A DNA stretch of 64,000 bases from Aquitalea magnusonii. Its GTDB lineage: Bacteria; Pseudomonadota; Gammaproteobacteria; Burkholderiales; Chromobacteriaceae. The notes below the pieces were generated by a model, which worked only from the letters and a program-made list of their open reading frames with translations, searched no databases and was not told the DNA's origin. Position numbers and translations under genes: made by a program. The DNA lies in assembly GCF_002217795.2 (NCBI RefSeq), contig NZ_AP018823.1:1736001-1800000 (forward strand). The letters are read 5' to 3'. Position 1 is the first letter of the stretch, and each line of letters opens with the position of its first letter. Shown one piece after another: positions 1 through 64,000 of this stretch.

Positions 1-940
1 GTTTGCCTTGCCAGTGTTCCAGCAGCGCCAGCAGCGGTTTTTCGCCATCGTCCAGCGTGATGAAGTCGAAATAATCGAACACCCGTGGTTCTTTCAGCTC
101 GCGCAGCTCGGTATTGACGAAGCCGCCGCCCAGCACGGTGCGGATGGCCGGCCAGCGCGCCTTGATGGTCTGGGCGATGCGGAAGGCTGCATACACCGAA
201 CCGGGGAAGGGTACCGACAGCAGCACGATGTCCGGCTGATGCCGGGCAATGGCTTCTTCCACCAGCTGTTGCAGGGTGTCGTCCACCAGCGTGGGTTTGC
301 CGGCCAGGGCGCGGGCCAGCGGCTCGAAGGTGGGCTGGCTCATGGCCAGTGATTCGGCATAGCGCACGAATTCAAAACGCTCATCCACCGCCTCGCGCAG
401 CACGTCGGCAATGTCATTCAGGTAGAGCGTGGCCAGATGGCGGGCGCGGTCCTGCTGACCCAGTGCGCCAAAGGCCCAGGCCAGCGGGTCGCCGCCATAG
501 GGGTCGTCCGGGTCCACATACACTTCCAGCGCGGCAAAGCGCTCGCCTTCCGGCAGGAAATTGCGGCCGCAGATGCGATGCGCCACGGTGGAGTCACGCC
601 CTTGCAAAAAGGCAATGACCGGGCCGATGGTGGCCAGGTAGCGCTCAAACTGGCCGACAAAGCTGTGTAGTTGCGCACTGCGTTTTTTCGGTGGGATGGC
701 GTCAAGCTGCTGGCGTACCGCCTGCAGGCCGCTTACCGAAAACAGTCGCAATACCAGTTGCAAGGCCAGGTCTTCCTGAAAGGCCGTGACCTGGCGCGAG
801 CGCAGAAAGCCGGTGATATAGGCGGTGGACGGGTAGGGCGTGTTCAACTGCGTCATCGGCGGGATGAGTGATAGCACGCGTGGCGACGCATTGGCGGTGG
901 ACGTCTGCATGGGGGTGGTATTCAACTGCATGGCTTTCAT
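1..940 (-). CDS. B12-binding radical SAM protein, 5' part only (gene runs off the left edge)
   Basis: The minus-strand reading frame from 940 down to base 1 gives 313 codons without a stop. The N-terminus has LSLIPPMTQLNTPYPSTAY, the usual opening of long B12-binding radical SAM proteins. Residues about 225-290 form a cobalamin-binding-type Rossmann domain (PDIVLLSVPFPGS, then TVLGGGFVN and FITLDDGE). The radical SAM CxxxCxxC motif should lie further along and is outside the window, so it cannot be checked. The substrate is unknown; the family carries out methylations and other radical rearrangements. The ATG at 940 has only a weak ribosome site, and in-frame ATGs at 931 and 910 are alternatives. 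The thioredoxin-like gene ends 52 bases upstream on the same strand and may be co-transcribed. Confidence 0.85.
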   Translation of the reverse strand, partial: MKAMQLNTTPMQTSTANASPRVLSLIPPMTQLNTPYPSTAYITGFLRSRQVTAFQEDLALQLVLRLFSVSGLQAVRQQLDAIPPKKRSAQLHSFVGQFERYLATIGPVIAFLQGRDSTVAHRICGRNFLPEGERFAALEVYVDPDDPYGGDPLAWAFGALGQQDRARHLATLYLNDIADVLREAVDERFEFVRYAESLAMSQPTFEPLARALAGKPTLVDDTLQQLVEEAIARHQPDIVLLSVPFPGSVYAAFRIAQTIKARWPAIRTVLGGGFVNTELRELKEPRVFDYFDFITLDDGEKPLLALLEHWQGK

Positions 941-992
941 TGATTGCTGCGGCCCGCCGGAGCGATAACGGCTTAGCGGCGACGGACGGTAT

Positions 993-1340
993 TCAGGATG
1001 TGCGTGCTGCGGCAGGCAGACCGGCCAGGAATTGTTCGACCGCCTGCTGGCTGTCGGGCCGTACCAGCCGGGCCATTTCCTGCCCGTCTTGCAACAGCAG
1101 CAGCGTGGGCCACAGCTTGACCCTGAAGCTGCGTCCCAGCCTGCGGCCTTTGCCGTCCTCTATCTTAAGGTGCGGCAAGTCGGGGTGCTGCTGCATGGCG
1201 CTGGCCAGCAAAGGCTGTACTACCTGGCAATGCGCGCACCAGGGCGCACCGAATTCCAGCAGCAGCCTGCCGGGCGTGGCCTGCAATTGTTCGGCAGACG
1301 GATCCTGATCCTGCGGGGTGAAGCTGCTGCAAAAGGCCAT
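993..1340 (-). CDS. thioredoxin-like protein
   Basis: A 115-residue single-domain thioredoxin fold. The active site is WCAHC (residues about 34-38), with a cis-proline segment WPTLLLLQDG further on. It has no signal peptide, so it is probably cytoplasmic. WCAHC differs from the WCGPC of housekeeping thioredoxins, so a specialised dithiol-disulfide partner is likely. I chose the ATG at 1340 because AGGAG lies just upstream with good spacing; the longer frame beginning at 1379 adds 13 unlikely residues. It ends 52 bases before the B12-binding radical SAM gene and could supply reducing power to it, which is inference from position only. Confidence 0.85.
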   Translation of the reverse strand: MAFCSSFTPQDQDPSAEQLQATPGRLLLEFGAPWCAHCQVVQPLLASAMQQHPDLPHLKIEDGKGRRLGRSFRVKLWPTLLLLQDGQEMARLVRPDSQQAVEQFLAGLPAAARTS

Positions 1341-1445
1341 GATGGGCTCCTGTCGGCAAAGGCAGCAGGAGGATAACATTCTTGCGCGTAAACGGCCCGG
1401 CTTCCTTGTGCCGGAAGGCGGGCCGGTTGCAGTGGCGAGACAGGC

Positions 1446-2603
1446 TTAGCAATTGACCAACTGGGCTGCCAGACGTGACAGGAAGGCATCGCAGGCAGCC
1501 AGTTGCTCCAGCGCCAGCCATTCGTCCGGCTGATGTGCCTGGGCGATATCGCCAGGACCGCATACCACGGTGGGAATGCCGCAGCGCTCGGCAAACAGCC
1601 CGCCTTCGGTGCCAAAGGCAATCTTGCGTGGCGGGGTGTGGTCGCCTAGCAAGCCCTGCACAAAGCGCACGACGTGGGCGTCTGGCGGGGTGAGCAGGCC
1701 CGGATAGCTGGTTTTTTCGCTGAAATCAAAGCCGCAGGCGGGGTCGACCGCCTGCATTTCCGGCTGCAACACCTGCAGGGCATGGTTGCGAATGGCGTCC
1801 AGCAGGCTTTGCGGCGGGTCTTCCGGCAAGTGGCGGATTTCAAAGTCGAACTGGCAGTGCGCGGGGATGATGTTCAGCGCGGTGCCGCCTTGCATGGTGC
1901 CGACGTGCAGCGTGCTGTAAGGCACTTCATACAAGGGATCGAACGGGCCGTGCTGGCGTCGCTGCCGCGCCAGACTGCGGATGTAGCTCACCAGTTCGGC
2001 GGCGTATTCCACCGCATTCACCCCGGCAGTCGGATTGCTGGAATGGCCTTCGTGCCCCCGCGCCGTCACCCGCCAGGCGGTCTTGCCCTTGTGGGCGGCC
2101 ACCAGTTTCATCTGTGTCGGTTCGCCAATGATGCCCATGGCGGGTAGTACCGGCAGCCCGCCCAGCACTTCCAGCAGGCGGCGCACGCCGATGCAGCCGA
2201 TTTCCTCGTCATAGGTGAAAGCCAGATGTACCGGAGTATGCAACTGGCTTTGCGCCAGGCGCGGTACCAGTGCCAACACGCTGGCCAGAAAGCCTTTCAT
2301 GTCGGCACTGCCACGGCCATAAGCCCGCTTGTCACGGATATCCAACTGGAAAGGGTCGCTGTGCCATGTCTGACCATCTACCGGCACCACATCGGTGTGT
2401 CCGGCCAGCATCACGCCGGGGCGGTCGGTGGGGCCGATGGTGGCGTACAGATTGGCCTTGCTCCCGTCTTCGTTTTCCACGATGCAGCTATCTATGCCAT
2501 AGCCTGCCAGATAGGTGCGGACAAAACTGATCAATTGCAGATTGCTCAGCCGGCTGGTGGTATCAAAGCCGATCAGCGTGTTGAGCAGGGTAAGCGATTC
2601 CAT
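1446..2603 (-). CDS. argE: acetylornithine deacetylase
   Basis: A 385-residue M20-family zinc peptidase matching ArgE in length and motifs. It hydrolyses N-acetylornithine to ornithine and acetate in arginine synthesis. Visible metal-site motifs include AGHTDVVPVDG (about 78-88), the GRGSADMKG segment (about 110-118), the catalytic YDEEIGCIG (about 140-148) and the C-terminal FGTEGGLF. I placed the start at the ATG at 2603; the frame is open further to 2681, but those residues are not family-like. It is transcribed divergently from a LysR regulator across 204 AT-rich bases. DapE-like paralogues share the fold, but the ArgE-type length and the GTEGG block favour ArgE. Confidence 0.9.
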   Translation of the reverse strand: MESLTLLNTLIGFDTTSRLSNLQLISFVRTYLAGYGIDSCIVENEDGSKANLYATIGPTDRPGVMLAGHTDVVPVDGQTWHSDPFQLDIRDKRAYGRGSADMKGFLASVLALVPRLAQSQLHTPVHLAFTYDEEIGCIGVRRLLEVLGGLPVLPAMGIIGEPTQMKLVAAHKGKTAWRVTARGHEGHSSNPTAGVNAVEYAAELVSYIRSLARQRRQHGPFDPLYEVPYSTLHVGTMQGGTALNIIPAHCQFDFEIRHLPEDPPQSLLDAIRNHALQVLQPEMQAVDPACGFDFSEKTSYPGLLTPPDAHVVRFVQGLLGDHTPPRKIAFGTEGGLFAERCGIPTVVCGPGDIAQAHQPDEWLALEQLAACDAFLSRLAAQLVNC

Positions 2604-2807
2604 GGCGTGTATTCCGGTGAGGCGCAGGAGCGGAGGGCGTGTGTGCCAGTGGTCTGGCATTTTACACCCGGTGATTGGCAATAAGCCGCTGGCCGGGCAT
2701 TGTTTTTGCTGTACCTGCCAGGGCGGAGCCGGTTGACAAGGCCAGTGTAGCCAGCCACATTTAATACCAAAAATATTATTATTTTTTTAGTTGGATAGAT
2801 AAAAATT

Positions 2808-3710
2808 ATGCAATACACCCTGCGGCAACTGGCTTACCTGGTGGCAGTGGCCGACCACGGCAGTGTGACTGCGGCAGCCAATGCCCTGTACACCTCGCAG
2901 CCGGGGATTTCCAGCGCCATCGCCCAACTGGAGGAGCAGTTCGGCCTGCAGTTTTTCATTCGCCACCATGCCAAGGGCGTGTCGCTGACGCCCGCCGGGC
3001 AAAGCTTTGTCGCGGTGGCGCGCAACCTGCTGGCGCATGCGGACGACCTCAGCCAGCATGCCAGTGCGCTGAGCCAGTCCTTGCAAGGCACGCTGGCGCT
3101 GGGTTGCTTCACCACCATTGCCCCCTTGTTTCTGCCGCGCCTGCTGGCCGCCATGCGCGAGTCCTACCCCGATATCACGGTGCAGCTGCATGAAGGCGAT
3201 ACCGGCCAGTTGCAGCAGGCACTGCTCAGCGGGCAGACCGAGCTGGCCTTGCTGTACGACCTGGATCTGGCCCCCAGCCTGTACCGGCAGACGCTGCAAA
3301 CCGTCTTGCCTTACGCCGTGCTGCCGGCCAGTCATCCGCTGGCCACGCAAACGGCAGTGTCACTGCATGATCTGGCTGATTTACCCATGGTGTTGCTGGA
3401 TTTGCCACATAGCCGGGAGTATTTCCTGTCGGTATTCCGTCTGCACAATCTGGAAGCACGGGTGCGCCACAAGACGGTGAGTTTTGAACTGGTGCGTGGC
3501 CTGGTGGCGGCAGGCAACGGCTATGCGCTGCTGAACCTGCGCCCGCAAACCCGGCAGTCCTATGCCGGTGATGCCCTGGTGTACCTGCCGATTGTGGAGG
3601 ACGTGCCTGCGCTGAATATCGTGCTGGCCTGGCCGCAAGAGCTGCGCCTGACCCGCCGCGCCGAGGCCTTTGTCTCGCTGTGCGAGCAGAGCATCAGCCG
3701 CTTGGGTTGA
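2808..3710 (+). CDS. LysR-family transcriptional regulator
   Basis: A 300-residue LysR protein. The N-terminal winged helix-turn-helix is clear (LRQLAYLVAVADHGSVTAAA, then SQPGISSAIAQLEEQFG at residues about 31-47), followed by a periplasmic-binding-like effector domain. It lies between divergent argE and a co-directional PotD/PotF-type binding protein that starts 128 bases downstream. Control of that binding protein is the simplest guess. Upstream, a very AT-rich stretch (about 2760-2800) would suit its own promoter. The ligand is unknown. Confidence 0.9.
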   Translation: MQYTLRQLAYLVAVADHGSVTAAANALYTSQPGISSAIAQLEEQFGLQFFIRHHAKGVSLTPAGQSFVAVARNLLAHADDLSQHASALSQSLQGTLALGCFTTIAPLFLPRLLAAMRESYPDITVQLHEGDTGQLQQALLSGQTELALLYDLDLAPSLYRQTLQTVLPYAVLPASHPLATQTAVSLHDLADLPMVLLDLPHSREYFLSVFRLHNLEARVRHKTVSFELVRGLVAAGNGYALLNLRPQTRQSYAGDALVYLPIVEDVPALNIVLAWPQELRLTRRAEAFVSLCEQSISRLG

Positions 3711-3744
3711 GCGCGGGTTTGGTGCATCGCAAAAACCGATGCAG

Positions 3745-3773
3745 TTGACAAGGTAAAGCTATTTTACCAATAC
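3745..3773 (+). promoter_or_regulatory. candidate promoter and operator ahead of the polyamine-type binding protein
   Basis: A consensus -35 hexamer TTGACA (3745-3750) is followed by an inverted repeat GGTAAA-N5-TTTACC (3752-3768), which fills the spacer and would overlap a weak -10 region. The position suits a LysR or other repressor acting on the binding-protein gene that starts at 3839. The -10 match is poor, so this is only a candidate. Confidence 0.35.
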
Positions 3774-3838
3774 CCCGGCCTGTCCCTACAGTGTGCTTGC
3801 AGCCGCCCACCTGGCTGCGTCTCCTGTAAGGATTTGCC

Positions 3839-4882
3839 ATGCCCACATTCAAGCATTGTCGTGTTGCAGCCGTACTGGGCTGCGTATTGCTGAGCGCTGC
3901 CGCCCAGGCTGCCGAACTGACCGTGGTGTCGTTTGGTGGTGCCAACAAGGAAGCCCAGCAAAAAGCCTACTACCAGCCCTTTGCCGCCAGCAGCGGCATC
4001 AAGGTGGTGAGTGGCGATTACAACGGTGAAATGGCACGGGTGCGTGCCATGGTAGACAGCAAGCGGGTGAGCTGGGACGTGCTGGACGTCGAATCGCCAG
4101 ACCTGCTGCGCGGCTGTGACGAAGGCATGTTCGAAAAGCTGGACTACCGCCGCATCATCAAGCCGGCCGAACTGCTGCCCGGTGCCGCCCAGACCTGCGG
4201 CATGGCAGCCTACGCCTGGAGCACGGTGCTGGCCTATAACAGCGACAAGCTGAAGACCGCCCCGCGTTCCTGGGCCGATTTCTGGGACGTGAAGAAATAC
4301 CCCGGCAAGCGCGCCTTGCGCAAAGGGGCCAAGTACACGCTGGAAATTGCCCTGATGGCAGACGGGGTGGCAGCGCATGATGTGTACAAGGTGCTTAATA
4401 CCCCGGCGGGTTTGAATCGTGCCTTTGCCAAGCTGGACCAGCTCAAGCCCTATATCCAGTGGTGGGAAGCCGGTGCCCAGCCCGCGCAATATCTGGCCGC
4501 TGGCGATGTGGTGATGAGTTCGGCCTATAACGGCCGCATCAGCGCGGCGCAGAAGGAAGGCGGCAAACAGCTGCAAATGGTGTGGAACGGCAATATCTAC
4601 GATTACGACTACTGGACCATTCCCAAGGGCAGTCCCAATCTGGATGCCGCTTACAAGTTTCTGGCCTTTGTCAGCCAGCCAGGAGCACAGGCCGAATACG
4701 TGAAGGGCATCAGCTACGGGGTGAGTCACCGCAAGGCCCCCGCGCTGATCGACAAGGGCATACTGGGCAATCTGCCCACGGCTCCGCAAAACCTGAAGCA
4801 GGGCGTGGCGATTGACAGCAGCTTCTGGGTGGATCACGGCGAAAACCTGGAGCAGCGCTTCAACGCCTGGGCGGCGCGCTAA
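3839..4882 (+). CDS. periplasmic polyamine-type ABC transporter substrate-binding protein
   Basis: A 347-residue PotD/PotF-family solute-binding protein. It has a signal peptide (residues 1-24, cleavage near AQAAE) and the mature opening LTVVSFGGANKEAQQKAYY typical of this cluster. WDVLDVESPDL and the AYAWSTVLAYN region are the usual ligand-pocket segments. It would bind spermidine, putrescine or a related amine in the periplasm. No ABC permease or ATPase gene is next to it, so it is an orphan or works with a transporter elsewhere. A LysR gene precedes it. The same window holds a PuuB-like oxidase and an acetylpolyamine-type deacetylase, which fits a polyamine reading. Confidence 0.87.
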   Translation: MPTFKHCRVAAVLGCVLLSAAAQAAELTVVSFGGANKEAQQKAYYQPFAASSGIKVVSGDYNGEMARVRAMVDSKRVSWDVLDVESPDLLRGCDEGMFEKLDYRRIIKPAELLPGAAQTCGMAAYAWSTVLAYNSDKLKTAPRSWADFWDVKKYPGKRALRKGAKYTLEIALMADGVAAHDVYKVLNTPAGLNRAFAKLDQLKPYIQWWEAGAQPAQYLAAGDVVMSSAYNGRISAAQKEGGKQLQMVWNGNIYDYDYWTIPKGSPNLDAAYKFLAFVSQPGAQAEYVKGISYGVSHRKAPALIDKGILGNLPTAPQNLKQGVAIDSSFWVDHGENLEQRFNAWAAR

Positions 4883-4975
4883 GCCCAGCGGCCATGGCCG
4901 GGCTGGCGGATGGCCCGGTGCATGGCGAAAATCAGGGCAAGGGGCTTGCCAAATGGCATGACTCGTTTACAATGC

Positions 4976-5150
4976 CACCCGTCATCAGGGAGTAGCCGCC
5001 CTCCGAATGCGAGAGGGACGTGTGTCAACAGACTTGCCGGTTCCGGCATGGCACACGTGGTCCGAGACTTGGCGAGACTTTTGACCGTAATGCTCTGCAT
5101 GGCCGGGACGCATTGCGGTCACTCGTTTTCGCGTCCCGGCCATGGAGAAC
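4976..5150 (+). ncRNA. yybP-ykoY manganese riboswitch with expression platform
   Basis: The leader of the GDT1 gene carries the yybP-ykoY signature: TCAGGGAGTAGCC near 4984-4996, GTCAACA near 5043-5049, then GGCGAGACTTTTGACCG closing the aptamer near 5071-5087. This class binds Mn2+ and controls manganese exporters. Two helices in the platform exclude each other: 5082-5093 pairs with 5110-5121 (12 bp with one G-U), and 5098-5111 pairs perfectly with 5131-5144 (14 bp). The second ends on the first G of the GGAG ribosome site at 5144-5147, so it could block translation. There is no T-run, so control is probably translational. Confidence 0.85.
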
Positions 5151-5155
5151 ACTTG

Positions 5156-5743
5156 ATGCAGTCTTTTCTGGTATCCACCGGTGTAGTAGCCCTGGCCGAA
5201 ATCGGCGACAAGACCCAACTGCTTTCCCTGATTCTGGCAGCGCGTTACCGCAAGCCTGTTCCCATCATTCTTGGCATTTTGCTGGCCACGCTGGTCAATC
5301 ATGCCGGTGCCGGTGGCCTGGGAGCCTGGCTGTCCACCGCGCTCAGCCCCAATATCCTCAACTGGACTGTCGTAGCTTCCTTTGCCCTGATGGCCGGCTG
5401 GATTCTGATTCCAGACAAGCTGGATGAGGGTGAAATCGTCATGCCCAAGCGCCAGATGGGCGTATTCGCCACCACCGTGTTTGCCTTTTTCCTGGCGGAA
5501 ATGGGTGACAAGACGCAAGTGGTGACCATTGCGCTGGCAGCGCGCTTTCATGACTTCCTGCCGGTGGTGGCTGGCACCACATTGGGCATGATGCTGGCCA
5601 ACGTGCCGGTGATTTATCTGGGTAGCCGCTTTGCCGACCGCCTGCCCACCAAGGCGGTGCATATTGTTGCTTCGCTGATTTTCGTGGTGCTGGGTGTGCT
5701 GGCTCTGATGAATGCCATCAATGGTAATCCCTTGCTGGGGTGA
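5156..5743 (+). CDS. GDT1/UPF0016 family manganese exporter
   Basis: A 195-residue membrane protein with two homologous halves of three helices each. Each half has the family signature: LAEIGDKTQL (about 13-22) and LAEMGDKTQV (about 113-122), in which the acidic residues bind the cation. Relatives (TMEM165/Gdt1, Vibrio MneA) move Mn2+ or Ca2+; the bacterial ones export Mn2+. The ATG at 5156 follows GGAG (5144-5147) directly after the riboswitch, which supports both the start and the Mn2+ role. The frame is open upstream to 4910, but that would translate the riboswitch and is rejected. Confidence 0.92.
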   Translation: MQSFLVSTGVVALAEIGDKTQLLSLILAARYRKPVPIILGILLATLVNHAGAGGLGAWLSTALSPNILNWTVVASFALMAGWILIPDKLDEGEIVMPKRQMGVFATTVFAFFLAEMGDKTQVVTIALAARFHDFLPVVAGTTLGMMLANVPVIYLGSRFADRLPTKAVHIVASLIFVVLGVLALMNAINGNPLLG

Positions 5744-5761
5744 TCTGCAGTCATGGACATG

Positions 5762-5797
5762 AAAAACGCCACCCGCTTATGCCGTGGTGGCGTTTCT
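5762..5797. terminator. bidirectional terminator between the GDT1 gene and fliD
   Basis: A 10-bp stem AAACGCCACC (5764-5773) and GGTGGCGTTT (5786-5795) has A-rich sequence on the left and a short T-run on the right, so it can stop transcription from both convergent genes. Confidence 0.8.
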
Positions 5798-5818
5798 TAT
5801 GGCAGGTGCCAACCCGGC

Positions 5819-7186
5819 TCAGGCCAGCAGGCCGGCCAGATTGCTGGTGGATTGCTGCATTTGCGCCAGGGTGGCGTTCAGCGTGGTGTATTGCTGCAGA
5901 TAGGATGCGCGCAATGCGTCCAGATTGGTCTGGATTTCCGTCTGATGGCTGGTTTCGTCGGTAATGCTCTGGTTCAGGTCGTTCTGTTTGGTCACGACAA
6001 TGCCGGTCGGCCCCAGCAGATTATTGATGGCGCTGTTGAAACGGTCGGCAAAGCCGGTACTGCTGCTGTTGCCAAACAGATTGGCCACGGCGCTGGGGTT
6101 GCTGGTCAGCGCCTTGTTGAAGGCGGTCTGGTCCAGCGCGAGGGTGCCGTCTTTTTGCAGGGAAATGCCGATCTGCGACAAATAGGCGTAGGAGGTGGCG
6201 GCATTGACGCCAGCCTCTGGTGTCTGTAGCACGCCGGATAGCTGATCCTGGATGGACAGCAGCGAGTCGTCGCCCTTCATGTCGCCGGTAAAGGCGCTGT
6301 TCACCGTGCTGTGTACCTTGTTATAGGCATCGACAAAGCCTTGCAGGCTGCTGGCGATGCCGCTGGTGTCTTGCGTCATGCCGATGCTGACCTGGCCGGC
6401 TTTTTCCAGGGTGACCGAGGCACCGCTGATGACGCCGGTCAGGATATTGCTGCTGGAGGAGACATTGACGCCATTGACCGTGAGCAAGGCGTCGCTGGCA
6501 GCAAACGATTCGCTGGCCGCCGTGCTGCTTTGCTGCAGGCCGGCCAGGGTGTTGCCGCTGGTATTGCCGCTGTCACTGCCGCCGGATGTCACGCTGAAGG
6601 CATTGGCCGAGCCGGAATTGGCCGAGGCAATCACCAGCGAATAATTGCCGTTGTATTGCACGATGGAGGCATTGACCCCGGCATTGGCTGCATTGATGGC
6701 GTCCGAGATGTTCTGCAGGCTTTCGCCGCCGCTGCCACCGTTGTTGAGGTTTACCGTAGTGCTGGTGCCGGCCACGCTGAAGGTGAGCGAGGCGGGCACG
6801 CCGCTGAGGGCCGTGCTGGCGCTGGTGATGGGCTGGCCGCTGCTGTTTTGGTCAAACACCAGTTGGCGTGCCTGGGCCAGTTTGCTGACATTAAGCTGAT
6901 AGGTGCCGGCAATGCCGCCGCTGCTGGTACTGACCGCGGCGATGGTGCTGTCCGAGCTGCTGGCCTTGTAGGTTTGCAGAAAGGCTCCGGATGACAGGCT
7001 GCTGACTGATGTCTGCAAGGCGGACAGGGCGGAACTGATCTGGCCCATGTCGCTGAGGTCTGTCTTGTAGGTGGCAACCTTGTTCTGGCTGTCGGTGAGC
7101 GGCTGTTGCTCTACGGACATCAGTTGGCTGACGATGGACTGTACATCCAGCGGGCCGGCGGTGGTGGTGATGGATGCTGAACTCAT
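5819..7186 (-). CDS. fliD: flagellar hook-associated protein 2 (filament cap), paralogue 1
   Basis: A 455-residue FliD. The N-terminal D0 segment (GPLDVQSIVSQLMSVEQQPL, residues 11-30) and a C-terminal coiled coil (QNDLNQSITDETSHQTEIQ and the LRASYLQQYTTLNATLAQMQ helix) flank a Ser/Thr/Gly-rich variable middle. FliD caps the flagellar filament and guides flagellin folding. It is exported by the flagellar type III system, so it lacks a signal peptide, and it has no Cys. AGGAGAACAGC precedes the ATG at 7186. It lies 157 bases downstream of a second fliD copy on the same strand. No fliS or fliC is adjacent. Confidence 0.92.
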   Translation of the reverse strand: MSSASITTTAGPLDVQSIVSQLMSVEQQPLTDSQNKVATYKTDLSDMGQISSALSALQTSVSSLSSGAFLQTYKASSSDSTIAAVSTSSGGIAGTYQLNVSKLAQARQLVFDQNSSGQPITSASTALSGVPASLTFSVAGTSTTVNLNNGGSGGESLQNISDAINAANAGVNASIVQYNGNYSLVIASANSGSANAFSVTSGGSDSGNTSGNTLAGLQQSSTAASESFAASDALLTVNGVNVSSSSNILTGVISGASVTLEKAGQVSIGMTQDTSGIASSLQGFVDAYNKVHSTVNSAFTGDMKGDDSLLSIQDQLSGVLQTPEAGVNAATSYAYLSQIGISLQKDGTLALDQTAFNKALTSNPSAVANLFGNSSSTGFADRFNSAINNLLGPTGIVVTKQNDLNQSITDETSHQTEIQTNLDALRASYLQQYTTLNATLAQMQQSTSNLAGLLA

Positions 7187-7343
7187 GCTGTTCTCCTTGC
7201 TGTCTGCGGGAGGGCAGACGCGCCCTGACAGGCTCTGCCTGCATTATCGGGCGGAACAAGGAGCAGCTTGATGGCAAAGCCTGGTTAAAAGATGTTGCCA
7301 ACTGTTAAGGTTGTCACGAATTGTCAAACAGGCGGCTGGCGAC

Positions 7344-8777
7344 TCAGCTAGAACCGGAAGCAGAGGACGAGCCGCTTGAGCTGACACCAGCCATCAGGCC
7401 GGACAGATTGCTGGTGGATTGCTGCATCTTGGCCAGCGTGGCATTCAGCGTGGTGTACTGGCGCAGGTAGTTGGCCTGCTTGTCGCTCATCTTGGTTTGC
7501 AACTGGTTCTGATGGGTGGTCTCATCCGTTACGTTCTGGTTCAGATCATGTTGCTTGGTCACGACGATCCCCGCAGGTCCGAGCAGATTGTTGATAGTGG
7601 CGCTAAAGCGGTCGGCAAAACCGGTATTGCTGCTGTTGCCAAACAGATTGCTCACTGCAGCGGGTTTGCTGCTGAGCGCCTTGTTGAAAGTGGTTTGATC
7701 CAGCGAAAGGGTGCCGTCTTTCTGGATGGCAATGCCCACCTGGGACAGATAGGCATAGGAGCTGACCGGGTCGGCAGCGCTGACCGGGGTTTGCAGCACC
7801 GCGCTTAGCTGGTTGCGGATGGAGGTGAGTGCCGCATCGCCCTTCATGCTGCCGCCCGCTGCATTGTCCAGCGCGCTCTGTACCTTGTTGTAGGCATCGA
7901 CAAAGCCCTGCAGCTTGCTGGCAATGCTGCTGTTGTCCTGTGTCAGGGTAATGGAGGCTGTGCCGGTTTTCTGCAGCCCGAGGGTGACGCCGCCAATCAC
8001 ATCGCTGACGGTATTGCTGCTGGAAGATACGTACACGCCATTGACGGTGAGCGAGGCGTCGCTGGCGTCGTTGGATTCGCTGATGGCGGTATCACTTTGT
8101 TGCAGCCCGGCCAGGGTGTTGGCGCTGTTTGCACTCAGGCTGCTGTCGGTGCCGCCGGCGCTGATGCTGAAGGCATTGTCCGAACCTGCTTCAGCCGAGG
8201 CCAGCACCAGCGAGTAGCTGCCCTTGTATTGCACGATGGAGGCATTGACGCCGGCACCGGCGGCATTGATCTTGTCGGCGATGTCTTGCAGGGTGACGTT
8301 GGCTGGTGTTGTGGTGGTGCTGCTTGCCGGCTCGCGCAGTTGCACGGTGGTGCTGTTGCCTGCCACCTCAAGCGTCAGTGCATCCGGCACATTGCTCAGT
8401 GCCGTGCTGGTACTGCTGATGGCCTGGCCGTCGGAGGTGGTGTCGAAAACCAGTTGGCGCGGTTTGGCCAGTTCTTCCACTTCCAGTTGGTAGTTGCCGG
8501 CGATGCCGCTGCCATTGGTGTCCACCGTGGCAACCGTGGTGTCCGAGCTGCTGGCTTTCAGGGTGTGCAGGAAGTTGCCCGATGCCAGACCGCTGACCGA
8601 GGTTTGCAGGCCGGACAGGGCGGAGCTGACCTGGCCGATATCACTGAGTTTGCTGTTAAAGCTTTTCAGCTTGCTCTGACTGGCGGTGAGCGGTTGTTTT
8701 TCCACCGTCATCAGCTGGCTGACAATATTCTGTACGTCTAGCGGACCCGCCGAGGTGGTAATGGATGCGCTGCTCAT
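7344..8777 (-). CDS. fliD: flagellar hook-associated protein 2 (filament cap), paralogue 2
   Basis: A 477-residue FliD closely related to the copy downstream. The first 35 residues are nearly identical, and the C-terminal coiled coil (LRQYTTLNATLAKMQQSTSNL) is shared. The central domain differs and includes an insert (about 150-160) and a Ser/Gly-rich tail of about 14 residues that the other copy lacks. Its role is the same: capping the filament tip. The two genes probably arose by tandem duplication. Spacing of 157 bases with no clear terminator allows co-transcription, although the downstream copy has its own strong ribosome site. The ATG at 8777 has a weak site. Confidence 0.92.
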   Translation of the reverse strand: MSSASITTSAGPLDVQNIVSQLMTVEKQPLTASQSKLKSFNSKLSDIGQVSSALSGLQTSVSGLASGNFLHTLKASSSDTTVATVDTNGSGIAGNYQLEVEELAKPRQLVFDTTSDGQAISSTSTALSNVPDALTLEVAGNSTTVQLREPASSTTTTPANVTLQDIADKINAAGAGVNASIVQYKGSYSLVLASAEAGSDNAFSISAGGTDSSLSANSANTLAGLQQSDTAISESNDASDASLTVNGVYVSSSSNTVSDVIGGVTLGLQKTGTASITLTQDNSSIASKLQGFVDAYNKVQSALDNAAGGSMKGDAALTSIRNQLSAVLQTPVSAADPVSSYAYLSQVGIAIQKDGTLSLDQTTFNKALSSKPAAVSNLFGNSSNTGFADRFSATINNLLGPAGIVVTKQHDLNQNVTDETTHQNQLQTKMSDKQANYLRQYTTLNATLAKMQQSTSNLSGLMAGVSSSGSSSASGSS

Positions 8778-8967
8778 CTGGTCTGTGCTTGCCTTGTACG
8801 TGGTGGCATGACGGACACATGCCTCTGTGCAAGATTATCTCCGAGTGTGTCGCTGGCGGGATGGGCAAGACAGGTCAAAAAATGTTTGCTTATGCAAACA
8901 AGGTAAAGAAGTGTAATGACCGGCTGGATGGTCGCCGTTTGGTCGGGGTGATACAGATGAAGGACGG

Positions 8968-9009
8968 CTGAGCGCCAGCGCCGGATGCAAGGCCGGCACT
9001 GGCGCTCAG
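8968..9009 (-). terminator. hairpin after the puuB-like gene
   Basis: CTGAGCGCCAG-C-GCCGG (8968-8984) pairs with the complementary segment at 8993-9009 with one mismatch, giving a 16-bp stem just past the stop of the FAD oxidase. No T-run follows, so it may instead be a processing or stability hairpin. The rest of 8778-9024 shows nothing further. Confidence 0.4.
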
Positions 9010-9024
9010 GCAAGGCGTGCGGAC

Positions 9025-10308
9025 TCAGATACCCAGCTTGTCGCGCAGCGAGTAATACCAGGCACCCATGGCGGTGAACGGTACGCGCAGCAGATTGCCG
9101 CCTGGGAAGGGATAGTGCGGCAGGGTGGCAAAGGCGTCAAAGCGCTCGGCCTGGCCGCGTAGTGCCTCGGCCAGCACCTTGCCGGCCAGGTGGGTGTAGG
9201 TGACGCCATGGCCACTGCAACCCTGCGAGTAATAAATATTGTCGCCCAGCCGGCCAACTTGCGGCAGCCGTGACAGGGTCAGCAGGAAATTGCCGGTCCA
9301 GGCGTAATCGATTTTCACATTGGCCAGTTGCGGAAACACTTTCAGCATCTTGGGCCGGATGATGGCCTCGATATTGGCCGGATCGCGTGCGCCATACACC
9401 ACGCCGCCACCAAAAATCAGCCGCTTGTCTTCGCTCAGGCGGTAGTAGTCCAGCAGATAGTTGCAGTCTTCCACGCAGTAATCCTGCGGCAGCAGGCTGG
9501 CGGCCAGTTCATCGCCCAGCGGTTCGGTGGTGATCACCTGGGTGCCGCAAGGCATGGATTTGGCGGCCAGTTCCGGCAGCAGATTGCCCAGGTAGGCATT
9601 GCCAGCCACCACCAGGAATTTTGCCTTGACCCGTCCTTGCGGTGTGGATACCACCGGTTGCTGACCACGTTGAATGCTCAGGGCCGGTGATTGCTCGTAA
9701 ATCACGCCGCCTAGCGACTCTACTGCCGCCGCTTCGCCCAAAGCCAGATTGAGCGGATGGATGTGGCCGCCACTCATGTCCAGCATGCCGCCCACGTACT
9801 GCTCGGTGGCCACGATGCCACGCATCTCGTCCTTGCCCAGCAGTTGCAGCTGCTTGTGACCGTAACGCTCCCACAATGCCTTTTGTGATCGCAAATGCCC
9901 CATCTGCTTTTCACTCAGCGCGGCAAACACGCCGCCGTCCTTCAGCGCGCAATCGATGTGGTATTTGGCAATGCGCTCGCGGATGATGCGGCCGCCTTCA
10001 AATGCCATATCACCCAGCAGCTTGGCTTGTTGGCTGCCCACCGTGCGTTCTATCACGTCAATGTCGCGGCTGTAGCTGTTGACGATCTGGCCGCCATTGC
10101 GACCAGAGGCACCAAAGCCAACGCGGGCGGCCTCCAGCACGGTAACCTTGAAGCCGCTTTCCAGCAGGAATAGTGCGGTGGACAGGCCGGTATAGCCGGC
10201 ACCGATGATGCAGATGTCGGTTTCGATATCACCTTGCAGTGCCGGACGGGACGGAACCGGATTGGCAGAGGCGGCGTAGTAGGATTCTGGGTAGCTGGTT
10301 TGTGGCAT
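9025..10308 (-). CDS. puuB: FAD-dependent amine oxidoreductase, gamma-glutamylputrescine oxidase type
   Basis: A 427-residue DAO-family flavoenzyme. The N-terminal FAD motif is IIGAGYTGLSTALFLLESG (about 33-51), followed by VGFGASGRNGGQ (about 63-74), typical of PuuB/OrdL proteins. The C-terminal block YYSQGCSGHGVTYTHLAGK is also characteristic. PuuB oxidises gamma-glutamylputrescine to the aldehyde, H2O2 and ammonia in putrescine breakdown. The other puu genes are not here, so the exact amine is unproven. Two inverted repeats upstream (TTAAAC-N6-GTTTAA at 10313-10330 and ATTTGATCAAAT at 10384-10395) could be operators. No good ribosome site is seen at the ATG. Confidence 0.85.
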   Translation of the reverse strand: MPQTSYPESYYAASANPVPSRPALQGDIETDICIIGAGYTGLSTALFLLESGFKVTVLEAARVGFGASGRNGGQIVNSYSRDIDVIERTVGSQQAKLLGDMAFEGGRIIRERIAKYHIDCALKDGGVFAALSEKQMGHLRSQKALWERYGHKQLQLLGKDEMRGIVATEQYVGGMLDMSGGHIHPLNLALGEAAAVESLGGVIYEQSPALSIQRGQQPVVSTPQGRVKAKFLVVAGNAYLGNLLPELAAKSMPCGTQVITTEPLGDELAASLLPQDYCVEDCNYLLDYYRLSEDKRLIFGGGVVYGARDPANIEAIIRPKMLKVFPQLANVKIDYAWTGNFLLTLSRLPQVGRLGDNIYYSQGCSGHGVTYTHLAGKVLAEALRGQAERFDAFATLPHYPFPGGNLLRVPFTAMGAWYYSLRDKLGI

Positions 10309-10312
10309 TTCG

Positions 10313-10395
10313 TTAAACTTTTTCGTTTAATATTTTGCACATGCCAGATGATTCTAGCCCAGACTTTATCTTGCTGCCAAATTATTTGATCAAAT
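10313..10395 (-). promoter_or_regulatory. two candidate operators upstream of the puuB-like gene
   Basis: TTAAAC-N6-GTTTAA (10313-10330) ends four bases before the start codon, and ATTTGATCAAAT (10384-10395) is a perfect 12-bp palindrome about 75 bases upstream. The first would block ribosome access or early elongation if bound. No regulator is next to the gene, so the binding protein is unknown. Confidence 0.35.
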
Positions 10396-10501
10396 GTACG
10401 CGAAGGATATAGTGGCTGGCGGCCAGCGGGGAGCGGAAGAACTGGCGCGGCCAGCTTGCCGCGCCATGAAATACGGTTGAAATCAGTGATATGCCGCTTG
10501 C

Positions 10502-10723
10502 TTACTTGTTGTGGCCGTGTCCGCCGACGGTGGTGTTGACCTTACCGCCCGGCGCGGATGCTGTGTTTTTCTTGCCACTGGGCTTTTGGGTGGCTTCTCG
10601 CTGTTGCTGCTCAGCCTTCCATGCCTGGACCTCGCTGGCGCTGGGGGACTGCTGATGCAGCTTGTTGGCCAGTACCGGGCCGCTCATGACTACGCTAACA
10701 AGGGCAATTGCAATACGTTTCAT
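10502..10723 (-). CDS. small secreted protein of unknown function
   Basis: A 73-residue protein with a clear signal peptide (MKRIAIALVSVVMSGPVLA, cleavage after residue 19 or so). The mature part is about 54 residues, hydrophilic and Lys/Gln/Ser-rich, and ends in GGHGHNK. Its His-rich end could bind metal, but that is only a guess. AGGAG stands just before the ATG at 10723, which is the main support for it being real. It has its own intergenic space on both sides and no clear operon partner. I do not recognise a family. Confidence 0.7.
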   Translation of the reverse strand: MKRIAIALVSVVMSGPVLANKLHQQSPSASEVQAWKAEQQQREATQKPSGKKNTASAPGGKVNTTVGGHGHNK

Positions 10724-10990
10724 GGTCTCTCCTGATCGGATGAAGGGTTGACAGCAATGTCCGCAACTGGACTGTTGCCAGTCTAGAAATTCCCTGGGGC
10801 CGGATTAAGAGAGAAATTCCTAATCAGTGCTTGGTTATTTCTTTTCAAATATCAGGAAATTTCCCGGTACGCGCATGGCCTGGCGGCGTATTGTCATCTG
10901 CCTGTCGCGAAACCAGCCGGGGCAGGATGTTATGCTTGTCGCAATATGTGTTTGTTGCCGGCATGCAATGGCCGGCGTATCGAGAGAGTG

Positions 10991-12019
10991 ATGTCTGTAA
11001 TGAGCCTGTCTATTGCCAGTGCCAGCTATGGCGCTGATCAGGTTGGTCTGATCAGCGGGTATCGCTTTGTCCCCGGCCAGCGCGGGGAGGCTATCGGGTC
11101 TGATGCGGCGCTGGAATTCCTGCGCAGCAGCCCGCAGAACGAGGGTTTTGTCTGGCTGCATTTCAATCTGGCGCATGTGGCGTGCGAGCGCTGGATGCGT
11201 GCCAATCTGCCGCTGCCCGAGGATTTTGACGAAATGCTGCACGCCGGAGGCGGTTCCACCCGCATTGAACCGGCCGGCGGCATGTTGCTGGCGGTCATCA
11301 ACGATGTGGCATTGGGTTTTGGCGTGGTCAGTTCGGATGTGGCCACGCTATGGGTGGCGGCAGGTTCGCGCCTGCTGGTGACGGCCAGGGTGCGGCCGCT
11401 GCGCTCGGTGGACCGGCTGCGTGCGGCAGTAAAGGCGGGCGAGGTGTTTCCTTCGGCCCGCTCCTTGCTGTTCCACCTGATGCAGGATCAGGCCGATGTG
11501 ATGGCGGGCATTGTGCGGGAAACCACACGCAAGGTGGATCATATCGAAGACCGGCTGCTGGCCGAGCGCTTGCAGGATCACCGGGCCGAACTTTCCGGCA
11601 TGCGGCGCACCCTGGTGCGCATGCAGCGGCTGCTGGCCCCGGAGCCCGGCGCCCTGTTCCGCCTGCTGAACCGTCCGCCGTCCTGGCTGGCCGAGCCGGA
11701 TGTGCAGGCCTTGCGCGAGTCCACCGAAGAATTTTCCCTGGTGCTGAACGATCTGGCCACGCTGGTGGAGCGCATCAAGCTGCTGCAGGAAGAGTTGGCC
11801 GCCAAGCTGAACGAACAGACCAACCGCACCTTGTTCACCTTGACGATGGTGACGGTACTGGCCCTGCCCATCAATATCGTGGCCGGTTTTTTTGGCATGA
11901 ATGTGGGCGGTGTGCCGCTGGCCAATCATCCGCATGGCTTCTGGGTGCTGGTGGCCCTGGTGGCCAGCTTCACCCTGCTGGCCGGCTGGTGGGCGTTCAG
12001 CCGTCAGGCTGCGCGCTGA
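10991..12019 (+). CDS. zntB: CorA-family zinc transporter
   Basis: A 342-residue 2-TM protein of the CorA superfamily. A large N-terminal cytoplasmic domain (to about residue 280) ends in a long helix. Two membrane helices follow, with the GMN signature after the first (FFGMNVGG, about 303-310) and a short loop before the second. The N-terminal domain resembles ZntB more than CorA (FVWLHFNLAH near residue 55, ATLWVAAGSRLLVTAR). ZntB takes up Zn2+ with protons in enterobacteria. I chose the ATG at 10991 (GAGAG just upstream); an ATG nine bases on is also possible. No neighbouring zinc genes are seen. Confidence 0.87.
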   Translation: MSVMSLSIASASYGADQVGLISGYRFVPGQRGEAIGSDAALEFLRSSPQNEGFVWLHFNLAHVACERWMRANLPLPEDFDEMLHAGGGSTRIEPAGGMLLAVINDVALGFGVVSSDVATLWVAAGSRLLVTARVRPLRSVDRLRAAVKAGEVFPSARSLLFHLMQDQADVMAGIVRETTRKVDHIEDRLLAERLQDHRAELSGMRRTLVRMQRLLAPEPGALFRLLNRPPSWLAEPDVQALRESTEEFSLVLNDLATLVERIKLLQEELAAKLNEQTNRTLFTLTMVTVLALPINIVAGFFGMNVGGVPLANHPHGFWVLVALVASFTLLAGWWAFSRQAAR

Positions 12020-12136
12020 ATTAACCATGCAGCCCATGGGTGAACTTGGCGGCGCTCTGGCGTACAATAGCGCGCTTTGTGCCACCGGCAGTGGTCGGTG
12101 GAATCTTATCCAGTCAGATTGATAGCAAGGTATAGC

Positions 12137-12478
12137 ATGAGCGGTTTGCCCAATTGTCCCCAGTGTGGTTCCCAGTTTACCTATGAAGACGGCGCCATGC
12201 TGGTGTGCCCGGAGTGCGCCCATGAGTGGTCGGCGCAGGCCGAGGCTGCTGGTGAAGAGCAGGGCCGGGAAGTGCGTGATGCCAACGGCAACTTGCTGCA
12301 GGATGGCGACACCGTCACCGTGATCAAGGACCTGAAAGTGAAGGGCTCCTCCCTGGTGGTGAAGGTGGGCACCAAGGTAAAGAATATCCGCCTGGTGGAT
12401 GGCGATCACGATATCGACTGCAAGATCGATGGCATTGGTGCCATGGGCCTCAAGTCGGAATTCGTCAAGAAAGCCTGA
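12137..12478 (+). CDS. yjdM: YjdM/PhnA family zinc-ribbon protein
   Basis: A 113-residue protein with an N-terminal zinc ribbon (CPQCG at about 7-11 and CPECAHEW at about 25-32) and a C-terminal SH3-like PhnA domain ([25 protein letters not shown]). Length and sequence match the YjdM/PhnA family, which was named for phosphonate use but whose function remains unclear. It is monocistronic: a strong terminator follows 28 bases after the stop. The start at 12137 fits the family N-terminus exactly; the longer open frame from 12077 has no support. Confidence 0.92.
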
Positions 12479-12506
12479 ACCGCCTGCATGAGGCGAGCAG
12501 CGTACC

Positions 12507-12531
12507 AGCACCCGCAAGCGGGTGCTTTTTT
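12507..12531 (+). terminator. intrinsic terminator after yjdM
   Basis: The inverted repeat AGCACCCGC (12507-12515) and GCGGGTGCT (12518-12526) is followed directly by a run of six T. Confidence 0.9.
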
Positions 12532-12604
12532 CATGCCGGGCAGCAATCGGCCATGCCGATGCCGCGCTTTTGCTACTATGCCGTTTTACCCGCCAACCTG
12601 AGCC

Positions 12605-13954
12605 ATGCAGACTTCCGATGCCGTGTATTCTCCGCCAGCCACGCGCCAGCTGATCATTTTTGCCATCCCGGTAATGCTGGCCGCGCTGGCCACGCCCTTG
12701 ATGGGGCTGGTGGATACCGCCGTGCTGGGCCGGCTGGGCAAACCGGTGGCGTTGGCCGCGGTGGCGGTGGGGGGCAGCATTTTCACCGTGCTGTACTGGT
12801 GTTTCAGTTTTCTGCGCTTTACCACCACCGGGCTGGTGGCGCAGGCCGCCGGGCAGCATAGCCAGCGCGGCGTGGTGCTGGCCGGTTTGCGGCCGATGCT
12901 GGCGGCCCTGCTGGGCGGGCTCGGCCTGTTGCTATTGCAGCAGCCACTGTTGTGGCTGGCCTTGCGTCTGCTGGCACCGCCGCCGGAGGTGGCTGCGCTG
13001 ACGCGAGACTATTTCTCGGCCCGTATCTGGTCTGCGCCCTTTACCTTGCTGTCCTATGCCCAGTTTGCCTGGCTGCTGGGTTTGGGCCACTCACGCCAGG
13101 TCATGGTATTGCAATTGCTGATGAATCTGCTCAATGCGCTGCTGGCGGTGGCCTTGGTGTCCTGGCTGGGCTGGGGAGTGGCCGGTGCCGGCTGGGCTAC
13201 GGCCATCGCCGAGGCGGTGGGCAGTGTGCTGGCCTGGCGGGTGATGCTGCGCCATGCCGGCTGGCAGCAATGGCAACAGGCTTGCGCCGCCGCCGGAGGC
13301 TGGGCGGCCTGGCGGCAATTGTTTGCCGCCAATATCGACATCATGGTCCGTACCCTGTTGCTGACCGTCGCTTTTGCCCTGATGACGCGCAGCGGCGCGC
13401 AACTGGGTACGCTGACGCTGGCGGCCAACCAGTTGCTGCTGCAGGCTTTCATGGTGTGCGTCAGCTTGCTGGATGGCTTTGCCGTGGCGGCCGAGGTGCA
13501 TGGCGCGCATGCAATTGGTGCCGGCAGCCGCGCGGGGCTGGTGCTGGTGGTGCGCCGTTGCGGCTGCTTGTCCTTGGGCTGGAGCAGCCTGCTGGCGCTG
13601 GCGATGCTGCTGCTGGGGTGGTTTTATCTGCCGCTGATGACACCGGATCAGCAGTTGCAGCAACTGGCAGCCCGCTACTGGTTCTGGCTGGTGGCACTGC
13701 CGCCGGTGTGCATCTGGGCTTTCTTCTGGGATGGCGTGTTCATGGGTGCCATGCGCACCGCCGTGTTGCGCAATGGCATGTTGCTGAGTTTTGCCATGTA
13801 TGTGCCAAGCCTGTGGCTATTGCAGCATGCGCTGGGCAATCATGGTGTTTGGGCGGCACTGCTGGTGCTGATGGCCATGCGTGGCCTGTTGCTGACCTTG
13901 GCTTGGCCGCGCCTGCGCGACAGCGTGGGCCAGGGCCGGCCTGCTGGCTGCTGA
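12605..13954 (+). CDS. MATE-family multidrug/sodium efflux transporter (DinF-like)
   Basis: A 449-residue membrane protein with about 12 hydrophobic helices in two similar halves, as in MATE proteins. The start (FAIPVMLAALATPLMGLVDTAVLGRLG, within residues 18-45) carries the conserved Pro and Asp of the DinF branch. Such proteins export drugs or other cationic compounds using H+ or Na+. It is alone on its strand between two terminators, so it is probably monocistronic. The substrate cannot be read from the sequence. Confidence 0.9.
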   Translation: MQTSDAVYSPPATRQLIIFAIPVMLAALATPLMGLVDTAVLGRLGKPVALAAVAVGGSIFTVLYWCFSFLRFTTTGLVAQAAGQHSQRGVVLAGLRPMLAALLGGLGLLLLQQPLLWLALRLLAPPPEVAALTRDYFSARIWSAPFTLLSYAQFAWLLGLGHSRQVMVLQLLMNLLNALLAVALVSWLGWGVAGAGWATAIAEAVGSVLAWRVMLRHAGWQQWQQACAAAGGWAAWRQLFAANIDIMVRTLLLTVAFALMTRSGAQLGTLTLAANQLLLQAFMVCVSLLDGFAVAAEVHGAHAIGAGSRAGLVLVVRRCGCLSLGWSSLLALAMLLLGWFYLPLMTPDQQLQQLAARYWFWLVALPPVCIWAFFWDGVFMGAMRTAVLRNGMLLSFAMYVPSLWLLQHALGNHGVWAALLVLMAMRGLLLTLAWPRLRDSVGQGRPAGC

Positions 13955-13957
13955 GAA

Positions 13958-13990
13958 GCAAAACACCCGCCCAGGCGGGCCGGGCGGGTG
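13958..13990 (-). terminator. terminator between the MATE gene and a small minus-strand gene
   Basis: CACCCGCCC (13964-13972) pairs with GGGCGGGTG (13982-13990). On the minus strand it is followed by TTTTGCTT, so it best serves the 64-residue gene ending at 13996. It also lies just after the MATE stop and may work both ways. Confidence 0.75.
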
Positions 13991-13995
13991 CAGTT

Positions 13996-14190
13996 TCAGG
14001 CCGTGGTATTGATGTTGATGCCGATGGTGGCGGATAGCGGCTGCAGCGGGCGTTCGGCTGTGCCGGTCGTGCTGTTGTCCTGGTCTGCGTCGCGGTCCAG
14101 CCTTCTGGCTGCAGCGCCGCCAGCCTGTGCCGCAGCTTGCAGGCCGGCAGGGAAGGGACTGCTGCCGGATGCGGATATGCCGGATGTCAT
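13996..14190 (-). CDS. small protein of unknown function
   Basis: A 64-residue protein, Ala/Gly/Ser-rich in its first half, with no membrane segment, no Cys and the C-terminus ATIGININTTA. I do not recognise it. Reasons to think it is real: AGGAGAATCAGC sits immediately before the ATG at 14190, and an intrinsic terminator starts six bases past its stop, on the same strand. Its low-complexity N-terminal half and short hydrophobic end recall small motility-associated proteins that travel with flagellar genes, but that link is a guess. Confidence 0.6.
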   Translation of the reverse strand: MTSGISASGSSPFPAGLQAAAQAGGAAARRLDRDADQDNSTTGTAERPLQPLSATIGININTTA

Positions 14191-14381
14191 GCTGATTCTC
14201 CTGTAGGGGAGGATTCCCCGCCGCCATCTTGCCGTGCCAGTCTTAACGCTGGCTTAAGCTTGGCCCGCCGCGGGGCGGGGGCTGGCCCGTGCTTGGCCCG
14301 CTGCCCATGGCGCGGACGCAGTGTGGCCGCAGCGTATCCGCGGCCTCTGGCCGGGCCGAGCAATGATTTGCAGGAGCAGGA

Positions 14382-15032
14382 ATGGTGACATTGAGCAAGG
14401 AGGAGGCCGCGGCCTTGCAGGCCTCCATCGGACAGGTGAGCCGCCGGGTGGCGGCGGCGCTGCAGGCGGCTCCCGCGCGGGAGCATGTCTTGCAGTTTGT
14501 TACCCATCTGCATGCCGGTATCGACAAAACCGTGGCGCAAGCCATGCAGCGTGGGCTGCCGCCGGCCTGCCAGCCCGGCTGTGACAGTTGCTGTCATTTG
14601 CGCGTGGAGGCCAGTCAGGCCGAGGCGCTGCACATTGCCCGCCATCTACGGCAGGGCGGGCCGCAGCAAGTACAGCGCTTGCGCCAGCGCCTGCTTTGGC
14701 GTCAGGCGCAAGGGCAGGCTGCCGGGCCGCTGGCCCGCCTGGCCTGTGTATTCCTGCAGGATGGCTTGTGCAGCATTTATGCCTTGCGACCGGCAAGCTG
14801 CCGCAAGGCACATTCCTTTTCCGCCGCTGCCTGTCGCTCACAGGCGGCTGAAATCCCGCAGGATTTGTCCATCACCCTGGCGGCAGAGGCTCTGCAAGGT
14901 GGTTGCGCAGCCGGTTACAGACAGGCCGGGCTGGCGGCGGCGGCGCTGGAACTGACCGCAGCCATGCTGTGGGCACTGGATGAGGCTGCCGAGGCGGCCT
15001 GGCTGGCGGGGCGGGACAGCATGCCGGACTAG
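14382..15032 (+). CDS. YkgJ-family cysteine-cluster protein
   Basis: A 216-residue protein of the YkgJ type, which has a Cys cluster thought to bind Zn or Fe-S. The signature CQPGCDSCCHLRVEASQAEA (about 64-83) gives CxxxCxxCC, followed by a second group (CVFLQDGLCSIYALRPASC, about 125-143, then CRS and GGCAAGY). Function is unknown in the family. The start at 14382 follows GCAGGAGCAGGA, a good ribosome site. A large share of Ala and Leu helices surrounds the cluster. The half-size EamA gene follows after 106 bases. Confidence 0.85.
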   Translation: MVTLSKEEAAALQASIGQVSRRVAAALQAAPAREHVLQFVTHLHAGIDKTVAQAMQRGLPPACQPGCDSCCHLRVEASQAEALHIARHLRQGGPQQVQRLRQRLLWRQAQGQAAGPLARLACVFLQDGLCSIYALRPASCRKAHSFSAAACRSQAAEIPQDLSITLAAEALQGGCAAGYRQAGLAAAALELTAAMLWALDEAAEAAWLAGRDSMPD

Positions 15033-15138
15033 TGCAGGCGCAGCATGACTAGCCGCCACGTTGGCGGGGCATGCTTGTTGCTGATGCCGCCGGGTGTGCG
15101 GTGCGGTAGTGCAAGTGGCAATAGCAAAGGACAAAATC

Positions 15139-15567
15139 ATGGAAAGCTGGTTTTTCTGGGCCTTGGGATCGGCGGTGTTTGCTGCCTGCACCGCGGTGCT
15201 GGCCAAGCTGGGGCTGCGGGGGGTGGATGCCGATCTGGCAACCTTGATCCGCACCGGCATCATTGCCGTGCTGTTATCACTGTTTGTCGCCTTCACCGGC
15301 AAATGGAGCAATCCGCTGCTGTTGTCAGGCAAAAACTGGTTGTTTCTCGGCCTGTCCGGGCTGGCTACCGGTGCCTCCTGGACCTGTTATTTCCGCGCCT
15401 TGCAGTTGGGCGAGGCCAGCAAGGTGGCACCGGTGGACAAGCTCAGCCTGGTACTGGTGGCGGTGTTTGCCGTGCTGTTTCTGGGTGAGCGGCCTGCGCC
15501 ACGGGAGTGGCTGGGCATTGGCCTGGTGGCGCTGGGCGTGCTGGTGCTGGCCATGCGCCGCGGCTGA
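15139..15567 (+). CDS. single-domain EamA (DMT superfamily) transporter
   Basis: A 142-residue membrane protein of about five helices containing one EamA domain only. Two-domain relatives are about 290 residues, so this one should act as a dimer. The block ALQLGEASKVAPVDKLSLVL (about 88-107) and GERPAPREWLGIGLVALGVL are typical of the short YchE/YdcZ-like EamA group. Substrates are usually small metabolites or amines; none can be deduced here. I picked the ATG at 15139 after AAAGGAC; the frame is open to 15094 but adds an implausible N-terminus. Confidence 0.85.
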   Translation: MESWFFWALGSAVFAACTAVLAKLGLRGVDADLATLIRTGIIAVLLSLFVAFTGKWSNPLLLSGKNWLFLGLSGLATGASWTCYFRALQLGEASKVAPVDKLSLVLVAVFAVLFLGERPAPREWLGIGLVALGVLVLAMRRG

Positions 15568-15578
15568 TGCGGTCTGGC

Positions 15579-15815
15579 TTAGGCCGGACAGGGCTGCGGG
15601 CTTTGGGCCTGCTGCTCCAGCAGCCATTCGTAAAAGGCATGATCCAGCAACCAGGCGTCGTCGCCATGGCGCAGAATCCACATCGGGCCGCCACAAGGGC
15701 CGATGCAGCGTCCGGCAATATCGTAAACCCCGGCAGGGATGCGTCTGACGGATTCGAAGTCGGGCAGGGACAGGGCGGGCAAACTGTTGCCGGCATGGAT
15801 GGCAAGTACGGGCAT
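15579..15815 (-). CDS. hypothetical small protein, start uncertain
   Basis: The minus-strand frame gives 78 residues from the ATG at 15815, with a sensible composition (VYDIAGRCIGPCGGPMWIL, then HAFYEWLLEQQ) and two Cys in RCIGPCGG. I do not recognise it. The frame extends to an ATG at 15905, but a terminator-like hairpin (15822-15846) lies in that extension. Neither start has a convincing ribosome site. It may be a real small gene expressed from a leaderless or read-through transcript, or a remnant. Confidence 0.45.
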   Translation of the reverse strand: MPVLAIHAGNSLPALSLPDFESVRRIPAGVYDIAGRCIGPCGGPMWILRHGDDAWLLDHAFYEWLLEQQAQSPQPCPA

Positions 15816-15821
15816 ACGGAC

Positions 15822-15846
15822 AAAGAAAACCCACGCCTGGCGTGGG
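15822..15846 (-). terminator. terminator after the Crp/Fnr regulator
   Basis: CCCACGCC-T-GGCGTGGG (15830-15846) is followed on the minus strand by TTTTCTTT. The loop is very tight, so the top of the stem will open. It lies 68 bases past the Crp/Fnr stop. Confidence 0.65.
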
Positions 15847-15913
15847 AAAGAGTCGTCTACAAAGGAGGAAGACCCACCATACCTGTACTTAATGGTGGTT
15901 GTCATCGGTGCTT

Positions 15914-16654
15914 TTACTTATCAATCGCGGCCTGATAGCCAACATCCTCCCGCGCCTGCGCGGCCAGCAACTGCAGGCCGGGCTGATCGACAATTTCCAC
16001 CACGCCGCGCCGCAGCCGTAGCAGACCGGCAGCCGCCATCACTTGCAGCTGCTGGTTTACCGTCTGGCGCGAGAGCGCCAGCATGGCCGCCAGCCGGGTT
16101 TGCGACAGCGGCAGTTCACGCAGGGTGCTGCCCTGCAGTGCGCCGTAACTATTGCTCATCTGCAACAGCCGCCGTGCCAGGCGTGGACCGGGCGGAAGCA
16201 GCATCAGGTCTTCCATGGCAATGAATGAAGCGCGTACTTTCTGGCTGAGCAGCCGGCCCAGATCGCGCCAGTACTGTGGCTGCGCGGCCAGCAGCGCCAG
16301 CAGCGGTGCTTGTGGCACATGCACCAGAGTGACCGTGCTGTCAGTCCAGGCATCGTGGGTACGGCTGGCGGCATCAAACAGGGCAATTTCTCCAAACCAC
16401 TGCGGCGGAGCCAGTACGGCGGCAATGGCTTCCTGACCGCTGGCATCGCTGCCGCTGATTCTTACCAGCCCCTCGGCCAGGCCGTACAGGCCATCGGCGG
16501 CATCGCCACGGGCAAACAGCCGCTGGCCGGCAGGTAGCACCAGCAGCCGGGCATGCTGTTGCAGCCAGTGCTGCAAGTCCGCTGGCAGTGACTGGAACCA
16601 GCTGCTATTGCTGAGGGAGGCGGGCAAGCTGGCGCTGCCGGATGACTGGGACAT
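15914..16654 (-). CDS. Crp/Fnr-family transcriptional regulator
   Basis: A 246-residue regulator. The N-terminal cyclic-nucleotide-binding-type beta roll covers about residues 35-145 (LVLPAGQRLFARGDAADGLYGLAEGLVRI, a typical stretch). The C-terminal winged helix has the recognition region LPLSQTRLAAMLALSRQTVNQQL (within residues 190-215). It has no N-terminal Cys set as in FNR, so it does not bind an FNR-type Fe-S cluster. The effector is unknown. It is transcribed divergently from the Mpo1-like gene, across 97 bases, and could control it. Confidence 0.9.
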   Translation of the reverse strand: MSQSSGSASLPASLSNSSWFQSLPADLQHWLQQHARLLVLPAGQRLFARGDAADGLYGLAEGLVRISGSDASGQEAIAAVLAPPQWFGEIALFDAASRTHDAWTDSTVTLVHVPQAPLLALLAAQPQYWRDLGRLLSQKVRASFIAMEDLMLLPPGPRLARRLLQMSNSYGALQGSTLRELPLSQTRLAAMLALSRQTVNQQLQVMAAAGLLRLRRGVVEIVDQPGLQLLAAQAREDVGYQAAIDK

Positions 16655-16751
16655 GATATCTCCGTGCTATGTCGGCTGGCTGACACTGCAAAAGCGCATT
16701 CTGCCTGATGATGCAGGGCTTGTGCCGAAGACAACAACGAGGAGGAGCATC

Positions 16752-17261
16752 ATGAACACCTTGCCGCAGCAACTGGCTGCCTATGCCGCCTACCATCGGG
16801 ACTGGCGCAATATTGCCACCCATTTTGTCGGGATCCCGGCGATTGTTCTGTCCAGTGCCAGCCTGCTGTCGCGCCCGGCCTGGCCGGTGGCCGGACTGCC
16901 GCTGTCGCCAGCCGTGCTGCTGGCAGCCTTGCTGGCGCTGTACTACCTGCGGCTGGATCGCCGTTTCGGCCTGCTGATGACGCTGTTGCTCGGTCTGGTG
17001 CTGCTGGCCGCCGCAGGCATGGCGGCGTTGCCGGATGGCGAATGGCTATGGCTGAGCGTGGGGGGCTTTGTGCTGGGCTGGGTGTTCCAACTGGTGGGTC
17101 ATGTGTGGGAAGGCCGTAAACCGGCGTTTGTCGACGATATCAGTGGCCTGGCCATCGGCCCCTTGTTCATCGTGTTCGAGCTGCTGGTGCTGCTGGGAGC
17201 CTGCCGACAATTGGCCCGCCAGGTGAAGGCTTTGCACACGCCACCTGCCGGTCAGCGCTGA
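16752..17261 (+). CDS. Mpo1/YGL010w-like family membrane protein (DUF962)
   Basis: A 169-residue membrane protein. The opening AAYAAYHRDWRNIATHFVGIP (within residues 9-30) and the later GHVWEGRKPAFVDD (about 114-127) hold the conserved His residues of the Mpo1 family. Yeast Mpo1 is an Fe2+-dependent dioxygenase that shortens 2-hydroxy fatty acids by alpha-oxidation. Four hydrophobic helices are visible. GGAGGAGCATC precedes the ATG at 16752, so the start is firm. The lipid role is assumed from the family. It ends 21 bases from the convergent photolyase gene. Confidence 0.85.
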   Translation: MNTLPQQLAAYAAYHRDWRNIATHFVGIPAIVLSSASLLSRPAWPVAGLPLSPAVLLAALLALYYLRLDRRFGLLMTLLLGLVLLAAAGMAALPDGEWLWLSVGGFVLGWVFQLVGHVWEGRKPAFVDDISGLAIGPLFIVFELLVLLGACRQLARQVKALHTPPAGQR

Positions 17262-17282
17262 ACTTGTTTCAGTCTGGCCCGG

Positions 17283-18827
17283 CTACTTTGCTGGCAAGTC
17301 CAGTGGCAGGCCAAGCTGTTGCTGTTCTGCGCTCTGGCGTCGCCGCGCACTCTTGCCCGGCGGGCGCTGGCGTGAACCATGGCGCGCGACAATGGCCGCT
17401 TTTTCAGCCTTTACTTCCGGCTGCTTGCGCCAGGCATGCAGGCGCTGCTTGGCCTGCCGGGTGGCGCTTTCCAGCTCGCATGGCGGTGTGCTCAGCGCCT
17501 GATCACCGCACAGGCCGTATTGCTGGCGCAGGCGGTCCGGCATTTTCCACGGCTCGAACAGCCAGCCATCCGGCACCTGTTGCATCTGCGGCAGCCAGCG
17601 GCGCACAAAGCGGCCTTGCGGGTCGTGATCCATCGCCTGCTTTACCGGGTTGTACACCCGAGTGGTGTTGATGCCGGTGGTGCCGGACTGCATTTGCAGC
17701 TGACTCCAGTGGATGCCGGGTTCGTAATCCAGAAACGCCCGCGCCAGCCACAGCCCCACCGGCCGCCAGTGCAGCCACAGCGGGTAGGCCGCCACCGATA
17801 CCAGCATGGCGCGCATGCGGAAGTTCAGCCAGCCGGTGTGATTGAGCATGGCCACGCAGGCATCCACCAGCGGCCAGCCGGTGCGGCCCTGCATCAGCAC
17901 CTGCAAGCGGGCATCGTCATGTTCCGCCTCGCGCAGGCCATCGTAGCCACGGTGCATATTGCGCCATTCGATTTCCGGTTCGGATTCCAGCTTCTGCATG
18001 AAATGACAATGCCAGTGCAGGCGGCTGATGAAGGCCTGCAAGCCCTTGCGTTGGCGGCTGTTTTCCGGCGGCAGGCGTTGCAGCTGGCGGTGTGTGGCTT
18101 GCACGATTTCGCGCAGGCTCAGGCAACCCATGGCCAGATATGGGGAGAGGCGTGAGCAGGCGGTGGGCGCGGATAGCGGCGAGGAAATACCGCCGCGATA
18201 CTGCGCGCTGCGCTGTTGCAGGAAGTCCTGTAATACCGCAATGGCGCGGCGACGGCCACCATGCTGGCGCTGTGGCGGGTCAAACGCAAAGATGCCCAGG
18301 CTGTCGGCACCGGGTGCGGTCATGACGGGCAGCGGGCAGGGCGCGGCCTGCAGCGCGGGCACCGGCAGGCAGGGCTGGCTGACAAACTGCTCCCAGCGTG
18401 CGGCCCAGCCGTCGCGCGAGCGCAAACGGCGGATAACACCGGTCTGGGCGAATTCCTGCCATTGCACTCGCTGTTGCAGGCACCAGCGGCCTACTGCCAG
18501 ATCGCGCTGATAGCTAAAACCATTGCCGGTTTCCTCGTGCGCATACAGCGCAGCAAACGGCATGGCGGCATGCAGGCGCGCCAGCACCTCGACCGCCTCG
18601 CCCACCTGGATCAGCAGCGGCATTCCGCGGGCAGCCAGCGAGGCCGCCAGGTCCTGCACGCATTCCAGCGCAAAGTGGTAGTGCTGACTGGAGGCATCCG
18701 GCTGCTGCCACAGCGCGGGCTCGATGATGTACAGGCACAGCACCGGCCCGGCCAGGCTGGCAGCCGTCAGGGCAGCGTGATCGTGCAGGCGCAAGTCACG
18801 CTTGAACCAGACCACCCCGACGCTCAC
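17283..18827 (-). CDS. phr: deoxyribodipyrimidine photolyase (cryptochrome/photolyase family)
   Basis: A 514-residue flavoprotein that repairs UV pyrimidine dimers with blue light. The N-terminal antenna domain starts VGVVWFKRDLRLHDHAAL. The C-terminal FAD domain includes GRTGWPLVDACVAMLNHTGW and NFRMRAMLVSVAAYPL, and the tail is Lys/Arg/Gln-rich. The start is a GTG at 18827 whose GTGA overlaps the stop of the preceding FAD gene by four bases, a sign of translational coupling; the open frame to 18971 lies inside that gene. The block NPVKQAMDHDPQGRFVRRW marks a specific subgroup seen in proteobacteria. It is the last gene of the 13-gene light-stress operon. Confidence 0.92.
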   Translation of the reverse strand: MSVGVVWFKRDLRLHDHAALTAASLAGPVLCLYIIEPALWQQPDASSQHYHFALECVQDLAASLAARGMPLLIQVGEAVEVLARLHAAMPFAALYAHEETGNGFSYQRDLAVGRWCLQQRVQWQEFAQTGVIRRLRSRDGWAARWEQFVSQPCLPVPALQAAPCPLPVMTAPGADSLGIFAFDPPQRQHGGRRRAIAVLQDFLQQRSAQYRGGISSPLSAPTACSRLSPYLAMGCLSLREIVQATHRQLQRLPPENSRQRKGLQAFISRLHWHCHFMQKLESEPEIEWRNMHRGYDGLREAEHDDARLQVLMQGRTGWPLVDACVAMLNHTGWLNFRMRAMLVSVAAYPLWLHWRPVGLWLARAFLDYEPGIHWSQLQMQSGTTGINTTRVYNPVKQAMDHDPQGRFVRRWLPQMQQVPDGWLFEPWKMPDRLRQQYGLCGDQALSTPPCELESATRQAKQRLHAWRKQPEVKAEKAAIVARHGSRQRPPGKSARRRQSAEQQQLGLPLDLPAK

Positions 18828-19831
18828 GGCTGCCAGGGACCCAGTACGCTGGCAGCCAGATGACGGCCGCTGAGCCAGGCACCTTCCACCTTGCCGCCGT
18901 GCAACCAGTCGCCACACAGGCCGATGCCGCTGGCGGCATCCCACACGCTGCCGTGCTGGCTGGCGTGGCAATCAGCATAGCGCCAGCGATGGCTGCTCAG
19001 TACCGTGCAGGCCGGGGCACCCAAGGCCCGGAATGCATCCAGCAGCCGCTCGCCCACCTCGCTGGCAGGCTGCTCCAGATGTGCAGCACTCCACTCGGCA
19101 TTGGCTTGCAGCACCCAGCACGGCGCACCGCTGCGGCCGGGTTTGCTGTCGTTGCGGGCAATCCAGCGCAGCGGGCCTGCATTGACAAAGGCCGCAGCAA
19201 AGCCCGGCTCGAAGGAGGTGTCGGGCTGCACCATCACCGTCCAGCAAGGCAGCATGGGCTGCGCTGCTGCCACGGCGGCCAATGCGGGCTGGCTATCGGC
19301 CAACAGGGTTGCGGCCTGCGGCGCGGGTATTGCCAGCAGCACCCGGCTGAACAGTTCGGGCAGCAGGCCGTGTTCGACGGTTTCCAGTTGCCAGCCCGCT
19401 ACGCTGTGATGCAGGCGGCAGACGGTGTGCTGACTGCGCACGCTCAGTCCATCCGCCAGTGCCTTGCACGGGGCCGACATGCCGGGCAGGCCGACATAAC
19501 GTGCCGGAGCCTCGTGCTGATCGTGCGGCGTGCTGCTGCCTGGCTGGCCCAGCACTGCCGGGGTGATCGGCCATTCCGCCACCACCCCGGCGTCTAGCCA
19601 GTGCGCCACTTGCTGGCGGAAGGCCGGGTCGCGGGCGGTAAAGTATTGCGCGCCGTGGTCGGCCTGCCAGTTGTCGCCGCGCCGGGTACACAGACGGCCA
19701 CCCAGGCCGCGGCTTTTGTCAAAAATGGTGGTGCTAAGGCCAGCTTCATGCAACTGGCGTACACAGCTGAGGCCGGCGAGGCCTGCTCCGATGATGGCAA
19801 TCGAGGGGGAAGTCATGGTTTGCGTCTGCAT
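18824..19831 (-). CDS. renalase-like NAD(P)/FAD-dependent oxidoreductase
   Basis: A 335-residue flavoprotein. The FAD motif is IAIIGAGLAGLSCVRQLHEAG (within residues 11-32), then DKSRGLGGRLCTRR (about 38-51) and DHGAQYFTARDP (about 58-69), which mark the renalase-like group. Such proteins oxidise off-pathway reduced nicotinamide forms or amines; here the substrate is unknown. In many proteobacteria this gene travels with photolyases. It ends in a four-base overlap with the photolyase start. The ATG at 19831 and an ATG five codons on (19816) are both possible. Confidence 0.88.
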   Translation of the reverse strand: MQTQTMTSPSIAIIGAGLAGLSCVRQLHEAGLSTTIFDKSRGLGGRLCTRRGDNWQADHGAQYFTARDPAFRQQVAHWLDAGVVAEWPITPAVLGQPGSSTPHDQHEAPARYVGLPGMSAPCKALADGLSVRSQHTVCRLHHSVAGWQLETVEHGLLPELFSRVLLAIPAPQAATLLADSQPALAAVAAAQPMLPCWTVMVQPDTSFEPGFAAAFVNAGPLRWIARNDSKPGRSGAPCWVLQANAEWSAAHLEQPASEVGERLLDAFRALGAPACTVLSSHRWRYADCHASQHGSVWDAASGIGLCGDWLHGGKVEGAWLSGRHLAASVLGPWQP

Positions 19832-19855
19832 GATGGTGTGAGATTGAAGGGCCGC

Positions 19856-20080
19856 TCAAAGCCAGCCCTGTCGCCAGCAACTGCTGTCGGTGAGGGCTTG
19901 CCAGGCAATGATGCGGCTGCGGCGGGTGTAGACCGCTTCCAGCTCCACTTCGGTAATCGGCTGGCTGGGGTCGTCCGGCAGCAGCACGCGGGTCACCAGG
20001 AAATGCTTTTCCTTGTGCTGCGGCTGCACGGCTGTCCATTTGCTCAGCAGCAGCTTGCGCGGGTTCAGGCGGACCGGCAT
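19856..20080 (-). CDS. TIGR02450-family Trp-rich small protein
   Basis: A 74-residue protein matching the TIGR02450 family: the opening RLNPRKLLLSKWTAVQP and the end WQALTDSSCWRQGWL, with Trp residues at the positions typical for the family. Function is unknown. It is repeatedly found next to photolyase or cryptochrome genes, as here. It begins three bases after the lipocalin stop, so the two are in one transcript. Confidence 0.9.
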   Translation of the reverse strand: MPVRLNPRKLLLSKWTAVQPQHKEKHFLVTRVLLPDDPSQPITEVELEAVYTRRSRIIAWQALTDSSCWRQGWL

Positions 20081-20083
20081 GGC

Positions 20084-20638
20084 TTAGCTGTCGCTACGGG
20101 TCTGCGGCACGTAAATCAGCTGCTCGGTGGCAAAGCCCAGCGCTTTGGCTTGCTGCAGCAGTGGGTCCAGCACGGCCTGTGGCAGTTGTTTGTCACGCGC
20201 CAGAATCCACAGGTAAGAGCGGTCGTTACCGGCGATCATCGCCCAGCGGTAGTCCGGATCCAGCGCCACCACGTGGTAGCCACCATAGAAGGGGCCGAAG
20301 AACGACACCTTGAGCGAAGCCACCGTGCTGTCGCCATTGAACAGTGCGCGGCCTTCTGCCTGTTTCCAGCTTCCCTGTGCCGTGGCATAGCCGCGGTTGA
20401 TCACCTGCACGCTGCCGTCGGCCTGCGGGGTATAGCGGGCGCTGACATCGCTCATGCCGCGCTCGAAGCTGTGGTCGAGGCGGGCAATTTCATACCATTT
20501 GCCAGTGTAGCGTTGCAGCTCGAAACCGCTCACCGGCTTGATGCCGGGCGGCGGCAGGGTGGAGCAGGCGGCCAGCAGCAGGCTGCCAGCCAGTAACAAC
20601 AGGGTGCGCAGATGGGGGGGTAAAAGAGTGAGTCGCAT
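20084..20638 (-). CDS. blc: outer-membrane lipocalin (Blc-like lipoprotein)
   Basis: A 184-residue lipoprotein. The signal peptide ends in the lipobox LLAAC (Cys about 25). The lipocalin signature GKWYEIARLDHSFERG (about 44-59) is followed by the strands of the barrel and YLWILARD near the end. Blc proteins bind fatty acids or lysophospholipids under membrane stress, which suits its place with lipid-modifying enzymes. AAGGA precedes the ATG at 20638. An in-frame ATG at 20662 overlaps the stop of the previous gene as ATGA and is an alternative start, but it would put charged residues ahead of the signal. Confidence 0.9.
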   Translation of the reverse strand: MRLTLLPPHLRTLLLLAGSLLLAACSTLPPPGIKPVSGFELQRYTGKWYEIARLDHSFERGMSDVSARYTPQADGSVQVINRGYATAQGSWKQAEGRALFNGDSTVASLKVSFFGPFYGGYHVVALDPDYRWAMIAGNDRSYLWILARDKQLPQAVLDPLLQQAKALGFATEQLIYVPQTRSDS

Positions 20639-20658
20639 GATGGATTCCTTGTGTGGGT

Positions 20659-22188
20659 TCATAACTGGTCGAGTTGTTGCAGGATGGCCGCCGCGCTGTG
20701 GCGGATGGCCTCTTGTTCTGCGGCTGGCATCTTGTCCAACTGGCGGTAAACCAGCGCCAGTCGCGGGTTGTCGCCCAGCCGGGGGCGCTGGCGCTGGAAG
20801 AAGTCCCAGTACAGCGCATTGAAGGGGCAGGCATCGGCACCGTGCCGTACATCGCGACGGTAACGGCAGTCGCCACAGTAATTGCCCATGCGGTGCAGGT
20901 AGGCATTGCCGGATACATAAGGCTTGCTGGCCAAGAGGCCGCCATCGGCAAACTGGCTCATGCCCACGGTATTGGGCAGTTCCACCCATTCGAAGGCGTC
21001 GATATACACCCCCAGATACCATTCATGCAGCGCCTGCGGTGACAGCCCGGCCAGCAGCGAAAAATTGCCGATCACCATCAACCGCTGGATGTGGTGGGCA
21101 TAGGCCAGTTGCAAGGACTGGCCGATGGCGTGGGCCAGGCAGCGCATGCCGGTTTGGCCATGCCAGAACCATTCCGGCAGCGGGCGCTGGTGGTCGAAGG
21201 CATTGCTGTCGGCATAGCCGGGCATGCGCGCCCAGTACACGCCGCGCACGTATTCGCGCCAGCCCAGAATCTGGCGGATGAAACCTTCCACTGCCGGCAG
21301 CGGGGTCAGGCCGTCCTGCCAGGCTTGCTCCGCCGCGGCCACCACTTCCCGCGGTGACAGCATCTTGGTATTGAGGGCAAAGAACAGCAGCGAATGGAAC
21401 AGATAGGGCGTTTCGCTGTGCATGGCGTCCTGGTAATCACCAAAATGCGGCAGGCCGTGGCGGATGAAGTGATCGAGTTGCTGCAAGGCCTCGGCGCGGT
21501 TCAGCGGCCAGCGCAAGGCGTCGGCAGCGGGGTTGCCGAACGATTGCACCCCGGCGGCTTGCAGCGTGTGCCACAAGGCCTGATGGTCGTGGCCGGGGCG
21601 GGTGTCCTGCGGCGGTGGCGGGCTGCCACGCCAGGGTTTGCGGTTGTCGTGATCGTAGTTCCACTCGCCGCCCACCGGCTTGCCGTCCGGCTGTAGCAGC
21701 ACACGGTGGCGCTTGCGCATCTGGCGGTAAAACACTTCCATGCGCCATTGCGCCTTGCCGGCAAACAGCTGGCCTGCTTCATGGCGTGTGGTGTAAAAGT
21801 GCTCGCTGTCCACCATCCGGCACGGGATGCTTTGCCGGCTGGCCCACTGCTGCAATTGCTGGTCCAGCCGCCATTCGTCCGGTGCCTGCCAGGCAAATTC
21901 CGTGGCCTGATAGTGCTGGCACAGCGCGTCCAGATTGTCCTCCAGCGTGCCGCGATTGCTGGGGTCGTCGATGGCAACATAGCGCACGCGGTGGCCAGCA
22001 GCCTTCAGCTGGCGGGCAAAGTCACGCATGCCGGCCAGCACCGCCAACAGCTTTTGCGCGTGGTGCAGCACATAGCCGGTTTCCTGCTGCAGCTCCAACA
22101 GCAGGTAGACCACATCGGCCTCGTGGCTGGCAAACCAGCTGTGCTGCGGATTGAGCTGGTCGCCCAGTATCAGCCGCAGGGTGGTCAT
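20659..22188 (-). CDS. PhrB-type iron-sulfur bacterial cryptochrome / (6-4) photolyase
   Basis: A 509-residue FeS-BCP family member. It opens with TLRLILGDQLNPQHSWF and contains the long helical FAD domain with MPGYADSNAFDHQRPLPEWFW. Four Cys fall at residues 350, 438, 441 and 454 (MRCLAHA, NYCGDC, DACPFN), the positions that hold the [4Fe-4S] cluster in the Agrobacterium PhrB (6-4) photolyase. So it should carry FAD plus the cluster and repair (6-4) photoproducts. The ATG at 22188 overlaps the cry-DASH stop as ATGA; the frame is open to 22200 only by four codons. Confidence 0.93.
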   Translation of the reverse strand: MTTLRLILGDQLNPQHSWFASHEADVVYLLLELQQETGYVLHHAQKLLAVLAGMRDFARQLKAAGHRVRYVAIDDPSNRGTLEDNLDALCQHYQATEFAWQAPDEWRLDQQLQQWASRQSIPCRMVDSEHFYTTRHEAGQLFAGKAQWRMEVFYRQMRKRHRVLLQPDGKPVGGEWNYDHDNRKPWRGSPPPPQDTRPGHDHQALWHTLQAAGVQSFGNPAADALRWPLNRAEALQQLDHFIRHGLPHFGDYQDAMHSETPYLFHSLLFFALNTKMLSPREVVAAAEQAWQDGLTPLPAVEGFIRQILGWREYVRGVYWARMPGYADSNAFDHQRPLPEWFWHGQTGMRCLAHAIGQSLQLAYAHHIQRLMVIGNFSLLAGLSPQALHEWYLGVYIDAFEWVELPNTVGMSQFADGGLLASKPYVSGNAYLHRMGNYCGDCRYRRDVRHGADACPFNALYWDFFQRQRPRLGDNPRLALVYRQLDKMPAAEQEAIRHSAAAILQQLDQL

Positions 22189-23462
22189 GGCTGGCTCCAC
22201 AACTGGCGGTAGTGGCCGTCGGCATCGTATTCAGCCGCTTGTTTGTCCGGGTTGAAGCGGCGGCCGCCGCGCGGGTCGGTTCCCAGCCCGGCCAGATACA
22301 GCCAGTTGCCCTGGTTCTGGCTGCAGTCATAGTCGAGCAGGCAGGCTTCGAACCAGGCCGCACCGGCACGCCAGTCGCATTGCAGTTCGTGAATCAGGTA
22401 GCTGGCCGCAATCTGGCGCATGCGATTGCCCAGATAGCCGGTGGTGGCCAGTTCACGCATGCCGGCGTCTATCAGTGCATGACCGGTTTGTCCGGCCATC
22501 CAGCGCTGGAATGCCGCCGGGTTGTGCGGCGGGCTGGCGCGTTGTGGCAGGCCGCCGGGGTGATACAGGCGGCGGCCATGCTGGCGTTGCAGCAGCTTGA
22601 AGTAATCCCGCCACAGCAGTTCAAACCACAGCCAGTAACTGCTGTCGCTATGGCCGTGTTCGGTCTCGAAGGCATGCAGCTGCTGTAACACCAGACGTGC
22701 TGACAGGCTGCCGCAGGCCAGCCACGGCGACAGCTTGCTGGAGTAGTCGATGCCATGCAGGCCGTTGCGGGTGGCCTTGTAGCTGTGCGGCAGGCCGCGC
22801 TGCAGGTATTGCGCCAGATGTGCCAGCGCGGCGGCCTCGCTGCCGGCAAAAGCGGCGTCCGGAAACGGAAAACTGGAGCGCGGGTCGACGGCCGGGTAGT
22901 CCATGGCAGCCAGTGGCTGGATCAGCTGACGCGCCGCGGGCGGCAGTGGTGGCAGCGACGGTGGCGGCAAGGGCGCGGCTGGCTGGATGGCGGCGGCTTC
23001 CACTTGCTGACGGAAGCGGGTGAACTGGTCTGGCAGCTGTGCATCTGCCCAGGGCAGGCTGTCCCGTGCCAGCAAGGTGGATTGCCAATGGCTGTGCACG
23101 GCAAGGCCGCAGGCCCGCAGGGCGGCCAGTTCGTCCTGTTCTTCCGGGGTGGCGATGTCCTCGCAGTAAATGGCAGTGGCGTCTATCTGGCTTGCCAGTG
23201 CGGGCAGCACGCTGGCCAGGCTGCCACTGGCATGCAGCAGGCCGCTACCTTGTTGTTGCAATGCAGTGGCCAGCCCCTGCAGCGCACTGTGGCGGAAGGC
23301 ACTGCGCCGTGCACTCACCCGGGCAAAGCCCCAGCGCGTGGTTTGCGGCAGGGGGCTGACATGAAGCGGCAGCAGGTAATCCGCCTGCTGGCAGGCGGCA
23401 GTCAGCGCCGGGTTGTCATGCAGGCGCAGGTCGTCTCGGAAACAATAGATCAGCGTGGTCAT
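22185..23462 (-). CDS. DASH-family cryptochrome/photolyase
   Basis: A 425-residue protein of the cry-DASH family. The N-terminal photolyase domain begins TLIYCFRDDLRLHDNPAL. The C-terminal FAD domain contains GNRMRQIAASYLIHELQCDW and CSQNQGNWLYLAGLGTDPRG, close to the DASH signature, and FNPDKQAAEYD near the end. DASH proteins repair dimers in single-stranded or looped DNA and may act as light sensors. It follows the DUF2256 gene by four bases and overlaps the PhrB-type gene by four, so all three should be made together. Confidence 0.93.
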   Translation of the reverse strand: MTTLIYCFRDDLRLHDNPALTAACQQADYLLPLHVSPLPQTTRWGFARVSARRSAFRHSALQGLATALQQQGSGLLHASGSLASVLPALASQIDATAIYCEDIATPEEQDELAALRACGLAVHSHWQSTLLARDSLPWADAQLPDQFTRFRQQVEAAAIQPAAPLPPPSLPPLPPAARQLIQPLAAMDYPAVDPRSSFPFPDAAFAGSEAAALAHLAQYLQRGLPHSYKATRNGLHGIDYSSKLSPWLACGSLSARLVLQQLHAFETEHGHSDSSYWLWFELLWRDYFKLLQRQHGRRLYHPGGLPQRASPPHNPAAFQRWMAGQTGHALIDAGMRELATTGYLGNRMRQIAASYLIHELQCDWRAGAAWFEACLLDYDCSQNQGNWLYLAGLGTDPRGGRRFNPDKQAAEYDADGHYRQLWSQP

Positions 23463-23466
23463 GGCT

Positions 23467-23613
23467 TCAGTGCTGCTGGCGGCAGCGTTCGGAACAGTAT
23501 TTCACCTCATCCCAGCAGCGCGCCCATTTGCGCCGCCAGCTCATCGGCTTGCCACAGGCCGCGCAGGGCTTGCTGGGCAGGCTGCTTTTGTTGCCGCGAA
23601 ATGGCGCTTTCAT
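23467..23613 (-). CDS. DUF2256 zinc-ribbon small protein
   Basis: A 48-residue protein with the DUF2256 pattern: an N-terminal basic stretch, CAACGKPMSWRRKWARCW (about 17-34), then YCSERCRQQH at the end. Four Cys (17, 20, 40, 44) can form a zinc ribbon; a fifth is at 33. Such genes are almost always beside cry-DASH or photolyase genes, and the function is not known. Its ATG at 23613 overlaps the stop of the preceding gene as ATGA, and it ends four bases before cry-DASH. Confidence 0.9.
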   Translation of the reverse strand: MKAPFRGNKSSLPSKPCAACGKPMSWRRKWARCWDEVKYCSERCRQQH

Positions 23614-24116
23614 GCGGGCCAACCCTGGTCATGCACCGACAGCAGGCGACGCAGCAGGCGCAGCGGCGCACCAATAAGCGGCAGCTTGTGCAGCAGCTCT
23701 TCGGCCGAGTCCCAGTAGTCGCGGTGCAGGCACACCTTGCCGTCAGCAGCAAAACGCAGGTGGCTGCCGCCGTGCAGCTGGTAGACCTTGCCCGCGCGGC
23801 GGAAGCTGAAATCCCAGGTAATGAAGGCCTGCTGGCCATCCAGCAATTGCTCGCGCACGCTGAACACCGGCTCTTCCAGCACGGCAAACATGTGGCGGAA
23901 GATGTCGGCAATGCCGTCGCGCCCGTGTACCTGGTTGAAGGGGTCGCGAAAGCGGGCGTCGACGGTGTAATAGTCGTCGATATGCAGCAGGCTGGCCGGG
24001 CTGAGTGTGGCATACCAGTCGGCCAGCGCTGCCAGCCGGGCTCTCAGTTGCGCGCCAGATGGCGCAGCAGCGGCAGTCTCAGCCGGTAGGGCAGTAGTGC
24101 GAGCAGCTTGATCCAT
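23610..24116 (-). CDS. SnoaL/NTF2-like fold protein
   Basis: A 168-residue protein with an NTF2-like fold (nuclear transport factor 2 family). The core runs from ALADWYATLSPASLLHIDDYY (about 29-49) through HGRDGIADIFRHMF and GSHLRFAADGKVCLHRDYWD. In this neighbourhood, relatives accompany the SDR, DUF1365 and CFA-type genes. It has no visible catalytic set and may be a small enzyme or binding partner. The only ATG is at 24116, which puts 73 bases of overlap with the preceding SDR gene; the first 25 residues, in the overlap, look unlike the family and an upstream-shifted reading could be an artefact. Confidence 0.8.
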   Translation of the reverse strand: MDQAARTTALPAETAAAAPSGAQLRARLAALADWYATLSPASLLHIDDYYTVDARFRDPFNQVHGRDGIADIFRHMFAVLEEPVFSVREQLLDGQQAFITWDFSFRRAGKVYQLHGGSHLRFAADGKVCLHRDYWDSAEELLHKLPLIGAPLRLLRRLLSVHDQGWPA

Positions 24117-24826
24117 AGCGTAAACCTGCGCGGAAAGTGAATTTCAAACCGGCCCTGTTCCAGGCCGCGCACAATGGCGCGGGCCGCGTCCTGCGGCTGC
24201 AGCAGCGCCGGCATGGCGAAGTCGTTCTTGGCGGTGAGCCGGGTGGCAACAAAGCCGGGATTGATCAGGTACACCTGCATGTCGTGCTGGTGCAGTTCGG
24301 CATGCAGCAGCTCGGCCAGATTGATCAGCGCTGCCTTGCTGGGCCCATACACACAGGCACCGGGCAGACCGACATAACCGGCCACGCTGGCGACCAGTGC
24401 GATGCCACCCTGACGGCGCGCCATCATGGCCGGCAGCATGGTTTCCAGCCCGTAATACACCCCGGCCAGATTGGTTTGCAGCGTGTCGCTGACCTGTTGC
24501 TGGCGGATGTCCCAGCAGCGCTCCGGCCGGTAGGCTGCCGCGCAGAACACGACCAGGTCCGGCAGGGCATCCTGCTGTTGCAAGCTGTCCCAGGCCTGTT
24601 GCCAGGCGGCGGGCTGGCTGACATCCAGCGGCAGCACGATGGCACGGGGCTGCCGTGCGGCCACCGCGTGCAGGCTGTCTACACCACGGGCCGACAGGAT
24701 CACCCGTGCGCCCAGTGCCAGCAGCTGGCTGGCCAGTGCGGCACCAATGCCGCTGGAGGCACCGACAATCCATACCGTCTGTTGCGGCCAGTTGCGCAGC
24801 GGGCGGTTAAGGGCGGGCAGCAACAT
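24044..24826 (-). CDS. short-chain dehydrogenase/reductase
   Basis: A 260-residue SDR. The cofactor motif is WIVGASSGIGAALASQLLALG (within residues 18-40). Catalytic residues are Ser in VASVAGYVG and the YGPSK motif (Tyr and Lys, about 160-164), and NPGFVATRLT follows. It uses NAD(P)H on an unknown substrate. In the same operon the CFA synthase, DUF1365 and FAD oxidoreductase suggest a lipid substrate. AAGGAG lies just before the ATG at 24826. The frame also runs up to 24871, inside the DUF3833 gene. Confidence 0.88.
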   Translation of the reverse strand: MLLPALNRPLRNWPQQTVWIVGASSGIGAALASQLLALGARVILSARGVDSLHAVAARQPRAIVLPLDVSQPAAWQQAWDSLQQQDALPDLVVFCAAAYRPERCWDIRQQQVSDTLQTNLAGVYYGLETMLPAMMARRQGGIALVASVAGYVGLPGACVYGPSKAALINLAELLHAELHQHDMQVYLINPGFVATRLTAKNDFAMPALLQPQDAARAIVRGLEQGRFEIHFPRRFTLWIKLLALLPYRLRLPLLRHLARN

Positions 24827-24830
24827 GGCC

Positions 24831-25361
24831 TTACTCCTTGCGGAAAAACAGGCTGACTTCACCCAGCGCAATGCTGAACTTGCTCATGCGCGCGCTATTG
24901 AGCAGGGTGTGTTCGTCCTGCAGGAACATCCAGTCGTCAAATTGCACGTCCCAGCTGCGGCCATCCACCGGCAGGCGCAAGGTGTAGCGCCAGTGCAGCG
25001 CATTGCCCGCCACTTCGCCATCGGCTACGCCCACCACATCCGCTGCCGTACCCTGCCATTTGCCATTACCCAGCGGCACCAGTCGCCACTGGCGCTGCTG
25101 GCGGCTGCCGTCGCTGTAGACAAAGCGTTCGTCCAGCAGCAGAGCATCACCCTGGCGCTGGCCGATGATGTCCACGGTAAATTGCTTGACCAGCGCACCG
25201 TTGCGGTCACGGAACATGCCCCAGGCGCGGGTGTGGCCCTCAAAAAAACGCGGCAAATCCAGCTGGGGTTTGTTGTCGCGGTATTGCTCCACTTGCGGTG
25301 TGCTGCAGGCACTGGTCAGCAACAGGGCGAGGAGGGGCAACAGGCGGCGCAGGGTTTTCAT
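24831..25361 (-). CDS. DUF3833 lipoprotein
   Basis: A 176-residue lipoprotein with a signal peptide and lipobox (LLTSAC, Cys about 19), then the DUF3833 body: LDLPRFFEGHTRAWGMFRDR, LDERFVYSDGSRQQRQW, and near the end LNSARMSKFSIALGEVSLFF. The function is unknown. The family is repeatedly found with CFA synthase and DUF1365 genes, so a role in membrane lipid modification or transport is likely. Its ATG at 25361 overlaps the CFA-type gene stop as ATGA. Confidence 0.9.
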   Translation of the reverse strand: MKTLRRLLPLLALLLTSACSTPQVEQYRDNKPQLDLPRFFEGHTRAWGMFRDRNGALVKQFTVDIIGQRQGDALLLDERFVYSDGSRQQRQWRLVPLGNGKWQGTAADVVGVADGEVAGNALHWRYTLRLPVDGRSWDVQFDDWMFLQDEHTLLNSARMSKFSIALGEVSLFFRKE

Positions 25362-26566
25362 GGCCGGGCTTCCTGCAGCAGGAACTGCGACACGCCAATG
25401 CTGTGTTCGTCAAAACCGGCCTCGCAATAGCACAGGTACAAGCGCCACAGGCGGATGAAGGCTTCGTCAAAGCCTTGCTGGCGCACACTATCCAGTGTGT
25501 GTTCAAACGCCAGACGCCAGCGGCGCAGGGTTTCGGCGTAGTCCGGGCCAAAGTCCAGCCGGTTGCGCGTCATCAAACCGGCTTGTTCGGCCGTATCCTG
25601 AAATACTTGCCTGCTGGGCAGCATGCCACCAGGGAAAATGAACTCCTGGATGAAGTCACTGCCGCGGCGATAGCGCTCGAAACGACTTTCGGCAATGGTG
25701 ATGCTCTGCACCAGTGCCTTGCCGCCCGGTTTCAGCAGTTGCCGCAGCTTGGCAAAGAAGCCCGGCCAGTAGGCTTCGCCCACCGCTTCGAACATTTCGA
25801 TGGAGACAATGGCATCGTACTGGCCCTGCAGGTCGCGATAGTCCTGCCACTCCAGTTGCACCAGACGGTTGCCAGCCAGCCGTTCGCGGGCAAAGTCCAG
25901 TTGGGCATGGGAAATGGTGATGCCATGCACGGCAATGCCCTGGCTGCTGGCGTGTTCGGCAAAACCGCCCCAGCCGCAGCCGATTTCCAGCACCCGCATG
26001 CCCGGTTGCAGGCCCAGCACATCGCAGATGCGCTGGTATTTGGCTGATTGGGCGGTGGCCAGCGGCAGGTCGTAATGGCCGTCAAACCAGGCGCTGGAGT
26101 AGGTCCAACTGGGGTCCAGCCACAATTCGTAAAAGGCATTGCCCAGGTCGTAGTGGGCGTGGATATTGCGCTGGCTGCCCTGGCGGCTGTTGCGGCGCAG
26201 GCAGTGTTTCAGCCAATACCAGCCACGGGCCGGCCAACTGCCGGCCAGGGTGTTGCCCAGCACTTGTTCATTACGCAAAGCGAGGCGCAGCAGGGCGGTG
26301 ATGTCCGGTGTGTCCAGCAGGCAGTCGCGGTAGGCTTCGGCAAAACCGATATCGCCGGACAGCAGCAGTTTGCGGCAGGCTGTCCAGTCATGCAGCTGCA
26401 GTTCGGCTTCCGGTAATTCTCCCGGATGGCCAAACCACAGGCTTTGTCCATCCGGGGTATGCAGCAGCAGGCTGCCATATTGCAGCCGGTTAAGCCTTTG
26501 CAATAGTAGCCGTGCCAGCCAGGGCATGCTGTTGCGGGGCAGGGCAAGGGTACGGGTGAGGCTCAT
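25358..26566 (-). CDS. cfa: cyclopropane-fatty-acyl-phospholipid synthase family methyltransferase
   Basis: A 402-residue SAM methyltransferase of the CFA family. The SAM site is LEIGCGWGGFAEHASSQG (about 165-182), and YDAIVSIEMFEAVGEAYWP and FIFPGGMLPS are conserved. The YLCYCEAGF segment near the C-terminus matches the usual Cys region. It adds a methylene or methyl group to unsaturated phospholipid acyl chains; in some alphaproteobacteria a sister enzyme acts in furan fatty acid synthesis, which could apply here. The ATG at 26566 overlaps the DUF1365 stop as ATGA, with AGGAG upstream. The frame runs up to 27079 inside the preceding gene. Confidence 0.9.
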   Translation of the reverse strand: MSLTRTLALPRNSMPWLARLLLQRLNRLQYGSLLLHTPDGQSLWFGHPGELPEAELQLHDWTACRKLLLSGDIGFAEAYRDCLLDTPDITALLRLALRNEQVLGNTLAGSWPARGWYWLKHCLRRNSRQGSQRNIHAHYDLGNAFYELWLDPSWTYSSAWFDGHYDLPLATAQSAKYQRICDVLGLQPGMRVLEIGCGWGGFAEHASSQGIAVHGITISHAQLDFARERLAGNRLVQLEWQDYRDLQGQYDAIVSIEMFEAVGEAYWPGFFAKLRQLLKPGGKALVQSITIAESRFERYRRGSDFIQEFIFPGGMLPSRQVFQDTAEQAGLMTRNRLDFGPDYAETLRRWRLAFEHTLDSVRQQGFDEAFIRLWRLYLCYCEAGFDEHSIGVSQFLLQEARP

Positions 26567-27351
26567 GGGCGCAACTCCTGTCCGTGACTCAATGGGTGTT
26601 CCGGGGCGGCGGGCTTGCTGAAAAACGGCACTTTTTTCAGCCACAGCTGCAAGGCTTGCCAATGAATGCGGGCGATGATGCCCAGGGTCAGCATGGGCTG
26701 GCGCAGCAAGGCCCGGCGGGCATTGCCGGTGGTAAGCGGCTGCAGCGCGCCGGAAATGCTGGTATTGAGCAGCAGGCCGTCGGCATCGTGGTAATCGATG
26801 CGCATCAGCATGCGGTCGGCCTTCTCGGCCAGTCGGAAACGGTAATGCCCGGCCACCTGGCAAAACGGCGACACATGCAGCAGCTTGCGGCAAGTCAGGG
26901 TGGCACCGTTGACGATGGGGCTGCCATCCGGCTGGGCCAGCAAGTAGGCATGGTGCTCGCCAAAGGTGTTGTTGACGTCGGCCAGCACGGCAACCAGGCG
27001 GCCATGGCTGTCGTGGCAATACCAGAAGCTGACCGGATTGAAGGCATAGCCGAACAGGCGCGGAAAGGTTTGCAGCCACACCTCGCCGTCGGCAGGCAAG
27101 GCGGCATCGCGCAGTTGCTGGCGTATCCAGGGCAATAGTGGGCTGCCGTCACGCGGGCCGTAATCCCGGCTGCGTATCATCAGCGGCCGCCAGCGATCCA
27201 CGCCAAACCAGCGGTGGCCAATCTGTTCCAGCTCCGACAGCTTCAGCCGGATGGCAAATACCGGATAAATGAAGCGATGGCGGGCAGGCCGCAACCGCTG
27301 GTGCATCACGCTGCCGGATACCAGATAGGCATTGCTGCTGACGGGGCTCAT
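26563..27351 (-). CDS. DUF1365 family protein
   Basis: A 262-residue protein with the DUF1365 pattern: YLVSGSVMHQRLRPARHRF (about 8-26), then LQTFPRLFGYAFNPVSFWYC, and VNNTFGEHHAYLL. It is nearly always next to a CFA-type methyltransferase and an FAD oxidoreductase, exactly as here, and is thought to take part in the same lipid modification. The start at 27351 overlaps the FAD gene stop as ATGA; an ATG four codons earlier (27363) is inside that gene. Confidence 0.92.
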   Translation of the reverse strand: MSPVSSNAYLVSGSVMHQRLRPARHRFIYPVFAIRLKLSELEQIGHRWFGVDRWRPLMIRSRDYGPRDGSPLLPWIRQQLRDAALPADGEVWLQTFPRLFGYAFNPVSFWYCHDSHGRLVAVLADVNNTFGEHHAYLLAQPDGSPIVNGATLTCRKLLHVSPFCQVAGHYRFRLAEKADRMLMRIDYHDADGLLLNTSISGALQPLTTGNARRALLRQPMLTLGIIARIHWQALQLWLKKVPFFSKPAAPEHPLSHGQELRP

Positions 27352-28634
27352 AGGCGGGCCCATTCCGGCAAGGTGACAAAATCCTGTGCCACATTCAGCG
27401 CGGACTTCAGTCCGTCCTCGTGAAAACCGTAACCGGTCCAGGCACCGGCAAACCAGCTGTTGCGTTTGCCTTGCAGCAGGGGCAGGCGGGCCTGGGCGGC
27501 AATGGCGGCATTGTCGAACAGCGGGTGTTCATAGACGAAGCGGGCGTATTCCAGATTGCGATCCGGGTCGCGCAGCGGGTTGAGGGTGACGATGACAGGC
27601 TGGCTGACCGGCAGCGGTTGCAAGGCATTGAGCAGATAGCTGACACACACCGCGCGCTGGCTGGGCTGGCCGGTTTCGGCCAGGAAGTTCCAGGCCGACC
27701 AGGTTTTGCGGCGCTTGGGCAGCAAGCTGGCATCGCCATGCAGCACCGCGGTATTGGGCTGGTAGCGCACGGCGGACAGGATGTCGCGTTCTTCCGCGCT
27801 GGCATCGGTCAGCATGGCCAGGGTCTGCGGGGCGTGAGTGGCAAAAATCACGCTGTCAAAGCGCTCTTCGCCATGCGGGCTGTTGATCAGCACGCCCTGC
27901 TCAGTGCGCCGCACGCTGCTGACCGGGCTGCACAGGCGCACATGCTGGATGCGCTGGCACAGCTTGTCCACATACTGCCGCGCCCCGCCCGGCACGGTAA
28001 ACCAGCGTGGTCGCTGGCTGATTTGCAGCAGGCCGTGGTTCAGGCAGAAGCGCAGGAAGGTGGCGGCGGGGAAATCCAGGATCTCCTTGCTGGGGCTGGA
28101 CCAGATGGCCGCTGCCATCGGCACCAGATAGTGGTCACGAAAGCGATGGCCATAGCCTTCCAGTTGCAGCAATTCGCCCAGGGTCAGGGTATCGATGGTG
28201 GCGCGTTCCAGTAGCTGCGCCGCGGTACGATTGAAGCGCAGGATGTCGCTCAACATGCGGTAGAAGGGCAGCGACAGCAGTTTGCTGCGCTGGGCAAATA
28301 CCGTATCGAGCGAGCTGCCGGCCCATTCGTCACGGCCTTGGTCCAGCGATACGCTGAAGGACATGTCGGTGGCGCAGGACGGTATGTCCAGTTGGCGGAA
28401 CAGCGCAATCAGATTGGGATAGGTGCGCTCGTTGTACACCAGAAAGCCGGTGTCCACGGCGAAGGACTGGCCTTCCAGTTGCAAGTCCACCGTATTGGTG
28501 TGGCCGCCGGCATAGTCGGCCGCTTCAAACAGGGTGACTTCGTGTTTGCCCGCCAGCAGCCATGCGCTGGCGAGGCCGGCAATGCCGCCGCCAATCACCG
28601 CCACGCGTTGACGTTTGTCTGGATGTACTTTCAC
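27348..28634 (-). CDS. FAD-dependent oxidoreductase (COG2907 type)
   Basis: A 428-residue flavoprotein. The FAD motif is VAVIGGGIAGLASAWLLAG (about 10-28), then HEVTLFEAADYAGGHTNT and DTGFLVYNERTYPNL (about 56-72), all typical of COG2907 proteins linked to CFA-type genes. It may desaturate or oxidise fatty acyl chains, which is inferred from the neighbours. I chose a GTG at 28634 with GGAG just upstream; the alternative ATG at 28694 adds 20 residues that look non-coding and would put the start inside the transcript leader. It is the first gene of the 13-gene operon. Confidence 0.87.
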   Translation of the reverse strand: MKVHPDKRQRVAVIGGGIAGLASAWLLAGKHEVTLFEAADYAGGHTNTVDLQLEGQSFAVDTGFLVYNERTYPNLIALFRQLDIPSCATDMSFSVSLDQGRDEWAGSSLDTVFAQRSKLLSLPFYRMLSDILRFNRTAAQLLERATIDTLTLGELLQLEGYGHRFRDHYLVPMAAAIWSSPSKEILDFPAATFLRFCLNHGLLQISQRPRWFTVPGGARQYVDKLCQRIQHVRLCSPVSSVRRTEQGVLINSPHGEERFDSVIFATHAPQTLAMLTDASAEERDILSAVRYQPNTAVLHGDASLLPKRRKTWSAWNFLAETGQPSQRAVCVSYLLNALQPLPVSQPVIVTLNPLRDPDRNLEYARFVYEHPLFDNAAIAAQARLPLLQGKRNSWFAGAWTGYGFHEDGLKSALNVAQDFVTLPEWARL

Positions 28635-28699
28635 CTGAACTCCCAAGCCGGAATCTCTGAATGGATGTCTGCGGGAAACAAAACAGCTTGGCACCCGCG

Positions 28700-28757
28700 T
28701 TGCATCGTGCTTATATTCAGCATATAACCGCTTTGTAAAAAAAGCTACTGATTAGTA
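28700..28757. promoter_or_regulatory. overlapping divergent promoters with shared operator, TetR gene and light-stress operon
   Basis: For the TetR gene: -35 TTGCAT (28700-28705), 17-base spacer, -10 TATAAC (28723-28728). For the operon on the other strand: -35 TTTACA (28739-28734), 18-base spacer, -10 TATAAG (28715-28710). The two promoters lie over the same 40 bases. The perfect palindrome TTATAT-N5-ATATAA (28711-28727) covers both -10 elements, so one bound TetR dimer could shut both. A second inverted repeat TACT-N4-AGTA (28746-28757) lies downstream of the TetR start site region. Confidence 0.65.
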
Positions 28758-28770
28758 AAAGGTCGTACTC

Positions 28771-29391
28771 ATGAGTATTTTAAGCAAGCTCAGTTTCAAG
28801 GATCAGGCGTTCAAGCTACGCGAACAGACGGTGCTGGATGCCACCACCCGCTTGCTGGCCAGCAAGGGTTTCGACCTGATGACCATGGACGATGTGGCCG
28901 GAGAGGCAGGCATTTCCAAGCCCAGCCTGTACAAGCATTTCAAGTCCAAGGAGGACCTGGCCACCGAGGTGATGATCCGCCTGCTGGATGGGGCGCTGGA
29001 GTATCTGGCGGCACTGGATGCCGGCCTGAGCAGCAAGGAAAGGCTGGCCAGCCTGCTGGAATGGGCGCTGCGGGTGCGTTTGCAGGGCGGGCTGCCCTTC
29101 CTGCCCTCAGCCAGTGCGCAGGTGAAGGAGATGCTGACCCGCAGCATCCGCTACGTGACGCGGGTGTACAAGCTGCACAAGCAAATGGAAGCCTTGGTGG
29201 AGCAAGCCAAGACGGCAGGCGACATCCGCAGCGACTTGCCCACCGATGTCATCCTCTATGCCTACTATTCGCGCACCTGTGATCCGGCGGTGGACTATAT
29301 GAAGGATTATGGGCGTTACAGCGACGACGCCATTGTGGCGCACATGCATGCCATCATCTTTGCCGGTATCGGTGGGACAGGGCAGGTTTGA
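28771..29391 (+). CDS. TetR-family transcriptional regulator
   Basis: A 206-residue TetR protein. The helix-turn-helix is at about 20-65 (TRLLASKGFDLMTMDDVAGE, then AGISKPSLYKHFKSKEDL). The C-terminal domain holds the ligand pocket; the ligand is not predictable. It is divergent from the 13-gene photolyase and lipid operon with a shared promoter-operator, so it is the likely repressor of that operon and of itself. AAAAGG sits ahead of the ATG. In other bacteria similar cassettes are run by LitR or by an ECF sigma/ChrR pair, neither of which is here. Confidence 0.92.
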   Translation: MSILSKLSFKDQAFKLREQTVLDATTRLLASKGFDLMTMDDVAGEAGISKPSLYKHFKSKEDLATEVMIRLLDGALEYLAALDAGLSSKERLASLLEWALRVRLQGGLPFLPSASAQVKEMLTRSIRYVTRVYKLHKQMEALVEQAKTAGDIRSDLPTDVILYAYYSRTCDPAVDYMKDYGRYSDDAIVAHMHAIIFAGIGGTGQV

Positions 29392-29395
29392 GCGT

Positions 29396-30544
29396 TCAAC
29401 TGGCCAGCAGGTGGTGCAGCACTTGTTCGGCCACGCTTTGCCATTTGCTGCTGGAAATCACCGCATGGCCGGCATCTTCTATCATGACCGGGGTGGTGTC
29501 GTAGGAACGGGCGGTGGCGGCCACCACCTCGGGCGGTATCAGCTTGTCACGGCTGCCGCCTATCACCTGCACCCGGGCACTGACATTGTCCGGGTTGACA
29601 TAGGCCGGCTTGCCTTCTGCCGCCTGAATGGCAATGGCCTTGCCCAGCGGGTCGCCCATGAATTCCACCACCTTGTCCAGCGTGCCGGGCAGCAGTCCCC
29701 AGGGCGGTACCGAGCAGATCAGGCTGGCGCGGTGCAGGTCAGTATTGCCTTCCAGCACGCGCTGGGTCAGGAAGCCGCCCATGGAGTGGCCGACGATGAG
29801 GTCCGGCTTGCCGGGCAGCCCGTCCAGCACTTGCTGCACGTCTTGCTCATAATCGCGCAAGGTCTGGTTTTGCCGTGCCGCACTGCCGCCGTGGCCGCGC
29901 AGCGACAGTGCCGAGCCACTCAGCCCGTGGGCGGCAAACCAGGGCAGCATGTTTTCCCGCCATTGCCAGCCGTCACCGGCAACGCCGTGAATGAACAAGA
30001 CGTGGCCATGCGCTGGTGCGGCATCGGCATGAAACACCTCGATGCCATCCAGCATTTCGTAGCGACAGGCATTGGCGACATCATCTTCGGCCAGGGTGAT
30101 CTGGCAGGCGGTTTCCTCACCCTCCTGGGCAAAGTGGGTGCTCAAGCCGCGGCAGAGTGAAGCCATGCGGCCATTACGGCGCAGGTACTGGATACGCAAG
30201 CGGTTAACCTTGCGGCGACGCGCATGTTGCAAGGCCTGGTCGAACAGCAGGCGGCCAATGCCCTTGCCCTGGCAGAAGCTGTCCACGCTGATGCCCAGCT
30301 CACCACAGGGGTAGGCTTCATGCTGGAATACCGCAATGTGGACCACGCCGATCAGCAAGGCGCGGTAATGCGCGCCAATCACGATGTCACGATTGAAGTT
30401 GATGCTGTCCACGTAGGCAGCTACGGCGGCCGGACTCAGTTCCAGTCCGAAGCGGGTGAAGCGGTCGTCCGGGCTGAGTACCGACAGGTGTTCCAGGATG
30501 GACGGCCTGGCGGTAGCCTGCAGCCGGCTGAAGGTGAGAGTCAT
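29396..30544 (-). CDS. GNAT acetyltransferase fused to an alpha/beta hydrolase
   Basis: A 382-residue two-domain protein. Residues about 1-165 are a GNAT domain (LGISVDSFCQGKGIGRLLFDQAL carries the acetyl-CoA loop, Q/RxxGxG/A). Residues about 175-382 are an alpha/beta hydrolase: the oxyanion region HGVAGDG, nucleophile elbow GHSMGG (about 260-265), acid around SRDKLIPP, and His in DAGHAVI. The two activities are joined without a break, with no frameshift visible. The start at 30544 has AAGAAG upstream; the frame stays open to 30802 but without support. The substrate is unknown. Confidence 0.85.
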   Translation of the reverse strand: MTLTFSRLQATARPSILEHLSVLSPDDRFTRFGLELSPAAVAAYVDSINFNRDIVIGAHYRALLIGVVHIAVFQHEAYPCGELGISVDSFCQGKGIGRLLFDQALQHARRRKVNRLRIQYLRRNGRMASLCRGLSTHFAQEGEETACQITLAEDDVANACRYEMLDGIEVFHADAAPAHGHVLFIHGVAGDGWQWRENMLPWFAAHGLSGSALSLRGHGGSAARQNQTLRDYEQDVQQVLDGLPGKPDLIVGHSMGGFLTQRVLEGNTDLHRASLICSVPPWGLLPGTLDKVVEFMGDPLGKAIAIQAAEGKPAYVNPDNVSARVQVIGGSRDKLIPPEVVAATARSYDTTPVMIEDAGHAVISSSKWQSVAEQVLHHLLAS

Positions 30545-30556
30545 GATGTCTTCTTT

Positions 30557-30573
30557 ATTGTGCAATGCACAAT
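30557..30573 (-). promoter_or_regulatory. candidate operator upstream of the GNAT-hydrolase gene
   Basis: A perfect inverted repeat ATTGTGC-AAT-GCACAAT lies 13 bases upstream of the start codon of the minus-strand gene. Its length and symmetry suit a dimeric repressor. The rest of the 355-base gap to the next gene (30574-30899) shows no further gene or clear site. Confidence 0.45.
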
Positions 30574-30899
30574 GAGAGTGTAGTCCCTCTGCTGCCAGAT
30601 GCAAGCCGCTTGGCTGCCGCTGGCAATGGCTGCCATCACCCAGAGTCATTGGCCGCCATGCCAGCGTGGCTTGCCTGACAAAAACATGCGGCATGCACAG
30701 CCGTGATCGGCTATGAATGTAATGCGCATTTGTCTGGCAAGCAGCCTGGCCGGATAAACTGACTTTGCCTGCCAGACCGGTAGCAATCGGCGGCAGCAAC
30801 ACACCTGATACGAACTGGATATCAACCAGTCAGACAGAATGCCTGGCAGCGTTGGCTGCGGGCTTCTGGGAGAGCCTTGTGTTTAAGCATCATTTTGCA

Positions 30900-31826
30900 A
30901 TGTCCAAGTCCATGGGGCAGGGCTGGCGCGGCTGGCTGACCGTGGCCCTGTTGTCTGTCTGCGCGCTGGTACAGGCGCGCGAATGCCTGTCTTTCATCTA
31001 TGCCAGTGGTGGGCGCGATTACTGGGCCAATCTGCAGACCAATGTGGCCAGGGAAGGGGAGCGTTTGGGTTATTTCATTTACGACCGCGGTGTGGTGGAT
31101 AGTGAGCACCTGATTGACGATGCCCAGATCGAGTTACTCAATGTAGCCGTTGCCCGGCGTTGCCGCGCCATCATCCTGGCTCCCAGCGCCACCATCGCCA
31201 ACTACAACGAAATCCTGCGTTTCCTGCCGGTACCGGTGGTGCTGATAGACCGTAATCCGGGTTTGACCAGTCAGTACGGTTCGGTTGCCTCTGACAATGT
31301 CGCCATCGGTGCGCTGGCCTGGAAACGAATGAAAAAACATAATCCGGCCATTCGCCAGGTGCTGGTGCTTCCTAACTCTGGCCGGGTGCCGTCCACCGAG
31401 CAGCGGCTGCATGGCTTTATCGCTGCGGCGCGCAAGGATGGTGCCAGCGTGTTGTACGGGCCGCCGATTGACCAGGCCATCGGGCGCGGCAGGCAAACCG
31501 TGAAAGCGTTCATTCAGGGTGGCAGCGCAACATTTGATGCCATCTTCACCCCCAACGAGTCTTCCACAACGGCCACCATACTGGCTTTGCGCCAGCTTCA
31601 CTTGGCCGGACGCTACGATTTTGTCGGCGTGGATCGCAATCCGCTCATCGCGGACGCGGTGCGTAACGGGGAAATGCTGGCCACCATGGTGCAGGACGGC
31701 GAAAAAATGGCGCGTCTGGCGGTGGAGCTGGCGGATGCCGCCATCAAGACACCCGGCAAACCAGGCCGGAATATCCTGCTGCCGCCGTTTGTGCTGGACA
31801 GGCAGGCGCTGCGCAATGCCCGCTGA
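30900..31826 (+). CDS. periplasmic sugar-binding-like (LacI-type fold) protein
   Basis: A 308-residue protein with a signal peptide (hydrophobic segment about 11-25, cleavage near VQARE) and a periplasmic-binding-protein fold of the ribose/LacI type: ECLSFIYASGGRDYWANLQ at the start, RAIILAPSATIANYNEIL, VVLIDRNPG, and FVGVDRNPLIADAVRNGEML. It has no transporter genes nearby. The next gene, 17 bases downstream, is a diguanylate cyclase, so it likely acts as the ligand sensor of a signalling pair. No good ribosome site is seen at the ATG at 30900; an ATG at 30912 is also possible. Confidence 0.82.
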   Translation: MSKSMGQGWRGWLTVALLSVCALVQARECLSFIYASGGRDYWANLQTNVAREGERLGYFIYDRGVVDSEHLIDDAQIELLNVAVARRCRAIILAPSATIANYNEILRFLPVPVVLIDRNPGLTSQYGSVASDNVAIGALAWKRMKKHNPAIRQVLVLPNSGRVPSTEQRLHGFIAAARKDGASVLYGPPIDQAIGRGRQTVKAFIQGGSATFDAIFTPNESSTTATILALRQLHLAGRYDFVGVDRNPLIADAVRNGEMLATMVQDGEKMARLAVELADAAIKTPGKPGRNILLPPFVLDRQALRNAR

Positions 31827-31843
31827 GCGGCAAGAAAGACACC

Positions 31844-33025
31844 ATGAACCAAGCCAGCGTACGCCTGTGTAAGTACTATTTTGAGCAGGATGCCATGTCG
31901 ATACGGGTGTCGATGGCAGTTGCCCTGGCCATTTATGTGGCGCACTGGAATAGCCATGCCGGCTGGGCCGGCGTGTGCTGGTTGCTGGTGATGGAGATGG
32001 TTCAGTCGCTGCGCCTGTGGCATCTGGCAGCAATGGGCAGGCTGCTGAGCAAGCCGGACCAACTGGAAAAATACTTTGCTTCTTTTTATGTGTCGGTCCT
32101 CCTTGCCGCAACGGCCTGGGGCGGCATGCTGTTTGCCTTTCCCCATCACCAGTTCGATTTTGTCTACATGTTCAAGATCATTGCGCTGGCGGCCATCAAC
32201 AGCGTCACCATCATGTCGCATGGACTGATTTTCCGGCTGTATGCCCTGTTCAGCACGGTATTGACCCTGGTGTTTTTCATCCAGTTGCATGTAATTGACC
32301 GGGTGATGTCGCCATCCGATCGTTATGCGTTTTCGGTTATCGCCTTGCTGTACATATTTTTCCTGTTACTGACCTCCTGGAAGTATGCGCGGCGCAATTA
32401 CGGCTTTTTCGAGCAGCAGGTGGCCATGGAGTCACTGGTCAGCCGGCTCAAACGACTGCATGACGAGGAGGTGGAGCTGCGTTCCAGCCTGGAGACCAAG
32501 TCGGCTGGATTGGAGCAGGCACGCAATGCGCTGCTGGTGCTGGCATCCACCGACAGCCTTACCCAGATACTCAATCGCCGTGCCATCCTGGAGCACCTGA
32601 ATGCGCTGGTGAACAAGGTGAGTCATGCGGAAGGTTCGTTTTGCGTGATTGCTTTTGATGTTGATAACTTCAAGAAAATCAATGATGTATTCGGCCACAA
32701 TGTGGGCGATGTGGTGTTGCGGGTACTGGCGGAGGAGGTGAAGTCGGTATTGCGTGGCAATGATCTGTTTGGCCGTACCGGCGGGGAGGAATTTCTGGTG
32801 ATCCTGCCCGGCCTCTCGCTCGCCAGTGCGGTGGAGTGCGGCGAACGTATCCGGCTGCAAGTGCTGCACAGCACGCGCATGCAGCAGGAGGCCGGCTTTG
32901 GCGTGACGGTGTCGCTGGGCTGTTGCCTGGCGTTTCCGGGCGAGTCGGCCATTGACATACTGGGCAAGGCCGACAAGCTGATGTATGCCGCCAAGCGTGC
33001 CGGCAAGAACCGGCTGTGTTACTGA
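31844..33025 (+). CDS. membrane-bound diguanylate cyclase (GGDEF)
   Basis: A 393-residue protein. About five or six hydrophobic segments lie in residues 18-190, then a short coiled linker (residues 198-230), then a GGDEF domain. The active site is RTGGEEFLVILP, a functional variant GGEEF. DSLTQILNRRAIL starts the domain and DNFKKINDVFGH binds Mg2+. It should make c-di-GMP. It has no RxxD inhibitory site directly before GGEEF that I can see. It is in an operon with a periplasmic binding protein, which may hand it the signal through the membrane segment. Confidence 0.9.
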   Translation: MNQASVRLCKYYFEQDAMSIRVSMAVALAIYVAHWNSHAGWAGVCWLLVMEMVQSLRLWHLAAMGRLLSKPDQLEKYFASFYVSVLLAATAWGGMLFAFPHHQFDFVYMFKIIALAAINSVTIMSHGLIFRLYALFSTVLTLVFFIQLHVIDRVMSPSDRYAFSVIALLYIFFLLLTSWKYARRNYGFFEQQVAMESLVSRLKRLHDEEVELRSSLETKSAGLEQARNALLVLASTDSLTQILNRRAILEHLNALVNKVSHAEGSFCVIAFDVDNFKKINDVFGHNVGDVVLRVLAEEVKSVLRGNDLFGRTGGEEFLVILPGLSLASAVECGERIRLQVLHSTRMQQEAGFGVTVSLGCCLAFPGESAIDILGKADKLMYAAKRAGKNRLCY

Positions 33026-33030
33026 GCGCT

Positions 33031-35868
33031 TCAGCCGGTGGTGGCGGCGTCGCTTGCCCAGTCGGCAATCGGCAGCGGCTTGCCGAACAGATAGCCCTGG
33101 TAGGCATAGCAGCCATAGCTTTCCAGATAATCCCGCTGCGCGCGGGTTTCCACCCCTTCGGCAATCACTTCCAGTCCCAGCGAACGCGACATGGCCAGAA
33201 TCGCCTTGACGATGGCGGTGGTGCTGGCATCCTTGCCCAGCTCGCGGGTGAAGGACTGGTCGATCTTGATCTGATCCAGCGGCAGGCGTTTCAGATAAGA
33301 CAGCGAGGAGTAGCCGGTGCCAAAGTCGTCCAGCGAAAAGCGGATGCCCAGCGCGCCTAGCTGATGCATGCGGGCCACCACCAGGTCCATGTTTTCCAGC
33401 ACGATGCTCTCGGTCAGCTCCAGCTTGAGCCGGGCCGGGTTGGCACCGCTTTGTTGCAGGCTGCGCTGCACCGATTCGACAAAATCCGCTTGATGGAACT
33501 GTCGGGCGCTGACATTTACCGCGATGTCCAGCTGGCCAAACTGGGGGTGGTCTTCCCATTGCTTCAGTTGTCGGCAGGCGTTGTCGAGCACCCAGCGCCC
33601 CAGTTCGATGATCAGCCCCATTTCCTCTGCCACCGGGATGAACTGGCCGGGCGACACCATGCCGCGCTCCGCCGAACACCAGCGCAACAGCGCTTCAGCA
33701 CCGATGCGCTCACCATGGCGGTCTACCTGCGGTTGGTAGTAGAGGACAAATTCCTCACGGGCAAAACCCAGCCGCAGGGCGTTTTCCAGCAGGGTGCGTG
33801 CTTCGATGCAGGCCTGCATGGTGGGGCTGAAGAAGCGCACCCGGTTGCGTCCGGCATCCTTGGACTGGTAGAGCGCCACATCGGCCTGCTTGAGCAGGTT
33901 TTCCAGCGAGGTGCTGATGCCACGGAACAGGGTCATGCCTATGCTGGTGGTGTAGATGTGTTCGGTGTCCTGATCGCCCTCCAGCCGGTATGGCCGTGAT
34001 AGCCCGGTGCGAATGGCTTCGGCCAGGTGCTCGGCTTTCTTGGCGGCGGCGGCTTCGTTCTGGCCCAGGTTTTCAATCATGATGACGAATTCGTCACCGC
34101 CCAGTCTGGCCACGGTATCGGCCTCACCGATGGTGTCACGCAGGCGGCGGCCCACTTGGACCAGCAGCTTGTCGCCCATCTCGTGGCCCAGGGTGTCGTT
34201 GAGCTTCTTGAACTGGTCCAGGTCCAGCATCATCAGCACGCCATATTCACGGCTGCGTTCGCTGATTTTTTGCGCCTGTTCCAAGCGATCGAACAGCAAA
34301 CGGCGGTTGGGCAGCCAGGTCAGCGGGTCGTAATGGGCCAATTGGCGGATTTCATCTTCTGCCGCCTTGCGCTCGGTGATGTCGTGCAGGGTGACGCGCT
34401 GTCCCAGATAGCTGCCATCATCGCCATAGATGGGCCGGCTGGTGAAATTAACCCAGCGGATGCCGCCGTCTTTGCGGCAGATGCGCAAATCCACGCCGAC
34501 GGTTTCCATGCTGGTGTCCTTGTCGGCGCGCCGTTGTTGTCCGGCCAGCCATTTGGTGTGGTCTTCCGGGTGAATGATGGCATCCAGCAGTCCGGGGTTT
34601 TGCTCAAATTCGGCGGCGCGGTAAGCGCTGATCCGTTCTGCCGATGGCGTCATGTAGTGGAATTGCCCGTCCGGCTTGATCCAGTACACCCAGTCACTGG
34701 CCCAGTCCATCATGGTGTGGAACTTCAGTTCACTCTGGCGGATGGCTTCGATGGCGGCTTTCTTGTCGGTGATATCATCCTTGATGGCCACATAGTGGCT
34801 TACTTTGCCATCCTGCTGGCGCAAGGGGGCAATCACCACCGCCTCCACATATTCGCTGCCATCCTTGCGCCGATTGACGAATTCGCCTTCCCACACTTTC
34901 CCGGCCTGCAGGGTGGACCACAAGGTGTCATAGACTGCCTTGGGCGTTTTGCCGGCATGCAGGATGCGCGGGTTCTGCCCCAGCACTTCCTCCAGCGCGT
35001 AGCCGGTATTCTTCAGGAAGGCCTCGTTCACGTACTCGATGCGGGCCGCCATATCGGTAATGACTATGCTGGCCGGGCTTTGCTGTATCACCAGCGAAAA
35101 CTTCTTCAGTTGTTCCTCGCGGCTGAGCAGCTCGGCGGTGCGCGTTTCGATTTCGGCTTCCAGCCGCAACTGGTGCGCTTGCAGCGCTTGCTGGCTGTCT
35201 TCTAGCGCCTGGATCACCCGGCGCATCTGCCTGGCGAAGGGGACAAAAATGAATAGCCCCTCAATCAGCAGCAAGGTGAGCGCAGCCAGCCAGGCAAGGG
35301 TTTCCGCGGTTTGCAACTGTTCTACCGCGGCTTCGCCCTCTTGCTGGTAGCGCTTTACCACGGCATCCAGCGCGTGCAGCAAATCACCATCGGCCAGTGC
35401 CAGCAGTTGCTGCAATGCCGGATCAGCCAGGCTTAGCCGGCCATCCGCTTGAGCCAGGATCTGCCTGGCCAGCGCGAGGTAGCGATTTTCCAGAAAGTGG
35501 GTGGCCTGGGGGTGGCCAAAGTAGAGATCATGCACCGCCGGTGACATTGTTTCGGGCAGGTGCAGTTCCGGCTGGCCATTGATCAGGCCCTGATGGCTGC
35601 TGGCCATCAGCGCGATGGCCTGCTGCAGTTGCTGGCGAATGCGGGAGCGATTGCCCTCGGTGGTGGCCAGTTGCTGGCTGTACAGGGCAATGCGCTGGCT
35701 GAGCATGCGCTGACGACCGCTGATGTTTACCAGTGCGGCCGTGCTTTGTTGGGCGGCGATGACCAGCTTTTGCGAGACAAAGGTGGTGGTGGCCAGCAGC
35801 GCCATCAGCGCTAGCGCAATGATGTAGCGCAGCTTGAAGGAACGAAGCATTCGGTGTTCATGCGGCAT
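33031..35868 (-). CDS. PilJ-type sensor PAS-PAS-GGDEF-EAL protein
   Basis: A 945-residue dual c-di-GMP enzyme. A membrane helix (about 12-33), a PilJ-like type IV pilus sensor domain (about 35-190, with [20 protein letters not shown]), a second membrane helix (about 195-215), a coiled linker, two PAS domains with PAC motifs, then GGDEF ([12 protein letters not shown] region) and EAL (GAEALLRW, and [13 protein letters not shown]). Both active-site signatures look intact, so it may synthesise or degrade c-di-GMP. It converges on the diguanylate cyclase gene, five bases apart. The start may be 35868 or 35850. Confidence 0.92.
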
Positions 35869-35974
35869 GCCGGTGTTTCCCGTCGGATTCTGCGGACATG
35901 ATGCATGACATCCGGCTTTTCTGGAAAGCCCGTTCCCTGCTGCTGCATGTAAAAAACAGCAGTTTCAGCCCATA

Positions 35975-36970
35975 TCAGGCGCTGGTATTGGCAGTCTCGC
36001 TCCCGATCGGGCTGCTGGCGCGCAATAGACGGTCACGTATGTGCAACCAGTCCGGGGTGTCGGGTGGCAGCTCGATCAGGATGCGGCTGCAGCCGCTGGC
36101 TTCCGCCTGGTGCAGCACCGCATAGAGCTGGCTGGCGTAGGCGGCGGCATCAGCAGGCAGCAGGAAGCTGCAGGCAGGCGGCTGCGGCGGGGCGGGATAG
36201 CCCGCCATGCCGATGAAGGCCAGTTTTTCCGCCCAGATGCCGGCAGGCAGCCGGGCGCGCTCTGCACTTTCAAAACGGTGGCAGGGCAGGCGCGGGGCGT
36301 AATGTGAGGCCAGCGCACCCGGCACGCGCGGTGCATGGCCGTGCTGCGCCTGCGCCAATGGCAACACTTGCGCCAACTGGGCGGCGCTGATGCTGCCCGG
36401 ACGCAGGATGCGCGCGGCAGGGCCGGATAGATCAATAATGGTGGACTCCACGCCGAAGCGGCAGTCACCGCCATCCAGCACCGCTTCGATGCGGCCAGCC
36501 ATCTGGCGCAGCACATGGCTGGCGCAGCTTGGGCTGATATGGCCGAAAGGGTTGGCCGACGGTGCCACCACCGCATGGCCTAACTGGTCCAGCACGGCCT
36601 GGAACAGCGGATGAGCCGGCCAGCGCACGGCCACGGTATCCTGCCCGCCGGTAATCAGGCGCGATACCGTGGGGGCGGCGGGCAGCACCATGGTGAGCGG
36701 GCCGGGCCAGAATGCCGCCGCCAGTTGCCTGGCTTGCGGCGGTATCTGGCTTACCCAGTGCTGCAGGTGCGACAGATCGGGCAGATGAACGATCAGCGGG
36801 TGGTCTGCCGGCCTGCCCTTGGCACTGAACACGCGGCGGATGGCGTCCGGGTTTTGTGCGCTGGCGGCAAGGCCGTACACGGTTTCGGTTGGCAGCGCCA
36901 CCAACTGGCCCTGGCCCAGCAGCGCGGCGGCGCGGCGGATATCCGCCACATGTGGCTTGAGGTGTTCCAT
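35975..36970 (-). CDS. sua5: L-threonylcarbamoyladenylate synthase (Sua5)
   Basis: A 331-residue Sua5/YciO/YrdC protein, which makes the first intermediate of the universal t6A base at position 37 of tRNAs. The TsaC domain runs from VALPTETVYGLAAS (about 24-37) through SAKGRPADHPLIVHL (about 49-63) and PSANPFGHISPSCASHV to the Sua5-type C-terminal domain (about 230-331). It is longer than TsaC of E. coli, so it is the Sua5 form. I took the ATG at 36970; the frame continues to 37156 but lies over the dabA end. It could be co-transcribed with dabBA, 43 bases away. Confidence 0.93.
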   Translation of the reverse strand: MEHLKPHVADIRRAAALLGQGQLVALPTETVYGLAASAQNPDAIRRVFSAKGRPADHPLIVHLPDLSHLQHWVSQIPPQARQLAAAFWPGPLTMVLPAAPTVSRLITGGQDTVAVRWPAHPLFQAVLDQLGHAVVAPSANPFGHISPSCASHVLRQMAGRIEAVLDGGDCRFGVESTIIDLSGPAARILRPGSISAAQLAQVLPLAQAQHGHAPRVPGALASHYAPRLPCHRFESAERARLPAGIWAEKLAFIGMAGYPAPPQPPACSFLLPADAAAYASQLYAVLHQAEASGCSRILIELPPDTPDWLHIRDRLLRASSPIGSETANTSA

Positions 36971-37013
36971 AGATGCTTTAGATGCTTTCTGAAGATGCTT
37001 TCTGGGGTGCGGT

Positions 37014-39401
37014 TCAGGGGTGTGCAGGCAGGGTGGCGGCTTGCCAGTTGCCATTGCTCCAGTACTCCATGCCGGTTTCGGCAAAACGGTAGAGATGCAG
37101 CCAGCGCTGCTGTACCAGGGTGGCCACTTCCGCTTGCTGCTGCAGCGCCTGGGCAATCAGCGCGGCGGGGGCGTCAATGCAGGCCGCCAGCCGCAGCGGT
37201 GCATGGCGCCATTGCTTGCCGTCATGTACCGACTGCATGGAAAGGCCGATGCGTAAATCGCCACTATTGCCTTCGAACACGCCGATTCGTCCCCCCACCA
37301 CGTTGTGCAGCAGCTTGTTGCCGCTGCCATAACGTGCGGGGTCGGCCACCGCTGCGAAATACTGCATATTGATCCAGTGCGCCACTACCAGCGGTCCGCC
37401 AAAAATGGCGGCCAGTTGGCTGCCTTGCGGGTCCTGTTGCCAGTGGTATTCCTGCAGGAAGGCCCGGCCTTGCAGATCCAGCGCGGCGCTGCGGCTGCGT
37501 GGCGCTGCAATGAAGCAGTGATTGCCGGCCAGCCCCCACTCAGGGCGGGTTTCAGCCCAGTGGTGGCCTTTTTGCCGCAGCAGGGCCAATAGCCGGTCGG
37601 CACCGATGGTCGGCGGCATGTCATCCTGGCCGGCACGTCGGCTGCGCGCCAGGCTGGCCACCTGCTCCAGCAGCGGCTGCAGTTGCTGGCCGCGCTGTTG
37701 CTGCAGTGCAGACTGGCCTTCGGCCTGCAATACCTGCAGTTCGTCGCTGTGCGTCAGGTGCAGCACCGGCAGAAACACCGTGCTGGCCGGGATGGTCCAG
37801 CCGCGCGCGGCCAGTCCCTTGCGAACGGCCGGGCGTTGCAGCCAGTCACTGAGCAGCAGCACGTGCAGATGGCCGCCGTGGCCGCCACAGGCCCCGCATT
37901 GCAAGGCCGATGCCTGCGGGTTGTTGCTGCTGTGGCTGGCATGCCCCACCAGCAATACCGTGGCGGGGAAACCGTGGGCCAGGCCCATGGCGGGCAGCAG
38001 TTTTTCCACCAGCGCCACGATGTCATCGGTGTTCAACTGACGGCCCGCCGACACCATGGCCTTGTCCTTGTCGTTGAGCCAGGGGTCAAGCTCGGCCAGC
38101 GTGGCCCGGCGTTTGCCGGGAAACGCCTTGTGCAGCAGCTTGCCCGCCTTGCCCAGCCCGGCGCTTTCCACCAGGGTGAAGGACGACAGGGGCGCACGCT
38201 GGAATGCCCCCCATTCCTGCAAGCCCTTTTCCAGTGGCGGCATGATGGCCTCCCAACTGGGGGCCAGCAGGCCGGGCAGGCGCGGCTGGCTGTGGTCCTC
38301 GCCGGCAAAGCGAATGGCCAGCGGCAGACCGAAGAAACCGGCAAAGCCGGCGCTGCTGGCTCCCGGCAGCGCTTGTTCCAGCGCACGGCGCATGGGTTCT
38401 GAGCGGACATCGATGCAAAACACCGCATGGATGTCGCTGCCCGCCATGGCGGGGGCGGCAGGCTGCGCGGCCAACTGGGCCAGCAGAGGGCCGTGTCTTG
38501 CCAGTTCGGCGGCGCGCTGCCAGATCAGCCCGCGGGCGTTGCCGGGCGCTGCCGCCACCTGTGCGTCCCAGGCGGCATGCCAGTGTTGCCAGTGGCTGTC
38601 GGCACCGCGCTCGCCGTTGTCCAGCAGGTATTCCCAGGCTAGTTGCATGGCCAGCAATTCTTCCGGCAGGCTGCTGTCGCTACCGGCCAGCCCGGCCTGC
38701 CACTGCTGATAACGGCACCAGGCGGCCCAGCCGCTATTGCGTTGCAGCAGCACATAAAACCAGTCACTCAGCCAGTGCGGTTTGGCCTCCAGCCGGGGCA
38801 GTACGTGCTGGAACAGCGCGTGGTGATCCGCTGGCAGGGCGGCAATGGCATGGCGCAGGCGTTGGCGTTCGGTGGCATCCGGGCTGGGTGGTGGCTGCAG
38901 CGCCATTTCGGCCAGCCAGTTCTGGTACAGCCCGCCGTGCCGGTCTGGCTGCCATTCGGCCTGGTCATGATCGAACCATGCCGCACAACACTGGCTTACC
39001 TGCTGGGTAATCACCTGCTGCCAGTTTTGCAGGCCGGCATGGCCTGCCGCGTCCTGCCGCCAGTTGCTTTGCAGCAATCTGGCCGGTGCGGCGGCGGGCG
39101 TGGCATCGCCCTGTTGCAGCCATTGCGCAGGCGTTTGCCCGCTGCCGGCCTCCTGCAGTGCTGCCGCCAGGTCGGCAAGGCTGATCTGGCCAGCGGCGTA
39201 TTGCCGCCGGTAGTCGGCTTCATCCAGATGCAGGCGGCTGCCGGCCAGGCTGTGCAGCGTATAGTGGGCCTGCTGAAATGATTGCTGGCGCAGCCCCCAG
39301 TAGGGCGAACTGGCCAGCAGGCTGTCCAGCGGCCAACTGGGTGCAATGCGGCTGGCGGCGCTGCTTGCCGCAGCTTGCCAGGCGGGATTAGCGGATGTCA
39401 T
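37014..39401 (-). CDS. dabA: inorganic carbon transporter subunit DabA (DUF2309)
   Basis: A 795-residue protein of the DabA family. DabA works with DabB to trap inorganic carbon, driven by the proton gradient. It has a carbonic-anhydrase-like zinc site: CIDVRSEP (Cys and Asp, about 330-332), GHASHSS (His about 485) and QCGACGGHGGH (Cys about 501). All four expected ligands are seen. The ATG at 39401 has GGAG upstream with nine-base spacing; an ATG at 39419 is less likely. It overlaps the end of dabB by 14 bases. Confidence 0.93.
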   Translation of the reverse strand: MTSANPAWQAAASSAASRIAPSWPLDSLLASSPYWGLRQQSFQQAHYTLHSLAGSRLHLDEADYRRQYAAGQISLADLAAALQEAGSGQTPAQWLQQGDATPAAAPARLLQSNWRQDAAGHAGLQNWQQVITQQVSQCCAAWFDHDQAEWQPDRHGGLYQNWLAEMALQPPPSPDATERQRLRHAIAALPADHHALFQHVLPRLEAKPHWLSDWFYVLLQRNSGWAAWCRYQQWQAGLAGSDSSLPEELLAMQLAWEYLLDNGERGADSHWQHWHAAWDAQVAAAPGNARGLIWQRAAELARHGPLLAQLAAQPAAPAMAGSDIHAVFCIDVRSEPMRRALEQALPGASSAGFAGFFGLPLAIRFAGEDHSQPRLPGLLAPSWEAIMPPLEKGLQEWGAFQRAPLSSFTLVESAGLGKAGKLLHKAFPGKRRATLAELDPWLNDKDKAMVSAGRQLNTDDIVALVEKLLPAMGLAHGFPATVLLVGHASHSSNNPQASALQCGACGGHGGHLHVLLLSDWLQRPAVRKGLAARGWTIPASTVFLPVLHLTHSDELQVLQAEGQSALQQQRGQQLQPLLEQVASLARSRRAGQDDMPPTIGADRLLALLRQKGHHWAETRPEWGLAGNHCFIAAPRSRSAALDLQGRAFLQEYHWQQDPQGSQLAAIFGGPLVVAHWINMQYFAAVADPARYGSGNKLLHNVVGGRIGVFEGNSGDLRIGLSMQSVHDGKQWRHAPLRLAACIDAPAALIAQALQQQAEVATLVQQRWLHLYRFAETGMEYWSNGNWQAATLPAHP

Positions 39402-40863
39402 GGGCAGAGGCTCCGTCATGGTTGAAAGCGGGGCGACGACCCAGCCGGTGCAGCCGGGTACGCATGCTGATGCGCAGCCACCACTCGTCCAGATACAAGC
39501 CGCCAAAGGCGAGCGCATACAACCGCTGGCTCAGCGGATGGCCGGGGTGGCGGTTTATCCAGCCTTGCAGCAGGAACAGCCCGGCAAAAAACAGCGCCAG
39601 CAGCGCCTGGCAGGCCAGCGGAGCAGCCGCATGATCCGCCTGCATGTTGGCAAACAATGTGTGCAGCAGCAGGTAGGTCTGGCACAGCAGCAGGGCCAGC
39701 GCATAGCCGCGCATGCTGCGCTGGCACAGCGGAGCCAGCCCCAGGCCGATGATGACGATGAGCAGCGGCGGTGGCTGCAGGGCGTGGCCCAGCGCCAGTT
39801 GCCAGCCGTGCAGGCTGGCCAGCAGCAGGGCAATGCCGGCCACGCCACTGGCCAGATGCCAGCCCTTGCCGCTGCTGGCCATGCTGGCCGACTGGCGAAT
39901 GGTGCTACGCACCTGGCTGCCCGAACTGAGGAAGGCATGTGCCTTGTAGATGGAGTGGGTCACCAGGTGCAGCAAGGCCAGCGAGTATTGGCCCAGGCCG
40001 CACTCCATCAGCATGAAGCCCATCTGGGCGCAGGTGGACCAGGCCAGCCGCAGCTTGATGCTGATGCGGGTCTGCATTACCCAGCAGGCCAGTCCGGCGG
40101 TCATGCCGCCCCACAGCACCAGCAGCCAGGCGGTCAGCGGTACGGCCGCCCACAAGGCCGCCAGCTTGATCAGCACCATGCCGCCCAGGTTCACCACCCC
40201 GGCATGCAGCAGCGCGGAGATCGGGGTTGGCGCTTCCATCACCTGGGTGAGCCAGCCATGGAAGGGGAGCTGTGCGGTCTTGAGCAGCACACAGCACACC
40301 AGTAACACCGCGCCGGCATGACGCGCCAGTTGCGCTGCGCTGGAGTCCAGCGGCCGGGCAATGTCGGCAAACAGCGGGGAGGACACCGCCCAGGCAGTCA
40401 GCGCGGCACCCAGCAGCAAACACAGCTCGGCCAGCCGGCTGGCCACGGCCTCGCGCCGGGCGGCAATGCGCGCCTGTGGCCGATCGGGATAGAAGGTGAG
40501 CAGGCTTTGCAAGGCCGGACTGGTCAGCAACCAGCCCGCCAGCAAGGTGAGCCAATCCTGGCTGGCCACCACCAGGGTAGCGCCGGCCAGCAGCCAGCCT
40601 ACCGCGCGCAGAAAACGTGCCTGGCCTGGCTCACCGCTGAAATAACGCACTGAAAAACGCAAGATGACCCAGGCCAGTAGCTGGATCAGCAACTGAAAGA
40701 GCAGGGCCGGCTGCAGGCCCTGCAGGCATATCAGCAGCAGGGCTGCCAGTGCGCCCCCGGCGGCGCTGGCCTGGGCCAGCCGCCAGTGGTGCTGCAGACC
40801 GGGGCGCAGCAGTGCCGGTAGCAGCCACAGCAGGGCCAGCAAGGCATGTAGAGATAAAACCAT
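39388..40863 (-). CDS. dabB: inorganic carbon transporter membrane subunit DabB (NuoL-like)
   Basis: A 491-residue membrane protein related to NuoL/MrpA proton-translocating antiporters, about 13 helices. KTAQLPFHGWLTQVMEAPTP carries the conserved Lys and the Pro/Glu motif of these proteins, and LLHAGVVNLGGMVLIK follows. It is the partner of DabA. The gene starts 95 bases from the divergent LysR gene. A 12-bp palindrome AATCGATCGATT at 40940-40951 lies in that gap. The start codon has a weak ribosome site. Confidence 0.92.
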   Translation of the reverse strand: MVLSLHALLALLWLLPALLRPGLQHHWRLAQASAAGGALAALLLICLQGLQPALLFQLLIQLLAWVILRFSVRYFSGEPGQARFLRAVGWLLAGATLVVASQDWLTLLAGWLLTSPALQSLLTFYPDRPQARIAARREAVASRLAELCLLLGAALTAWAVSSPLFADIARPLDSSAAQLARHAGAVLLVCCVLLKTAQLPFHGWLTQVMEAPTPISALLHAGVVNLGGMVLIKLAALWAAVPLTAWLLVLWGGMTAGLACWVMQTRISIKLRLAWSTCAQMGFMLMECGLGQYSLALLHLVTHSIYKAHAFLSSGSQVRSTIRQSASMASSGKGWHLASGVAGIALLLASLHGWQLALGHALQPPPLLIVIIGLGLAPLCQRSMRGYALALLLCQTYLLLHTLFANMQADHAAAPLACQALLALFFAGLFLLQGWINRHPGHPLSQRLYALAFGGLYLDEWWLRISMRTRLHRLGRRPAFNHDGASAHDIR

Positions 40864-40939
40864 GGTGTGTGGCCGGTGAGTGAAAACACCCGCACTATGC
40901 CTGTCATCACTTGTTCGGTAAAATACATTAATATGGACA

Positions 40940-40951
40940 AATCGATCGATT
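40940..40951. promoter_or_regulatory. palindrome in the dabB-LysR intergenic region
   Basis: AATCGATCGATT, a perfect palindrome, stands just ahead of the LysR start at 40959. It may be an autoregulatory site. LysR proteins often bind such places between divergent genes. Confidence 0.35.
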
Positions 40952-40958
40952 AAACAGA

Positions 40959-41849
40959 ATGATCAATCGCCTCAACTACCACCATCTGTATTATTTCTGG
41001 CGTGTGGCGGCGGAAGGCCACCTCACGCGTACCGCCGAGCGCTTGCATATTTCACAGTCGGCGCTGTCAGCACAGATACGCCAGTTGGAGGAGCAACTCG
41101 GCACGCCCTTGTTTCTGCGCGAAGGCAAAAAATTGCTGCTGACCGAAATGGGCGCATCGGTGCTGCGCTATGCCGAGGCCATCTTTGCGCTTGGTAACGA
41201 GCTGCTGGCCACCACCAGCAGCCAGGATGCCGGCCAGGGCGGCCAGTTGCGCATTGGCAGCGTGTCCACCCTGTCACGCAATTTCCTGGAAAGTTTTCTG
41301 CATCCGGTGCTGGGACGGCAGGCGGTGAAGCTGAATCTGGAAGCCGGCGGGCTGGAGGAGTTGCTCAGCCGGCTGGCTGCTTTCGAACTGGACGTGGTGT
41401 TGAGCAATCGTCCGGTGATTGCCGATGACAAGCATCCCTGGCGTTGCCGCACCCTGGCCAGGCAGGAAGTCTGCCTGATCGGCCCGCCCGGCCTGGTGCA
41501 AGGGCCGTTCGACCTGGCGCAGATCCTGCGCCAGCAGTTGCTGATGGTGCCCAGCGCCAAGAGTGAAATCCGTGTGCGCTTTGACCTCTTGTGCGAAAAA
41601 CTGGGTATCGAGCCGCGCATCCGGGCTGAAGTGGATGATATGGCCACACTGCGGCTGCTGGCGCGCGATGCCGGCGCGGTGGCCCTGATTCCGGCCATCG
41701 TGGTCAAGGATGAACTGGGCAAGGGCTTGCTGGAAAAGTACGGTTCGGTGCAAGGGGTGGAGGAAACCTTCTATGCCATCACCGTACGCCGCCGTTTTGA
41801 AGCCCCGCATCTGCAGGAACTGTTCCAGTTGTTTGCCATGCCAGGCTGA
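40959..41849 (+). CDS. LysR-family regulator (NhaR-like), probable regulator of dabAB
   Basis: A 296-residue LysR protein opening with MINRLNYHHLYYFWRVAAEG, the NhaR-type start. The helix-turn-helix includes RLHISQSALSAQIRQLEEQL (about 29-48). It is divergent from dabBA and very commonly paired with that gene set in proteobacteria, so it should control the carbon pump, perhaps in response to CO2 or Na+/pH. The effector is not known. The next gene on the same strand begins 147 bases further on. Confidence 0.9.
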   Translation: MINRLNYHHLYYFWRVAAEGHLTRTAERLHISQSALSAQIRQLEEQLGTPLFLREGKKLLLTEMGASVLRYAEAIFALGNELLATTSSQDAGQGGQLRIGSVSTLSRNFLESFLHPVLGRQAVKLNLEAGGLEELLSRLAAFELDVVLSNRPVIADDKHPWRCRTLARQEVCLIGPPGLVQGPFDLAQILRQQLLMVPSAKSEIRVRFDLLCEKLGIEPRIRAEVDDMATLRLLARDAGAVALIPAIVVKDELGKGLLEKYGSVQGVEETFYAITVRRRFEAPHLQELFQLFAMPG

Positions 41850-41996
41850 GGTGATGAAAAAGTGGTTTCTTTTCGATAATTGGCGGTTTTGTGCGGTTTT
41901 TTTGCGCAATGATGGATAAATTGCTCAGTCAAAGCAAAGAAATTACCCGGTGTCGGCGGCATACTTTTTTTCTATGCCAACAGCCGGTATTTCCTG

Positions 41997-43028
41997 ATGC
42001 TTACCTTCTACAGCCAGCTTCACCATTTGCACCATGCCTCTGAACTGAAAGACGGCAAGGTATCCCCCTGTTTTGAAATGCCGCATCGTGCCGACACGGT
42101 GCTGGCGCGCGTGCGCGAAGTGGGCCTGGGGCCGCTGGCCACCGCGCCGGCGCAGGACAGCAGCCGCTATGCGCGGGTACACAGCGCACGCTATGTACGC
42201 TTTCTGGAAACCGCCTGGCAGGAATGGAGCGCACTGGGACATCAGCACGATGCCTTGCCGCTGGTATGGCCGGTGCGCGATTTGCGCAGCGATATCGAGC
42301 CCGAGCATATCGATGGCAAGCTGGGGTTTTATGCGATGGATGCCGGTGTGGCCATTACCGCCGGCACCTGGCAGGCGGTGCGCGCCAGTGCCGATCTGGC
42401 GCTGGCCGGGATGCAGCATCTGCTGGATGGCCAGCACAGCGCCTTTGCCCTGTGCCGTCCGCCCGGCCACCATGCCGCTGCCGAATACATGGGGGGCTAT
42501 TGTTATCTCAATAATGCCGCCATCGCAGCCCAGTTCTGCCTGGATCAGGGCGGCAAGCGGGTGACGGTGCTGGATGTGGACTTCCACCACGGCAATGGCA
42601 GCCAGAGCATTTTCTATGCGCGTGCCGATGTGCAGTTTGTCTCCCTGCATGGCGACCCGCGGCGTTCCTACCCTTATTTCTCCGGCCATCGAGACGAAAC
42701 CGGCCACGGAGCCGGGCTGGGCTTCAACCATAACTATCCGCTGCCCCACGGGACGGACTGGACGGCCTATGCCGAGGCGCTGGCGCATGCCTGTCAGCAG
42801 ATTCGCGCCTTCCAGCCGGATGTGCTGGTGGTGTCACTGGGCGTGGATACCTTTGTGGATGATCCCATCAGCCATTTTCGCCTGCGTAGTGAGGATTATT
42901 TCCCCATGGGCGCAGCCATTGCCGGGCTGGGCCTGCCCACCCTGTTTGTGATGGAGGGTGGTTATATGGTGGACGAAATCGGCATCAATGCCGTGAATGT
43001 GCTGCAGGGCTTCGCAGGGCAGGGCTGA
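41997..43028 (+). CDS. histone-deacetylase-family amidohydrolase (acetylpolyamine type)
   Basis: A 343-residue zinc hydrolase of the arginase-deacetylase fold. Motifs: RPPGHHA (about 154-160), LDVDFHHGNGSQSIFYA (about 192-208), SLGVDTFVDDP (about 278-288) and EGGYM near the end. Bacterial relatives remove acetyl groups from N-acetylpolyamines or similar amides. It stands alone on its strand. The LysR and polyamine-binding genes elsewhere in the window suggest a wider polyamine theme. I saw no good ribosome site, but the start matches the family. Confidence 0.88.
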   Translation: MLTFYSQLHHLHHASELKDGKVSPCFEMPHRADTVLARVREVGLGPLATAPAQDSSRYARVHSARYVRFLETAWQEWSALGHQHDALPLVWPVRDLRSDIEPEHIDGKLGFYAMDAGVAITAGTWQAVRASADLALAGMQHLLDGQHSAFALCRPPGHHAAAEYMGGYCYLNNAAIAAQFCLDQGGKRVTVLDVDFHHGNGSQSIFYARADVQFVSLHGDPRRSYPYFSGHRDETGHGAGLGFNHNYPLPHGTDWTAYAEALAHACQQIRAFQPDVLVVSLGVDTFVDDPISHFRLRSEDYFPMGAAIAGLGLPTLFVMEGGYMVDEIGINAVNVLQGFAGQG

Positions 43029-43187
43029 GCGGGCAGGGCGGGTGGGGCTGGCAGTGTAAGTTTGGGTAAATAAAGTTATTGATGTTTAAATTTGCCATTA
43101 CATTGTCCCTGCATTTTCAAGCGGACAGTGCAGCCTGGCTGGCCGTAAGCAAACCGGACCCAACCCGCTTTTCACCTGTTCATTCTC

Positions 43188-43640
43188 ATGCGTCACTTGA
43201 AGGCAGCCAGCCTGCTTCTCTGTTGTATTGCACTGAATTCTGGTTTTGCCAGCGCCGCGCAGGCGCAGGCAGCCCCCTGGTACTGGCAATGCAGTGACCA
43301 GTGCGAACAGAATGCCGCCATGGAAAACCGCCCGGTACACAAGGAAAAAAACGGCAATCTTTCCATCTGGTGGAGCGTCAACTTTGCCCTGGGCGGCAGT
43401 GCGCTGCACAGTGCCGAAATCATGACCGAACTGGACTGCCTGTCCGGCCTGGGCCGGGACAAGGCCATTCTGTACTTCGCCCAGCCCAATCTTGCCGGCG
43501 GGGTAAAGAGCTTCAACATCGACAATGGCTGGTATGTGCTGAACCAGCAGCGCTTCAGCGCCTTCCTGCTCAAAGCATGCAGCGCCTATCTGCCGCCTGC
43601 CGTCCAGCCTGCCGCGGCAGCGGTCACCCCGTCGCGATAG
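43188..43640 (+). CDS. secreted Cys-containing protein of unknown function
   Basis: A 150-residue protein. A signal peptide (about 1-28, cleavage near AQAAP) leads to a mature region with four Cys (WQCSDQCEQ, ELDCLSG, LKACSAY) that may form two disulfides. The body contains NGNLSIWWSVNFALGGS and SFNIDNGWYVLNQQRFSAF. I do not recognise a family. Its last 55 bases overlap the 3' end of the convergent LysR gene, and the Ala/Pro-rich tail coming from the overlap looks less constrained. Confidence 0.75.
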   Translation: MRHLKAASLLLCCIALNSGFASAAQAQAAPWYWQCSDQCEQNAAMENRPVHKEKNGNLSIWWSVNFALGGSALHSAEIMTELDCLSGLGRDKAILYFAQPNLAGGVKSFNIDNGWYVLNQQRFSAFLLKACSAYLPPAVQPAAAAVTPSR

Positions 43641-44521
43641 CGCAGGGTGTCCAGCACCAGGGCAAAGGCCGGTGAGGGCTGGCGCCGGTGCGGGTAGTAG
43701 AGATGATAGCCGGTCAGCCGCGGCCAGAACGCCTGCAGCACCGCGCATAGCCTGCCGCTGCGCAGCCCGTCTTGCACCATGTCTTCCGGCAGGTAGGCCA
43801 GACCATACCCATCCAGTGCGGCGGTCAGCATCTGGCCGCTGGTATTGAATACCAATTGCCCATCGACGCGGGTTTCCACCATTTTTCCGTCCTGCATGAA
43901 CTCCCAGGCATACAGCCCGCCATGCGTGGGCAGGCGCAGATTAATGCAGCGATGTGTACTCAGTTCCTGCGGTAGTTGCGGCGGGCGGCGCCCGGCCAGG
44001 TAGGACGGTGCGCCCACCACGGCCATGCGGTAGTCCGGGCCGATGCGGGTGGCAATCATGTCTCCTGCCACCTGGCCACCGCTGCGCACTCCGGCGTCAA
44101 AGCGCTCCGCCACGATATCCACCAGGGCGTAGTTGATGTCCAGTTCCAGCCGGATGTCCGGATAGTCACGCAGCAGCGGGCGCAGGCGTGGCCACAGCAC
44201 GCTGTCGGCCGCATGGTCGTGGGTGGTGATGCGCACGGTGCCGGACGGTTTTTCCTTCATTTCACTGAGCGCGGCCAGGGCAAATTCGATGTTGTCGTAG
44301 CTGTCGGCAATACGTGCCAGCAGATGCTCACCCGCCTCGCTGGGGCTTACCCCGCGCGTATTGCGTGTCAGCAGGCGCAGGCCAAGCCGCGCTTCCAGCA
44401 CGCGGATGGAATGGCTGAGCGCCGATTGCGATACGCCCAACTGCGCGGCCGCACGGGTAAAGCTGCGCTCACGCGCCACCAGCAGAAAGGTATGCAGGCT
44501 GTTGTAGTCGATGCGGGTCAT
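43586..44521 (-). CDS. LysR-family transcriptional regulator
   Basis: A 311-residue LysR protein (DNA-binding helix AAAQLGVSQSALSHSIRVLEA, within residues 20-45; RLLTRNTRGVSPSEAGEHLL follows). It is divergent from a cupin gene, whose start is 178 bases away, so it probably controls that gene. LysR proteins of this subtype often pair with cupins or oxidoreductases and act on small aromatic or quinone-like ligands. The start at 44521 fits the family; the frame is open to 44566. The 3' end overlaps the convergent secreted-protein gene by 55 bases. Confidence 0.9.
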   Translation of the reverse strand: MTRIDYNSLHTFLLVARERSFTRAAAQLGVSQSALSHSIRVLEARLGLRLLTRNTRGVSPSEAGEHLLARIADSYDNIEFALAALSEMKEKPSGTVRITTHDHAADSVLWPRLRPLLRDYPDIRLELDINYALVDIVAERFDAGVRSGGQVAGDMIATRIGPDYRMAVVGAPSYLAGRRPPQLPQELSTHRCINLRLPTHGGLYAWEFMQDGKMVETRVDGQLVFNTSGQMLTAALDGYGLAYLPEDMVQDGLRSGRLCAVLQAFWPRLTGYHLYYPHRRQPSPAFALVLDTLRYRDGVTAAAAGWTAGGR

Positions 44522-44699
44522 TAATGAAAATCTCTCACTGTCATGCGGGCTTTTACACGATAGCACAAAGACTGATGAGCCATTTTCATAAGGGCATGCG
44601 ATGCCAGGCGGCTACTGCCAGCCGCCGGCCAGTCGTAAAGTCATGCTGTCCTTGGCAATGTGGGCCAAGACCTTAGTTGAACTTGCAAGGAGCATAGGC

Positions 44700-45122
44700 A
44701 TGGAATTGCACATCAGCCGCGCGGGCAGTCAGCCCTCGGTTTGCGGCCCGGCAGAATGGTTTAGCGGGCAGGTGAGGGTGGACATATTGTTCCAGCCAGC
44801 GCCACCGGCCCGCACTTCCGGGGCCAGCGTCACCTTTGAGCCGGGCGCGCGCACGGCCTGGCATAGCCACCCGCTGGGGCAGACCCTGCTGGTGACAGCC
44901 GGCTGCGGCCTGGTGTGCTGCTGGGGCGGCGCAGCCCAGACCATCCGCCCCGGTGATGTGGTGTGGATTCCTGCCGGGGTCAAGCACTGGCATGGCGCAG
45001 CGCCCGGCAGCGCCATGACCCATATCGCAATCCAGGAGCAGCAAGACGGTGTGGCTGCCCACTGGGCCGAGCAGGTCAGCGACAGCCAGTATCAGCCGGC
45101 CGGCCCGCTACCGCCTGGCTGA
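44700..45122 (+). CDS. cupin-domain protein
   Basis: A 140-residue single cupin barrel. Metal-site residues are [21 protein letters not shown] (the two-His and Glu-equivalent stretch, within 45-66) and [15 protein letters not shown] (about 88-102), where the closing His is found. Similar proteins travel with carboxymuconolactone decarboxylase-like genes and LysR regulators. AAGGAG precedes the ATG at 44700; the frame is open to 44601. It is divergent from a LysR gene, which likely regulates it. Confidence 0.87.
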
Positions 45123-45180
45123 GTGCGGCCACGGCCAGGGGTGGCTGCCTGTTGCGCGGCGTCCTGCTATGCTGTGCGCG

Positions 45181-45199
45181 GCCACGCATGGTGCGTGGC
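45181..45199 (+). terminator. hairpin between the cupin and LysR genes
   Basis: GCCACGCA-TGG-TGCGTGGC is a perfect 8-bp stem with a 3-base loop, 58 bases past the cupin stop. No T-run follows, so its role as a terminator is uncertain. Confidence 0.4.
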
Positions 45200-45250
45200 A
45201 TGTGATCTTGCGCCCTGTGAGCAAATAAAGCGCGCAATGGAAACGCTGGC

Positions 45251-46171
45251 ATGCGAAACCTCAACACCCTGGACCTGAACCTGCTCAAGGCGCTGGATGC
45301 GCTGCTGGATGAGCGTAATGTCACGCGGGCCGCCGCCCGGTTGGGCGTGAGCCAGCCGGCGATGAGCGGCATTCTCACCCGCCTGCGTGACAGTTTTGGC
45401 GACCCGCTGTTCGTCCGCGCCCAGCGCGGCATCATCCCTACGCAACGCGCCTTGGACCTGTGCCTGCCGGTCAAGCAGGCGCTAGGGCAGATAGATGCCC
45501 TGCTGCAGCCGCCACACTTCGACCCGGCCTTGGCCTCGCTTACCTTTAGCATCGCCGCAACCGATTACGCACTGCGCGCGGTGGTGCTGCCTTTTCTGAC
45601 CATGCTGAAGCAGCAGGCACCCTTGGTGCGGGTGGCGCTGTTACCGCTGGATCACGCGCAGATCCACCGCCAGTTGGAGCGCGGCCAGATCGACCTGGCC
45701 CTGCTGACGCCGGATAGCACGCCACCCGACCTACACGCGCGTGAGCTGTTTCGTGAGCACTATGTCTGCGTGATGCGCGCAGACCACCCGGCGGCGGCGA
45801 CGCCGGTGCTGTCGCTGGATACCTTCTGCCAGCTTGACCATGCCTTGGTGTCCTATGCCGGCGGGCAGTTTTGTGGCGTGACCGACACCGCCTTGCAACA
45901 GCAAGGCCGGCAACGGCGGGTGTCGCTGTCGGTAAAAAGTTTTTTGATTCTGCCTGACATCCTGCGCAACAGCGATATGGTGGCCACCCTGCCATCCCGG
46001 CTGGTGAACGGCTTGCCCGGCCTGGTGGTGCGCGAGATGCCGCTGCCGGTTCCCGGTTTTGTCAAGATTGCCGCCTGGCACCCGCGCAGCCATCACGACC
46101 CGGCGCAGCGCTGCTTGCGTGACTTGTTGTTTGCCAGCAGTGCCAGCCCGGCATTGCCGCAGGACAGTTGA
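45251..46171 (+). CDS. LysR-family transcriptional regulator
   Basis: A 306-residue LysR protein of the NodD/LeuO-like subgroup, beginning LNTLDLNLLKALDALLDERN. The helix-turn-helix is NVTRAAARLGVSQPAMSGIL (about 23-42), and RGIIPTQRALDL follows. The gene after it on the same strand is an SRPBCC protein 157 bases away, which is a possible target. The ligand is unknown. Confidence 0.9.
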   Translation: MRNLNTLDLNLLKALDALLDERNVTRAAARLGVSQPAMSGILTRLRDSFGDPLFVRAQRGIIPTQRALDLCLPVKQALGQIDALLQPPHFDPALASLTFSIAATDYALRAVVLPFLTMLKQQAPLVRVALLPLDHAQIHRQLERGQIDLALLTPDSTPPDLHARELFREHYVCVMRADHPAAATPVLSLDTFCQLDHALVSYAGGQFCGVTDTALQQQGRQRRVSLSVKSFLILPDILRNSDMVATLPSRLVNGLPGLVVREMPLPVPGFVKIAAWHPRSHHDPAQRCLRDLLFASSASPALPQDS

Positions 46172-46328
46172 CGGGTGTTCTGATATTGCTTTTGCTGATG
46201 TCAAAAATAAGAATTCAGGATTGGTCTTATTTCTTGGGTCGACCCATCATGGATGGGGTAGCAGCAACCCGCCCGGCCAGCGTGCTTGCCACGGGCTGCT
46301 GATGATCAATCGACCCAAGGAATACCCC

Positions 46329-46847
46329 ATGCACAGCATTATCTGGCCGCAGGATTATCTGCCCGGCTTTACCGAAAACTATGTTTCCAATGAGGTGATT
46401 GTCGCCGGCCTGAGCGCCGCCGAGGTATGGCCTTTGCTGGCAGTGCCGGCGCAATGGCCCACTTATTACGCCAACGCTGCCAATGTGCGGTTTTACGCCG
46501 ACAAGGGGCCGCAACTGGCACAAGGCCTGCGGTTTTATTTTGAAACCTTCGGTTTTCCGGTAGAAGCGCAGTGCAATGAATATGTGGCACCTCAAGCCGG
46601 CCAGCCTGGACGGCTGGCCTGGCATGGCTGGGCCGGGGCCGAGGGCAGCGCTGAACGGCTGGACGTGCATCATGCCTGGCTGCTGGAAGACCTGGACGGT
46701 GGCCGGCTGCGTATTCTTACCCAGGAAACCCAGAAGGGCAAACCGGCGGCAGCGCTGCGCGACACCCACCCCAATCCCATGCTCAATGGTCATCAGGATT
46801 GGCTGGATGGCCTGGTGCGCGCCGCACTGGCAGGCCAGCGGGCGTAA
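46329..46847 (+). CDS. SRPBCC (START-like) family protein
   Basis: A 172-residue SRPBCC-fold protein, a hydrophobic-pocket fold found in polyketide cyclases and stress proteins. The core begins FTENYVSNEVIVAGLSAAEVWPLL (within 13-37) and continues AQWPTYYANAANVRFYADKG and GRLAWHGWAGAEGSAERLDV. The ligand is unknown. CCAAGGAATACCCC precedes the ATG at 46329, which fixes the start. It may be a target of the LysR gene just upstream. Confidence 0.85.
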   Translation: MHSIIWPQDYLPGFTENYVSNEVIVAGLSAAEVWPLLAVPAQWPTYYANAANVRFYADKGPQLAQGLRFYFETFGFPVEAQCNEYVAPQAGQPGRLAWHGWAGAEGSAERLDVHHAWLLEDLDGGRLRILTQETQKGKPAAALRDTHPNPMLNGHQDWLDGLVRAALAGQRA

Positions 46848-46876
46848 GCCGGCACGCCAGCCTGCAATGCGGTGAT

Positions 46877-46898
46877 GGCGGCTGATCGCTCAGCCGCC
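46877..46898. terminator. hairpin between convergent SRPBCC and efflux genes
   Basis: GGCGGCTGA-TCGC-TCAGCCGCC is a perfect 9-bp stem with a 4-base loop between two convergent genes. It has no T-run on either side. Confidence 0.5.
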
Positions 46899-46915
46899 TG
46901 GGTGGCGGCAAGCTG

Positions 46916-48292
46916 CTATGCGCCGCCACCCAGCGCCTTGTACAGCGCCACGGTATTGCTCAGTTCGCTCTTGCGCAGATCCAGCAGGCTTTGCTGCGCC
47001 GCATACAATTGCCGTTGGGCATCCAGCAGTTCCAGCCGGCCATCCAGCCCGGCCCGGTAACGCAGATTGGACAAGTCCAGCCGCTTGGCTGCACTGGCTA
47101 CCGCCTGCTGCTGGGCGCTGATCTGGCGGCCATAGGTTTCGCGCCCGGCAAGGCAATCTGCCACCTCGCGGAAGGCGGTCTGGATGGCGCGCTCATATTC
47201 GACCACCGCGCTGGACTTGCGCAGTTCGGCCAGGCGCAGTTCGGCACGCAGCCTGCCTGCATTGAAGATGGGCATGCTCAACTGCGGGGAAAAACTCCAT
47301 ACCTGGCGTTTGCCATCAAACAAATCATGCAGTTGCGGGCTGCCATAACCCAGCGCGGCTGTCAGCGACAGCCGGGGGAAGAAAGCGGCGCGCGCCGCCC
47401 CGATATCGGCATTGGCGGCTTGCAGATTGTGCTCGGCCTGCAGGATGTCTGGCCGGCGCATCAGCAGTTCCGATGGCAATCCTGCCGACAGCAGTGGCCG
47501 TGGCAAGGCGTCCAGCCGTGGTGCCGGTGGCAAGTCTGGCGGCATTGCCGTGCCCAGCAGCAACTGCAAGGCATTATCGGCCTGCTCCAGCCCGCGCATT
47601 CTGGCTTGCAGATCGGCTTGCGCACTGGCCACCTGTCCTTCGGCCTGTGCCAGCTCCAGGCCGCTGCTCTGATTGGCGGCATGCAAAATACGGGCAAGCT
47701 GGAGCGAATGCTGCCAGTCGGCCAGGGTTTGCTCTGCCAGTTGCAACTGTTCGCGCGCCAGCAACTGGCCATAATAGGCATCGGCCACGGCGGCAAGCAG
47801 GGCAATCTGCACGGTTTTTTGCCCTTGCTCACTGGCCAGATAACGCGCGAATGCCGCCTCGGACAAGGCAGCGCTCCGGCCAAACAGGTCAATTTCAAAA
47901 GCAGTGATACCCATGCCCAGGGTGTAGGTGGTGCTGATGGCGGAGTTGCTGCCATCGGTCTGCGCCCGCTGGCGGCTGCTGCCCGCCGTGGCCTCAAGCG
48001 CAGGCCGTTGCGTGGCAGCTTGAATGCCGTACTGGGCCTGTACGGTTTGCACATTCAGCGCTGCCAGGCGCAAATCCCGGTTATTGGCCAGTGCGGTCAG
48101 GATTAACTGCTGCAGGCGCGGATCGGGAAAAATCTGCCGCCAGTCGCGGCTTGCCGCGCTGGCTTGTTGGTCTAGCGCCATCGGCGCGGGAAACTGCGCC
48201 GCAAGCGGTGCTACCGGCTTATTCAGTACCGGCGTGAGCGAACAGGCTGCCAGCGGCAGGGCCAGCAGCAGATATGCAAAGTGCGGTTTCAT
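46916..48292 (-). CDS. RND efflux outer-membrane factor (NodT/OprM family)
   Basis: A 458-residue outer-membrane lipoprotein. Signal and lipobox: LLALPLAACSL (Cys about 17). The two OEP repeats contain DWRQIFPDPRLQQLILTALANNRDL (within 52-80) and the matching second half (RRPDILQAEHNLQAANADIG). It forms the TolC-like channel of the efflux system encoded upstream. The ATG at 48292 lies 12 bases from AAGGAG; a TTG at 48298 has better spacing and is an alternative. It is the last gene of the RND operon. Confidence 0.92.
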   Translation of the reverse strand: MKPHFAYLLLALPLAACSLTPVLNKPVAPLAAQFPAPMALDQQASAASRDWRQIFPDPRLQQLILTALANNRDLRLAALNVQTVQAQYGIQAATQRPALEATAGSSRQRAQTDGSNSAISTTYTLGMGITAFEIDLFGRSAALSEAAFARYLASEQGQKTVQIALLAAVADAYYGQLLAREQLQLAEQTLADWQHSLQLARILHAANQSSGLELAQAEGQVASAQADLQARMRGLEQADNALQLLLGTAMPPDLPPAPRLDALPRPLLSAGLPSELLMRRPDILQAEHNLQAANADIGAARAAFFPRLSLTAALGYGSPQLHDLFDGKRQVWSFSPQLSMPIFNAGRLRAELRLAELRKSSAVVEYERAIQTAFREVADCLAGRETYGRQISAQQQAVASAAKRLDLSNLRYRAGLDGRLELLDAQRQLYAAQQSLLDLRKSELSNTVALYKALGGGA

Positions 48293-48294
48293 GA

Positions 48295-48513
48295 TCAAGA
48301 CTTCTCCTTGTCCTGCCCCTTGTGCGGCGGGGTGCTTTGTATTCCGGCAATCGATGGCGAAGGGCAGTGCGTCTTTTGCCAACGCAGCGGTTGCAAGTGC
48401 AGGCGCAGATGATGCAGGCGCAGGTCGGGCAGGTTCGCCAGCAGCAGGCAAAAACTACCGCTTAGCAATAGCGCCAGCAGTGTGCCGGGCAAGATGGGCC
48501 GCCGGAGCTTCAT
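48295..48513 (-). CDS. small membrane protein inside the RND efflux operon
   Basis: A 72-residue protein with one strong hydrophobic segment (about 9-28: GTLLALLLSGSFCLLLANLP) and a basic, His-containing C-terminal half. It is not a known RND component that I recognise. The ATG at 48513 overlaps the pump stop as ATGA, and GGGGAGG stands ahead of it, so translation is likely. It ends two bases before the outer-membrane factor start. This exact packing argues that it is a real, co-translated gene. Confidence 0.65.
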   Translation of the reverse strand: MKLRRPILPGTLLALLLSGSFCLLLANLPDLRLHHLRLHLQPLRWQKTHCPSPSIAGIQSTPPHKGQDKEKS

Positions 48514-51500
48514 GCGTCCTCCCCGGCCTGTGCCTTACGGGCTGCGCGTGCCATGCGCCAGGCGGCAAGGCTGTCTTGCGCGCGCATGACCAGCACAAAA
48601 AAGACCGGCACAAAGAAGATGGCCAGTACCGTGGCACTGACTATGCCTCCAAACACCCCGGTGCCAATCGCATGCTGTGTTTCGGCGCTGGCCCCGCCGG
48701 CCAGCATCAAGGGCAGCACGCCCAGACCGAAGGCCAGCGAGGTCATCAGGATGGGACGCAGGCGCAGGCGGGCGGCTGTGCTTGCCGCTTCCAGCAGGCC
48801 ATGGCCCTGTTCGCGTAGCTGTTTGGCCACTTCCACAATCAGGATGGCATTCTTGGCCGAGAGTCCGATGACGGTGATCATGCCCACCTTGAAGAACACA
48901 TCATTGGGCAAGCCGCGCAGCAATACCGCGCTCACCGCGCCCAGCAGGCCGAGCGGCACCACCAGAATCACCGAGAGCGGGATGCTCCAGCTTTCGTACA
49001 GCGCGGCCAGCACCAGGAAGACCACCAGCATGGACAAGACCATCAGCATGGGGGCCTGGGTTGCCGAATAGCGCTCCTGCAGCGACTGGCCGGTCCAGGC
49101 CACGCTGTAGCCAGCAGGCAGCTTGGCAGCCAGCCTTTCCATTTCGGCCATGGCTTCGCCGCTGGAAACCCCTGGGGCGGCGCTGCCTGAGATGCGCGCT
49201 GCCGGAAAGCCTTGGTAGCGCACCATCTGCAAGGGGGTATCGGACCACACCGGATGCACCACTTCCGAGAGCGGCACCATGCCGCCGCTGGCATTGCGCA
49301 CATACAGCTTGAGCACATCGTCAATCTGCATGCGCGCCGGGGCATCGGCCTGGATGATCACTTGCTGCATGCGCCCGGCATTGGGGAAGTCATTGATGTA
49401 GAGCGAGCCCATGGCGCTGGACAGCGTGTCGCTGATGCTGGAAAACGCCACTCCCAGGGCTTCGGCCTTTTTGCGGTCGATATCAAGCCGGATGCTGGTG
49501 CCGGCAGGCAGTCCCTCGGCGTAAACGCCGCTCAGCAGCTTGCTCTGGGCGGCCAGCGCCAGCAACTTGGCCTCTGCCGCCTTCAGGGCGGCATAGCCCT
49601 GGTTGGCCCTGTCTTGCAAACGCAGGGTAAAGCCGGAGCTTGTGCCCAGCTCATCAATCGCCGGCGGGTTCAAATGCATGATATTGCCTTCGGCAGCATC
49701 TGCCGTGGCGGCAGCGGCCTGCGTCACTTCGTCCTGGGCGCTGCTGCTGCGCTTGTTCCAGTCTTTGAGCGTGGTGAAAACCAGCGCGGTATTGGGGCCG
49801 GAACCGGAGAAGCCAAAGCCCATGATGGACAACTGCGCGGCAATGTCATGGCGTGTCTTGCTGTATTGCTCGAACTTGCGCACCGTACCCAGGGTGCGCT
49901 CGGCAGTGGCATCGGCCGGCAACTGGAAGGAGGTCATGAAATAGCCTTGGTCTTCCTCCGGCAAGAAGGCCGATGGCAGCAACTGGAAACCGCAGGCAAG
50001 CGCCAGGCTCAGCGCGGCAAAAACCAGCATCACGCGCCCGCAGCGCAGTAGCAGCTTGCCCACCCCGCCGACATAGCGCTGGCTTAACCGGTCAAAGCCC
50101 TGATTGAACCAGGCAAAGAAACCGTGCTGGCGCGTCTGGCTGCCATCCACCGGTTTGAGCAAGGTGGCACACAGTGCCGGGGTCAGGCTCAGGGCCAGCA
50201 AGGCGGAAAACAGGATGGATACCGCCATCGACAAGCTGAATTGCTGGTAAATCACCCCGACCGAGCCATCGGAAAAGGCCATGGGGATGAATGCCGCGGT
50301 CAGCACCAGGGTAATGCCGATGACCGCCGCGGTGATTTCCCGCATGGCCTTGATGGTGGCATCCCGTGGCGACAAGCCCTCGTGCGACATGATGCGCTCA
50401 ACGTTTTCCACCACCACGATGGCATCATCCACGATGATGCCAATGGCCAGCACCATGCCGAACATGGTCAGCACATTGACGGAAAACCCCGCCAGCAGCA
50501 TGACCGTGAAGGTGCCAAGCAGGGCGATGGGGGCCACGATGGCCGGAATCAGGGTGTAACGGATGTTTTGCAAGAACAGGTACATCACCAGAAACACCAG
50601 CACCATGGCTTCTGCCAGGGTGTACAGCACTTTTTCGATGGAAATCTGCACAAACGGTGCCGTGTCAAACGGCAGGGAATAGCTGATTCCCGGCGGCATG
50701 GTCTTTTTCAGTTCCTTGAGCCTGGCCTTGACTGCATTGGCGGTCTTGAGCGCATTGGCACCCGGTGCCAGTTGCACCGCCGCCGCCGTGGCGCTTTTCC
50801 CGTTTTCACGGATTGCCATGGCGTAGGACTGCGCGCCAAGTTCGACGCGGGCGACATCACTCATCAGCACCTTGGAACCATTGGCATTGGCCTTGAGCAC
50901 GATGCCGGCGAATTCTTCCGGGCTGCCAAGCTGGCCCTGCACCGTCAGCGGCACGGTGACGCGCTGGCCGGGCAGCACCGGCTCTGCGCCGATCCGGCCC
51001 GGCGCGATCTGGGCATTTTGCTGGCTGATGGCCGTGGCTAGGTCGGCCATGGTCAGACCGTATGCATTCAGCTTGGCCGGGTCCACCCACAGTCGCATGG
51101 CCTGTTCTGCCCCAAATAGCTGCACTTGCCCGACGCCTTCGATGCGCCGCAGCTCATCCACCACATTGCGGGCCATGTAATCGCTCAGCTCCACTTCGTT
51201 CAGGCGGCCATCGTCCGAGCGCAGGGCGATTACCATCAGAAAGCTGGATGAGGAGGATTCCACCGTCAGACCGTTCTGACGCACCGCCTGGGGCAGGCGC
51301 GGCTCAATCGACTTGAGCTTGTTCTGCACATCCACCTGGGCCAGTTCCGGATCGGTGCCAGGCTTGAAGGTCACGCTAATCGATGCCGTGCCGGAGGTGT
51401 CGGTGGATGATTCGAAATACAGCAGGTTCTTCACCCCGGAGAGTTCGCGCTCAAGCAGGCTGAGGACCCCGTCGTTCATCGCTTGCGGGGTGGCACCCGG

Positions 51501-51647
51501 ATAGGTGGCGGTGATATTGACGCTGGGCGGGGCCACCGAGGGGTAGCGGGCAATCGGCAGATTCGGAATGGCAATAAGCCCAAGCAGGATGATGAACAGC
51601 GCAATCACCCAGGCAAACACCGGGCGTTGAATAAAAAACTTGGCCAT
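48510..51647 (-). CDS. RND-family multidrug efflux pump (HAE1 inner-membrane transporter)
   Basis: A 1045-residue RND transporter with 12 membrane helices and two large periplasmic loops. It has the usual start MAKFFIQRPVFAWVIALFII and the proton-relay region MFGMVLAIGIIVDDAIVVVENVERI (containing the two Asp, about 396-420), with GLSAKNAILIVEVAK in the second half. It exports drugs and other amphiphilic compounds. The start at 51647 is family-typical; the frame runs on to 51722. It follows the membrane fusion protein by 16 bases. With the divergent two-component pair it matches an AdeABC-type set. Confidence 0.95.
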   Translation of the reverse strand: MAKFFIQRPVFAWVIALFIILLGLIAIPNLPIARYPSVAPPSVNITATYPGATPQAMNDGVLSLLERELSGVKNLLYFESSTDTSGTASISVTFKPGTDPELAQVDVQNKLKSIEPRLPQAVRQNGLTVESSSSSFLMVIALRSDDGRLNEVELSDYMARNVVDELRRIEGVGQVQLFGAEQAMRLWVDPAKLNAYGLTMADLATAISQQNAQIAPGRIGAEPVLPGQRVTVPLTVQGQLGSPEEFAGIVLKANANGSKVLMSDVARVELGAQSYAMAIRENGKSATAAAVQLAPGANALKTANAVKARLKELKKTMPPGISYSLPFDTAPFVQISIEKVLYTLAEAMVLVFLVMYLFLQNIRYTLIPAIVAPIALLGTFTVMLLAGFSVNVLTMFGMVLAIGIIVDDAIVVVENVERIMSHEGLSPRDATIKAMREITAAVIGITLVLTAAFIPMAFSDGSVGVIYQQFSLSMAVSILFSALLALSLTPALCATLLKPVDGSQTRQHGFFAWFNQGFDRLSQRYVGGVGKLLLRCGRVMLVFAALSLALACGFQLLPSAFLPEEDQGYFMTSFQLPADATAERTLGTVRKFEQYSKTRHDIAAQLSIMGFGFSGSGPNTALVFTTLKDWNKRSSSAQDEVTQAAAATADAAEGNIMHLNPPAIDELGTSSGFTLRLQDRANQGYAALKAAEAKLLALAAQSKLLSGVYAEGLPAGTSIRLDIDRKKAEALGVAFSSISDTLSSAMGSLYINDFPNAGRMQQVIIQADAPARMQIDDVLKLYVRNASGGMVPLSEVVHPVWSDTPLQMVRYQGFPAARISGSAAPGVSSGEAMAEMERLAAKLPAGYSVAWTGQSLQERYSATQAPMLMVLSMLVVFLVLAALYESWSIPLSVILVVPLGLLGAVSAVLLRGLPNDVFFKVGMITVIGLSAKNAILIVEVAKQLREQGHGLLEAASTAARLRLRPILMTSLAFGLGVLPLMLAGGASAETQHAIGTGVFGGIVSATVLAIFFVPVFFVLVMRAQDSLAAWRMARAARKAQAGEDA

Positions 51648-51663
51648 GACAAAAGCTTTCTGA

Positions 51664-52809
51664 TTAATCAGCCAGAGGTTGTGCCGGAGCAAAATAGCGC
51701 CGCACAGCAAGCTGTGCGCCATCGCTCAGGCGATCCATCCCTTCCACCACCACCTGCTGCCCCTTGATCAGCCCGGCGACAACGCGGTAATGGCGGTTGA
51801 CCAGCTCGCCAACCCTGACCGGGGTCAGATGCGCCTTGTTGTGGCCATCGACAGTCCAGACCTGGGTTTTTCCCGCGGAATGGATGACCGCCTGCTGCGG
51901 CAGGGTTAGCGCATTGCTGTAATGCGCCAGCGGCACCCTGGCGCGCACGTACATGCCTGGCAGCAATTGGCGCTTCGGGTTGTCCACCTGCACGCGCAAC
52001 AGCACATCGCCGGTGCCGGCATCGACATTGATGCCGGAAAACAGAATGCGCCCCTTGGTTTCATAGGCAGTGCCATCGCTGCGCAGAAGCGTTACCGGCA
52101 GCCCGCTCTGGCCATTGCCGTCCCGATTGCCCAGGGCTTGCTGCAATGCTTCAAGCGAGGCGGCCGGACGGCGTACATCGACATACACCTTGTCAATCTG
52201 CTGGATGCGCGCCATCGGGCTGGCATCGTTACTGCTTACCAGCGCACCTTCGGTGACCAGTGCCTGGTCGATACGGCCGGAGATCGGTGCATCCACGGTG
52301 GCGTATTTGAGCTCCAGTTTTTTCCGCTGCAGCGTGGCGCGCGCCTGGGCCACATCAGCGGCAGCCTGTTCGCGCTGGGAAACCGCGTCATCGTAAACTT
52401 GCCGGCTGATCGCATCGGCCTGCACCAGCGGTTCCAGCCGCTGCGCCTGCAACCGGGCGCGGGCCAGCACCGCTTCCGCCCTTTGCAGCGCGGCCAGCGC
52501 AGTATCGCGTTCGGCCATCAGCGGTGCCGGATTGATACGGAACAGCGCCTGCCCGGCGCGGACTTCGCCACCTTGTTCAAACAGCCGCTGCTGGACGATG
52601 CCGCTGATTTGCGGCCGGATTTCCGCCATCCGCAGCGGTGCAACGCGGCCGGGCAGGTCTTCGCTCAGTTCCAGTCGGCCTGGACTGAGCACTACGGTGG
52701 TGACTTGTGGCAGGGTGGGTGACTCCGCGGTTTCTGCCTGATCGCATGCGGTGAGCAGGGCAAGCAGGGCGGCAATGCCGCCAAGGCGGATAAACGGGTC
52801 AAGCTGCAT
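51664..52809 (-). CDS. RND efflux periplasmic adaptor (membrane fusion protein)
   Basis: A 381-residue lipoprotein adaptor. Signal and lipobox: LLALLTACDQ (Cys about 22). The biotinyl-lipoyl-like halves (DLPGRVAPLRMAEIRPQISG, and YATVDAPISGRIDQALVTEG) flank a coiled-coil hairpin (about 95-160). It joins the pump to the outer-membrane channel. AAAGG lies before the ATG at 52809. It is the first gene of the operon and is divergent from the response regulator gene across 107 bases. Confidence 0.94.
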   Translation of the reverse strand: MQLDPFIRLGGIAALLALLTACDQAETAESPTLPQVTTVVLSPGRLELSEDLPGRVAPLRMAEIRPQISGIVQQRLFEQGGEVRAGQALFRINPAPLMAERDTALAALQRAEAVLARARLQAQRLEPLVQADAISRQVYDDAVSQREQAAADVAQARATLQRKKLELKYATVDAPISGRIDQALVTEGALVSSNDASPMARIQQIDKVYVDVRRPAASLEALQQALGNRDGNGQSGLPVTLLRSDGTAYETKGRILFSGINVDAGTGDVLLRVQVDNPKRQLLPGMYVRARVPLAHYSNALTLPQQAVIHSAGKTQVWTVDGHNKAHLTPVRVGELVNRHYRVVAGLIKGQQVVVEGMDRLSDGAQLAVRRYFAPAQPLAD

Positions 52810-52916
52810 GCAAAATACCTTTATGAGTGGGTGACAATGCACCTGCGTGCCGGATTCTGAATTGACCCTGTGGAGTTCAAGCTGAAACAATGTGGAGATT
52901 CGATGGAGATTGTGCC

Positions 52917-53657
52917 GTGACGAACGACTTGCAGACCGTGGGCAGCACCGTGCCGCTGAAACAGGCGGTGATCCTGATCGCAGAAGACGAAGTGGAAATT
53001 GCAGAAATCATTGCCGCCTATCTGGAACGCAGCGGATTGCGCAGCCTGCATGCCAGAAACGGACGAGAGGCCCTGGCCATGCATCTGAGCCACAAGCCGG
53101 ACCTGTTGCTGCTGGATGTGCAGATGCCAGAGCTGGATGGCTGGCGGGTATTGTCTGAAGTGCGGCTGCGCGGCGATACCCCGGTGATCATGCTGACCGC
53201 GATGGACCAGGACATCGACAAGCTGATGGGCTTGCGCCTGGGGGCTGACGATTATGTGGTCAAGCCTTTCAACCCTGCCGAGGTGGTGGCGCGGACCCAG
53301 GCGGTGCTACGGCGCGCCACGCCCAGGCCGGGCAGCCCGGCCACGCAGCGCATCCGGGTGAAGCCCTTGCAGATTGATCAGGAGCGCCATGAGGTGCTGG
53401 CTGATATTGCCGGGCAATTGCTGCCGCTGGAGCTGACATTGACCGAATACAAATTGCTGCTGCAACTGGCCCGCTCGCCCAAGCGCGTTTTCAGCCGTGG
53501 CGAACTGCTGGCCCACTGCCTGCCCGAGAGCGATGCGCTGGAGCGTACGGTGGACAGCCATATCAGCAAGCTGCGCAAAAAGCTGGAAGCACTGGGCATT
53601 CGCGGCATCCCAGCCGGTGTCCGCGGCGTGGGCTACCGCTTTGGAGGTGAGCCATGA
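52917..53657 (+). CDS. OmpR-family response regulator of the efflux operon
   Basis: A 246-residue response regulator. Receiver domain: ILIAEDEVEIAEIIAAYLE (acidic pair near 20-21), phospho-acceptor Asp in LLLLDVQMPELDG (about 64), and Lys in DDYVVKPFNPAE. The C-terminal OmpR-type winged helix follows (LTLTEYKLLLQLARSPKRVF, VDSHISKLRKKL). It resembles AdeR/BaeR. I chose a GTG at 52917 because GGAG (52905-52908) is eight bases upstream; the ATG at 52890 is an alternative. Its stop overlaps the kinase start as ATGA. Confidence 0.93.
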   Translation: MTNDLQTVGSTVPLKQAVILIAEDEVEIAEIIAAYLERSGLRSLHARNGREALAMHLSHKPDLLLLDVQMPELDGWRVLSEVRLRGDTPVIMLTAMDQDIDKLMGLRLGADDYVVKPFNPAEVVARTQAVLRRATPRPGSPATQRIRVKPLQIDQERHEVLADIAGQLLPLELTLTEYKLLLQLARSPKRVFSRGELLAHCLPESDALERTVDSHISKLRKKLEALGIRGIPAGVRGVGYRFGGEP

Positions 53658-54721
53658 GACTGGTGGGGCTTAGCCGGCAGATTGTCCTGACGATGATGGC
53701 CATGGCCCTGGGCGTAACCCTGTTCCTGGTGCTGACTTCCTATGCTTTTTATTATCTGTGGCTTGAATACTGGCCCGAGAATTTTCCGGGAGACACTTTT
53801 TACCCCACCGGGCCGGAGTGGACCTGGCTGATCATCACCGCGCTGAGCGCGCTGCTGGCGGCGGCGCTGGTCGCCATCAAGCTGTCACGGCGCATCCTGC
53901 TACCGCTCAATTCCGTCATTGCCGGCATCCGGCGGCTGGCCCAGGGTGATCTGACGGCGCGCGCCGTGTCCGGTGATCACCAGTTGGGTGAAGCTACCCA
54001 ACTGGTGGATGACTTCAATGTGCTGGCCAGCAGGCTGCAGCAGATGACCGAGGAGCAGGCATTCTGGAATGCCGCCATTGCGCATGAATTAAGGACGCCA
54101 GTCACCATTTTGCGTGGGCGGTTGCAAGGTCTGGCCGAAGGCGTGTTTGCGCCGGATGAGGCACAGTTCCGCCGCTTGCTCTCCCAGGTGGAGGGCCTGA
54201 ATCAGTTGATTGAAGACTTGCGGGTGGTCAGCCTGGCCGAGAGCGGGCATTTGTCGCTGCGCTGCCAGCCGGTGGCGCTGCAGGCGGAAATCCGCGCGCT
54301 GGCGGAGATGCTGCATCACCCGCTGGCCGAGGCCGGACAATCTCTGATCCTCGACCTTCAACTGACACAGGTGAACTGCGATCCGGACCGGATTGGCCAG
54401 GCGCTGCTGGCCTTGCTGGAAAACGCCAGGCTGCATGCGCTTGCCGGGCCGGTCACTATCCAGCTAAGCCGTCAGGCAGGCATCAATCAGCTTAGCGTGA
54501 CCGATAGCGGGCCTGGCATTGCCGCATCCTTGCAAGCCCTGGTTTTTACCGCATTCCGGCGGGCGCCAGACAGCAAGGCTCCGGGCAGCGGGCTGGGACT
54601 GGCGGTGGTGGCGGCCATTGCGCGGGCGCATGGCGGGCAGGCAAGTTGCCAGCGCACGCCGGACGGGGGGACCCGCTTTACCCTAAGCTGGCCGGAGGAC
54701 TGCGTCACCGCGCCAGCTTAG
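53654..54721 (+). CDS. sensor histidine kinase of the efflux operon
   Basis: A 355-residue membrane kinase. Two membrane helices (about 11-33 and 58-78) flank a very short periplasmic loop rich in Trp, Pro and Tyr. A HAMP domain comes next (about 80-130), then the His box AIAHELRTPVTIL (His about 141), N box LLENARLHA, and G boxes DSGPGIAAS and GSGLGLAVV. It resembles AdeS/BaeS. With its response regulator it should control the divergent pump genes. The small periplasmic loop suggests it senses the membrane itself or a lipid-soluble compound. Confidence 0.94.
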   Translation: MRLVGLSRQIVLTMMAMALGVTLFLVLTSYAFYYLWLEYWPENFPGDTFYPTGPEWTWLIITALSALLAAALVAIKLSRRILLPLNSVIAGIRRLAQGDLTARAVSGDHQLGEATQLVDDFNVLASRLQQMTEEQAFWNAAIAHELRTPVTILRGRLQGLAEGVFAPDEAQFRRLLSQVEGLNQLIEDLRVVSLAESGHLSLRCQPVALQAEIRALAEMLHHPLAEAGQSLILDLQLTQVNCDPDRIGQALLALLENARLHALAGPVTIQLSRQAGINQLSVTDSGPGIAASLQALVFTAFRRAPDSKAPGSGLGLAVVAAIARAHGGQASCQRTPDGGTRFTLSWPEDCVTAPA

Positions 54722-54853
54722 TCGCTGCCTGGCCGGGCGGCAGCTAAGGGCCAGGGCGGCTGCTGTTGGTTAAGCCTGGGCGGTGACTGCCTGGGGGCGG
54801 TGTAGCTGGGGGCGGCCCGCTTAGCCTCTGCCGCATGGCTGCGGGCCGGCTGG

Positions 54854-56479
54854 CTATACCTGAAAGCGTGCGGTGATGCTTTGCAGGTTATGCGACAGCG
54901 CGCTCAGTTGCGCCGATGTGGTTGCCAGCTCCTCTACCGTGGCGCTGTTTTCCTCCGCCATATGTGATACCCGCTCCATGTTTTGTGCCAGGCTTTGGCT
55001 GGCGGTGCGCTGCTCACCCAGTGCATCGGTGATATTGGCAATGCTGCGTTCGATTGCATGGGTGCTGTTGCCAATACGGGTGATGGTTTGCGAGGCCAGT
55101 TCGGTGCTGCTGGTGACAGCCTGCACGCTGTCCAGGCTGGAGTCCATGCTGCCCACCACGCGGCTGACGCCATGCTGGATGGAGTTGATCATCTGGGTGA
55201 TTTCCTGTGCCGAAGAGGTGGTGCGTTCCGCCAGTTTGCGCACCTCGTCGGCCACCACGGCAAAGCCTCGTCCCATTTCGCCGGCGCGGGCGGCTTCGAT
55301 GGCGGCGTTCAGCGCCAGGAGATTGGTCTGGTCGGCAACATCGCGAATCACGGTGACGATGCTGTCAATCTTTTGCACCTCATTGCTCAGCATATTCATC
55401 TGGGTGGAGGTGCCGCTGACCGCCTGGCTGACATCCTTGATACGGGCCACTGAATCAATCACTTCCTTGCCACCGTCACGGGCCAGGCTGCCGGTCTGCA
55501 AGGACTGGCGTTTGGCCTCGTCGGAATTGTCCGCCACATGATTGATGCTGACGGTCAATTGTTCGATGGTGGCGGCGGCTTCCGACGTGGCTTCGGCCTG
55601 GTGCTGCGCGCCGCTGGCCACTTGCTCTGCCATGCTGGACAGCTCACGGGCGGAGTCCGACACATTGTGTGCATTCTGTTGGATGGACTGTACGATTTCG
55701 CGCAGGCCGCTGCGCATTTCCTGGATGCCGCGGGCGATCTGTATGGCTTCGTCACGCGCCTTGGGGTAGTCCTCATCCTGGCCGGTCAGGTTGCCTTGAC
55801 GGATTTGCTCTACCAGGCGGGCAGATTTCTGCAGCGGCAGGGTGATGAGCCGGGCAATGAACAAGGCACAGGCCACCGCCAGCAACAGGGCCATCCCTCC
55901 CACCGTCATCATGCTGACCATGGCATCCTGATAGGCGCGAGAGGCATCCTGCATCGATTTTTGCATCAGCTCTTCCTGAAAGGCGGCAAACTCCTTCAGG
56001 CTGGCCATAAAGGTATTGTTGGCCGGAGCAACTTTCTGTTTCAACAGAATGGCTGCCTCAGCCGATTTGTGGCTGCGAATCAAGGGGTAGACCTGCTCCA
56101 GCGCGGCAGTCAATGCCAGGTTCTGCTCTTGCAGTTTGGCAAACATGGCCTTGCCTTTTTCGGTGGAAAGCATAGGCGCTATCTTGGCCAGATCCTCATC
56201 CTGCGATTTGTCCAGGTCGGTGACTTTGCTCACATACTCGTCGGCATTTTCGTTAGCAAACAACACCGCATTGCGGATCTGACGGCCCATATCCATTGAT
56301 TTCACGGTAATGCTGTTGACCAGGGATATCTTGGGGTAGCGGTCCTGCGTCATGTCCATGATTTTGCTGTTGATGATTTTCATATTGAAAATCGCCACGC
56401 CCAGCAGGATGAACAACAGCATGATGACCAGGGTAAAACCCCCGAGCAGTTTCTGTTTTACGGATAATTGGCTAAACAT
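54854..56479 (-). CDS. methyl-accepting chemotaxis protein
   Basis: A 541-residue chemoreceptor. Membrane helices at about 11-33 and 190-212 flank a periplasmic four-helix-bundle sensor (4HB_MCP type). A HAMP domain follows, then the long signalling coiled coil with the hairpin tip [20 protein letters not shown]. The C-terminus ends at RFQV without a CheR/CheB-docking pentapeptide. The ligand is unknown. GGGGAAG precedes the ATG at 56479; the frame is open to 56521. It stands alone. Confidence 0.94.
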
Positions 56480-56872
56480 GATCTTCCCCCACCACGGTTT
56501 TGATTTAATAGGGCGTTGCACTGTGAATGGTCAAACAAGCAATCACTAATCAATCGCCCGGTTTATTTGCTATCTGTTGATAGACCAGCGTGGTGGGCAG
56601 TACAAGACAATATATTGCTGCCGCTGTCAGCGGCCTTGGGGATGATCAGACTGTGGCGACAACAATGCGCCGCGGCTGCCGGGGCGGGGACTGATTGCCG
56701 CCATGGCGACAGGGCTGCCAGGCGGGGGACGGCCAGTGCGCGGCGCTGGCGTGGCCAAGCAGCGCCTGGCAGCCTGGCGCAGGGCGCGCCGCCACAGGCA
56801 GCGCAAGCAGTACGGCAAGGTGGGGCAGGGTTTTGCCTGGCTGCCCTTATTGCGGTGACGGCGTGGTGGGGT
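56480..56872. other. intergenic stretch without a supported gene
   Basis: This 393-base gap between the chemoreceptor start and the ybaK stop is GC-rich in its right part. Several short open frames cross it on both strands, but none has a ribosome site or sensible composition. The left 60 bases should hold the chemoreceptor promoter. I see nothing else. Confidence 0.6.
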
Positions 56873-57364
56873 TTACTTTTCCAGCGCCACTTCCACGCAG
56901 CGCGCCTGCAGCAAGCGGCTGATATCCAGCGGTGACATGGCCACTTGCAGGCCGCGGCGGCCTCCATTGATGTAGACCTGCTGCAGTTGCAGGATGCTGG
57001 CTTCCATGTATACCGGCATCGGCGTACGGGTGGCGAAGGGGCTGGTGCCGCCCACCAGATAGCCGGAATGGCGGTTGGCCACGTCCGGTTTGCAGGCTTG
57101 CACCTTCTTGCAAGGTAGCTGGCGGGCCAGTTCCTTGGTGGACACCTTGCGGTCGCCATGCATCAGCACCACCAGTGGCAGGCCGTCCTGGTCTTCAAAT
57201 ACCAGGGTCTTGATGACGCTGTGTTCGTCCACATTCAGTTCGCGGGCCGGGGTGGCGGTACCGCCGTGTTCTTCATAGCTGTAGGCGTGGCAAGTGAAAT
57301 CCACCTTGTGGTCCAGCAAAAAGCGCAGTGCCGGGGTGCTGCCGGCGATGGTTTGTTGGCGCAT
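56873..57364 (-). CDS. ybaK: Cys-tRNA(Pro)/aminoacyl-tRNA deacylase (YbaK/EbsC)
   Basis: A 163-residue protein of the YbaK family, which removes Cys wrongly loaded onto tRNA(Pro). The body shows VFEDQDGLPLVVLMHGDRKVS with KTLVFE before it, KVQACKPDVANRHSGYLVGGTSPFATR (the conserved GYxxGG...PxG-type region), then the C-terminal GGRRGLQVAMSP. AGGAA stands before the ATG at 57364. The frame continues upstream into the NuoF-like gene, but that is not used. It follows the redox gene trio after 77 bases and may share its transcript. Confidence 0.92.
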   Translation of the reverse strand: MRQQTIAGSTPALRFLLDHKVDFTCHAYSYEEHGGTATPARELNVDEHSVIKTLVFEDQDGLPLVVLMHGDRKVSTKELARQLPCKKVQACKPDVANRHSGYLVGGTSPFATRTPMPVYMEASILQLQQVYINGGRRGLQVAMSPLDISRLLQARCVEVALEK

Positions 57365-57441
57365 CGGATCATTCCTGTGGTGTGGTTGTGGTTGCCGGCA
57401 GAGCAAGGCTGCCGGGCTGCTTGGGTTGAGGCTTGGCCCGC

Positions 57442-58692
57442 TCAGGCTTCTGCCGGTGCAGTCAGGCCGTATTCCTGCGGGAAGGTGTGCATGGAGCTTT
57501 TCACCACGGTGACAGCACCGTCGATCAGCCCGCAGCGGCCGCTGCCGGGCAGGATTTGGCACAGGTGTTGCAGCGCGTCCAGGTCGGCATGGCTGTGGCG
57601 CCCGCCGTCCACCCGGTCCAGCAGGCGGGCCAGTTGGAAGGTGCCGCATTTGCAGGACGGGCATTGGCCGCAGGAGCCCTTGGCAAAGAAGTCGATGTAT
57701 TCGGCCACCTTGCGGATGATGCTGCTGCCTTCGGAGATGACAATCATCGCACCGGTACCCAGCCGCGAATGGCGCAGCCATACCGAGTCAAAGTCCAGTG
57801 CCACGTCCAGGTCGCGCGCGGTAAGCAGGGTGTTGGACGGGCCGCCGGTAAACACGGCCTTGAAGGCCTTGCCCTGCAGCATGCCGCCGCCGTAGTGGAA
57901 CACCAGTTCCTGCAGGCTGGTGCCCATGGGCAGCTCGTACAGGCCGGGGCGCAGCACGTCGCCTGACAGCGAGTACAGCTTGGTGCCACCGGCCTTGCCC
58001 ACGCCTAGTGCGCGGTACCACGCGGCACCATGGCGCAGGATGTGGCTGACATTGGCCAGGGTTTCCACATTATTGATCAGCGTGGGCTGGCCGTTGATGC
58101 CTTGTTCCGCCGGGAAGGGCGGTTTTTTGCGCGGGAAGGGGAAGCCGGCTTCCAGCGAGGCCACCACCGCGGTTTCTTCGCCACCGATATAGCGGCCGGA
58201 GCTGGCCACCACCTTGATGGCCAGCGGGTGTCCCAGCGCGGCGGCCAGCTTGTCCAGCCATGGGCTGTCCTGCCATTGGCTGACCGCCAACCGCATATGC
58301 TGCAGGCTTTGGCCCTGGTGCGGGTTGATATAGAAAATGACGCAGGCAGCGCGCACCGCCAGTGCGGCAATCAGCGCGCCTTCCACCACCTGATGCGGCG
58401 AAGCGCTGAGCAAGGTGCGGTCCTTGAAGGTGCCAGGCTCATCTTCATTGCCATTGCACACCACGTATTTGTTATCGCCCACCGCATTGGCGGTGGCTTC
58501 CCATTTGCGCCAGGCCGGGAAACCGGCCCCGCCCATGCCGCGCAGGTCGGCATCGGCAATCTGGCGGATGATGGTGGTGGGGGCGTTGAGGGCGGCTTGC
58601 AGGCCAAGGCCGCCACCGGCCTGCAACCAGGCGGCCAGATCCGGGCCTACCTGTAGCGCAGGGTTGAGCAGAACCTGATTGAGTTTTTCCAT
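57442..58692 (-). CDS. NuoF-like NADH-binding flavoprotein (51-kDa subunit type)
   Basis: A 416-residue protein with all the NuoF/HoxF-type signatures. GMGGAGFPAWRKW (about 52-64) binds FMN, CNGNEDEPGTFKDR (about 79-92) is the NADH site, then GGEETAVVASLEAGFP, and INNVETLANV. The [4Fe-4S] ligands are CGQCPSC and the later GRCG. It should take electrons from NADH (or give them to NAD+). It lacks the NuoE part. It is the third gene of a trio with an Fe-S protein and a fumarate-reductase-like flavoprotein, and it is not part of a complex I gene set. Confidence 0.92.
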   Translation of the reverse strand: MEKLNQVLLNPALQVGPDLAAWLQAGGGLGLQAALNAPTTIIRQIADADLRGMGGAGFPAWRKWEATANAVGDNKYVVCNGNEDEPGTFKDRTLLSASPHQVVEGALIAALAVRAACVIFYINPHQGQSLQHMRLAVSQWQDSPWLDKLAAALGHPLAIKVVASSGRYIGGEETAVVASLEAGFPFPRKKPPFPAEQGINGQPTLINNVETLANVSHILRHGAAWYRALGVGKAGGTKLYSLSGDVLRPGLYELPMGTSLQELVFHYGGGMLQGKAFKAVFTGGPSNTLLTARDLDVALDFDSVWLRHSRLGTGAMIVISEGSSIIRKVAEYIDFFAKGSCGQCPSCKCGTFQLARLLDRVDGGRHSHADLDALQHLCQILPGSGRCGLIDGAVTVVKSSMHTFPQEYGLTAPAEA

Positions 58693-58704
58693 GATGTTGT
58701 TCTC

Positions 58705-60327
58705 CTAGACGCGCGGGCCGGTGGGGCGCTGCAGTTTCAGCCGTGCATCGCCGGGGTAGAGCAATGGTGCTTGCTGGCTGCTGTCCAGTCCGGCCAGGGC
58801 CAACTGGCGTTGCCAGCGGTAGACGTGTTCGATGCCGCCACGTTGTGGTGGCAGGGTGGATTTGTGACGGGCGGCCTGGGCCAGGCGGGCGGCCTGGCGA
58901 CCGGCACGGCGGCCAAAGGCCAGGATGTCCAGCAGCGCATTGCCCATCAGCCGGTTGCGGCCATGGATGCCGCCGGTGATTTCCCCGGCGCACAGCAGGC
59001 CGGGTACGGCGGTCTGGCCGTTGCCGTCGATGATGACGCCACCGTTCTGGTAGTGCAGGGTGGGGTAGATCAGCATGGGCTCGCGGCTGGGGTCGATGCC
59101 GCATTTGTCGGCCAGATGCTGGAGTGCGGGCAGGCGGCTGGCCAGGTCGGCCCCCAGTTGCCGGGTGTCCAGGAACACGCCGATCTGACCATTGCGTTCG
59201 ATGCCGCGTCCGGCGGCGCATTCGCGCAGGATGGCGGCGGTGACGACATCGCGCGGGGCCAGTTCTTCGACAAAGCGCTCGCCCAGCCCGTTGACCAGCA
59301 AGGCCCCGCCGGAGCGGGCGGCTTCGGAGATCAGCCCGCCACGCAGGCGCTGTGGCCAGGCCACGCCGGTGGGGTGGTACTGGAAGGCATCCATGTCACG
59401 CAAGCCGGCACCGATGCGGTAGGCCAGCACCAGCCCGTCGGCGGTGGCACCGTAGTGATTGGAGGTGGGGAAGTCCTGCAGATGCAGCCGGCCGCAGCCT
59501 CCGGTGGCCAGAATGGTCTGGCGGGCGGAAACCACGATGAAACGCTGGTATTCCAGATCGTACAGCACGGCACCGGCACAACTGCCGTCTTCATGCGACA
59601 GCAGTTCCACTACCGGACAGCGGTTGAGCTGGGTGATGGCAGGTTCCAGCTCTACCGTTTCGCGCAGCACCCGCATCATCTCCAGCCCGGTGTAATCGCG
59701 ATAGCACAGGATGCGCGGCTGGCTGCAGCCGCCCGCCTGCTTGTAGCGCAGCTTGCCGCCATCGGTGAACGGGTCTTCCAGATCAAAGTGCATGCCCAGC
59801 TCAATCAGCCAGCGAATCACACCGGGTGCATCACTGGCCATCTGCGCCAGCAATTGCGCATTGGCCGCCTGGTGTCCGCCGCGCATGGCATCGTCAAAGT
59901 GTTGTTGCGGGCTGTCATTGGCGGCCAGTGCGGCCTGAATGCCGCCTTCGGCCATCACGGTATTGCTGTCGCCCAAGCGCAGCTTGCTGGCCAGGATCAC
60001 CTCGGCACCGCTGCGCGCGGCGGTCAGCGCGGCGGCGGCACCGGCACCACCACCGCCAATCACCAACACCTCGGTGCTGCGCTGTTCGGCACCGGCCAGG
60101 TCAAAGCCGTCGATCAGCGCATTGCTTTGCAGCAGCGCCGCCAGCCGCGGGTGGCAGGGCTGGCCACGGCTGGGGCCGATCTGCAGCAGGGTGCTGGCAT
60201 TGTCGGCATTGTCCGGGTGGTATTGCGCCAGCAGCGCGCTGCGCGACAGGTCGGCCGGACGCAGCGCTGGCTGTGCATGGGCGTGCAGATTGCTCAGGGC
60301 CTGCAGATAGGGAATGGCGCTAGTCAT
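58705..60327 (-). CDS. fumarate reductase/succinate dehydrogenase-like flavoprotein
   Basis: A 540-residue FAD protein of the SdhA/FrdA/NadB family with an N-terminal extension of about 85 residues. The FAD motif is VLVIGGGGAGAAAALTAARSG (about 87-107), then SNTVMAEGGIQAAL (about 120-133). Active-site motifs of the family are kept: QYHPTGVAW (His), LAPRDVV (Arg), LHYQNGG (His) and GRNRLMGNALLDILAFGR. So a dicarboxylate substrate such as fumarate/succinate or an analogue is likely. Partners are an Fe-S subunit and a NuoF-like protein, with no membrane anchor, so the complex should be soluble. It overlaps the Fe-S gene by four bases. Confidence 0.92.
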   Translation of the reverse strand: MTSAIPYLQALSNLHAHAQPALRPADLSRSALLAQYHPDNADNASTLLQIGPSRGQPCHPRLAALLQSNALIDGFDLAGAEQRSTEVLVIGGGGAGAAAALTAARSGAEVILASKLRLGDSNTVMAEGGIQAALAANDSPQQHFDDAMRGGHQAANAQLLAQMASDAPGVIRWLIELGMHFDLEDPFTDGGKLRYKQAGGCSQPRILCYRDYTGLEMMRVLRETVELEPAITQLNRCPVVELLSHEDGSCAGAVLYDLEYQRFIVVSARQTILATGGCGRLHLQDFPTSNHYGATADGLVLAYRIGAGLRDMDAFQYHPTGVAWPQRLRGGLISEAARSGGALLVNGLGERFVEELAPRDVVTAAILRECAAGRGIERNGQIGVFLDTRQLGADLASRLPALQHLADKCGIDPSREPMLIYPTLHYQNGGVIIDGNGQTAVPGLLCAGEITGGIHGRNRLMGNALLDILAFGRRAGRQAARLAQAARHKSTLPPQRGGIEHVYRWQRQLALAGLDSSQQAPLLYPGDARLKLQRPTGPRV

Positions 60328-60971
60328 GCCTCGCTCCTTGTGTTGTCTGCCAGGGTGTTGATGGCCATTTCGCCTCTGGCTTGCTGCTCAAGTCGGCGCA
60401 GCAGATCGCCCGGACGCAGGTTCTGGATGGCCTGGGCGCGGCGCAGGTAGAGGCCGACATGATTGGGGCGGATGTTTTCCGGGCAGGCCAGCGTACACAG
60501 ATTGCACATGATGCAGGCATCAAACAGCGCGGCGGCGGCTTGCAGTTGGCCACTATTGGCCAGCGCAATGCCCTGTTGCACCGGGATGTGGCGCGGACAG
60601 GCGCGGTCGCAGCCGCTGCAGTGCCGGCATTGGCTGATTTCCGGAAAGGTTTGTTGCAGTTGTGGCAGCGCCTGCCAGCCGTCGCGCAAGTCCTGCGGGC
60701 GGTAGCGGTGTACATGATCAGGCAGGTAGTAGTCGATGAAGCTGACTTGCATGCCGTCCTCCACCACGGTTTCACAGGCCAGTCGCGTTTCGGCACTGCG
60801 TTCGCCCGCCTTGCGTACCAGGCAGCGACAGGAGCCGCATACCCCCTGGCCCATGCAGCCGATATTGGCGGTCAGTGCTTCTTCGCCTTGCAGGCGGGTA
60901 TGCAGGATGGAGTTGCCGGCTGCAGCGTCCACCACCTTGCCATCGATGCTGATGCGGATGGTTTCACTCAT
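60324..60971 (-). CDS. Fe-S subunit (2Fe-2S plus two 4Fe-4S), fumarate reductase-like
   Basis: A 215-residue electron-transfer protein. The N-terminal ferredoxin domain has a [2Fe-2S] motif (GCMGQGVCGSC, and a further Cys in TRLAC). The C-terminal domain has two CxxCxxCxxxCP motifs (CRHCSGCDRACP, about 115-126, and CIMCNLCTLACP, about 152-163) for two [4Fe-4S] clusters. SdhB/FrdB has a [3Fe-4S] in place of one of these; here the second looks like a full [4Fe-4S] site, as in TfrB/HdrC-like subunits. It is the first gene of the trio; the flavoprotein start overlaps its stop as ATGA. Confidence 0.92.
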   Translation of the reverse strand: MSETIRISIDGKVVDAAAGNSILHTRLQGEEALTANIGCMGQGVCGSCRCLVRKAGERSAETRLACETVVEDGMQVSFIDYYLPDHVHRYRPQDLRDGWQALPQLQQTFPEISQCRHCSGCDRACPRHIPVQQGIALANSGQLQAAAALFDACIMCNLCTLACPENIRPNHVGLYLRRAQAIQNLRPGDLLRRLEQQARGEMAINTLADNTRSEA

Positions 60972-61140
60972 GGGATTTCCTTTGCTGTGGTTCTGGTCAT
61001 CACGCCGCCTGCCGCTGCGGGCGTAATGGCCTGTCCGTTATCAGGGTCTTTGCAAGGAGCGTGCCATGCGGCATGTGCTGTGCAGGTATCTGAAAACAAA
61101 GGAAAAAGCAGGATTCAGCCTGGCGTCAGGGCGATGTAGT

Positions 61141-61246
61141 GACGGAATTCCGTCGCTTTGCCGCGGCCGGATGGACGGAATTCCTGCCATTCAGCCTGGC
61201 TGGCGGGTCAGCCGGGACATGCATAAAAGTACGGATTTCCGTACTT
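61141..61246. promoter_or_regulatory. cluster of ACGG(W4)CCGT operators between the redox trio and the AEC transporter
   Basis: Three related palindromes lie in the 424-base gap (60972-61395) between divergent genes: GACGGAATTCCGTC (61141-61154, perfect), a degraded ACGGAATTCC (61175-61184), and AAGTACGGA-TT-TCCGTACTT (61227-61246, 9-bp arms). They share the core ACGG-W4-CCGT, which returns twice at 62758-62791. The spacing and repetition fit cooperative binding of a dimeric regulator, perhaps the GntR protein encoded close by. The rest of the gap shows no gene. Confidence 0.65.
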
Positions 61247-61395
61247 GGTGCGCGACAGATTCGCGGCTATCCGCACTTCATGGTTTTTGTGTGGCTTATT
61301 CCTCAATAAAAACAGTGGTTTGTATTTGTTTTTTCGTGGCACGGGGCTTGCTCTGCAATCGCGAGACAAACATTACAGAGATGAGGAGCAAGATC

Positions 61396-62337
61396 ATGTG
61401 GGGAACCATGAGCACGGCACTGCTGCCGGTGGTGCTGTTGATGTTATTGGGCTGGTTTGGCGGCCAGCGTGGTTATTTCCGCCAGGCGGATGTGGGGGTG
61501 ATGGCAACGCTGGTAATGCGTTATGCCTTGCCGTGTTCATTGTTTATCGGCGCTTTGAAAACGCCGCCGGAGCGCATCCAGAACCTGCCATTCATTCTGT
61601 GCATGACTTTCGGCTTTGTCGGCACCTATGTGCTGGCCTTGCTGGCCGGGCGTTATTACTACCGCCAGGGGCTGAAAACCAGCGCCATCCAGGCGCTGGT
61701 ATGTACTTTCCCGGACATGGCTTATTTTGGCGCGCCCATCTTGCAGCAGGTGTGCGGGCCGCAGGGTTTTATTGCGGTGCTGATCGGCAATCTGATCACC
61801 AGCTTCATCATCCTGCCGCTTACCATCGTGCTGTGCCGTTGCGGCGAGATGTCCGATGCCGGCGCAGATGACGGCGTGGTGGCCATGCTCAAGCAAAGCC
61901 TGGTGAAAACCCTGTCCAACCAGATTGTCTGGCTGCCGATTCTGGGGGTGATCCTCAGCTTCAATCACCTGCATCTGCCCGCTGCGGTACAGGAAAGCGT
62001 GGACATGCTGGCCAAGGCGGCCGGCGGGGTGTCGCTGCTGGCGCTGGGCCTGATGTTCTGCGGGGAAAAACCCAGCTTCAACGGCCATGTGGTGGGCAAT
62101 GTGGCGATGAAGAACTTCCTGCAACCGGCCCTGATGTTGCTGGGCATCTTCCTGTTTGGCGTGGATGCCGAGTTTGCCAAGCAGGCGCTGATTGTCGGGG
62201 CGGTGCCCACCGCCATTGCCGCCTCGATGTTTGCCGTGCGCAACCAGACCTATGCACTGCATGCCTCGCACTCGGTGCTGGTGGGTACGGTGATTGGCGT
62301 GTTTGGTGAAGCGGCGCTGATTTACTTCATGGTGTGA
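61396..62337 (+). CDS. AEC-family auxin-efflux/malonate-type carrier
   Basis: A 313-residue membrane protein with about 10 helices in two inverted halves, typical of the AEC family (MdcF/MleP type). GWFGGQRGYFRQADVG (about 18-33) opens it, and LVCTFPDMAYFGAPILQQVCG and LIGNLITSFIILPLTIVL match the conserved middle. Relatives carry dicarboxylates such as malonate or malate. It is divergent from the redox trio with shared operators, so it probably brings in that complex's substrate or exports the product. GAGGAG precedes the ATG at 61396; the frame is open to 61066 without support. Confidence 0.9.
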   Translation: MWGTMSTALLPVVLLMLLGWFGGQRGYFRQADVGVMATLVMRYALPCSLFIGALKTPPERIQNLPFILCMTFGFVGTYVLALLAGRYYYRQGLKTSAIQALVCTFPDMAYFGAPILQQVCGPQGFIAVLIGNLITSFIILPLTIVLCRCGEMSDAGADDGVVAMLKQSLVKTLSNQIVWLPILGVILSFNHLHLPAAVQESVDMLAKAAGGVSLLALGLMFCGEKPSFNGHVVGNVAMKNFLQPALMLLGIFLFGVDAEFAKQALIVGAVPTAIAASMFAVRNQTYALHASHSVLVGTVIGVFGEAALIYFMV

Positions 62338-62383
62338 TGGCGACTGCACGCTCAGGCTGGCGCTGCCAGTCTGAGCGGCAGCA

Positions 62384-62410
62384 ACAAGGCCCGGCATTGC
62401 CGGGCCTTGT
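62384..62410. terminator. terminator between the AEC transporter and a small membrane protein
   Basis: ACAAGGCCCGGC-ATT-GCCGGGCCTTGT is a perfect 12-bp stem between two convergent genes. The T-run is short on both sides. Confidence 0.65.
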
Positions 62411-62457
62411 CATGTGTGCAGGGTATTGCCTGTGGGGATGGCGTGCGCCGGGATGGC

Positions 62458-62643
62458 TCAGTGTGCGGCAGACAGCCTGATGAACAGCAGTCGCACCAGC
62501 AGATAGGTGGCGGCATTGCCCAGCGTCATCAGCAGCAGCACCGTGGGCAGGGACAGCGTGTCCAATGCGTCCAGCGGGTTGCTGCCCAGTTGGCGGGCCA
62601 GCAAGGAAGAGCCAATCAGGCTGAGCAGTAGTTTGAAGGTCAT
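62458..62643 (-). CDS. small two-helix membrane protein
   Basis: A 61-residue protein with two hydrophobic segments (about 3-16 and 32-56). GGAAAG lies upstream of the ATG at 62643. I do not recognise it. Its upstream region holds the paired ACGG-W4-CCGT sites (62754-62795), so it may belong to the same regulon as the redox trio and AEC carrier. Its function could be as an accessory of the carrier, but that is inference. Confidence 0.55.
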   Translation of the reverse strand: MTFKLLLSLIGSSLLARQLGSNPLDALDTLSLPTVLLLMTLGNAATYLLVRLLFIRLSAAH

Positions 62644-62753
62644 GGCAGCAGCTTTCCGTAACGCAGATGTCGCCAGCTATTGCAAAAGCCGTGCCTGGTT
62701 TTTTATTTGCAGGTAATTGAAAAACAAGGATATTTTTTATTGCACTTTGGCTT

Positions 62754-62795
62754 GCTGACGGTTTTCCGTGTTTTGGCGTACGGAAAACCGTCAGC
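62754..62795. repeat. 16-bp perfect inverted repeat made of two ACGG(W4)CCGT sites
   Basis: GCTGACGGTTTTCCGT (62754-62769) and its exact complement (62780-62795) are separated by 10 bases. Each arm contains one ACGG-W4-CCGT core (62758-62769 and 62780-62791). It lies between the GntR stop and the small membrane protein start. As RNA it would fold into a hairpin, but no T-run follows, and the match to the upstream operators favours a protein-binding role. Confidence 0.75.
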
Positions 62796-62815
62796 CGCGG
62801 CTTGGGGCTGCGCCG

Positions 62816-63484
62816 CTAGGCCGGTTGGCGGGCTTGCAAATGCAGCAGAATGCTGTGTCCACCGTGCAGGATGTCATCGCCAATGGCGCTGGCCGCTGCA
62901 GCACCATCCTGGCGACGGATGGCCTCCAGCACCGGGTAGTGGTAGTCGATCATGTCGCTGCCGCCTTGCTGGTACACCGCGGCAATCAGCGGCCCCATCT
63001 GCAGCCAGATGCGATACAGGATGCCCTGTAAAAACGGTAGGCCGGCTATTTCCACCAGCGCAAAGTGAAATTGCTGATTCAGCTCGCAGCCAAGTGCGAT
63101 GTCCTGTACGCGCATGGCGGCGGCATTGCGGCTGACAATGTCTTCCAGCCGGGCAATGGCGCTGGCGTCTGCCTTCTGCGCAGCCGTTTCCGCCGCCAGC
63201 CCTTCCAGGCGGATGCGAATGGCGCGGATTTCCAGATAACGCTCCACCGTCATATAGGGCACGCGGATGTCACGCGGCGACTGCATGGTGAGCGCCTGCT
63301 CCTGCACCAGACGCAGGATGGCATCGCGCACCGGGGTGACGCTGGTGCCCAGTTGCTCGGCCAGATCGCGTATTTTCAGTCGTGCGCCAGGTTGCAGCCG
63401 CCCCTGGATCAGCGCCTTGCACAGCATCTGATACACCGTGCTACCCAGATTGTCGTGTTCCAGTGTGTCCAGTTGGTAATCCAT
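62816..63484 (-). CDS. GntR-family regulator (FadR subfamily, FCD domain)
   Basis: A 222-residue regulator. The N-terminal winged helix includes KIRDLAEQLGTSVTPVRDAI (about 37-56). The all-helical FCD domain (about 80-215) contains the metal-binding residues expected for this subgroup: Asp near DIALGCELNQQFHFAL, and later His residues. Ligands are usually carboxylic acids, which suits the AEC carrier and redox trio nearby. I took the ATG at 63484; the frame is open to 63529. It is divergent from an SDR gene with a palindrome between them. Confidence 0.9.
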   Translation of the reverse strand: MDYQLDTLEHDNLGSTVYQMLCKALIQGRLQPGARLKIRDLAEQLGTSVTPVRDAILRLVQEQALTMQSPRDIRVPYMTVERYLEIRAIRIRLEGLAAETAAQKADASAIARLEDIVSRNAAAMRVQDIALGCELNQQFHFALVEIAGLPFLQGILYRIWLQMGPLIAAVYQQGGSDMIDYHYPVLEAIRRQDGAAAASAIGDDILHGGHSILLHLQARQPA

Positions 63485-63552
63485 GGCGTGGGGTGCAAGT
63501 AAGGGCAAAGCTGCATGGTAACACCGCACTTGCCAGAGTCAAATGCAACAAA

Positions 63553-63566
63553 TATGATGCATCATA
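63553..63566. promoter_or_regulatory. candidate operator between the GntR and SDR genes
   Basis: TATGATGCATCATA is a perfect 14-bp palindrome in the 147-base gap between divergent genes, 69 bases upstream of the GntR start. It is of the type bound by FadR-subfamily regulators and could be an autoregulatory site. Confidence 0.5.
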
Positions 63567-63631
63567 AATTTGGCTGAATCGGGCAAGGGCGGCAGCATCT
63601 GCCAATCTGCCTCAGAACCAGGAGCGCCATC

Positions 63632-64000
63632 ATGTCCCATCCCACCCGCTATATGTTGTTGACCGGTGCCAGTCGCGGCATCGGTCATGCCACGGTAAAG
63701 CTGTTTCAGGAAAACGGCTGGCAGATTTTCACCGTGTCACGGCAGCCCTTTTCCGAAGCCTGCCTGTGGCCATCGGCCCGGCAAAGTCATGTACAGGCTG
63801 ATTTGTCGGATCTGTCCTGCCTGGACAAGCTGATTGCCGAGGTCAGAAGCCGCTTGCCAAACGGTGAGCTGCACGCGCTGGTGAACAATGCCGGCATCTC
63901 GCCCAAGGGGCCGCAAGGCGAACGGCTGGGCATTCTGGCCAGCTCCGCCGATGACTGGAGCCGGGTGCTGAATGTCAATCTGGTGTCTACCGCCTTGCTG
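63632..64000 (+). CDS. short-chain dehydrogenase/reductase, 5' part (gene runs off the right edge)
   Basis: The frame from the ATG at 63632 gives 123 codons with no stop before the window ends. The start MSHPTRYMLLTGASRGIGHATVKL has the SDR cofactor motif GASRGIG, and LHALVNNAGIS (NNAG motif) and VLNVNLVS follow. AGGAGCGCCATC precedes the ATG. The catalytic Ser-Tyr-Lys region is beyond the window. It is divergent from the GntR gene, which may control it. Confidence 0.9.
   Translation, partial: MSHPTRYMLLTGASRGIGHATVKLFQENGWQIFTVSRQPFSEACLWPSARQSHVQADLSDLSCLDKLIAEVRSRLPNGELHALVNNAGISPKGPQGERLGILASSADDWSRVLNVNLVSTALL

Follow-up and report, generated by a model that had tools for sequence, protein, structure and literature searches.

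Here we report that a palindrome, ACGGWWWWCCGT, repeated in two intergenic gaps of the Aquitalea magnusonii genome probably marks enhancers for a DctD-type activator at three sigma-54 promoters, the most likely activator being a response regulator encoded elsewhere in the genome and called DctD2 here. The promoters precede a redox trio, an AEC carrier and a 61-residue membrane protein (Table 1). The preliminary description, made from the letters alone, took the palindromes to define an unnamed regulon and pointed to the neighbouring GntR protein for footprinting; the regulon stands, "unnamed" was too strong because the site is of the same type as published DctD enhancers, and the regulator is now likely to be of the DctD type, with some chance left for an AauR-like paralog.

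Table 1. Features of the locus and the genes of the candidate regulatory pair. Positions are those of the window unless another locus (L045) is named.
Feature	Position	Strand	Remark
NuoF-like NADH-binding subunit	57442..58692	-	
Flavoprotein subunit, related to SdhA/FrdA and L-aspartate oxidase	58705..60327	-	
FeS subunit of redox trio, 2Fe-2S and 4Fe-4S domains	60324..60971	-	Pfam
Sigma-54 promoter of redox trio, TGGCACGCTCCTTGCA	61051..61066	-	11/11 consensus letters; in 8/8 trio-bearing genomes
U1, predicted primary enhancer site of trio promoter (ACGGAATTCCGT)	61142..61153	.	exact CGG-N4-CCG core, 81-82 bp from promoter, 8/8 genomes
U2, weaker partner of U1, 33 bp apart (ACGGAATTCCTG)	61175..61186	.	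at most one mismatch at 33 bp in 7/8 genomes; two in G003
U3, predicted primary enhancer site of AEC promoter	61231..61242, arms 61227-61246	.	exact core, 100 bp from promoter, 8/8 genomes
U4, partner of U3 (GCGGCTATCCGC)	61263..61274	.	exact core at 32 bp in 8/8 genomes
Sigma-54 promoter of AEC carrier gene, TGGCACGGGGCTTGCT	61337..61352	+	10 or 11 of 11 letters; kept in 8/8 genomes
AEC-type membrane transport protein	61396..62337	+	PF03547
61-residue membrane protein	62458..62643	-	no Pfam or NCBIfam match
Sigma-54 promoter of 61-residue membrane protein, AGGCACGGCTTTTGCA	62681..62696	-	10/11 letters; in 8/8 genomes
Predicted enhancer site of 61-residue protein gene, distal from its promoter (ACGGTTTTCCGT)	62758..62769	.	
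Second palindrome of the same gap (ACGGAAAACCGT), 22 bp from the first	62780..62791	.	further from promoter in plus numbering; first of pair read on minus strand
ATATGATGCATCATAA, probable own operator of gntR, outside this regulon	63552..63567	.	unchanged in 8/8 genomes; single ATGATGCATCAT in window
DctD2, DctD-type response regulator	L045 8328-9647		REC-AAA+-HTH
DctB-type sensor, dCache histidine kinase	L045 9651-11549		beside DctD2

Within the window, the whole stretch of 64 kb (C1:1736001-1800000) analysed out of the 4.85-Mb genome, we recovered all four exact copies noted earlier, the degraded copy now called U2, and the 9-bp arms ascribed to one copy, which is U3. A further site with an exact core, U4, had been overlooked. 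The impression that the full palindrome occurs nowhere else in the window was right, and the density is far from chance: shuffled sequence gave a mean of 0.01 copies per window and at least four copies in 0 of 100 shuffles. The proposed scan of the genome went the other way, as the 10 exact copies comprise four at the locus and six outside it, and these six amount to a random frequency when set against five for the pattern read backwards. Four of the six lie within long open reading frames (L001, L002, L003, L009), and one is intergenic (L010), outside any 100-codon frame, with sigma-54 matches within 250 bp of only 9/11 letters. The last (L008/L049) precedes a chemoreceptor gene, 100 bp from a sigma-54-like match and also inside a 117-codon stop-free frame. 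The idea that the exact string marks a large regulon across the genome was rejected, the chemoreceptor copy being the only one off the locus that is linked to such a promoter; the distribution is a dense local cluster with a few linked sites.

A gapped pattern (ACGGN4CCG 40-100 bp from GGCN7TTGC, together with its counterpart) was also scanned in 10 genomes of the genus. Among the matches listed, G000 gave 21 and 25, where the reversed control had 9 and 7, G002 gave 14 against 11, and G004 and G007 each gave 11 against 11, while G009, which lacks the trio, gave 21 against 9, again among the matches listed. Given an excess in a trio-less genome and little or none in three that carry the trio, this signal is not specific to the regulon.

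The two gaps contain three sigma-54 (-24/-12) promoters that were not reported in the preliminary description, each downstream of its sites as is typical of DctD-regulated promoters and each agreeing with the consensus at 10-11 of 11 letters. The pattern searched was TGGCAC-N5-TTGCW with up to one mismatch; in the window's genome the trio and AEC promoters fit it exactly and that of the 61-residue protein has one mismatch. Such a match is not rare in the window (9 matches against 7.6 expected), so that a match alone is weak; the case for the promoters lies instead in their position and conservation, all three recurring in the eight genomes that carry the trio. The genome has a single rpoN gene.

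A search of 61 genomes of the family detected the FeS gene in eight, all of one genus; the two genus members without it are one genome that is 61% complete and one that is complete. Promoters and the CGG-N4-CCG core recur in all eight, and the motif stands upstream of the same genes in each, as had been suggested for a check in relatives. Across the aligned trio/AEC gaps, 16 of the 18 UAS-core columns (three cores) and 21 of the 22 sigma-54 columns are invariant, compared with 92 of the 365 remaining columns; invariance falls to 6 of 12 columns for the central four bases of the UAS and 1 of 6 for the outer letters. The constant element across relatives is thus CGG-N4-CCG. The earlier statement that cores vary only in their central four A/T bases holds in the window's genome but not in relatives, where the outer letter varies as well (ACGG, GCGG, TCGG). 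The suggestion of selection was supported: the motif has the character of a regulatory site under selection, common to the trio/AEC and small-membrane-protein gaps.

The sites are arranged in pairs, two at each of five promoters in the window's genome, with core centres 56-115 bp upstream of the promoter 16-mers, as is usual for enhancers. Upstream of the 61-residue protein gene an exact core lies 89-90 bp from the promoter in 8/8 genomes, and its partner is 22 bp away in G000, G006 and G007 (exact) and in G003 (one mismatch), and 33 bp away, again exact, in G001, G002, G004 and G005. This change between two and three helical turns looks like turnover of sites with helical phase kept. The pair upstream of a malic-enzyme gene, considered below, is spaced by 33 bp in 8/8 genomes, its partner carrying one mismatch, and the chemoreceptor pair has the same spacing at two of three loci (G000 and G003, with no pair in G002). 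In shuffled upstream regions an exact core with a partner at 22, 32 or 33 bp, spacings chosen after the data had been seen, arose in 0.05-0.3% of cases. The IHF consensus WATCAANNNNTTR was matched exactly in 12 and with at most one mismatch in 29 of 35 spacers between UAS and promoter (four promoters in each of eight genomes, with three chemoreceptor loci added); since spacer sequences are related, and only 2/5 spacers of the window's own genome have a site with at most one mismatch, an involvement of IHF is only suggestive.

Lying just 3' of the gntR stop, the pair in the 61-residue protein gap could also be read as a terminator or RNA hairpin after that gene (62754-62795), with the other copies as coincidence or repeats. 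The 16-bp inverted repeat described earlier is indeed perfect here (62754-62769 with 62780-62795, around a 10-base loop), and a strong stem is possible. However, the pairing of copy with copy is complete in only one of the eight genomes, whereas one palindrome core is kept in all of them, and no T run follows the repeat on either strand; the conserved GC-rich stem and T run of an intrinsic terminator were not found together. We excluded this reading on the absent T run and the unconserved pairing, and give it next to no weight.

An operator function for the GntR/FCD protein (gene at 62816-63484) is also very unlikely. In its favour, GntR regulators of the FCD type recognize short palindromes, and gntR adjoins one site pair and is conserved beside the trio and AEC genes in 8/8 genomes. 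Against this, the gene has an upstream palindrome of its own, ATATGATGCATCATAA, which is unrelated in sequence, so that the palindrome expected in common between the sites and the regulator's own promoter region was not found. The ACGG sites lie downstream of gntR, at an enhancer distance from sigma-54 promoters that simple repressors do not need, and the same sites occur at the malic-enzyme promoter, where no gntR was seen in the G000 stretch examined (a non-exhaustive search). The earlier candidate was left unsupported and was dropped on account of the differing conserved palindrome. ATATGATGCATCATAA is the probable autoregulatory operator of gntR and the natural candidate for GntR binding, and a footprint of the ACGG sites with this protein would therefore probably be negative.

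A DctD-type activator fits the arrangement of enhancer pairs and sigma-54 promoters, and the genome encodes such a regulator beside a DctB-type sensor (the L045 pair). Among 17 PF00158 matches in the genome, ten of them strong and none inside the window, two of the strong ones are receiver-AAA+-HTH proteins adjoining dCache histidine kinases. DctD2 has NtrC-type proteins as its best full-length relatives in the PDB, while its receiver, compared with receiver-only entries, matches S. meliloti DctD at 3.9e-40 and the next unrelated entry at 5.9e-20. The periplasmic domain of the sensor has just three PDB matches at E<=0.001, two named DctB and the third, 3by9 ("Sensor protein"), which we take to be Vibrio DctB. 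NCBIfam gave no name to any of the six of the ten sigma-54 activators that were scanned, the matches shown falling below cut-off. DctD2 (L019) reads GAFSGA at the position of what is presumably the sigma-54-contact motif of such activators, GAFTGA.

The neighbours of dctD2 are the sensor gene and genes for an AspT-type transporter (PF06826) and a malic enzyme (PF00390, PF03949). An ortholog with 96-100% identity is present in exactly the 8 trio genomes of the 61, the best matches in the other 53 reaching at most 65%. The trio and the dctD2-sensor-AspT-malic enzyme cluster share one 17.5-kb stretch in G001 and G002; dctD2 and the trio are ~20 kb apart in G004, ~33 kb in G003 and 250 kb in the window's genome, and are on different contigs in G005, G006 and G007. 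As the eight genomes form one clade, this co-occurrence may represent few independent events, perhaps a single one. Coexisting Aquitalea strains in pitcher-plant communities are reported, in the available part of the source (PMC8884728), to carry SNPs in a dctD protein, which may or may not be DctD2.

The other regulator of this architecture, the AauR-like paralog L017, likewise adjoins a dCache kinase, and there is a small but real chance that the sites are bound by another of the genome's ten strong sigma-54 activators, chiefly this one, with or without DctD2. The HTH tails of L017 and DctD2 agree at 21 of 37 positions, making cross-binding possible, and the AauR site of the acidic amino acid system AauS/AauR of Pseudomonas, TTCGG-N4-CCGAA in the accessible portions of the sources (PMC7386598, PMC7962211), has the CGG-N4-CCG core and the activator class in common with the present system. 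The outer letters differ, being TTCGG...CCGAA there and ACGG...CCGT at the locus, where no palindrome is of the AauR type. Such a site does occur close to L017: a carrier-like gene there has upstream TTCGGCTTTCCGAA, an exact AauR-type site, and this favours DctD2 for the ACGG sites. Moreover, L017-like matches of ~60% identity are found in genomes without the trio, such as G009. This carrier-like gene (ORF 6521-7855) resembles DctA/GltP by eye, and upstream of it (L044) the AauR-type site is followed by TGGCATGATTACTGCT near the ORF start.

Further predicted targets of DctD2 lie outside the window. The malic-enzyme promoter next to dctD2 combines TGGCACGCYAGTTGCR and GTRCGGACTTCCGCAC in 8/8 genomes, the same promoter type and site pair as at the locus. 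At the chemoreceptor gene (MCP, L049 5788-7401) two exact-core sites, 33 bp apart, precede TGGCATGGATATTGCG, which has 9/11 letters. The pair and promoter are kept in the G003 ortholog (87% identity), and the G002 ortholog (76%) has a similar promoter and no exact core; close orthologs were found in these 3 genomes only, with matches of at most 49% in the others. The chemoreceptor is probably a target, but one shared by few species and therefore less certain. Elsewhere in L045 (3187-3290), a sigma-54-like AGGCACGAATATTGCA, with ACGGTGCGCCGT ~90 bp upstream, precedes ORF 2565-3155, perhaps one more target of DctD2, perhaps one of a different activator.

The genes at the locus give these promoters a possible metabolic context. 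The best PDB relatives of the flavoprotein are succinate dehydrogenase and fumarate reductase flavoproteins and L-aspartate oxidase, and the third subunit of the trio is similar to NuoF and to the NuoF relatives found in hydrogenases and NfnB. FeS protein, flavoprotein and NuoF-like protein are encoded together at 20 of the 22 named FeS loci, the other two lying at a contig edge. Propionivibrio dicarboxylicus is among the carriers (71% FeS identity), and in Pseudomonas flavescens a PF00939 carrier gene directly follows that for NuoF, so that the trio's setting fits C4-dicarboxylate chemistry, with substrate and direction as our interpretation. The 61-residue protein had eight relatives in a search of 5.8 billion proteins, Aquitalea being the single named source, and its gene was recovered by simple scan in 7/8 genomes and by tblastn in the eighth (A. 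pelogenes).

The wiring is more restricted than the trio. All five Aquitalea among the named trio loci (82-91% FeS-protein identity) have the promoters and cores, and none of the 17 loci outside Aquitalea, searched over as much as 700 bp of upstream sequence (only 276 bases at L100), has both a sigma-54 match of at least 10/11 letters and a palindromic CGGN4CCG. The trio thus occurs in Propionivibrio, Pseudomonas, alphaproteobacterial and other genomes (L084-L100) without sigma-54/UAS wiring of this kind.

Based on these observations, we suggest how the circuit might operate. The DctB-like membrane sensor would detect a C4-dicarboxylate, for example malate or fumarate, and the phosphorylated response regulator would bind the helically phased pairs 56-115 bp upstream. 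Looping of the DNA, perhaps aided by IHF, would bring its AAA+ ring to the sigma-54 polymerase and activate the promoters of the AEC carrier, the 61-residue membrane protein and the trio, which is probably a fumarate-reductase-like enzyme linked to NADH. Also under its control would be the operon for malic enzyme and the AspT-type transporter next to dctD2 and, probably, one chemoreceptor gene. In the most specific form of the proposal, which we hold tentatively and regard as somewhat doubtful, the trio is a soluble NADH:fumarate reductase of three subunits (FeS, FrdA-like and NuoF-like), and a DctBD-sigma-54 circuit governs it together with an AEC carrier for C4-dicarboxylates, a small membrane protein that is new, malic enzyme with AspT and a chemoreceptor. 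Malate/fumarate dismutation would then be inducible, and from species to species the enhancer pairs would move between spacings of 22 and 33 bp with phase kept. The sites, promoters, spacings, conservation, co-occurrence and regulator family can be read from the DNA; from them we infer which protein binds, what the inducer is, that the DNA loops and in which direction the enzyme works.

Switches of this kind are already known and their mechanism is established; what appears to be new is the set of genes under control, and a literature search covering few subscription journals found no description of this regulon in Aquitalea. What was an anonymous palindrome now points to a regulon that can be tested, with candidates for its regulator, sensor and promoter class, and a redox trio that recurs across Proteobacteria gains a regulatory context, that of C4-dicarboxylates. 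The eight related genomes offer material on the turnover of enhancer pairs with helical phase kept.

Besides AauS/AauR, two known systems come closest to this proposal. The flavoprotein of the trio aligns with SdhA/FrdA of the complex II family over most of its length and, when aligned to SdhA structures, keeps QYHPTG, SEAARSGG, PRD, PTLHY and GRNRL, whose catalytic roles we assume to be those of the active site. It differs in reading NTVMAEGG for HTVMAEGG, an Asn thus aligning with what we take to be the covalent-FAD histidine, and the trio has a NuoF-like NADH subunit and, among its three genes, no anchor subunit.

The regulatory side resembles the DctB/DctD-sigma-54 systems of S. meliloti (dctA), Vibrio and Pseudomonas in its REC-AAA+-HTH activator and DctB-like dCache kinase. 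As far as the available part of the source goes, the S. meliloti DctD site is TGTGCGgaaatCCGCACA (PMC11077940), and the likeness extends to paired CGG-N4-CCG sites with GTACGG/GTGCGG arms upstream of -24/-12 promoters. The core of the DctD consensus UAS, TGTGCGgnnntCCGCACA, is present in 8/8 genomes, with GTACGG or GTGCGG arms at U3 and the malic-enzyme gene and looser ones at U1, U2 and the 61-residue protein gene. A non-exhaustive search found no dctA under DctD2. The present system differs in that the preferred outer base is A, not G, and in its predicted targets, which are the trio, the AEC carrier, the 61-residue protein, malic enzyme with AspT and perhaps a chemoreceptor.
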